35,949 nucleotides of DNA from Kofleriaceae bacterium (GTDB lineage: Bacteria; Myxococcota_A; Polyangia; Haliangiales; Haliangiaceae): positions 1 to 35,949 of the forward strand of contig JANTGM010000056.1 of NCBI GenBank assembly GCA_024762925.1. Direction: 5' to 3'. Each line of letters starts with the position of its first letter. Within the stretch, counting starts at the first letter, position 1. Positions 1 to 35,949 of the stretch are shown here, in pieces. The notes under the pieces were generated by a model that was given only the letters and a program-made list of their open reading frames with translations, did no database searches and was not told the origin of the DNA. The position numbers were made by a program, and so were the translations under genes.

Positions 1-89
1 GGGCAAGGAAGGATCTGAGCAACGATGAGCCGAAGGCGTTCAAAGGGCGAAGAACCGAGCCAGGGCGTTCTATGCCTCTGGATCCCACA

Positions 90-2393
90 CTAGTTGGTGA
101 CCTCAGCGCTGACCTCATCCTCATCTGCTGGCGGAGGCAAGCTCTTGGTGACTTCGACGGTGATTTCGTCGTCCTTGAGATCCACCAGCGCCGTGCCACC
201 GTGCTGTAGCTTGCCAAAGAGAAGCTCGTCGGCGAGCGCGACTTTGAGTTTGTCTTGGATGAGCCTCGACATCGGGCGAGCACCAAACTTCTCGTCGTAG
301 CCCTCGTTGGCGAACCACGCCTTGGCAGCGTCGGTGACTTCGAGTTCGACATGCTTGTCGGCAAGCTGCCCATCGACTTCCAGCAAGAATTTGTCAACAA
401 CTCGGATGATGACGTCGAACGGCAGTTTGCCAAAGAAGATCGTCGCATCAAGACGATTGCGGAACTCGGGCGTAAAGACCTTCTCCATGGCCTTCTTGCC
501 TTTGCTGCTGTTGTCATCCAATTCGGACCCACCAAAGCCAATAGCAGTTTGTTCCATCTCCCGGCTACCCGCGTTCGTGGTCATGATGAGCACGACGTTG
601 CGGAAGTCGGCCTTGTTACCATTGTTGTCGGTGAGCGTTGCGTGATCCATCACCTGCAACAAGATGTTAAAGAGGTCGGGATGCGCCTTCTCAATCTCGT
701 CGAGCACGATGACCGAGTAGGGATGCTTGTTGACTTGATCGGTGAGCTGGCCACCTTGATCAAACCCCACGTATCCCGGAGGGGCGCCGATGAGACGCGA
801 AACCGTGTGCTTTTCCATGTACTCGGACATGTCGAAGCGCAAGAACTCAACGCCCATAGTCTTTGCTAGTTGTTTGGCGAGTTCGGTCTTTCCGACACCA
901 GTTGGTCCAGCGAATAGGAAGCTGCCCGTAGGTTGATCCGCCTTGCCGAGGCCAGCACGACTGAGCTTGATGGCCCGAGCAATGCGCTCAATCGCCTCAT
1001 CTTGCCCATAAATGACACGTTTGAGATCCGCTTCAATGTTTGAGAGTTTTTCTTTGTCAGTGCTGGAAACAGTTCGTGCGGGAATGCGAGCAATCTTTGC
1101 AACCACTGCTTCGATATCCACCGGCCGAATTACTTTGGGTCGGTCGGCCTCGTCCATGAGACGGAAGCGTGCACCCGCCTCATCGATCACGTCGATAGCT
1201 TTGTCGGGCAGATGGGACTCATTGATGTGCCGCGCAGCAAGCTCAGCCGCCGACTCGAGCGCCGCATCGCTGAAGTTCACGCCATGGTGCTTCTCGTAGT
1301 GCGAACGCAAGCCCTTAAGAATCTCAAACGTCTCGGCAACCGAAGGCTCGGTAATATCGATACGCTGGAATCGGCGAGCCAATGCTCGGTCCTTCTCGAA
1401 GGCGCTCTTGTAGTCTTTGTAGGTCGTCGAGCCGATGCATCGCAACTCGCCATTTGCCAGTGGTGGCTTGAGAATATTGGCTGCGTCCATGGTGCCGCCG
1501 TTCGTAGCGCCCGCACCGACGATGTTGTGAATCTCATCAATGAAGAGAATCGAGTCAGGCTCGTCGATGAGCACCTTGAGAACGGCTTTGATGCGCTCTT
1601 CAAAGTCGCCGCGATAGCGAGTACCTGCTAAGACAGCCGTCATGTCGAGGGAGTAGATGGTGCAATTCTCGATGGCAGCCGGCACATCCTTGTTGAATAC
1701 ACGCAGCGCCAGGCCTTCGGCAATTGCTGTCTTGCCAACACCAGGCTCGCCGATGAGCAAGGGATTGTTCTTACGACGACGACAGAGGACCTGAATCGTT
1801 CGTTCGAGTTCGTCGCCGCGCCCGACGAGCGGATCAATGCGCCCCGCTTCGGCGCGCTCATTCAAGTTCACGCAGAAGCTCTCAAGCGGATCCGCTTGCG
1901 CTTGCTGTTCTTCGTCGGCTCCAGCTCCGACACCGCGCGCACTTGGAGAGCCTGCGGTAGGATCGATCTTCGAAATGCCGTGGCTCACAAAGTTGACGAC
2001 GTCGAAGCGAGTGATGCCTTGCTTCTCAAGCAGGTAGACCGCGTGAGAATCCTGCTCGCGAAAGAGTGCGATCAGAATATTCCCGGTTGTCACATACTCG
2101 CGTTCGGCTCCTTGGGCGTGCATCAGAGCCCGCTGCAAGACGCGCTGAAACGCCAGAGTCTGCTCGGGCATAACCGCTTCATCTTCGGGCAAGACCTCGA
2201 CGTCGGTAAGAAACTCTTCGAGGTCGGTTCGCAGCTTGGTGATGTCGGCACCACAGTGCTTAAGCACAGGAACCGCGGTTTCATCGTCGAGCATCGCGAG
2301 AAGCAAGTGCTCGAGCTGAAGGTATTCGTGTTGACGGACGCGAACGTCATCAACAGCACGTTGCAGGGTTTTTTCTAGGTCTGGGCTAAGCAC
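90..2393 (-). CDS. clpA: ATP-dependent Clp protease ATP-binding subunit ClpA
   Basis: AAA+ unfoldase (767 aa) that feeds substrates, including N-degron proteins delivered by ClpS, into the ClpP peptidase in the cytoplasm. The N-terminal Clp-N double repeat covers about residues 1-140. The first AAA+ module has Walker A GEPGVGKT (215-222) and Walker B LFIDE (283-287). The second has GPTGVGKT (496-503) and VIVLDE (561-566). The ClpP-docking loop carries IGF at 618-620, the position of the E. coli ClpA IGL loop, so it should dock a ClpP encoded elsewhere. There is no ClpB-type coiled-coil insertion, and the length fits ClpA (about 760 aa). The start is GTG (2393-2391), only 2 bp after the clpS stop, so the two genes are co-transcribed and probably translationally coupled. 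No ClpP gene is in the window. Confidence 0.97.
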
Positions 2394-2395
2394 GA

Positions 2396-2719
2396 TTATT
2401 CTGCCTCGATGGTGAGCTGCAACGGGAATTCAAACTTGCGCGCCAAGTTCATCGTCTTGTCGACTTTGGCTTCCGCAACTTCATGAGTGTAGACGCCAGC
2501 AACGCCAACGCCATTGTTGTGCACATGCATCATGATCTGCACCGCGTCGTTGTCTCGCTTGCGAAAGATGTCACGCAGAATCAAGACGACGAATTCCCGC
2601 GTGGTGTAGTCGTCGTTGTGAAGGAGCACTTTGTACAAAGGAGGCTTCTTCGTTTTGGGGCGCTCCTGCAAGAGCGTCCCTCCTTCGCGTTTCCGCTCTG
2701 GCTTCTTATCGTCTGACAT
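2396..2719 (-). CDS. clpS: ATP-dependent Clp protease adaptor ClpS
   Basis: ClpS binds destabilising N-terminal residues and hands these N-end-rule substrates to ClpA. The chosen product is 107 aa. The core begins near PPLYKVLLHNDDYTTREFV, which contains the NDD(Y/F)T element of the N-degron pocket. It continues through MMHVHNNG and GVYTHEVAE, both typical of the family. The first 25 or so residues are a charged flexible tail (KKPERKREGG), as expected for the ClpA-contacting N-terminus. I chose the ATG at 2719, preceded by a weak GGA. An in-frame ATG at 2731, and a TTG at 2743 with AGAGG eight bases upstream, are alternatives. The gene sits directly before clpA, the usual order. Confidence 0.95.
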   Translation of the reverse strand: MSDDKKPERKREGGTLLQERPKTKKPPLYKVLLHNDDYTTREFVVLILRDIFRKRDNDAVQIMMHVHNNGVGVAGVYTHEVAEAKVDKTMNLARKFEFPLQLTIEAE

Positions 2720-2844
2720 CAAAATCCGCATGGCTGGCCGCAATACTACTGCCTCTGGACAAGGTGGTGCCGATGTCTGTGCCAGGCAAGGGCCAAAGAC
2801 CTGATCCCGGCAACGTATCTTGCCAGGGCTCCTCTTCTAGAGGC

Positions 2845-4557
2845 CTATTCCTGCGGATACTCTTGGTATGTGTAGAACAGCGCTCGGACTGAGAAGAGCA
2901 CTCCAGCCGCAAACATCAGTGCAGCGAAAATCCAAAACGCCTTTGACAATGGCCAGCCTTCAAAGGCATGGGAGAGCTTGGCGACAAAGTAGTTGCCAAA
3001 CGAGACACACAAGAGCCAGAAACTCATGACAATGGACTTCATGCGCTTGGGTGCCTGTGTGTAGGCAAATTCAAGCCCTGTGATCGACACGAGAACCTCA
3101 CTTGCTGTCATGAGGAGGTAAGGAATCATTTGCCAGCCAATCGAAACTTGCCCTTCCCCTACCGCTTCAATCTTGGCCTGGATGAGAGCGACGGCCACAA
3201 AGGCTGTGCCAGCGACCATCATGCCAATGCTCATCTTGCGCAGTGGAGAGACTTTCATTCCAGCCTTCTCAAGAGCAGGGAATAGGCCGAAGGTGAGAAG
3301 CGGAATCAGCACCATAACCATGATTGGATTTACCGCTGAGACCTGGGACGGCAGAGGGCTCCAAGTCCAGAATCCAAGGTTGAGAGAGCGGTCCATCTGC
3401 TTTGCCTGTTCTACCCACGTGCTCGCGTGCTGATCGAAGAGCATCCAGAAGACGCTGACGAGGAAGAAGACCGAGATGATTCGAAAGACTGCGAGAGGGC
3501 CTTCTGCCGCACCCGAGCCGTACTTAGCGGCAGCAGATCCAAAGAACCAGTGCTTCGAGATCGAGGCCTCTGGGTCTGCCTTGCTTCCTGGAGAGCCAAT
3601 CTCATGAGTGTTTTTCTTAAACAGTGCCTTGCAGCTATGGACGAGAACTGCCAAGAAGCCATCATCCTCTTTTATGCGCTGTCTGTAGCTAAAGACCATG
3701 ATGCCGACAGTGACAGCAACAGCCGAGATTCCAATCTTCCACTGCCACATTGTCACGAGGCCAGAGTCCTGGGCGAAGAGCAGCATGAAAAGCGGCACGA
3801 ACAGACAGAAGCCAACCACCGTGTCGAGAAAGCCGAGCTTGCCGCCGGGGTTTGGTGGCACGTGGACAAAGTCATTGCGGCCCATCCAGAAGACAAAGGT
3901 CGCGATGAACATGAGAACACCAGGAAGCCCAAAGGCGACCATCCCACTGTGTTCTAGACCGAGACCGACTCCTGCGATCGAAATCTCGCCACCTTCCCCG
4001 CCGTTGTACAACCAGGGCACGAGAAGGGTCGAAAAGAAGGAGCCGAAGTTAATAATGAAGTAGAAGGCTTGGAAGACCTTGTTGATGAGATGCCAGTTTG
4101 ATTTACCAAACTGATCACCAACGTGAGCCGATACGCAGGGTTTGATTCCGCCCGCACCAATGGCGATCAGTGTGAGTCCTAGATAGGTGCCTTCCAAGTT
4201 GCCATCGAAGATCGCCATGGCTGCGTGGCCAGCGCAGTACACAAGCGATAGCCAGATGATCGTGTGGTACTTGCCAAGGAGCTTGTCTGCGAGAATTGCC
4301 CCCAAGACGGGGAAGGCGTACACACCTGCGATAAAGAGGTGAACCTTTGCGGTACTTGCGTCCGAGGCAGATTCGGTTAAGCCAGTCGCCTGGATTAGGA
4401 TCGTGAGGTAGATGTAGAGGATTGCCTTCATGCCATAAAAGCTGAAACGCTCGGCGCCCTCATTACCGACGATGTACTTCACACCGGAGGGCCAGCCCTC
4501 CAGTTCGTGGTCTGGTGCCGTCCTATGGGTTGAACTCATGAGGCGATACTGCGACAT
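2845..4557 (-). CDS. POT/PTR2-family proton-dependent oligopeptide transporter
   Basis: Inner-membrane proton-coupled di/tripeptide symporter of the major facilitator fold (570 aa). TM1 carries the family proton-coupling motif ExxERFxxYG (EGAERFSFYG, about residues 34-43). The protein is hydrophobic throughout, with about 12-14 predicted membrane segments, and retains the POT pattern GAGGIKPCVSAHVGDQFG after the fourth helix. It contains a long loop near residues 300-350 (KKNTHEIGSPGSKADPEASISKH). The start is either the ATG at 4557 or the ATG at 4539 (MSSTHRTAP); neither has a good Shine-Dalgarno. It is divergent from an M20 dipeptidase, which fits a peptide uptake and hydrolysis role, but the substrate cannot be read from sequence. 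Confidence 0.93.
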   Translation of the reverse strand: MSQYRLMSSTHRTAPDHELEGWPSGVKYIVGNEGAERFSFYGMKAILYIYLTILIQATGLTESASDASTAKVHLFIAGVYAFPVLGAILADKLLGKYHTIIWLSLVYCAGHAAMAIFDGNLEGTYLGLTLIAIGAGGIKPCVSAHVGDQFGKSNWHLINKVFQAFYFIINFGSFFSTLLVPWLYNGGEGGEISIAGVGLGLEHSGMVAFGLPGVLMFIATFVFWMGRNDFVHVPPNPGGKLGFLDTVVGFCLFVPLFMLLFAQDSGLVTMWQWKIGISAVAVTVGIMVFSYRQRIKEDDGFLAVLVHSCKALFKKNTHEIGSPGSKADPEASISKHWFFGSAAAKYGSGAAEGPLAVFRIISVFFLVSVFWMLFDQHASTWVEQAKQMDRSLNLGFWTWSPLPSQVSAVNPIMVMVLIPLLTFGLFPALEKAGMKVSPLRKMSIGMMVAGTAFVAVALIQAKIEAVGEGQVSIGWQMIPYLLMTASEVLVSITGLEFAYTQAPKRMKSIVMSFWLLCVSFGNYFVAKLSHAFEGWPLSKAFWIFAALMFAAGVLFSVRALFYTYQEYPQE

Positions 4558-4690
4558 GTAGGCGGCGAATTACAAGCTCAAAATGCCTAGTATTTACAAT
4601 GGCTTGAGGTCGCTCACGTTTTCGAGAGCACAACGCACCGCGACATGACGATCTCAGCGTGACAAGAGTCGAACCTAGCGCGCCGCCGGC

Positions 4691-4696
4691 TATACA
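4691..4696 (+). promoter_or_regulatory. Possible -10 element (TATACA) for the M20 peptidase
   Basis: TATACA lies nine bases before the ATG at 4705. If it is a real -10 box, transcription would begin at or within a few bases of the start codon, giving a leaderless or near-leaderless mRNA. This agrees with the absence of any Shine-Dalgarno in the bases before the ATG. No good -35 hexamer is visible at the right distance, so the call is weak. Confidence 0.25.
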
Positions 4697-4704
4697 CTCG
4701 CGCC

Positions 4705-6129
4705 ATGAGCACCACCATTGATGCAGCCGCTGCCCGTGCCCAGGTTGAGAAGGTCTTCGACGATTCGATCGTCCCTGCTCTCATCGAGTACATCAAGATT
4801 CCCAACAAGTCGCCCGACTTTGATCCCGACTGGGAAGCCAATGGCCACATGAAGGCTGCGATGGACCTCATCGTCGCTTGGTGCAAGGACCATCCTCTAA
4901 AGGACATGAAGCTTGAGGTCTTGCAGCTTCCCGGTCGCACGCCGCTTCTCTTCATCGACATCCCCGGCGAGGTTGATGACACCGTGATGATCTACGGCCA
5001 CATGGACAAGCAGCCGGAGATGACCGGTTGGGACGAGGGCAAGGGGCCATGGATTCCCGTGATGGAAGGCGAGAGGCTCTATGGCCGCGGCGGTGCAGAC
5101 GATGGCTACTCAACCTTTGCATCCCTCACCGCGCTTTCGATTCTCCAGGAGCAAGGCATCCCGCACGCACGCTGCGTCGTCATCATTGAAGGCTGCGAGG
5201 AGAGTGGTAGCCCCGACCTGCCCCACTACATTGATCATCTTGCCGATCGCATTGGAACGCCGAGTCTTGTGGTGTGCCTCGACTCAGGCGCCGGCAACTA
5301 CGACCAGATGTGGTGCACCACGTCACTGCGCGGGATGGTCGTTGGCAATCTGAGCGTCGAGCATCTTCGCGAAGGCGTGCACTCTGGCGATGCTAGTGGC
5401 ATCATTCCTTCGAGCTTCAGAATTCTTCGGATTCTCCTAGACAGGCTAGAGAACTCGGAGACAGGAGAGATTCTTCCAAAGGAGCTCTACGGTGAGATTC
5501 CCGAGCAACGCAAAGCGCAGGCCGCAAAGGTAGCCGAGGTTCTCGGCGACAAGGTTTGGGATCACTTCCCCATGCACGAGGGCGCAAGGACAGTGGCTCT
5601 CAGCAACGCGGAGCTCGTCCTGGAACGAACGTGGAAGCCGCAGCTGGCCATCACCGGAGCATCCGGGCTTCCCGAGGTGGGTTCGGCAGGCAACGTCATG
5701 CGGCCTATCACCACAGCTCGGGTAAGCCTTCGCCTCCCACCCGAAGTGAGCGGTGAGAAGGCAAAGGAAGCGGTCACCAAACTCCTCACGGAGAACCCGC
5801 CGTATGGGGCCAAGGTCACGTTCGACTGCGAAGAGGGCAATGACGGATGGAATGCTCCACCGGTTGCCGCTTGGCTAGAGACTGCCCTTAACGAAGCATC
5901 AAATACCTACTTCGGTGCTGACTCGGTGTACATGGGAGAAGGTGGGACAATTCCCTTCATGGGAATGCTCGGTGAGAAATTTCCCGAGGCGCAGTTTATG
6001 ATCACCGGGGTGTTGGGACCGGAGTCGAATGCCCATGGTCCCAACGAGTTCTTGGATATTCCGACGGCGAAGAAGCTCAGTTGCTGCGTGGCGGAGACAA
6101 TCCGCCAACACGCCATTCGCAAACGCTAA
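4705..6129 (+). CDS. M20 family metallopeptidase (dipeptidase, carnosinase/CNDP-like)
   Basis: Cytoplasmic dizinc dipeptidase (474 aa, typical for the carnosinase-like M20 subfamily) that hydrolyses dipeptides or short peptides. The metal and catalytic residues are all in place: H99 and D101 in YGHMDKQ, bridging D132 in GRGGADDG, the catalytic E165 and ligand E166 in EGCEESGS, D193 in CLDSGAG, and a C-terminal His in NAHGPNE. A dimerisation (lid) domain is inserted at about residues 210-380. There is no signal peptide. The stop overlaps the stop of the convergent histidine kinase by four bases (6126-6129). The divergent neighbour is a peptide symporter, so imported peptides are a plausible substrate. 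Confidence 0.93.
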   Translation: MSTTIDAAAARAQVEKVFDDSIVPALIEYIKIPNKSPDFDPDWEANGHMKAAMDLIVAWCKDHPLKDMKLEVLQLPGRTPLLFIDIPGEVDDTVMIYGHMDKQPEMTGWDEGKGPWIPVMEGERLYGRGGADDGYSTFASLTALSILQEQGIPHARCVVIIEGCEESGSPDLPHYIDHLADRIGTPSLVVCLDSGAGNYDQMWCTTSLRGMVVGNLSVEHLREGVHSGDASGIIPSSFRILRILLDRLENSETGEILPKELYGEIPEQRKAQAAKVAEVLGDKVWDHFPMHEGARTVALSNAELVLERTWKPQLAITGASGLPEVGSAGNVMRPITTARVSLRLPPEVSGEKAKEAVTKLLTENPPYGAKVTFDCEEGNDGWNAPPVAAWLETALNEASNTYFGADSVYMGEGGTIPFMGMLGEKFPEAQFMITGVLGPESNAHGPNEFLDIPTAKKLSCCVAETIRQHAIRKR

Positions 6130-8117
6130 GAGCGCTGGTCTTCGCTTAGAACGGCCTGCAGCGCGCCTAGCAGGTCGTGCATCCGAAAGGGCTTTGCCAG
6201 GTATAGGGATGGAGCGCCAAGTGCGGGCAGCGCCTCTTGTTCTAGAAGCCCTGAGACAAAGACCACCGGTGTGCGCCGGCCTCCCCGGTTGCAAGCTTGA
6301 GCGATTTCTGCCCCGCCAACTTTGGGCATCACCAGGTCTGTGACTAGGGCATCGATCGCAAACCCGCCCTCAATGAGCTCAAGCCCTCGACGCCCATCAG
6401 AAGAACTCACGACCTCATAGCCCTGCTGGCTTAGGGTGCGTTGGATAACATCGCGCAAAACCGCTTCGTTCTCGCATAGCAGGACGATTCGCCCTTCACC
6501 GCGAATGCTCTCGTCAAAGCCCGTTGGATACGTGTTTTTGGAAGAGGCATCGGACTCCTCGGAGGCCAGTGCGAAGCTGACATCAAAGCTCGTTCCCTTG
6601 CCTGGCGCGCTCTTGGCTTCGATTTGCCCGCCAACTTGAGCGACAAGTGCGTGTACCACTGCCAATCCGACACCCGTTCCGGGCTGCTGCTTGGTGGAAT
6701 AATAGGGCTCGAACATGCGCTGCAAGACCCCTTCGGGGATACCAGGTCCCTCATCGGTAACATAGAGGTGAAATCTATCGCCCTCGATGCGTGTTGAAGC
6801 GGAAATGACGCCTTTGGAAGGCATTGCCTCGCGAGCATTGACCAAGAGGTTGAGCAGTATCTGCTCCAAAGCTCCGAGGGGGAGTTCGATGCTCGCCCCT
6901 GATGCTTTGAGCGAGAGGGAAAACTCTGCATCGTCTGGAACGGTTCGCTCCAGAAGTTTTCGCATGCCGGCGATCGTTGGGTCGGGGGCAATCACGCGGA
7001 CAGCTCCTGGGCGGTGACGGCCCATCGTGAGCAACTGCCGACACAAAGACTCACAGCGCCTAACAGCTTCGTGCGCGTCTGAAAGCATCTCGGGCAGGTA
7101 CTTGCTCTCTGGGTTGCGCTCTGCACCTTCGAGGGCCGCGACGATCACCGTGAGGAGATTGTTGAGATCGTGCACGACTCCGCCACTGAGCCGTCCCATG
7201 AGTCGATGCCTTTGAAGCTGCTCAAGCTGTTCCTCCAGAGCGACAACGTCACTGCGATTGGTAAGCTGAAACAGCGTGAGTGTTTCATCCTCGTGGGTGA
7301 TTTGGCTTTGAGCGATGTCAACGAAGTTTTCGGTGCCCGCATTGCCAACAAGCCGTCCTTGCCAAGAACCGGTTGTAGATGATCCATTCGGACCGAAGCT
7401 CATTGGGGAGGGCAGCCACTCACGCGCCGCAAGGTGCACCATCTCGCCTTCTGGTCGCCCGACGAGCTGACTTGCTGCTCTGTTTGCTCGGATGCACGCT
7501 CCGTTTGACGAAACAAGCACCAGCCCGCTCTTGGAACGGCGCCAAACCGCCTCTTCGATGGTTTGCACGCGTGCGAGGCTGGATCGAAGCAACCGAGTTT
7601 CCACAAGCTCGCAGAGGCGAGATGCGAGACTAGAAAAGCTCTTACGCGCCCATTCATTGAGCTCTTGCTCCGGCGAAGCTGCCTGCATTCCCAATAGCCA
7701 ATGACAGCCATCGCCACCGACAACCCTCACGCTGACCTCGCGTGGGACATCGGCACCTGTGCGCAAGCCTTGTTGTCCCTGGCTCGGCTGTTCCGAACTT
7801 CTGGCGACTCGTATCCGTTCGCTCAGCGCATCGGTGAGCACGAGTGTCTGTTTGCCCTCGAGTGCGTCGTTCGCAGTTCCCACACTCCAATGCGAGGCCA
7901 CCTCTTGTCCAGCGCTCGACACCATCGAGAAGGGCCCAAGAAGCCACGACGATTGCCAAGAAAAATTCTTAGAGAGAGCTCCGAGCAGTTTGAGAATCGC
8001 GATGTTAGCAGACTCATTTTCGGAGTTTGATGTCCTGGCGATGACAGCCAAGTCTTGGTGAGCAGACATCAGCCACGCCAATGTCCGCGGGCCTCCACCG
8101 TCTGTCACCCCATCCAT
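6126..8117 (-). CDS. Hybrid sensor histidine kinase (GAF-PAS-HisKA-HATPase-REC)
   Basis: Soluble hybrid kinase of about 663 aa with no membrane segment. Reading from the N-terminus: a GAF-like region at about 20-185, a PAS-like region at about 185-300, and the phosphoacceptor helix LSGGVVHDLNNLLT with His317. The ATPase domain has an N-box (ILLNLLVNAREAM, Asn428), G1 DEGPGIP (456-462) and G2 GTGVGLA. The C-terminal receiver has Asp595 (VTDLVMP) and Lys643 (AKPF). The N-terminal acidic patch of the receiver is CENE rather than the usual D/E-D pair, so Mg binding may be altered. No cognate response regulator is adjacent. ATG at 8117 is preferred over an upstream GTG at 8120; no Shine-Dalgarno is evident. 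Residue numbers count from the GTG. Confidence 0.9.
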   Translation of the reverse strand: MDGVTDGGGPRTLAWLMSAHQDLAVIARTSNSENESANIAILKLLGALSKNFSWQSSWLLGPFSMVSSAGQEVASHWSVGTANDALEGKQTLVLTDALSERIRVARSSEQPSQGQQGLRTGADVPREVSVRVVGGDGCHWLLGMQAASPEQELNEWARKSFSSLASRLCELVETRLLRSSLARVQTIEEAVWRRSKSGLVLVSSNGACIRANRAASQLVGRPEGEMVHLAAREWLPSPMSFGPNGSSTTGSWQGRLVGNAGTENFVDIAQSQITHEDETLTLFQLTNRSDVVALEEQLEQLQRHRLMGRLSGGVVHDLNNLLTVIVAALEGAERNPESKYLPEMLSDAHEAVRRCESLCRQLLTMGRHRPGAVRVIAPDPTIAGMRKLLERTVPDDAEFSLSLKASGASIELPLGALEQILLNLLVNAREAMPSKGVISASTRIEGDRFHLYVTDEGPGIPEGVLQRMFEPYYSTKQQPGTGVGLAVVHALVAQVGGQIEAKSAPGKGTSFDVSFALASEESDASSKNTYPTGFDESIRGEGRIVLLCENEAVLRDVIQRTLSQQGYEVVSSSDGRRGLELIEGGFAIDALVTDLVMPKVGGAEIAQACNRGGRRTPVVFVSGLLEQEALPALGAPSLYLAKPFRMHDLLGALQAVLSEDQRS

Positions 8118-8222
8118 CACAGAATTACCGTATCAGTAAGGGAATCGTCAGGACAATATCTTCACAGACTCTTGATGCCCAAATAGCGATTCAGAATATT
8201 ACCTACATTTGTTTCCAGGTGA

Positions 8223-8232
8223 CGGGTACCCG
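8223..8232. other. Perfect 10-bp palindrome CGGGTACCCG
   Basis: This short perfect dyad lies in the 200-bp gap between pepF (upstream on the minus strand) and the GAF-PAS histidine kinase. It could be an operator half-site pair, but a 10-mer palindrome alone is weak evidence. Confidence 0.2.
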
Positions 8233-8267
8233 GCTACTCTGTGTATCTTTACAGTAAAATCGCCCCC

Positions 8268-8294
8268 ATTTTGGCAGGGTCACGATGCCAAAAT
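8268..8294. other. Inverted repeat ATTTTGGCA / TGCCAAAAT
   Basis: A perfect 9-bp inverted repeat with a 9-base spacer lies 28 bases after the pepF stop, in the gap before the histidine kinase. There is no T-run after it on the minus strand, and the base of the stem is A/T-rich, so it is a poor Rho-independent terminator. It may be an operator for the downstream kinase gene or a weak transcript-end hairpin. Confidence 0.4.
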
Positions 8295-8321
8295 CGACCA
8301 AACCGGCCCACCTACAAGTGC

Positions 8322-10160
8322 CTAGAGCTGAATTCCCATGGTGCGGGAAATTTCCTCAGCTTCGTCCAACCAAGACGTTACGCTTCCCTCAATTCCGTTC
8401 TTCCAGAAGTCGGGATCGCGGGGATCGAGCTCAAAGGGTTTCATCAACTCCACAGCATTCTTGCTGCCACCAGCGCGTAACAAGTCGAGATACATGCCCT
8501 CAAAGTCGGTTCCAAAATCGTTCTGTACCGCAAAGAGACTCTGCGTAAAAAGCTCACCAAAAGCATAGGCGTATACATAGAAAGGACGAGTAAAATGAGA
8601 CACATACGCCCAGAGGTTGTCGACATTCTCATACTCGAAAAGGTCTCCTGGTTCGCCATAGAAGTCCCGGGTCACCTGCATCCATGCATCACTGTAGTCG
8701 CCAACTGTGAGTTTGCCGGCTTTGCGCTGATTGTGAACGCTGCGCTCGAAGTTGGAGAATGAGATCTGCCGGACAACGGTGTTCACATGGTCGGAACTTT
8801 TGTCCATGAGAAGGGCGAGCCGCTGCTCGTTGGTTTCCGCTTTTCCCAACAGATACTTAAACGTGGTCATCTCACCAAAGATCGAAGCTGTCTCCGCGTA
8901 GGCCATGGGCGCCCGAAACATGAGTGCGCCCTGTGCTTCCGCGGCCAGGATTCCGTGAGCGCCATGACCGGCTTCGTGGGCCACGGTCATGACATCCCGA
9001 GTTGAGCCGAGGTAGTTTAGGAAGTTGTAGGCTCGAGCTTCCCCCGAGGGTAGAAGGACGGCGTAGTTGAACGCTCCACCACCCTTGCCGTCAGCGGGCG
9101 GCGCATCCACCCACTTGCGATCCACCATCTTGGCCACCAAGTCGCGAAGTGTCGGTGAGAACGAACCATAGGCGGCAAGCACTGTGTCGAGGCACTCTTG
9201 CCACGGAATGACTCGCTCGTCCACGAATGGCAGAGGCGCGTTGCGATCTGACCAACGAAGTGTCTTGCGGCCGAGGTGAGCGGAGAGCAGTCGATAGTAG
9301 CGACGTCCCTGTTTAGCGCCATGTTCGGCAACGGCTTGGTGCAAAGCTTCCACAGTTGCATCGTCAATCTGATTGCCGATGTTGCGGGAGCTCATTGGCC
9401 CGGCATAGCCGCGCTCGTTGTCTTCGGTAGCCTTGGCTCCAAGGACGACGTTTAGCGTGCGAGCCATGAGACGATCGTAGCGCTGCTCGGATAGCCCCTT
9501 ACTAAAAACACCTAGGGCGCTCGCTCTCCGATCACCATCGGCATCGTTGCTGATCACGTGTAGAATTTCTGGCAGCGTTAGGCTCTTGTCGTCAAAGTCA
9601 AAGCGCAGCTCGGACTCCATCTCATCGAGGTAGTCGCTCCACTCGGAGGCGCCAAATGGTGAGCGAAGTGTCAAGGCGCGCTCCACCGTTTCATCAAGCA
9701 AATACCTTCGGTTTGCGCGTACAAGGTCGAGCATCGGCCGGTGGCGCTTGGCAATGTCATCATTTGCGAGAATTGCCTCGTAGTCTTCATCGGAAATGGC
9801 GACAAGCTCGTGCTCAAAGAAGTTCATGTGGTTGGCGGCCGCACGACTCCACGCCTCGTGCACTTGCCCCATACGCTGTTGAAGAGTCTCGTTGGTCGCA
9901 TCCGTGCTGCGCATCAAGAATAGGTAGATCATGAGCTTGCCCGAGAGGCAGGTCATGTCCGCATCGAGCTCAAGTGCGGCGCCCAAGCTCTCTTTGAGCT
10001 TTCCCCGGTGATTCTCCTCAAACCTCTTAGCCATAGCCAAGAGCTCTTGAAGGTCCGAATCAAGAGCCGGGTCGTTTGCACCAGAATAGAGGTCGCTTAA
10101 GTCCCATCGAACTTCTTCTGCACCGGTTTTGGGCTTCTCGTTGCTGTTGTCTTGGCTCAT
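8322..10160 (-). CDS. pepF: Oligoendopeptidase F (M3 family metallopeptidase)
   Basis: Cytoplasmic zinc endopeptidase (612 aa) that cuts oligopeptides of roughly 5-20 residues. The M3 signature is complete: HEAGH at 395-399 supplies two histidine ligands and the catalytic Glu396, and Glu423 in YAETASIFGE is the third ligand. The N-terminal helical region (about 20-200) is the PepF/M3B type. Downstream elements such as FYVYAYAFGELFTQSLF are family-typical. The ATG at 10160 starts 34 bp after the ackA-pduL stop on the same strand, so the two may be one transcript. Together with the nearby symporter and M20 dipeptidase it completes a peptide-degradation set. Confidence 0.94.
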   Translation of the reverse strand: MSQDNSNEKPKTGAEEVRWDLSDLYSGANDPALDSDLQELLAMAKRFEENHRGKLKESLGAALELDADMTCLSGKLMIYLFLMRSTDATNETLQQRMGQVHEAWSRAAANHMNFFEHELVAISDEDYEAILANDDIAKRHRPMLDLVRANRRYLLDETVERALTLRSPFGASEWSDYLDEMESELRFDFDDKSLTLPEILHVISNDADGDRRASALGVFSKGLSEQRYDRLMARTLNVVLGAKATEDNERGYAGPMSSRNIGNQIDDATVEALHQAVAEHGAKQGRRYYRLLSAHLGRKTLRWSDRNAPLPFVDERVIPWQECLDTVLAAYGSFSPTLRDLVAKMVDRKWVDAPPADGKGGGAFNYAVLLPSGEARAYNFLNYLGSTRDVMTVAHEAGHGAHGILAAEAQGALMFRAPMAYAETASIFGEMTTFKYLLGKAETNEQRLALLMDKSSDHVNTVVRQISFSNFERSVHNQRKAGKLTVGDYSDAWMQVTRDFYGEPGDLFEYENVDNLWAYVSHFTRPFYVYAYAFGELFTQSLFAVQNDFGTDFEGMYLDLLRAGGSKNAVELMKPFELDPRDPDFWKNGIEGSVTSWLDEAEEISRTMGIQL

Positions 10161-10194
10161 CTCAAGGCAAGTCTTTCACTCACCCCTGCCACTT

Positions 10195-11946
10195 TCAAGA
10201 GCCTGCGTGCTTCCGTAGACAGCCCTGAACACCTTCTCCGGCGGAGCTGTAAATAAGGTCGCCTTCTGCGCCATTCGAGAGCTCTGCGGCGTTTGCCTCA
10301 TCGGTATCGATGTGCATCTCAAGCAGATAGCTCGACTTAACCCGCACGAGCACGTCGCCAAAGGTAAGGTCCCGAGGGCCTCCGGTAATCGCTACTTCAA
10401 CCTCGTCCCCCTGCTTGACGCCAAACGCTTCGGCATCCGCAGGAGTCATGTGGATGTGCCGGCGAGCGCAGATCAATCCTTCCGAGAGCTCAACCGTTCC
10501 CTTTGGGCCCTCCAAGACAATTGGCGCCGATCCTTCCACCTTTCCGGAACCGCGAATCGGTGCGTCCACACCGAGCTTGTACTCGTCGGTGCGCGAAACC
10601 TCAACCTGATTCTTCGATCGCAGTGGACCGAGAACGCGCACTCCATCAATGCGGCTCCTCGGACCAATGAGGTTGACCTTCTGCTTAGAAGCGAACTGGC
10701 CTGGTTGAGAGATTTTCTTATGGACTTCCAGCTCCGCCCCTTTACCAAAGAGAATGTCCATGGTCTCGCGATCGAGGTGAAGATGACGAGCACTGATGGC
10801 GATCGGAATCGATAGATCGGTGGCTGGCGCATCGGCCTTGGCAAGCCGAGCGGTCTCCCGCGCGATTGTCAGTTCTTCATTCGTCGCGACGACTAGCGAG
10901 CGTGCCCGCGCATGAGAGGCGCTAATGTCGACAACAGGATTTGCCTCAGATAGTTTGGCATCGTTGTTGGCAAAGATCTCAAACTGCAAGCCTAGAAACT
11001 CCAAGCGCTGCAAAATTCTCTGACGCATCGATGCGCTGTTTTGGCCAATCCCACCCGTGAGAATGACGGCATCCACACCACCCATGACCGCAGCGTAGGC
11101 CCCAATATACTTGCGAACTCGATGCGCAAAAATCTTTATCGCCAGGCGCGCGCCCTCATGACCTTCAGCGGCCTTGGCTTCCAAGTCGCGCATGTCGTTA
11201 CTAATGCCAGAGACCCCAGCAATGCCACTCTTGCGATTGAGTAACGTATCGGTCTCCTTGATTCCAAGCTCGCTACACAGGGTCAGGACAGCGCCTGGAT
11301 CGAGGTCACCGGAACGCGTGCCCATCGCCAAGCCCTCGAGCGGCGTCATTCCCATGCTGGTTTCAACCGATGTGCCGTATTCGATTGCGCAAACACTGGC
11401 ACCGTTGCCTAGGTGACAGCTAATGAGTCGCAATTCTGTAAGAGGTCTTCTGAGATGTGTTGCTGCTCGCTGGGCGACGCAGGAGTGAGAGCTTCCGTGA
11501 AACCCATACCGCACGATGCCATATTCTTCGGCCAAGTCCTGAGGTAGCGCATACGAGCGAGCTCGGTTGGGCATGCGAGCGTGAAAGGCGGTGTCGAAGA
11601 CTGCAACTTGGGGAAGGTCGGGCAGCACTTCTCGCGCTGCGCGAATGCCCGCAAGGTTGGCCGGATTGTGAAGTGGTGCAAGGGGAACACAGCTCTCAAT
11701 CGCCGCTTCCACCGAGGCATCGATTCTGGCGGAGTCGGTGAAGGAGCGCCCACCATGCACGACTCGATGCCCAACGGCTTGCGGAGTATGTGCAGCCGCT
11801 TCTTCAAGAATCCCCGCGAGCGCCTCGGCATGGCCTCCGGCAGCAATGCGTTCGGTCGCGCCTTTGAGCAACACCTCACCGCTCTCGCTCTCCACGACCT
11901 GATACTTGATGCTCGATGATCCGCTATTGATGACCAGAATTCTCAC
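10195..11946 (-). CDS. Fused acetate kinase - PduL-type phosphotransacetylase
   Basis: A single 583-aa chain carrying both steps of acetyl-CoA to acetate conversion with ATP formation. Residues 1-366 are acetate kinase: Asn7 and the NSGSSS motif, Arg61, Asp118, His150 and Arg211 each sit exactly 30 positions before the catalytic Asn/Arg/Asp/His/Arg set of Methanosarcina thermophila AckA (Asn7 excepted). This indicates a compact N-terminal region lacking about 30 residues. Residues 378-566 are a PduL (PTAC) phosphoacyltransferase with two histidine metal-binding motifs, SARHLHL (His388, His390) and ARRHIHM (His497, His499). It replaces the usual Pta. The start is GTG at 11946, with AGAGGGAG (11961-11954) seven bases upstream. 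The acyl-chain preference (acetate or propionate) is not certain. Confidence 0.93.
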   Translation of the reverse strand: MRILVINSGSSSIKYQVVESESGEVLLKGATERIAAGGHAEALAGILEEAAAHTPQAVGHRVVHGGRSFTDSARIDASVEAAIESCVPLAPLHNPANLAGIRAAREVLPDLPQVAVFDTAFHARMPNRARSYALPQDLAEEYGIVRYGFHGSSHSCVAQRAATHLRRPLTELRLISCHLGNGASVCAIEYGTSVETSMGMTPLEGLAMGTRSGDLDPGAVLTLCSELGIKETDTLLNRKSGIAGVSGISNDMRDLEAKAAEGHEGARLAIKIFAHRVRKYIGAYAAVMGGVDAVILTGGIGQNSASMRQRILQRLEFLGLQFEIFANNDAKLSEANPVVDISASHARARSLVVATNEELTIARETARLAKADAPATDLSIPIAISARHLHLDRETMDILFGKGAELEVHKKISQPGQFASKQKVNLIGPRSRIDGVRVLGPLRSKNQVEVSRTDEYKLGVDAPIRGSGKVEGSAPIVLEGPKGTVELSEGLICARRHIHMTPADAEAFGVKQGDEVEVAITGGPRDLTFGDVLVRVKSSYLLEMHIDTDEANAAELSNGAEGDLIYSSAGEGVQGCLRKHAGS

Positions 11947-12185
11947 GTGCTTGCTCCCTCTGTAACGACCGAGCCAGAACGATAACGGGCGGGAAAACTC
12001 GTGCCAAATGACTCGGCAGCTGTTTCCCGCAGGCCTGCCGCAAAGCTCCCATCAAGCTCGAAACGTGAGCGGAGCCGGTGACCTGAGCCCGATGCCTACG
12101 AATGCCTTGCACTCTGGCCGGGAATTGATGGTAAGGAGGGCCGCGCCCACAGTTGGCGCCCCACCCAAACGGGTTTGCATCATCC

Positions 12186-12189
12186 AGGA
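12186..12189 (+). promoter_or_regulatory. Shine-Dalgarno AGGA deciding the helicase start
   Basis: AGGA lies six bases before GTG 12196. It selects that codon over the in-frame TTG at 12175, and the resulting N-terminus MTSFKDL matches the typical RhlE start (SFxxL). Confidence 0.6.
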
Positions 12190-12195
12190 CGTATT

Positions 12196-13521
12196 GTGAC
12201 TTCATTCAAAGACTTGCCACTCATTCAGCCTCTACAGGAGGCACTGGTGGCCCAGGGCTATACAACGCCTACCCCAATTCAGCTTCAGGCGATTCCCCCC
12301 CTTCTCGAAGGCAAGGACGTCTTGGGATGTGCACAGACTGGGACGGGAAAAACGGCGGCGTTTTCCTTGCCCGTCTTGCAACACCTCGCTCAACACACAA
12401 AAGGCCGAGGTCGCTCCACCATCAAAGCACTTGTTCTGACTCCAACCCGCGAGTTGGCAGCGCAGATCGGAGACAGCCTGCAGAGTTATGGCGCCAACCT
12501 GCACTCGCGCCATCTCGTGATCTTCGGTGGCGTCAACGAGAATCCGCAGATCAAAGAGCTTAGGCGCGGTGTAGATATCTTGGTCGCCACGCCAGGACGA
12601 CTACTCGACTTGGCTGGGCGCGACTTCATCGACCTTAGCAAGGTGGAGTTCTTTATTCTGGATGAAGCCGATCGCATGCTGGACATGGGTTTTGTACATG
12701 ACGTTCGTCGCGTCATGAAGCTGCTGCCCGAAAAACGGCAGAATCTTCTTTTCTCGGCAACCATGCCACCCGCCATTACAAAGCTGGCTGCAACGTTCTT
12801 GAAGTCTCCCGTGCGGGTTGAGGTAACGCCACAATCCACCACAGTCGAGCGCATCGAGCAGAGCGTCATGTTTGTGGAGCGCACAAATAAGAGCAAGCTT
12901 CTGCAGTGGCTTGTCGAAGAAGATGAAGTGAAGCGCGGAATCGTTTTTACTCGAACAAAGCACGGCGCGAACCGGTTGGTCCAGCAACTCACAAAGGTCA
13001 ACATCAGCGCTGCTGCCATTCATGGCAACAAGTCGCAGGCGGCTCGCAACCGAGCCTTGGCCGGCTTCAAGAATGGTGAGATTGCGCTGCTCGTCGCAAC
13101 TGACATCGCATCTCGCGGCATTGACATTGACGGTGTCTCCCATGTCTTCAACTACGATCTGCCAAACGAGCCCGAGAGTTATGTTCACCGAATCGGTCGT
13201 ACAGCGCGAGCCGGCAAGAGCGGCCTTGCGATCTCCTTCTGCGATCCAACGGAGATGGACTACCTGCGTGACATTCAGAAGCTTATCGGCATGCCGGTTC
13301 CCCAAGATCTCGACCACGACTATCACCACGAGCCGGCCATGCCAAAGCCGGGACGACGCGCCACGCCGAAGCCCAAGCAGCAGCAGCGTCCACCTCGCAA
13401 TGGCGGCCGAGGTGGTCATGGAGGAGGAGGACGTGCGAGCCAGGCCCCACGGCGTGGCAATGCCTCCTCAAAGGGACGCCGCGGATCGTCAAAAGGTAGG
13501 CAGGGACGCAATCGCTCGTAG
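12196..13521 (+). CDS. rhlE: DEAD-box RNA helicase, RhlE type
   Basis: ATP-dependent RNA helicase (441 aa) likely acting in ribosome assembly or RNA turnover. Motifs from the GTG start are in order: Q-motif (PTPIQ), motif I AQTGTGKT (46-53), Ia PTRELA, Ib TPGR, motif II DEAD (156-159), motif III SAT (187-189), then [10 protein letters not shown] and [10 protein letters not shown]. Residues from about 375 onward form a basic, low-complexity tail rich in Arg, Gly, Pro and Gln with RGG-like stretches, a usual RNA-binding extension. It is divergent from ackA-pduL across a 250-bp spacer in which I see no RNA gene or clear promoter. Confidence 0.93.
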
Positions 13522-13554
13522 GAGCGCCCCTGTTGCGCTGGCTCCAACCTCGTT

Positions 13555-14100
13555 ATGATAGTGACCATGGCCGTACTTCGGAATTGCTGTCTTGGTGTGA
13601 CTCTCGGCGTCGCGTTTGCGAGCTGCGGCGTCAACGGTGGGGGCCCGGTGGAAACCGTGCCAGCGTCCATTCTTGACCCTGATGGCTCTGAGGCTGTGGA
13701 AGCTGCCAAACGGGTTGAGTACAAACTCGCGAGCAAAGAGAACACCCCGGTGTTTCCCGCTCCTGAGTCCGCCTACAAGACGGACTCGGGCTTGCGCTTT
13801 GTCGTCTTTAAGCGCGGTGAACAACATACGCATCCCACAAGCTCGAGCAACGTGACAGTTCACTACGAGGGCCGCACCAGTGATGGTGTCGTCTTCGATT
13901 CTTCGGTTGCTCGCGGTGAGCCAACATCCTTCACCCTCGATCAGGTCATCCCTGGTTGGCGAGAAGGAGTGAAGCTCATGACCGTGGGTGACACCTTCCG
14001 GTTTTGGATTCCTGAGAAAGACGCCTACCGTGGGGCACCAGGCAAACCCGCAGGTCTGCTCATCTTCGATGTTGAGCTCATCGACGTGGAGTCCGAATAA
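13555..14100 (+). CDS. FKBP-type peptidyl-prolyl isomerase, putative lipoprotein
   Basis: 181 aa. The N-terminus has an Arg, a hydrophobic run (CCLGVTLGVAF) and an ASC lipobox-like site (Cys24), suggesting export and lipidation. Phe at -3 makes the lipobox atypical. A linker follows to about residue 75. The C-terminal ~100 residues are an FKBP domain with VTVHYEGRTSDGVVFDSS, VIPGWREGVKLM and GLLIFDVELID, the conserved strands and pocket residues of the family. The expected role is proline isomerisation or chaperoning of envelope proteins. The start could be ATG 13555 or ATG 13567; the latter gives a conventional signal peptide beginning MAVLR. Confidence 0.88.
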   Translation: MIVTMAVLRNCCLGVTLGVAFASCGVNGGGPVETVPASILDPDGSEAVEAAKRVEYKLASKENTPVFPAPESAYKTDSGLRFVVFKRGEQHTHPTSSSNVTVHYEGRTSDGVVFDSSVARGEPTSFTLDQVIPGWREGVKLMTVGDTFRFWIPEKDAYRGAPGKPAGLLIFDVELIDVESE

Positions 14101-14128
14101 CTCTTAGCACCCAGAGCGTTGCGCTTTC

Positions 14129-15910
14129 ATGAGTGACCTTGCCAAAGACGACGACCCAGGGTCGACGAGTAAGGACTACGACTCTCAAATCGCCGAGTGG
14201 CGCGACGAATTGCTCGACCGTATCCTACGGACGGCCTTCGTAATCGTGGTGATGGCTTCTGGAATCGCTCTGTGGCAAATCAAGATCGGCCAAATTGATG
14301 TACGAAATGGCTACGTAATTGGGCTCATTCTGGCGCTGCTCGGTGCTGGTGTCTTTGCCCCAAGCAAATACAAAGTGCTTCGAATTTTGACGCTGCTTGG
14401 AGCCTTCTATGTAGCAGGGGCGATTGGCAGCCTTGGTGGCATTGTGAGTCTCTACGGTGCCGGCTTTGTTGGGCTAATTGCTTCCAGTGCACTTTTTCTA
14501 GAGGTTCGCGGAGCAGTCATATCGATCGTACTCTCAATCGTTCACACCGCGGCTGTGGCTCTGGTGCTCAACCGAGGGTGGCTTGAGCCACTAATTCCCA
14601 CTGGTGGGCTCGACCCAGCTTCTCCCTTAAACTGGATTCGCGCGCTCAGCTTTGATCTCGCTGTCGCCATCGTGCTCGCCACGTGCATTGTCTCGCTGCT
14701 AAGAAGACTTCGCAGTAACCTCGACAGCAGCCTTCAGCTCGTCGGACGACTTGAAGCTGAACAGCAAAAGCGCGAACGAATGAAGCAACACATGGTTCGC
14801 GCAGAACGCATGGAGTCTTTGGGACGCCTAGCTGGAGGCATTGCCCATGACTTCAACAACGCCTTGACGGTAATGGGGGGCGAAGCTGACTACATTGTCT
14901 CGGAGATTGGCGAAGACCACCCGATCGGCGAATCAGCGGAAGTCATTCGTCAGGCCACCGAGCGGGCTGCCGCCCTCACCCGTCGTCTACTGCTCCTAGG
15001 CCGCAACAAAGAGCTCCTGCGTCCCTCTCCGCTAGACTTGCTAACAACGCTCAACGATATGGTGAGGGTCTCCCGGCGCGTACTTCCCGAATCAATTCAG
15101 GTTGTGCTGGAGAGGTGTGAGGCTGCTGTCGTGAAGGTGGATGAGCCAGCGCTACACCAAGCTCTTCTCAACCTCGTACTCAATGCGGCAGACGCAATGG
15201 AGCAAGAAGGCACCATCACACTTAGCTGTGGCTCCCAACAGCTCGGGGAAGACGAGACCTCACTTGCGCCTGGCAAATACGGCTTTGTCTCGGTTCAAGA
15301 CTCAGGACGCGGTATCGCAGACGACGAACTCCGCGACATTTTTGACCCGTTTTTCGTTCCAAGTGGGCACAGCACAAATAATGGGCTAGGGCTGGCAAGC
15401 TCCTTCGGCTTCGCCACCTCGTCGGGCGGAACGATCGCAGTACAAAGCACGCTCGGAGAAGGCACTCGATTTACACTCTACTTCCCAATCTCTGAAGAGA
15501 GAGTCCGCGATGCGGTGGCGCTGCTTGGTTCGATCGCAGGCATTGGGAAAGGCAAGCTGGCGCTCGTGGCGGAAGACAACCTTCGCGTTCGAGCGATTCT
15601 GTGGTCTGCTCTAGTCGATGCGGGATTTGAGGTTCTGGAAGCAGCCGATGGGGAGGCTGCATGCGACATTGCCACTGCCTGTGAGCGCAAGATTTCTCTG
15701 CTTGTCACCGACTACATGATGCCAAAGAAAGACGGGGTGCACTTGGCGCGCACGTGTCATGAGTCCCACCCAGACATCAAGATTGTCATGGTCACGGGAT
15801 ACGCAAGCTCAGGTGCTAGCGAGAAGCTAAGAGAAATTCCAAACACGATGCTTCTCCCAAAGCCCTTTGGCCGGCGCGAGCTCTATCGTGCTCTAGAAGG
15901 ACTCGACTAG
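14129..15910 (+). CDS. Membrane-bound hybrid sensor histidine kinase with receiver domain
   Basis: 593 aa. About six hydrophobic segments between residues 35 and 192 form an integral-membrane sensor with no sizeable periplasmic domain. A short coiled linker (about 195-225) leads to the phosphoacceptor motif GRLAGGIAHDFNNALT with His240. The ATPase domain has Asn352 (LNLVLNAADAM), G1 DSGRGI and a G2 reading NNGLGLA. The C-terminal receiver has acidic pair Glu482/Asp483, phosphoacceptor Asp528 (TDYMMP) and Lys578 (PKPF). No PAS domain and no adjacent response regulator are present. It begins 28 bp after the FKBP gene and ends 13 bp before the spermidine-synthase-like gene, so the three may be co-transcribed. 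Confidence 0.9.
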   Translation: MSDLAKDDDPGSTSKDYDSQIAEWRDELLDRILRTAFVIVVMASGIALWQIKIGQIDVRNGYVIGLILALLGAGVFAPSKYKVLRILTLLGAFYVAGAIGSLGGIVSLYGAGFVGLIASSALFLEVRGAVISIVLSIVHTAAVALVLNRGWLEPLIPTGGLDPASPLNWIRALSFDLAVAIVLATCIVSLLRRLRSNLDSSLQLVGRLEAEQQKRERMKQHMVRAERMESLGRLAGGIAHDFNNALTVMGGEADYIVSEIGEDHPIGESAEVIRQATERAAALTRRLLLLGRNKELLRPSPLDLLTTLNDMVRVSRRVLPESIQVVLERCEAAVVKVDEPALHQALLNLVLNAADAMEQEGTITLSCGSQQLGEDETSLAPGKYGFVSVQDSGRGIADDELRDIFDPFFVPSGHSTNNGLGLASSFGFATSSGGTIAVQSTLGEGTRFTLYFPISEERVRDAVALLGSIAGIGKGKLALVAEDNLRVRAILWSALVDAGFEVLEAADGEAACDIATACERKISLLVTDYMMPKKDGVHLARTCHESHPDIKIVMVTGYASSGASEKLREIPNTMLLPKPFGRRELYRALEGLD

Positions 15911-15923
15911 GGCCAGGTTCAGC

Positions 15924-17960
15924 ATGCGGGTCCTGGCGTACTCCACGACGCTCCTGGTCAGCGCGTTTCTGCTGTTCTCGATTCAACCAATGGTGGCGCG
16001 ATTCGTACTGCCTCACTGGGGTGGTGGTAGCGGAGTCTGGAGCGTTTGCCTGCTCTTCTTTCAGGCCGCACTGCTCATTGGCTATCTATACGCACACCTG
16101 CTCGCCCAGTTTTTCTCTGTGCGGGCGCAGTCGGCGCTTCACATCGTTCTTCTCCTCGGTGCAGTAGTCATTCTCTTTTTGGGATCGATATCCGCAGTAC
16201 CCACACAACACGTGCACTGGCCGTCTCTGCAGCTTCTGTGGGAGCTTACAAGGCAGATTGGAATTCCGTGCATCCTTCTCTCCGCTACCGCCCCCCTTTT
16301 GCAGCACTGGCTGGCGCAAGACCATGGCCGTTCGGCATACCGACTCTATGCGGTCTCCAATCTCGGCTCGCTGTTGGGATTGCTTTGCTACCCACTTCTC
16401 CTCGAGCCGCTTCTCGGCTTGACCCTTCAAGAAGAATTCTGGCGCGCGGGCTACCTGCTGCTCGCTGTTTGCTCCATCGCCTGTGCTGTCTTGGCTAAAC
16501 CCGCAGCTGTCGCGATCGAGCGCGCTGAGGTGCCGGCTTTGCCCACGCTAGCGCTCTGGCTCGCATTTTCTGCCGCGGGCGTGGTGGTTCTCCTCAGCGT
16601 CACAACCGAGATTACCGTGAACCTAGTCCCCATGCCGCTGCTCTGGGCGGTCCCTCTGGCTCTCTACCTAGTCACATTCATTTGGTGCTTTGCGAGCAAC
16701 GCCCCGTACTCGCGGAGGCCGTGGCTTTCGCTGTTTTCACTAACGGTCCTGCCCACCCTATGGCTCCCTGCCATCGAACCTCTTGTCGGCGTGTGGCCCT
16801 CCGTCGCTCTCTCGTGTCTCACTCTCTTCTCCGGGTGCATGATCTGCCACGGCGAGCTCGCAAAGACGAAACCCGAAGCGCGAAACCTCAGCCTCTACTA
16901 TGTTTTCTTAGCCGCAGGTGGCGTCATTGGCAGCGCCTTGATCAACTTTGCGGCGCCCTTCGTGTTTGCTCGGAACTGGGACCTCTCCTTCGGGCTCTTC
17001 TTTGTCCTAGTGCTTGCTGGCATCGGAATCATTGCAACACCCACAAAGAGGGAATCAATGCTTGAAGGTGTGGGGCCAAAACAACAACGGATAGGCCTTG
17101 GTGCAATTGCGCTTTGGGCCATGACTCTCAGTGCGTTTGCCTTCATTGGCACGCTGCCCTTGCGGGCTCAACGAGGCACGCTGGCTTCCGACCGCAGCTT
17201 CTTTGGCACGCTCAGCGTTGTGGACTCAACGAGCGAAGGTCGACGAAAGCGTTCGCTCTTGCATGGGCGCATCCGGCACGGCGCCCAGAATCTTGGAGCA
17301 GACGCACTTGTGCCGACGCTCTATTTCAGCACCGACAGCGGCGTTGGCATTGTGCTGGCGCACGCTGCCTATCCCGCACCGCGCAACATCGGTGTGGTGG
17401 GACTGGGAGCCGGGACGCTGGCAAGCTACGGCCAATTGGGAGATCAACTGCGGTTCTATGAACTCGACCCGCTTGTGGTCTCATTTGCAGAGCGCTACTT
17501 CTCGTTCCTACAAAGCAGCCCAGCGACCATCAGCATTGTGGTTGGTGACGGCCGTCTTTCAATGAAGAGAGAACTCAGAAAAACGGGTAGCAACAGCTTT
17601 GACGTGCTCGTGATCGATGCCTTCAACGCCGATGCCGTCCCCACCCACCTGCTCACCCGAGAAGCCTTTCACCTCTATTGGCAGCACCTAGATACCAACG
17701 GAACCCTGGCACTCAACATCACCAATGCGTTCCTCAACTTAGGCCCTGTAATACAGGCTCATGCAAGGGACGCGGGCAAGCAGAGTCGCATCGTCAAGGC
17801 TGCCCCAAGCGAGCATTCCCAGTCAGGGTCAACTTGGATGCTTGTAACGAACAACCAGAGTCTCCTCAGCGCTCCAGCGCTCAATCGCACGATACCGTCG
17901 CACCCGAGCCTAAGAGCATGGACCGACGACTACAGTAATATTCTTACGTCCCTGCGTTAG
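15924..17960 (+). CDS. Membrane-fused spermidine-synthase-like protein
   Basis: 678 aa. Residues 1-410 hold about ten hydrophobic helices (start SAFLLFSIQPMVARFVLP) of the transporter-like type found in fused MFS/spermidine synthase proteins. Residues 415-640 form a spermidine-synthase/methyltransferase Rossmann domain: SFFGTLSV, GLGAGT (493-498), acidic Glu513 ending strand 2 (YELDP), Asp542 in GDGR and Asp565 in VIDAF. By family it should bind decarboxylated or ordinary S-adenosylmethionine. Whether it makes polyamines or modifies a membrane substrate is unknown. It starts 13 bp after the hybrid kinase and converges on a phosphatase gene. Confidence 0.85.
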   Translation: MRVLAYSTTLLVSAFLLFSIQPMVARFVLPHWGGGSGVWSVCLLFFQAALLIGYLYAHLLAQFFSVRAQSALHIVLLLGAVVILFLGSISAVPTQHVHWPSLQLLWELTRQIGIPCILLSATAPLLQHWLAQDHGRSAYRLYAVSNLGSLLGLLCYPLLLEPLLGLTLQEEFWRAGYLLLAVCSIACAVLAKPAAVAIERAEVPALPTLALWLAFSAAGVVVLLSVTTEITVNLVPMPLLWAVPLALYLVTFIWCFASNAPYSRRPWLSLFSLTVLPTLWLPAIEPLVGVWPSVALSCLTLFSGCMICHGELAKTKPEARNLSLYYVFLAAGGVIGSALINFAAPFVFARNWDLSFGLFFVLVLAGIGIIATPTKRESMLEGVGPKQQRIGLGAIALWAMTLSAFAFIGTLPLRAQRGTLASDRSFFGTLSVVDSTSEGRRKRSLLHGRIRHGAQNLGADALVPTLYFSTDSGVGIVLAHAAYPAPRNIGVVGLGAGTLASYGQLGDQLRFYELDPLVVSFAERYFSFLQSSPATISIVVGDGRLSMKRELRKTGSNSFDVLVIDAFNADAVPTHLLTREAFHLYWQHLDTNGTLALNITNAFLNLGPVIQAHARDAGKQSRIVKAAPSEHSQSGSTWMLVTNNQSLLSAPALNRTIPSHPSLRAWTDDYSNILTSLR

Positions 17961-17986
17961 GCCATTCGGGACGCGAGCGTCTAAAC

Positions 17987-18004
17987 ACGAGCGAACTCGC
18001 TCGT
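17987..18004. terminator. Bidirectional hairpin terminator between convergent genes
   Basis: ACGAGCGA (17987-17994) and TCGCTCGT (17997-18004) form a perfect inverted repeat, folding as a 7-bp stem with a 4-base loop. It is followed by TTCT on the plus strand and by GTTT on the minus strand. A smaller dyad, GACGC/GCGTC, lies at 17970-17981. The location in the 75-bp gap between convergent genes supports a terminator for both. Confidence 0.6.
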
Positions 18005-18035
18005 TTCTCACCGTTGATCTGGGCTTCCGTGCCTG

Positions 18036-19040
18036 CTATCGCAAGACCCGAGCTGTGCCCTTGTCGATCTCTAGAACCTCGGTTGGGCCCTTGTAGTAGC
18101 TCGCCATCCCAGTATCGATTCGCCAAACCCGCTCATCGCAGGCACTTGTGATACCGCCAAGCTGCGGCGTATGCCCAACGACCATGCGCTTGACACCAAG
18201 AGCGTCAAGCGTCTTGCTCAACTCCTGGCAATCGGTGTCTTCGGTCGAAAACTCCCGCGTCCAAAGCGGCCCCTCGGGGTCGAGAACCGCCTGTGGAGGC
18301 TCCGCCAGCGCTCCAAGCAAATAACAGCGAACGTTGCGATTGCTCGTCTCCAAGCCGCCAGCAAAGCGAGGCAACACACCGCCGTGCACAAAAACACTGT
18401 CCCCAACAATCGTCACCATGTCGTGGGCAGCCAGCTTGCGAGCATAATGACCGCCAGGAAAAAATGCACGAGCTCGCGCTTGTGCAGTAAGTGGGTCAGG
18501 CACATCGCCTTCCACAAAGTCCGCAAAGCCTCCGCGTGTGACGTAGCGAAAATCCCCCATGGCATTCATGAGTTCGTGATTGCCCTGCAGTTGATAGATC
18601 GTGCCACCCGCTGCGGCTGCTTCGGTTGTTAGCCTTGCAAAGAGGTCGAGAATCTCTTGCTCGTCATCCCCCCTATCGAGAATGTCACCAGTCTGCACAA
18701 GCTGAAGCTCGCCGCCAATCCAGGTATCCGTCTCATCGATCGCCCCCGCAAGCCGCAGTGCACGTCGAGTGGCATCCATATCACCATGCAGGTCACCAAT
18801 CGCGACGAGGCGCGCATCTTGCTCATGCCGCAAAGGTCGTTCCTCGATCGGACAGCCATCGCCTTCCGCAGGCTTTGGCGCCTTCGCTGCGGTGGGCTCA
18901 TCTTGGTCCACCGCGGCCGTGGGCGCCTTCGGGGCTTCGGGCTCGGGTGGGTTCTTACCTTTGCAGCCCATGGCAACTCCTACGAGGAGTCCCAAAGCCG
19001 CCCAAGTTGCAGTCCTACGTCTCAAGATGGTTGGCAGCAT
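18036..19040 (-). CDS. PPP-type metallophosphatase, putative lipoprotein
   Basis: 334 aa from ATG 19040. The start is chosen because it yields a clean lipoprotein signal (Arg-rich n-region, WAALGLLVGVA, lipobox AMGC with Cys26) and a Pro/Glu/Ala-rich linker. The catalytic domain has all calcineurin-like motifs: GDLHGD (Asp83, His85), GDILDRGDD (Asp119), GNHE (Asn154, His155), a later VHGG and GHTPQ. The pattern resembles the Shewanella-like PPP phosphatases. It should act outside the cytoplasm as a phosphoprotein or small-molecule phosphatase. The gene overlaps the preceding PP2C gene by 26 bp and lacks its own ribosome site, so it is probably translationally coupled as the last gene of the prkA operon. 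Confidence 0.85.
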   Translation of the reverse strand: MLPTILRRRTATWAALGLLVGVAMGCKGKNPPEPEAPKAPTAAVDQDEPTAAKAPKPAEGDGCPIEERPLRHEQDARLVAIGDLHGDMDATRRALRLAGAIDETDTWIGGELQLVQTGDILDRGDDEQEILDLFARLTTEAAAAGGTIYQLQGNHELMNAMGDFRYVTRGGFADFVEGDVPDPLTAQARARAFFPGGHYARKLAAHDMVTIVGDSVFVHGGVLPRFAGGLETSNRNVRCYLLGALAEPPQAVLDPEGPLWTREFSTEDTDCQELSKTLDALGVKRMVVGHTPQLGGITSACDERVWRIDTGMASYYKGPTEVLEIDKGTARVLR

Positions 19041-19908
19041 ACACGACGACGACGGTGATGTTGTCATCTCCTCCGCGGGCGTTCGCCAGGTCAACAAGCG
19101 TTTGCGGCAAGTTGCGATACCAACAGCGCTCCATGATGTCGCGAAGTTCGGCCTCTCCCACAAAGTTTGTGAGGCCATCGGAGCAAAGCAGAAAGCAATC
19201 CCCAGCCTGCACAACGACACCACTACTATCAACCTCGACTTCGCGCTCGTAGCCAATCGATCGTGTAATCACATGTTTGAACTGCGATTCCTCAGCCTCT
19301 TCCTCGGTCATTAAGCCACGGCGAACTTGCTCTGCTGTCCACGAATGATCGTCTGTTAGCTGTCTGATACGGCCATCGCGAAACACATAGGCTCGACTGT
19401 CACCGGCATGCACCAAGTGCATCCGCCCACCATCAAAAAGCAGGGCGGTAAGTGTTGTTCCCATGCCCTGAAGCTCAGGATCTCGACTTGCTTCCCGAAA
19501 GACCTCATGACTTGCCTTCTCTGCCGCCAATCGCATAACGGCGGTTGCGGGTGGTAGGGAAACCACTTCAAGGTCTGCCGGCTCCGCTTCTTGGGTGCGC
19601 AGGTCGCTGTGGTCTGCGGTTATCTCTTCGGTCTGGCGGGCATCCTCTCCAACCTCGCTCCCATCGGCCCAACGCAGTCGCGCATTGGCTGCCAACCGCT
19701 CAGCGGCGGCGGCCATATCTTCGATGGACGATTGCACGGCGCTCTCCAGCACCTCCAGCGCCAAGCTCGATGCACGCGCGCCTCCTTTGTGGCCACCCAT
19801 TCCATCGGCTACTGCGAAGAGGCTAAGACCTTCGCAAACGAGAAAACTATCCTCGTTTTGCTCCCGCTTTCGCCCTGTATCAGAGAGGGCCCAACTCGCA
19901 AGTTTCAT
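19015..19908 (-). CDS. PP2C-family serine/threonine protein phosphatase
   Basis: 297 aa, cytoplasmic. It shows the PPM/PP2C signature in full: QNEDS (Asp20), VADGMGGH (Asp35, Gly36), GMGTT, GDSRAY (Asp170), CSDGLT (Asp244) and [11 protein letters not shown] (Asp282). An acidic, Glu/Ala/Asp-rich insertion of about 45 residues (roughly 70-118) lies between the ADGMGGH and GMGTT motifs, longer than in minimal bacterial PP2Cs. ATG 19908 begins 8 bp after the spoVR stop, with TAAGG overlapping that stop. Its place directly after the PrkA-DUF444-SpoVR genes suggests that it reverses phosphorylation by PrkA or acts on the same targets. That is an inference from gene order. Confidence 0.92.
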
Positions 19909-19916
19909 AGCCAGCC

Positions 19917-21415
<1,499 letters not shown>

Positions 21416-21419
<4 letters not shown>

Positions 21420-22528
21420 TTGCCCTGCCCCAGGAAGTCCTTGATGGAGTCCATGATCGCGTCCTTGCCCTTGATCTCTGAAGTCACCAGATTCTCGGCT
21501 TCAGCGAAGTGCTCCTGTAGGTCCTTGATGAACTGCCCCGAGCCATAGGGCGACTCCACTTGCCCATACGAGAACTGATTGCTATTGGGCAGAATCTGGT
21601 TGTTGAGAATGTCTACACAAGTCACGGTGTCATCCACGGACCAGTTGTCACCGTCAGAAAAGTGGAATGGGTAGATGTTGTACTCATCGCTTGGGTACTC
21701 ATCTTCCATGATTTTCGAGCACAGCTTGTAGGCCGACGAAATCATCGTGCCACCAGACTCGCGAGTGCTAAAGAACGTGTCTCGATCCACTTCGCGTGCC
21801 ATGGCGTCGTGAATGATGTAGCGACTTTCAATGCCCTTGTACTGGGAGCGCAACCACGTATCGAGCCAGAACGATTCAATGCGGACAATCTCCTTTTGCT
21901 CATCCCCCATAGAACCTGAGACGTCCATCATGTAGATAATCACCGCGCTCGACTGAGGCAGCGGCTCGGTCTTCCAAGACCGAAATCGTTTGTCGTCCTT
22001 AATGGGAATGACAATAGGATTTTTCTTACTATAGGTCCCTGTTGCGACCTGGCGTTTGAGAGCCTCTTTGTAGGTACGGCGAAAATGCTTCAGTGACTCG
22101 GGACCCGTTGTTCGAATCCCGGTGTAGCGGTCTTTGTGGGAGGTGATCTTCTCGCTGCCCTTCGGCTCGATGCGAGGAAGAGAGAGTTCCTCACCGAGAA
22201 TTTCTGCGAGTTCTTCTAAGGAGACATCCACTTCGAGGGCATGCTCACCAGGCTTGTCACCAGCTTCCCCCGGCCCTCCTGGCTGCTCCTCGCCATCTTG
22301 GCCGAGCGAATCGCCAACCTCACCATCTCCTTGACCTACGCCACCCTGTTGCTTGCCACCGTGCTTGAAGCGCGGAATATCGACGCTAGGCAGAGGAATC
22401 GAGACGGTGTCCTTGCCCTTGCGAGCGACCATTTCACCGTTGCTGATGTACTTGCGAAGGTTGTCTTTGATCTTGCCGCGAATGATCTTCCGAAATCGGC
22501 GTTGGTCCAGGTCGATCTTTTGGCTCAT
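21416..22528 (-). CDS. DUF444 / YeaH family protein with VWA-like domain
   Basis: 370 aa, cytoplasmic. The family hallmark is the C-terminal von Willebrand A-like domain with MIDAS motif DVSGSMG (Asp202, Ser204, Ser206), preceded by the conserved block around [10 protein letters not shown]. Residues 58-95 are a Gly/Gln/Asp/Glu-rich low-complexity linker. YeaH-type proteins are genetically linked to the kinase PrkA/YeaG and to SpoVR, and are thought to serve as an adaptor or partner. The exact role is unresolved. Its ATG overlaps the stop of the preceding 71-aa gene by one base (TAATG, 22530-22526). Confidence 0.93.
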
Positions 22529-22743
22529 TAGATGACTACCTCCGATGACTCACCATGTGCATTGATGATGCACACCGTTCCGCCTTTTGCTTTGCCGCGA
22601 ACACACAGGTCCAAGACACCCAGGGCGCGCGAAAGCACTCCAGCAGCATCGTCCGTGCCCAATTCAACACAGAGCGACGCAAGGAGCTGCGCCGCTGTGT
22701 TGTTGAGTTCGACGGAAACGGAACCAACGCCCTTTGGATCCAT
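22528..22743 (-). CDS. Small ribbon-helix-helix-like protein in the prkA operon
   Basis: 71 aa. I do not recognise a named family. The pattern is a short strand (GSVSVEL), a helix ([16 protein letters not shown]), a second helix ([20 protein letters not shown]), then a glycine turn and strand ([11 protein letters not shown]). This is the layout of small ribbon-helix-helix proteins with a C-terminal hairpin. It begins 5 bp after the prkA stop, with AGGG overlapping that stop, and its own stop shares one base with the DUF444 start. So it is almost certainly translated within the operon. It could be a DNA-binding autoregulator or a small partner of PrkA or DUF444; the DNA-binding role is inferred only from the predicted fold. 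Confidence 0.7.
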
Positions 22744-22748
22744 ACGCC

Positions 22749-24791
22749 CTATTCCTTCACTGCACCGCGAGCAAAGATCGAGGCGACGAAGTTGAGCACA
22801 TCGGTTGCTGAGACTTCGTCGTATCCGAAGTTCTTGATGAGCCGTTGCTTCACAACGTCGATCTTTTCCTGAGTCTCGCGATCCACAACATTGGAGACAA
22901 GGGAGGTGAGCTTAATCGAGTCCTTCTGGTCTTCGAAAAGCTTGGACTCGAGCGCCTTGCGCAGACGTTCATTCGTTTTGTAGTCGAACGAGCGCCCCTC
23001 GATGGCCAGTGCACCAATGTAGTTCATGATCTCCCGGCGGAAATCGTCCTTCCGACTTTCTGGAATATCAATCTTCTCCTCAACCGAACGCATCAGACGC
23101 TCATCAGGTTCTTCGTCTTGCCCGGTGTAGGGGTTCTTGACTTTCTCCTTCTGGGTGTACGCCTTCACATTATCGATGTAGTTCGAACAGAGCTTCGCGA
23201 TGGCATCCTCGTCGGCGGAGATGGCGCGGCGAACCTCATCTTTCACGATGTCTTCGTACTCTTGCTTCACAACGCTCAACAACTCGAGATATCGCTGTCT
23301 CTCGTCCTCGTTAGAGATCAAGGTGTGATGACGCAGGCCAGCCTCCAGCTCATTGAGAACCATGAACGGGTTGATTGAACTGCCATCCTTCTCCGATACC
23401 AAGGCGTTGGAAATCTTGTCTTGAATGTAACGAGGAGAGATACCATCAAGACCTTCGCGAGTTGATTCTTTGCGCAGCTCCTTGATGTTGTCCTGAGTAA
23501 AGCCTGGCAGAAGCTTGCCATCGTAGAGCTTTGCCTTTTGCAGAACGCTAAGGTTCTGCTTCTTCGGATCTTCGAGTCTCGAGAGAACCGCCCACAGCGC
23601 TGCTACGTATAGCGTATGAGGCGCAACATGCATTCCCACCCGCTCGGTGGTGTAGGCCTTCTCGTAGATCTTCACCTCTTCCGACACTCGTGAGATGTAC
23701 GGGATATCCACTTTGACGGTTCGATCGCGAAGCGCCTCCATAAACTCATTGCTCACAAGCTTGCGATATTCGGCCTCGTTGGTGTGGCCGATGATGACTT
23801 CGTCGATTTCGGTTTGAGCAAATTTCTTAGGCTTGATCTTGTGTTCCTGCGTCGCTCCAAGCAAGTCGTACAAGAATGCAACTTCAAGCTTCAAGATCTC
23901 TACGAACTCGATAATGCCGCGGTTTGCGACGTTGAACTCACCGTCAAAGTTGAAGGCGCGTGGATCTGAGTCCGATCCAAACTCGGCGATCTTCCGATAG
24001 TTGATGTCACCTGTGAGTTCTGTCGAGTCCTGGTTCTTCTCGTCCTTTGGTTGGAACGTGCCAATGCCCACACGGTCTTGCTCGCTCAAGATGAGCCGCT
24101 TGACGCGGACGTGCTTCATGACGTTTTCAAAGTTGCCTTTGTAGTGCTCCATGAGCTCGCGGAAAATCCAGCGACATGCGGGATTCACATCTCCGACGAT
24201 CTTGATCTTGTGATCATCGTCGCCAAGAGCCAGCTTTCGAAATGCGTCTTCACGCCACTCTTCGGGAATCAGCCTTAGCGGTTCGTCGTGCATTGGGCAG
24301 TCAAACACCGCTTCACCACCAGAGAGACTCTGAAGTTCTTCAGGCAGCACCCATGAGTAGGTGTACAAGGCGCCTTCAGCGGTTCGCGAGTACTCCTCGA
24401 TCCCAAGCTTGAGTAGCCGTGCAATTGTCGACTTCGCTGAGCCAACAGGACCGTGCAAGAGAATCACGCGCTTCTCTGTGCCATAGCCATGGGCAGCGCT
24501 TTTTAGAACGCTCATCAGGCGCATGAGTGGTACGTCCAAGCCAAAGACTGCGTCGGCACCACCATGGGCCTCGTCTCGGAAGAACTTGTAGCTGATGAGC
24601 TTCTTCTTATTATCGATGTACTCCTCGACACCGTGCGAGAGCACCATGTCGAACATTCGTTGATAGGCGTTGCGAGTGACCTTAGGGTTTTTCTTAACCA
24701 ACTCAAGGTAGTCACTGAAGGATCCTTCCCAGTGAAGGTCCTCATACTCCTTATAGTCCTGCAACTCCGCGATCTGACCAACCAGACTCAT
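22749..24791 (-). CDS. prkA: PrkA family serine protein kinase
   Basis: 680 aa, cytoplasmic, slightly longer than E. coli YeaG. The N-terminal AAA-like ATPase region contains Walker A GPVGSAKS (114-121) and the family block around WVLPEELQ. The C-terminal part resembles the PrkA kinase region. The family auto-phosphorylates and is tied to nitrogen starvation, stationary phase and sporulation responses; AAA+ protease activity has also been proposed for it. ATG 24791 has AGAGGGA a few bases upstream. As first gene of six coupled genes (71-aa protein, DUF444, SpoVR, PP2C, PPP phosphatase) it should be expressed from a promoter in the 130-bp gap 24792-24921. I could not identify that promoter. 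Confidence 0.94.
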
Positions 24792-24921
24792 TGCGTCCCT
24801 CTTCCCCGTAGAAAGTTAATATGTCTGCACACTTTAGCACGGCTTGTGGGCCGAGCGCAGGGTTGCCGGCACCTACCGTTAGCGCGACATTTCGCACGCT
24901 CTTTGGGGTGGGCAGCGCAGT

Positions 24922-26016
24922 CTAGCGGTTGCGTATATACTTATCCACGTTGCGCTCGTGCTCAGCGCGGGTTTTGGCGAACGCGTGGGTGCGCGCATCC
25001 ATGGCAACAAAGAAGAAATAGCCGCTCCCATCAGGCGTCATGACGGCCTTCAACGCGGATGCGCCAGGGCTGCAAATAGGACCTGGAGGCAGCCCCTCAT
25101 GCTGGTATGTATTGTACGGGTTGTCGGCGTCATCAAGCTGCTTTCGATGCAGCCTATCCGTCTTATCCCACTCTTTGCATGCGGCAGATTTGTTGGTGGG
25201 CACCATACAGCCGTAGCGAATCGTCGGGTCGGTATCGAGCCTGTGCGGGACGAACTTCGGTGACGTGAGTCGATTCATGAAGACCTGGGCGATGCGTGGC
25301 CGCTCTTCGGCAGAGACCGCCTCCTTCTCCACAATCGAGGCCATGATAAGAAACTCACGATCGCTCCACTTGAGTTTGTCGCGGACTTTGGCAAAGGACT
25401 TATCATTCGCTCGCCGCAAGCGATCCCAAACTACGCGATGCTGCTTGACCATAGTTTTCAAAACGAGCTTTGGGCTCGAAGGAACTTGGAAGTGATAGGT
25501 ATCGGGGAAGAGGTAGCCATCGATGGTCTCGCCCTCAATGCCGTGCTCCTGCAGAAACTCCACATCTCGTGCAAGGCCTTCCAGGACCTGCGCATCTGCG
25601 ATTCCCGCTTCTTCATACAGCGCAAAGACCTCGAGCATGTTGAGCCCCTCTTGAATCGTAATGCGAGCAGTGACTTCTTTTACGCCTTCGAGAAGTTTGT
25701 CGACGACTTCCTTTGGGGTCATGTCGTCGCTGAGCACGTACTTGCCGCTTCGCACCTTGGTTGTCACCCCACGGCGCATCCCATAGAAGCGAAACCACGT
25801 TGGCCTATCGATGACACCAGCCTCTGCAAGGCGATTGGCAATTCGCGGAAAACTCATGCCCCGTTCAATCTCGACCGTAATCTCTTGGCCCGTTCCTTTG
25901 CGAGCCTCGTTGGGATAGGCCATAGCAATGCCGTAGGCGTAGTAGCCGGCGGCGCCCAACACGAGAAGGGTCGCGACAACGATCCCACCGGCGATTCGAA
26001 AGCTGCGCTTGGACAT
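24922..26016 (-). CDS. mltG: Endolytic murein transglycosylase MltG
   Basis: 364 aa. A single N-terminal membrane anchor (about residues 9-31) is followed by a LysM-like region and the YceG/MltG catalytic domain. The catalytic glutamate is Glu230 in [10 protein letters not shown], the position of E. coli Glu218. Other family elements are [22 protein letters not shown] and [20 protein letters not shown]. The enzyme cleaves nascent glycan strands in the periplasm and sets their length. Between RYG and NPYNTY there is an insertion of about 25 residues containing two cysteines, which could form a disulfide. It lies 16 bp after ruvX, a common pairing. Confidence 0.95.
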
Positions 26017-26032
26017 GGAGGAGCGGACCAGT

Positions 26033-26458
26033 CTAGCGGGAAGCTCGGTTGGCGTCGAGCCAGCCCTGCAAGATGTAGGCAGCGGCTTGCTTGTCGACCA
26101 CCTTCTTGCGCTTGGCTCGCGACATGTCTGCGTCGATTAATACGCGCTCCACGGCTGCGGTAGAAAAGCGCTCATCCCACTCGTGAACAGGGACGTTTTC
26201 GCCAAAATGCTCTGTTAGTGCGTCGATTAGCACCTTGACGCGGCGCGCTCGATGGCCAACCTTGCCCGAGAGTTCCAGCGGCAACCCAACAACGATGGCC
26301 GAGACGTCGTTTTCCTGAACCAGGGCTTCCACTGCAGCAACATCCTTGACGGTGCCCTCCCGAGGCAAGACCAATAGCGGATGTGCCGCGAGACCAAGAC
26401 CGTCAGACAGGGCGATCCCGATTGTCTTGGTTCCAACATCAAGGCCCAGGCTCCGCAT
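26033..26458 (-). CDS. ruvX: Putative pre-16S rRNA nuclease / Holliday junction resolvase (YqgF/RuvX)
   Basis: 141 aa, RNase H-like fold. The start is set at ATG 26458, giving [19 protein letters not shown] with the first catalytic Asp. The reading frame stays open further upstream, but the extra sequence has no family similarity. Later motifs are [16 protein letters not shown] and [13 protein letters not shown], carrying the remaining acidic residues. The family processes the 5' end of 16S rRNA or resolves branched DNA. It lies between an LD-carboxypeptidase and mltG on the same strand. Confidence 0.93.
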
Positions 26459-26513
26459 GGCCACAGCATACACGGGATCCTGTGTAGCCCCCCCACGTCG
26501 GCTATCGAGCTTG

Positions 26514-27425
26514 CTATGAGGCCGTTGTAGCGGGTTCGATGAGGCGCAGTCCTTCGGGGCCAACCTCGGCCCGCGCTCCAAAGGGAAACGCGCGGTTGTC
26601 CTTGCCATGCCCAACAGCAAGCCCCCTCGCACAAGCCATGCCCGCGCGATGAAATCTCGCTTGAAGAATACTGATGGCATGTTGGCTGGCATCGCTGGCT
26701 TCTTCGCAGCGATCAAAGTCGCCCAAGATGATGGCAGAAGCGTCACTCAGAAGTTTTCCATCGCGCTGAGCCAGCATCTGTGTCACGTAGCGGTCCAGTG
26801 CATACGGACGCTCTCCAACGTCCTCGAGAATGCCAATTGCGCCAGTCCAATCGGGCGCCCATTTCGTTCCGCAAAGATGCGCAAGCAGGCTCAAATTGCC
26901 CCCAATCAGGCGTCCTTCTTTTGGCGAGGTCACATCGGAGCATGGCAAGCGTTTGCCAGCGGTATCTCCCGCCAACATGTTCAAAACCCACTGCACATCG
27001 TCCTTGCTCAGCTCCCCAAGCTGCGTAAGGACAGGCCCGTGAATCGATTGAATGCCGAGCTTTGCGGCCCAGCACAAAAGAACCGTCAAATCGGAAAAGC
27101 CGACGATGGGTACGGGGTCCGCTTGCAAGGCGGGGGCATCGAGATCATCGACGATGCGAGAGCAGCCGTACCCTCCCCGCGCCGCCCAAATCGCCCGCAC
27201 CTCAGGATTGCGCAGCGCTGCATTGAACTCTTCGGTTCGCCGAGCGTCACTCCCCGCCAAGAAGGCATCACGCCTTGCGATATCTGGGGAGACAAGGAGC
27301 TTGTAGTGCGTTTCGAGAAGCCGCAATCCCGGGGCCAATCTCGCAATCGACACAGGCCCAGCGGGAGCTACCACGGCGACGGTGTCGCCCTCACGAGGAG
27401 CGGGGGGAGCTATCAAATCGCGCAT
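26514..27425 (-). CDS. Muramoyltetrapeptide (LD-)carboxypeptidase, S66 family
   Basis: 303 aa, no signal peptide, so cytoplasmic. It should remove the terminal D-alanine from tetrapeptide muropeptides during cell-wall recycling. The S66 triad is visible: nucleophile Ser111 in GFSDLT, Glu201 in ILEDVGERPY and His273 in GHGKDNRAFPFG. The ARGGYGCSRI block is also family-typical. MccF-like homologues that inactivate microcin-type toxins share the same motifs, so immunity is an alternative role. It sits in a minus-strand run with ruvX and mltG, and the cytochrome c gene stops 21 bp before its start. Confidence 0.9.
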   Translation of the reverse strand: MRDLIAPPAPREGDTVAVVAPAGPVSIARLAPGLRLLETHYKLLVSPDIARRDAFLAGSDARRTEEFNAALRNPEVRAIWAARGGYGCSRIVDDLDAPALQADPVPIVGFSDLTVLLCWAAKLGIQSIHGPVLTQLGELSKDDVQWVLNMLAGDTAGKRLPCSDVTSPKEGRLIGGNLSLLAHLCGTKWAPDWTGAIGILEDVGERPYALDRYVTQMLAQRDGKLLSDASAIILGDFDRCEEASDASQHAISILQARFHRAGMACARGLAVGHGKDNRAFPFGARAEVGPEGLRLIEPATTAS

Positions 27426-27446
27426 TCGAGCAACTATAACAAACCA

Positions 27447-28649
27447 CTATCGGAGGTGACCTTGGGCAATCCACGACTCCACAAGTTGAATCTGCTCAGC
27501 GCTCATGGAGGGAAAGCCAAGTGGCATGCCGATTTGCTCCGCATGCTGCCCACGCTCTTCGGCCCGTCGAGCGAGCAAGACCGCAAGCAGCAGCGGGACC
27601 CCATTTTCGTCGTTGGCAAAGACACTGCGCCGGCGACCATCGGGGCCCATGGCACCAGAGCGAATCGCTTCGTACGAACTCACATCGAAGCCCTTTGCTC
27701 CATAGCCAAATCCGCCCGTGTTGCCAGCTCCACCATCGCCCATCGCAAACTCGGCATCTGAATGGCAGTGCCAGCACACGTTCTTGAAGACGCTTTCAAA
27801 GACCTCGTCCCAACCGACGTCTCGCTCCAGGATAGGCAGACGCTCTACCAAAGCCGGCACTGGTCGTTGCTCTTTGGAGAACCAGAGAAAGGCTGCAAGG
27901 CTCACCGCCTGGCTCTCGGTGAGAGCAAAGTTGGGCATGAGCGTCTGTGGGTCGAGGCTCTGTGGATTCATCAGCCATGCGACAAGGCTGCCCGACTGAA
28001 ACCGGTGGCGAGTGAGCGCGAGATCTGGCGCGAGCATGAGGGCATCTCCAGCCGGTGTTGTGCCCCCAGCGTAGTTCCGAGGCCTTGCGGGCGCGCTCCC
28101 AAACGCGTGACAGGCACCACAGTTGAGGCTTGCAAAAAGCTCGGCCCCTCGCGCTGCCGCTGCTTCAGAAAATCTCTGATCTCCTGATGGGGCGGGAATC
28201 AACACAGTGCTCAGAAGCGCAGCCTCGTTATCCGAGAGCGGAAGCCGAGGCATGCTTGCCGGCAAGCCTGGCCGAACCTTGTGGGGCCTGCGGAGAAAGT
28301 CGGCCACCCAAGCCCGTTTCAGTTTCTTCCCTACATGGGCCAAATCTGGCGCTACTGGCAAGCTCGTGAGGTTGCGTTTCCAAGCCTCGCTACTGTCTGA
28401 AGAGGAATCCATCTCGCCAGCGAGGATTCTTCGGTGACACCCGACACACTGCTTCTCAGGTGCGGGTTCGTCAAGCCCGGTACCCGCGTGACAGCGATGG
28501 CATTCGAATCGCGCAAGCAACTGCTGGCCGGCTGTGGCAGAGGCAGAGGCATCGATTGCGGACGCGCTTGGAGTGAGCTTGGGCCTGTCTTCTTTCTTGC
28601 TCGAGCAGGCGAGAATGACAGCAGCGAGAAATAGAAGAACCAGAGGCAA
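27447..28649 (-). CDS. Cytochrome c lipoprotein with four CXXCH haem sites
   Basis: 400 aa. The hydrophobic N-terminus ends in a lipobox (VILAC, Cys15). Four CXXCH motifs follow: CHRCH (50-54), CVGCH (68-72), CGACH (177-181) and CWHCH (292-296). Candidate distal methionines lie in SMPRLP (Met133) and LMPNF (Met238). It is probably an envelope electron carrier or the c-type part of a periplasmic oxidoreductase; no partner oxidase is adjacent. The start is a TTG at 28649, 8 bp after the upstream stop. The signal peptide then lacks a positive n-region, so the true start may lie slightly upstream within the preceding gene. Confidence 0.82.
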   Translation of the reverse strand: MPLVLLFLAAVILACSSKKEDRPKLTPSASAIDASASATAGQQLLARFECHRCHAGTGLDEPAPEKQCVGCHRRILAGEMDSSSDSSEAWKRNLTSLPVAPDLAHVGKKLKRAWVADFLRRPHKVRPGLPASMPRLPLSDNEAALLSTVLIPAPSGDQRFSEAAAARGAELFASLNCGACHAFGSAPARPRNYAGGTTPAGDALMLAPDLALTRHRFQSGSLVAWLMNPQSLDPQTLMPNFALTESQAVSLAAFLWFSKEQRPVPALVERLPILERDVGWDEVFESVFKNVCWHCHSDAEFAMGDGGAGNTGGFGYGAKGFDVSSYEAIRSGAMGPDGRRRSVFANDENGVPLLLAVLLARRAEERGQHAEQIGMPLGFPSMSAEQIQLVESWIAQGHLR

Positions 28650-28657
28650 CGCGATCT

Positions 28658-29260
28658 CTAGCCGCGGGCACGGCGTGCTCTCTTCAGCTCCTTCTTACGT
28701 GTCTTCAGTTTGAGTGCACACACGGTCTTGTGCTTTGTCATCTTGAGGCAACTCGCAACAGCCCTATTGGCAGCGGCCTTCTCGCCGGCCTTTGAATAGA
28801 GCCGCGCAAGAGCAGCATAGCTCTGGGCTTCCGGCATGAGGTCGCGTTCTACGAGATCTTCTAACGCAGCACGAGCCTTGTCAGCGGTCTTAGTGGCGAG
28901 CGCCAGGGCCTCTGCGTGACGAGCGATCGAAAGAGGGTCTTCCGGGTTTTCCTGAAGCTGTGCACGGAAGAAACTTGTTGCAGCCTCGATCCTATAGGTC
29001 GCCACCTTGCCACTTCGCACAGCTGCGGTATGAGCTATGACATGAGCCTTCTTCTGCAATCCAGGATCGCCAAAGTGGTATTCGCGGGGATCAACAAGAC
29101 GCTCCGCCTTGGCAATCTGCCCTTTGGCCAAGAGATGTTGCGCGTACGCAATCTGCTTAACGGCATCATCACCATCGACTCGCATTGAGTTAATGCAGGC
29201 CATTGCTACCGAAGTCCCAACGAGGGAAATACTCAGAATCAGTGCGAGTCCCAGTTTCAT
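28658..29260 (-). CDS. Secreted helical-repeat (TPR-like) protein with basic tail
   Basis: 200 aa. ATG 29260 is chosen because GGAGAA (29270-29265) precedes it and it produces a signal peptide (MKLGLALILSISLVGTSVAMA) followed directly by Cys22. The rest is alpha-helical with TPR-like spacing: KQIAYAQHLLAKGQIAKAERL, DPLSIARHAEALALA, and SYAALARLYSKAGEKAAAN, quoted as short cores. The last 20 residues are strongly basic (KTRKKELKRARRARG). Function is not recognisable; a scaffold or protein-protein interaction role is likely from the repeats. It lies between the PilZ-like gene and the cytochrome gene on the same strand. Confidence 0.75.
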   Translation of the reverse strand: MKLGLALILSISLVGTSVAMACINSMRVDGDDAVKQIAYAQHLLAKGQIAKAERLVDPREYHFGDPGLQKKAHVIAHTAAVRSGKVATYRIEAATSFFRAQLQENPEDPLSIARHAEALALATKTADKARAALEDLVERDLMPEAQSYAALARLYSKAGEKAAANRAVASCLKMTKHKTVCALKLKTRKKELKRARRARG

Positions 29261-29300
29261 CGTGTTCTCCATTCTGTGCGGCACTCCACACCAAAGAGTT

Positions 29301-29765
29301 TTACTTGTTGCGCGTATTGCGCCTGCGGCGGCGCTTTTTCTTACCTTTGGCGGGCTTTGCACTGGTCTCCTCAGCAGGTTCCGCCTTCTTCGCCTCTTTC
29401 GCTGCCGCAACCTCCTCAGGCGTCACCGCTGGCATCACCTCAGTGTCGGGTGCCTCAGAATCTTCGGCAGAATCCGCTGCAGCACCCATGTTGCTTTGCC
29501 ACCAGGCCAGGGCCGCCCCTTCAAGTCCGTAAGCCCCGACAAACATGCCAGCAGGCCTCTCAGCACCAGCAACTTGCTCACTCACGTGGGCCACTTGCAC
29601 CGGAATCTCAAGGTCCTCGGCAACACAGAGCACGATGGTGGAACCGACAGGCATTGGCTGAGGACATTGGACGTAGGCCTCGGAAGCGGTGAACTCTTGC
29701 ATACAGAGCCGCCTCCCAAGCTCGATGCCCCGATACTGCAGGTCAACATACACATCTTCAGGCAT
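29301..29765 (-). CDS. PilZ-like domain protein with acidic linker and polybasic tail
   Basis: 154 aa, no signal peptide. Residues 1-75 have the strand pattern of PilZ-like beta-barrels (ELGRRLCM, GSTIVLCV, EIPVQVAHVSEQ), but the canonical RxxxR and D/NxSxxG c-di-GMP motifs are not clearly present. It may therefore be a degenerate, non-binding member, as is common in myxobacteria. Residues 95-140 are Glu/Ala-rich, and the C-terminus is a run of lysines and arginines (KGKKKRRRRRNTRNK). It is the first gene of the minus-strand run. The assignment to PilZ rests on pattern resemblance only. Confidence 0.55.
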   Translation of the reverse strand: MPEDVYVDLQYRGIELGRRLCMQEFTASEAYVQCPQPMPVGSTIVLCVAEDLEIPVQVAHVSEQVAGAERPAGMFVGAYGLEGAALAWWQSNMGAAADSAEDSEAPDTEVMPAVTPEEVAAAKEAKKAEPAEETSAKPAKGKKKRRRRRNTRNK

Positions 29766-30182
29766 GGACCAAGCGTACCCTGCCTAGCCGTTCAAGCGCG
29801 ACAGACTGAAGCATGGTCACCTCTCTTGCCCTGTGCCACCTGCCGTGCCCTCCCCCACACTATCAGTGTAGCGATTGAGAACACTCTTCCGCTCCAAGCG
29901 TGAACCATTGTTAACAAGCGTCGATGAACGATTTCTGAAGCGGCGTGCTGGCAAGACAGCGTGAGATTTCTGCCACATCCAAAACTGTCAGCAAAAACCT
30001 CGCAACCTGCCAAAACCCCGACACTTCTGTCAGTCTTTGCTCACCTTTCGGCAAATGAACGTCGGTTGGTGCTCCCAAACCACCTGAATGTTCAACAAAT
30101 CCGATCCCTTTGCCAAGATGGCATGCTGCATGCTTAGTCTAGAGGCATGATGCCGACCCCAGACAGACACGTTGGAGGAACC
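29766..30182. other. Divergent intergenic region (417 bp)
   Basis: This gap separates the divergently transcribed PilZ-like gene (minus) and cysteine-rich lipoprotein (plus), so it must hold both promoters. I see no RNA gene or credible ORF. Visible dyads are TTGTTAACAA at 29908-29917 and ACACT/AGTGT at 29857-29869. A TTGCCA at 30110-30115 followed by TAGTCT at 30135-30140 could be a poorly spaced (19 bp) promoter for the lipoprotein. The hexamer GCATGC occurs twice within 30121-30134. Confidence 0.5.
29908..29917. other. Perfect palindrome TTGTTAACAA
   Basis: A 10-bp perfect dyad in the divergent promoter region of the PilZ-like gene and the cysteine-rich lipoprotein gene. It is a possible operator, based on location only. 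Confidence 0.25.
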
Positions 30183-31142
30183 ATGCTCAAGAATGCTTTG
30201 ATGATCACCGCCCTCACCCTCTTTTCGACAGCGCTTGCCGGTTGTCACCTGTACTTCGGAGACGAAGGGGAAGCCCGAGACGGCTACACCTATTGTGACG
30301 ATACAGGATGCTATGAATGCGACGATTGGGGTTGCTACCCTAGCGATGGCCGCGGCGAGCCCGGCTGGACTTGTACAAGCAACTACGACTGCGCAGGCGG
30401 TTGTTACTGTACCGATGATGGGTTCTGCGAGGAAGCAGGATTCTGCTCTAGCAACGCGGAATGCGCCCCAGGATTTGAGTGCGATGACCGCTCAAGCTGT
30501 GTTCCTGAAGGCAGCAACGACGTTTGTGTCTCCGATGCACAATGCCCAAGCGGTAGCTTCTGCGACGAGCAAAGCGGTGCTTGCGTAGGTTCTTGGACCT
30601 GTGACAATGAGGATGCTGGCGCAGATGAGTCCTGCGGAATGGGCTTTGAGTGCGACGAGCGCAACACTTGTGTCCCACAACCCTGCACCGACGATGGCAT
30701 GTGCCAAGAAGGCTGTTACTGCGACGAAGCTGCTGGCGAGTGCATTGAGACTGCCACATGCGACGCAAACGGTGGCTGCTTTGGCGACCTTGTCTGTGAC
30801 CTCGACCGCAACACCTGTGTGCCACCGGACGAGATTGGACCAACCTGCCAGGGTGAAGTTCTCTGCGACGTCGCTACTCCAGTCTGCCCAGTTGGCTCCA
30901 CCCCCGTCATCGAAGACGGCTGCTACACCGGAGCTTGCATGGCCAAGAGTGATTGCCCAGACGGTGCTCCATTCGCCTGCAGCGACCTCAACAATGATGA
31001 GAACGCCTGTATCGCAAACGACACCTGCAGCACGGTCTACAACGGTGTGAACTGCACCTCGCCAAACGGTGATGAGTGCACCAGTGGCTCTGCCGACTGC
31101 ACCTGCGAGTCCTTCGTCTACGCCTCTTGCGAAGAAATCTAG
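30183..31142 (+). CDS. Cysteine-rich modular lipoprotein
   Basis: 319 aa. ATG 30183 is fixed by a strong Shine-Dalgarno, GGAGGA at 30174-30179. The signal peptide ends in a good lipobox, ALAGC (Cys21), so the protein is an outer-envelope lipoprotein. Residues 64-212 consist of six consecutive modules of the form C-x5-C-x5-C-x(5,6)-C, the third with a longer first gap of ten residues. The intervening residues are acidic. The final ~100 residues hold about a dozen more cysteines in irregular spacing. It is expected to be a disulfide-stabilised rod exposed outside the cytoplasm. No enzymatic motif is seen. It resembles the disulfide-rich surface lipoproteins of myxobacteria in style only. Confidence 0.8.
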   Translation: MLKNALMITALTLFSTALAGCHLYFGDEGEARDGYTYCDDTGCYECDDWGCYPSDGRGEPGWTCTSNYDCAGGCYCTDDGFCEEAGFCSSNAECAPGFECDDRSSCVPEGSNDVCVSDAQCPSGSFCDEQSGACVGSWTCDNEDAGADESCGMGFECDERNTCVPQPCTDDGMCQEGCYCDEAAGECIETATCDANGGCFGDLVCDLDRNTCVPPDEIGPTCQGEVLCDVATPVCPVGSTPVIEDGCYTGACMAKSDCPDGAPFACSDLNNDENACIANDTCSTVYNGVNCTSPNGDECTSGSADCTCESFVYASCEEI

Positions 31143-31165
31143 CGACCAGCGGCATCTAGCAACCA

Positions 31166-31199
31166 CGGCCCATCCTCGCCTTGAGGGTGGGCCGTTTTT
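31166..31199 (+). terminator. Rho-independent terminator after the cysteine-rich lipoprotein
   Basis: A 12-bp stem (31166-31177 pairing with 31183-31194, including one G-U pair) closes on a 5-base loop and is followed immediately by TTTTTC. It lies 24 bp after the lipoprotein stop codon. Confidence 0.9.
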
Positions 31200-31320
31200 C
31201 TTTGCAAGAACCTCTCAAAGGCCTCACTCAACCCCTCAGAAACACTTCACTAACCGGCACCATACGAGGCTCGCAGGACGAGGAACCATGTGCTAGAACG
31301 CTGCCAGCGAGAGCGGCTCC

Positions 31321-31326
31321 TATATA
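31321..31326 (+). promoter_or_regulatory. Possible -10 element (TATATA) for secA
   Basis: TATATA lies 43 bases before the secA ATG, downstream of the preceding terminator, so a promoter is needed about here. No convincing -35 box is present at 16-18 bp spacing. Confidence 0.3.
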
Positions 31327-31368
31327 GAAGTCATTGCAGAGGGCAAAGCTCCTCGCCAAAAGGCAACT

Positions 31369-34300
31369 ATGTCCATTATTTCGAAGATTTTCGGCAGCAA
31401 GAACGACCGTGAGCTCAAGAAGCTCAGGCCACTAATCAGCCACATTGCCTCCTTTGGCGAGGCTATGGAGGCAAAGAGCGATGACGAACTAAAGGCGATG
31501 ACGCCAATGTTCAAAGAGAAGCTCGACAACGGTGCAAGCCTCGATGACATCTTGCCAGAAGCATTTGCGATGACTCGCGAAGCGGCTTGGCGCGTGATGC
31601 AAATGCGTCACTACGACGTGCAGATGATCGGTGGCATCTTCCTGCACCGAGGTGTGATTGCTGAGATGCGGACCGGCGAGGGTAAGACACTCACCGCAAC
31701 CAGTCCTGTGTACTTGAACGCTCTTGAGGGACGTGGCGTTCATGTTGTTACCGTCAATGATTACCTCGCCTCTCGCGATGCGGAGTGGATGGGGCAAATC
31801 TATCGGTGGATGGGGCTCTCTGTTGGCGTCATCGTTCACGGCATTTCCGACCAACAGCGCCAAGCGGCCTATCAAGCCGATGTCACCTACGGGCAGAACA
31901 GCGAATTTGGATTCGACTACCTACGCGACAACATGAAGATGTCGCCTGACAAGATGGTGCAGCGCGGGCTTCGCTACGCAGTTATCGATGAGGTTGACTC
32001 CATTCTTATCGATGAAGCGCGTACCCCGCTCATCATTTCAGGTCCTGCCGAGCAAAGCGCGCAATCCTACGAGAGGGTCGACAAGATCGTTCCACGCCTA
32101 AAGCGAGACATCGACTACACCGTTGATGAAAAGGCGCACTCCGCCATGCTCACCGACTCCGGTGTTGAAGCGGTTCAAGAGCTGCTCGAGCTCGACAACC
32201 TCTACGACCCCGCAAACATCCAGCTCAACCACCACGTCGGCCAAGCGCTTCGTGCACACACGCTCTACAAGCGCGACGTCAACTACCTCATCGACAATGG
32301 CAAAGTCGTCATCATCGATGATCACACGGGTCGCAAGATGGAAGGGCGCCGATGGTCCGATGGTCTGCACCAGGCGATTGAAGCCAAAGAAGGTGTGACG
32401 ATTGAAGAGGAGAACCAAACCCTCGCGACTGTCACCTATCAGAACTTCTTCCGCATGTACGACAAGCTCTCGGGCATGACGGGTACAGCCGACACTGAGG
32501 CTGCGGAATTCCATCACATCTACAAGCTTGACGTTCTTGTGATTCCGACCAACAAGCCGCTTGTTCGCGATGATCAGCGCGACCTCATCTACAAGAATGA
32601 GAAAGGCAAATTCAAGGCTGTCTTCAAGGACATCACCAAGTGCCACGAGAAAGGGCAGCCTGTTCTTGTCGGTACAACCTCAGTCGAGAAGTCCGAAGTG
32701 ATCGCAACATTGCTTCGCAAACAGAACATTCCCTTTGAGGTCCTCAACGCAAAGCAACACGAGCGAGAGGCTCTGGTGGTAGCCCAGGCTGGCCGCAAAG
32801 GCGCCATCACGATCTCTACCAACATGGCTGGTCGCGGTACCGACATCGTTCTCGGCGGCAATGCAGAAGTTCTCGCGGAGGATGCTCTCAAGGATGAGGG
32901 AGAAGAGGGCAACGAGGAACGCCTCGCGGAACTGCTTGAGAAGTTTGAGACGCAGTGCGATGCCGAGCGAGAAGAAGTTCTGGAAGCCGGCGGCCTGCGC
33001 GTCATTGGCACCGAGCGGCATGAGTCTCGTCGTATCGACAACCAGCTTCGTGGTCGCGCCGGTCGCCAAGGCGATGTGGGTGCTTCGCGCTTCTACCTGA
33101 GCCTTGAGGACGACCTACTGCGGATCTTCATGGGTGACAAGGTGGCTGCGATGATGGAGCGACTCGGCTTCGAAGAGGACATCCCCATCGAGAGCGGCAT
33201 GGTTACCAAGTCGATTGAGAACGCTCAGAAGAAAGTCGAAGGACACAACTTCGACTCTCGCAAGAACGTGCTTGAGTACGATGATGTGATGAACCAGCAG
33301 CGTAAGACCATCTATGGTCTTCGCAATCAGGTGCTTCGCGGGCAGTACATTCCGAACACCACCGACGATGATGGCAATCCTCTTCCCGAGGAAGAAATCG
33401 AAGAGCCGCCCACCGAGAGTGCCGACTGGACCATCGAGAGTCTTTCCAAAGACTTGAAAGACGAAATCTCAAAGATGGTGGACAATGCTCTCGCCAAGAA
33501 GGCAGAGAACGAGGAGATTGCTAAGAACAATCCCTTGGCCGAGCTGGTACCCGTTTGGCACTCCATGCGGTCCGAAATTTGGAGACAGACGGGCGCCTGG
33601 CTCGAAGACCTTGAACGTCAGTACAAGCGACTCGACAGCGGCAAGCTCGATGAGGACGAGTTTCTCGACTGGGTCATCGACCTGGTCGCTCGATCCCTTA
33701 TCCAGCAACGCGAGCGTCTGTATGATCTAAGCGACACACTGATTGCTACCGTTATCGAAGAGCACTGCCCCCCAGATTCCCACATCGATGATTGGGACTT
33801 TGACGCCATCGACGAGGCGATGTCAGCGCAGTTCAATAGCAAGATCGAGGTCGCCCGCAAGAACGTTGATCAGCAGGTCATCGCGGAGAGCACTTGGGAG
33901 CAGGTCGAGGCTATCCTCGAAAAGCGTCTCAAGGAGCTTGGGCGTCCATGGCTCATGTACTTTGCCCGCCACTTCCATCTGGAAGAGACGGACAATCAGT
34001 GGATTGAGCACCTCAAGAACATGGACCACCTTCGCGAGGGAATTGGTCTTCGAGGATATGGCCAGAAAGATCCAAAGAAGGAGTACAAGCGAGAAGGCTT
34101 TGAACTCTTCTCCCTAATGATGAAGAACATCCAACACAACACGGGTGAGAACGTGTTCCGGGTGCAGATTCGTCAGCAAGAAGAAGTCATTCCAAGTCTT
34201 CAGCAGAATGAAGCCCGCGCGGTACACGAGAATCACGCAGGTGACGACGACTACAACGAGGAAGACGAGCAAGCAGAAGCGCAACAGGCGGCTCCTGCAA

Positions 34301-34413
34301 AGCAAGTCCGTCGTGAGCGGCCAAAGATCGGCAGAAATGACCCTTGTCACTGTGGCAGTGGCAAGAAGTACAAGAAGTGCCACGGCCGTGAGGGCAGCAC
34401 AGCCACCCTCTAA
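31369..34413 (+). CDS. secA: Preprotein translocase ATPase SecA
   Basis: 1014 aa motor ATPase that drives secretory proteins through SecYEG. Walker A is TGEGKT (102-107), motif II is DEVD (from Asp207) followed by [16 protein letters not shown], the preprotein cross-linking region lies beyond it, and [12 protein letters not shown] and RGRAGRQGD mark the second nucleotide-binding fold. The C-terminus has an acidic Glu/Asp/Gln-rich linker and a complete zinc-binding SEC-C motif (Cys993, Cys995, Cys1004, His1005), the SecB/ribosome contact site. Residues ~505-530 form an acidic insertion. The length is somewhat above E. coli SecA (901 aa). It is preceded by a terminator and followed by the 15-bp repeat tract. 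Confidence 0.97.
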
Positions 34414-34442
34414 ATAGGACTGAGGAGCGCGCAAGGTTGGGC

Positions 34443-34590
34443 CCGTGCGCCAGGCCAGTACGCTCCAGGCTCGTGCGCTCGAGCCCCGTGCGCGACAGGC
34501 CCATGCGCGCCAGGCTCGTACGCGCCAGGCCCATGCGCGCCAGGCCAGTACGCGCCAGGCTCGTGCGCACCAGGCCAGTCCGCTGACGCT
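34443..34590. repeat. 15-bp minisatellite (about nine and a half units)
   Basis: Tandem units in exact 15-base register run from 34456 to 34590, with a partial 13-base unit before them. The consensus is five variable bases followed by the near-constant CGCGCCAGGC. The variable word reads in order CAGTA, TCGTG, CCGTG, CCATG, TCGTA, CCATG, CAGTA, TCGTG, CAGTC. Because 15 is a multiple of three, all frames translate as five-residue repeats and stay open, which creates spurious ORFs. It fills most of the 290-bp gap between secA and the fliL-like gene; the rest of the gap shows nothing else. Confidence 0.95.
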
Positions 34591-34703
34591 CGATCGTCAG
34601 AACCACCGACGCCTTCTGCGGTCCATTCGGCTAACTCGTTGATCATCCGTTCGAATCGACTTGGCCCCGCCCTTGCTCTATGGAGAGGCACAGAGGAGCG
34701 GAT

Positions 34704-35207
34704 ATGGCTGAAGAAGAAATTGATGAAGATTTGGGAGCGTCGGAGGGACAGAAGTCCTCCAAGATTGTCTCCCTTCTCCTGTTTATAAACATTCTGGTAA
34801 GTGGTGCTGCCCTGTTCAAGATAATGGGACTTCCGTCTGAGCCTGTGATTGTAAATACCATTTCCGCTGGCGATGCCGAGGATGAAGGTGACCCCGAACT
34901 CCCTGGTCCTGTGCACGCGTTTGACGCGTTCCTTGTGAACCTCAATGAAGCTGGTGGCGGTCGCTTTCTTCGCGTCACAGTTGAACTCGAAGTAAAAAAC
35001 GAAGATGCCCTTGCAGAACTGCAGGCTAACGAACGAAAAGTCAAAGACGAGCTGCTGCGCTACCTCAGCAACTTGCGCGTGGAGGAGACGCTCGGTGAAA
35101 CCAATCGCCTTCGCATTCGCGACGGCATCATTTCCCGCCTCAACATCCTCTTGGATGATGAAGACCTTGTCAAAGGCGTCTACTTTCCCGACTTCGTGGT
35201 GCAGTAG
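34704..35207 (+). CDS. FliL-like single-pass membrane protein
   Basis: 167 aa from ATG 34704, chosen for the GAGGAG (34693-34698) five bases upstream. A short acidic cytoplasmic tail leads to one membrane helix (about 20-40), then a periplasmic domain. The domain reads as FliL: PGPVHAFDAFLVNLNE, RFLRVTVELEVKNE, a long helix with LRDGI-type residues, and the typical ending VYFPDFVVQ. FliL binds the flagellar stator and basal body, but no other flagellar gene is in the window, so a stomatin-like or gliding-related use is possible. It lies downstream of secA and upstream of the structured repeat array. Confidence 0.82.
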   Translation: MAEEEIDEDLGASEGQKSSKIVSLLLFINILVSGAALFKIMGLPSEPVIVNTISAGDAEDEGDPELPGPVHAFDAFLVNLNEAGGGRFLRVTVELEVKNEDALAELQANERKVKDELLRYLSNLRVEETLGETNRLRIRDGIISRLNILLDDEDLVKGVYFPDFVVQ

Positions 35208-35243
35208 TGGCGACCGCACCAACACAAACTTTCCCACCCAACC

Positions 35244-35500
35244 ACTGCTTCACTCCGATTAGCCATCGGAGCTCTGCACCCTGGGGGCAGGCGTCTCCTC
35301 TGCATTTGGCGCCTGTCCTCACTTTTCACTGCTTCACTCCGATTCGCCATCGGAGCTCTGCACCCTGGGTACAGGCGTCTTCCTCTGCATTGGACGCCTG
35401 TACCTCTTTTCTACTGCTTCACTCCGATTAGCCATCGGAGCTCTGCACCCTGGGAACAGACGTCCTCCTCTGCATTTGGACGTCTGTTCCTTCTTTTCGT
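35244..35500. repeat. Three tandem ~85-bp structured units with covarying hairpins
   Basis: Copies begin at 35244, 35328 and 35413 with ACTGCTTCACTCCGATT. Each has hairpin A, CTCCGAT/ATCGGAG with a 5-base loop (35253-35271, 35337-35355, 35422-35440), then a linker with CTCTGCACCCTGG. Hairpin B is an 11-13 bp stem (35285-35295 with 35308-35318; 35369-35379 with 35393-35403; 35454-35464 with 35479-35489) whose loop repeats CTCTGCA. Each stem is followed within 2-4 bases by TTTTC. Stem position 2 is G-C, T-A and A-T in copies 1-3, and position 7 is G-C, G-C and A-T, so pairing is preserved while sequence changes. This indicates a functional structure at RNA or single-strand level: an ncRNA, a serial terminator or an mRNA 3' end element. 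No known family is recognised. Confidence 0.85.
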
Positions 35501-35582
35501 TTCGGGCCGACAAACTGGAGTTGATCGGTTTCCAAAGACAGTTGTTGATTCCGCTGCCATCTTGAAATCGTCCTTGCCGTTG

Positions 35583-35748
35583 CGAGTTCATACTCGATTG
35601 GCGAGTAGCTGCCAAGCGTACGAGCATTCTGGAACTGGATGTAGCGCTGGGTGGCACTGCGAACGCTGGCTTCCGTCGACCAAGCGCGACGATAGATGAG
35701 CTCCTTGTTGATTGTCGCAAAGAAGCTCTCGACACACGAATTGATGCT
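35583..35748 (-). mobile_element. IS3-family transposase (OrfB) C-terminal remnant
   Basis: About 55 codons match the C-terminal end of IS3-family DDE transposases: NSCVESFFATINKEL with the catalytic Glu, then a helix rich in aromatic residues and NARTLGSYSPIEYE in place of the usual YN.RR.H..L...SP.EYE. The RRH stretch is shortened. The N-terminal two thirds, including the two catalytic Asp residues, are missing: upstream codons are unrelated to IS3 and abut the IS110 gene. The frame stays open downstream to 35428 into the repeat array, which is not part of the transposase. It is a decayed fragment. Confidence 0.8.
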
Positions 35749-35756
35749 CCTATATG

Positions 35757-35949
35757 TCAACAGGCATGTTCGACTTGAGAACTCTCCGTGGCTAAGAACT
35801 TCGAGGAAAGCACCTTGAATACCTCTCGGGCGATATAGCGCTTGAGGCAACACAGGATTTCCATCCGAGAAAGACCGTTTGCAGTTCGCTTTGCGACGTA
35901 GTCTTTCGTGCGTGGGTCACAACGCATACGAACAAATGCAATGACCCAA
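35757..35949 (-). CDS. IS110-family transposase, C-terminal part (runs off the window)
   Basis: The last 64 codons of a gene whose 5' part lies beyond the window. The translation includes AFVRMRCDPRTKDYVAKRT and MEILCCLKRYIAREVF, the diagnostic C-terminal (transposase_20 side) pattern of IS110-family DEDD recombinases, then a TGA at 35757-35759. IS110 elements have no terminal inverted repeats and carry a bridge RNA in a non-coding end. For an IS110-subgroup element that RNA would lie upstream, outside the window. The stop is only about 9 bp from the IS3 remnant. Confidence 0.8.
   Translation of the reverse strand, partial: WVIAFVRMRCDPRTKDYVAKRTANGLSRMEILCCLKRYIAREVFKVLSSKFLATESSQVEHAC

Follow-up and report, generated by a model that had tools for sequence, protein, structure and literature searches.

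A predicted two-hairpin RNA repeated in tandem behind a fliL-like gene and conserved in two diverged genomes of one Kofleriaceae genus

Gene context of the array

The window, by which we mean the whole stretch of 35,949 nucleotides that was analysed, is contig 56 of the 6.8-Mb draft genome of a marine relative of the myxobacteria. At its right end, secA is followed by a FliL-family gene, then by a tandem array and finally by a fragment of an IS3-type transposase, and the features of this region are as follows.

31369-34413: secA (SecA by NCBIfam)
34447-34576: minisatellite of 15/45 bp, about 8.7 copies of GCGCCAGGCCCGTGC, between secA and fliL
34661-34680, plus strand: sigma-54-type promoter sequence TTGGCCCCGCCCTTGCT, GG/GC spacing canonical, predicted transcription start at about 34688
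34704-35207, plus strand: fliL-like gene, host gene of the array, with its start aligned to that of the relative described below
35244-35497: array of three units of 84-85 nt each
35509-35949, minus strand: C-terminus of an IS3-type transposase, running off the contig end

The gene upstream of the units, called fliL-like in the preliminary description, does match the Pfam family FliL (PF03748, E = 1.7e-18), and its stop codon lies 36-39 nt before the array. On its minus strand the minisatellite reads as repeated pentapeptides of the (A/E)RTGL type, which are without Pfam match. Copies of the insertion sequence on contigs 236, 129 and 86 share sequence with the window only from about 35509-35516 onwards and have different flanks, so that the shared sequence lies wholly past the array and the units are not part of the IS element. 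Repeated IS copies sharing an end would probably explain why the contig breaks here.

Architecture of the units

Tandem Repeats Finder reports 3.0 copies of an 85-bp unit at 35243-35498, and folding agrees with repeat detection on the arrangement first described, that is, three tandem units with two hairpins each. The coordinates of the units and their scores with the covariance model R1 are given below.

Unit 1, 35244-35326, plus strand: 5' flank CUGCUUCA; hairpin A 35253-35271; linker; hairpin B 35282-35321 (14 bp, loop CCUCUGCA); UUUU 35323-35326; 105 bits
Unit 2, 35329-35411, plus strand: hairpin A 35337-35355; hairpin B 35367-35405; UUUU 35407-35410; 100.7 bits
Unit 3, 35414-35497, plus strand: hairpin A 35422-35440; hairpin B 35452-35491; UUUU 35494-35497; 101.7 bits

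From 5' to 3', each unit consists of the flank CUGCUUCA, hairpin A, the linker CUCUGCACCC, hairpin B, one or two bases and UUUU, the last being the short T-run that had been noticed at the end of every copy. Hairpin A has 7 bp (CUCCGAU UAGCC AUCGGAG); its stem is indeed the same in all three copies, and the loop of copy 2 differs by one base. Hairpin B has 14 pairs and a loop of 11-12 nt that contains CCUCUGCA, and CTCTGCA does occur both in the linker and in this loop. The folding energy of the array is -135.4 kcal/mol against a mean of -98.5 for shuffled sequences (z = -7.4), a value that 0 of 100 shuffles equal. Within this genome variation is concentrated in stem B, which varies at 8 of 26 columns compared with 3 of 54 for flank, hairpin A, linker and loop taken together (p = 0.004).

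Several additional structures were considered and set aside. An antiterminator fold pairing CUGC of the linker with GCAG of stem B can form in the first unit and in the second unit of the relative, is poor in the second and third units and is lost in the relative's first unit; a UGCA-UGCA pseudoknot between linker and loop has just four pairs and is lost in the same unit; an outer UGC/GCA helix around hairpin A is not kept there either and is shortened in the relative's second unit. The array is not a protein-coding repeat, the unit lengths of 84 and 85 being indivisible by three, and a long minus-strand frame that crosses it has its family match confined to the IS part.

Conservation in a same-genus relative

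Two homologous units lie behind secA-fliL, at the same locus, in the Kofleriaceae MAG NORP324 (JAESTW010000622.1; hereafter G001), a member of the same genus. They are 68 nt apart and start about 20 nt from the fliL stop codon; the spacer between them could not be aligned to those array units that were compared with it, and their downstream neighbour is a penicillin-amidase-type gene, with no insertion sequence beside the units. This neighbour (L004 1-1037, minus strand) is itself split into separate frames with a stop after 93 aa, and is either a pseudogene or an assembly error. A second genome of the genus, G002, was excluded because the secA-fliL region is absent from its assembly.

The two genomes are 61% identical in FliL and 81% in SecA, and fourfold-degenerate sites agree at only 5 of 30 positions in the former and 85 of 231 in the latter; since so few of them match, neutral sequence can be regarded as saturated between these genomes. 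Against this background the 5' flank differs between the species at 0-2 of 8-9 positions and hairpin A at 1-4 of 19, and each of the five B loops (three units here, two in G001) contains an unchanged CCUCU. Stem B is the variable part between the genomes as well, and the first unit of G001 has diverged in its linker and in part of loop B. The nearest pairs in stem B are the third unit with the relative's second (3 of 26 positions different) and the first unit with the relative's first (5 of 26), few sites that hint that the first and last units may be old and correspond by position between the genomes. On this comparison we regard the array as a real and previously undescribed structured RNA, as predicted from the alignment, that is conserved in two diverged genomes of one genus.

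Covariation and strand

The preliminary description had pointed to paired substitutions in stem B and had read them as selection on folding. The substitutions are as described: one pair is G-C, T-A and A-T in the three copies, another is G-C, G-C and A-T, and the remaining differences are G-U compatible. Over the five units of the two genomes, standard pairs occupy 98 of 100 pair cells as compared with 93.1 +/- 1.4% in shuffles, and stem B is paired in all 65 of its cells, so that the stems of the relative have not drifted without compensation. Double-sided changes are seen at five pairs, four in hairpin B and one in hairpin A, a number reached by 9 of 500 shuffles; the covariation score is 0.345 versus 0.212, with 0 of 500 shuffles as high, and structures shifted by one to three columns show 38-47% pairing only. 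The stems have thus been kept, with compensation, across two diverged genomes, which upholds the idea of selection on folding. A formal covariation test would need more than five sequences from two genomes, and template-switch repair within a strong palindrome can also yield compensation from copy to copy and some of the double changes; the covariation taken alone is accordingly moderate evidence for a folding constraint, and the firmer evidence is that hairpin A has kept its sequence between the two genomes.

The pairing also carries a strand signal. Nine cells, all in stem B, are G-U pairs, which form on the plus strand only; 98 of 100 cells pair on the plus strand as against 91 of 100 on the minus strand. 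Such a bias is more in keeping with an RNA read in the same direction as fliL than with a palindrome at the DNA level.

Distribution and database searches

In a covariance-model search of related genomes, of the kind that the preliminary description had called for, strong scores with model R1 were given by these five units only, across the relatives and 318 genomes of the class. Allowing at most three mismatches, the hairpin A pattern was found within the order in the same two genomes only, plus one weak match, and when the named genome collection was scanned for the exact pattern, the G001 contig alone was returned. Plasmids, phages and viral contigs gave no matches, a phylum sample of 379 genomes gave no convincing two-hairpin match to R1, and a search for the fliL protein among named genomes returned nothing. 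Elsewhere in the family and class, other genera have no such units behind fliL, and the corresponding stretch is mostly further coding sequence. Weak model matches in G016, G170, G111, G249, G427 and others are without the conserved hairpin A flank or loop B and were put down to chance. No tandem repeat like the minisatellite between secA and fliL was found in the G001 contig.

No known class had been recognised at the outset, and the Rfam 15 covariance models gave 0 matches over the whole window. Membership was taken to require a score at or above the gathering score, a rule that also covers any LhrC or alpha-r14 models held in that database, and no family reached it; under a permissive search the matches to the array stayed at chance level, the best of them scoring 16.2 bits where the cut-off was 40, and the G001 units had no match. 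From these searches, and from a comparison with named small-RNA systems made largely by their described features, the array is a putative new RNA family of narrow distribution and of a known kind.

Transcription and termination signals

The motif TTGGCN7TTGCW has a single match in the window, and 25 of 100 shuffled sequences also have one. The weight of the sigma-54-type site thus rests on its conservation, since a match by itself can readily occur by chance: TTGGCCCCGCCCTTGCTCTA (34661-34680) is identical to G001 at 18 of 20 positions and is the sole well-aligned intergenic stretch before fliL. The genome encodes a sigma-54 gene. Within the units no sigma-70-like or sigma-54-like site was found, these being the two types scanned, and the simplest reading would be one transcript that comprises fliL and the array.

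Each unit has the make-up of an intrinsic terminator, a GC-rich hairpin followed directly by a U-run. Hairpins of this type 1-2 nt before TTTT are rare here: those with a stem of at least 11 bp number 8 in a sampled 400 kb as compared with 1 in the control, and the array has three within 250 nt. Hairpin B is therefore probably a terminator. Its loop is too long for a simple terminator scan, and its short U-run suggests that termination would be leaky. A gene for Hfq was not found in the genomes examined.

Discussion

Our preferred reading, held tentatively and ahead of the others, is that the array is a set of small RNAs in the 3' UTR of fliL and co-transcribed with it. The fliL transcript would start at the sigma-54-type promoter and carry the array as a structured 3' UTR, in which each unit would be a two-hairpin small RNA of about 80 nt. 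Hairpin A would serve as a conserved recognition hairpin, the linker would be single-stranded, and hairpin B would be terminator-like while its loop exposes the constant CCUCU. With only four U per tract the terminators may leak, so that fliL mRNAs with one, two or three units would arise, and cleavage between the units could release individual small RNAs. We infer that these would act in trans through hairpin A and through the CU-rich loop, which would base-pair with AGAGG sites in mRNAs; AGAGG resembles a Shine-Dalgarno core and is the complement of CCUCU. A contact function of this sort is suggested because a terminator needs no conserved hairpin A, flank or loop. The loop can pair over 8 nt with the Shine-Dalgarno region of fliL itself (CUCCUCUG to CAGAGGAG), which places this match in roughly the top 5-10% of 314 start regions; fliL was nevertheless rejected as the target of its own 3' UTR, as 14-30 of the 314 regions match equally and the match is absent in G001, and no target is supported among these 314 start regions. 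A more specific version, which we consider rather doubtful, would have tandem small RNAs of a new, genus-level family in the tail of a sigma-54-controlled fliL, working without detectable Hfq, with leaky serial terminators setting the number of units and with hairpin A bound by some chaperone or other partner.

The array resembles the arrangement of several characterised systems and appears to belong to none of these families, since each comparison fails in at least one defining feature. In Alphaproteobacteria, the CcsR1-4 or cuckoo RNAs are tandem homologous small RNAs downstream of a small protein gene, and in ccaF1-CcsR1-4 they are co-transcribed with and cut from the upstream mRNA (PMC10253847); the alpha-r14 RNAs combine hypervariable stems with constant, CU-rich anti-Shine-Dalgarno loops, a pattern that the array recalls (PMC7143759). 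The array lies in another phylum, its upstream gene encodes FliL (PF03748) and not the DUF1127 protein behind whose gene CcsR-type RNAs are found, and it differs further by its CCUCU loop core, its sequence-conserved hairpin A, the UUUU of each unit and the lack of an Rfam match. Anti-Shine-Dalgarno motifs in all loops, together with hypervariable stems, define alpha-r14, whereas here the pattern holds for hairpin B (CCUCU in 5 of 5 loops, variable stem) and the UAGCC loop of hairpin A has no such motif and a conserved stem. LhrC1-5 of Listeria are also multicopy RNAs with two stem-loops of which the second is the terminator, and the same short CU motif recurs in their loops and linker and can pair with Shine-Dalgarno sites (PMC4132741). 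LhrC copies, however, have their own promoters, of which none was seen in the array units; the LhrC motif is UCCC, that of the array is CUCUGCA and is missing from the loop of hairpin A, and the sequences are unrelated. Pxr is a sigma-54-driven and sometimes tandem myxobacterial small RNA that works without Hfq, comes from the same broad bacterial group, varies in its last stem-loop while the first ones are conserved, and has tandem paralogues in Cystobacter (PMC5568312, PMC5684412). It is located between nla19 and an NADH dehydrogenase gene, and each of the Cystobacter paralogues is preceded by a promoter of its own, whereas the present locus is secA-fliL-array, and it is by locus, not by sequence, that the two are set apart. 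The array adds a conserved structured RNA without database entry to a phylum with few characterised small RNAs. Should the units be produced as RNAs, they would link riboregulation to a FliL-type protein and would provide a compact natural system for telling the effects of copy number, termination and small-RNA output apart; should they be terminators and nothing more, the constraint on the sequence of hairpin A would still call for a partner.

Among the explanations that compete with a small-RNA array, plain serial terminators come next and are possible, though we rate them lower. Here the units would end the fliL transcript and insulate what lies downstream, three copies would offset weak U-tracts, hairpin A would aid folding or protect the 3' end, and no trans-acting product would be made. 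The position just past the fliL stop codon and the hairpin B with UUUU in every unit fit this, and clusters of 3'-end hairpins or tandem intrinsic terminators, GC-rich and followed by U residues within some 300 nt of a stop codon, are reported to be common in bacteria and to act together (PMC8355165). The array differs from these in that its units are near-identical and each contains a sequence-conserved additional hairpin, and it is the conservation of hairpin A, the 5' flank and loop B at saturated synonymous divergence that terminators leave unexplained, as they do the two full units that G001 keeps 68 nt apart in an otherwise unrelated spacer. Serial terminators and a tandem small-RNA array are not mutually exclusive. 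It is unlikely that the array acts chiefly by binding protein, hairpin A being the site of an RNA-binding protein that the copies titrate or recruit to fliL mRNA, as a sponge or localisation signal, with hairpin B as spacer or terminator. The nearly invariant stem and loop of hairpin A and its multiplication in tandem are what such a site would look like, yet no known binding motif was recognised (the GGA of CsrA sites is in the stem, not in the loop), and the units occupy a single genomic locus in two or three copies. Typical sponges have more copies than that.

Least probable of all, and in our judgement very unlikely, are mobile or DNA-level palindromes, whether REP/RAYT-like, IS-associated or recombination sites, in which compensation would come from template-switch repair. 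An IS3-type fragment does lie 12-19 nt beyond the array, which had led to the suggestion of a mobile structured element; two neighbouring stem positions do change together on both arms, and hairpin B alone is loosely like the dispersed GGGGACAGACACC palindrome of genome G370. This suggestion does not survive the comparison with G001, whose units sit at the same locus beside a different, non-IS neighbour, nor the finding that other IS copies in this genome are without the array. Hairpins A and B occur together at one locus only, in three copies in this genome instead of the many dispersed copies of REP/RAYT elements, and the retained G-U pairs give the plus-strand bias noted above. In the G370 palindromes that were inspected the stem arms are the same and no hairpin A can be recognised. 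These matches concern hairpin B alone and have one stem sequence in common, and they were rejected as relatives.

These palindromes were the best other matches among the 379 genomes of the phylum sample. The sequence AAAATGGGGACAGACACC...GGTGTCTGTCCCCATTTT recurs in G370 at several loci (L088 1520-1570, L093 and L094), in L088 directly after a glutamine-synthetase-like gene, and it looks like a REP-type bidirectional terminator repeat.
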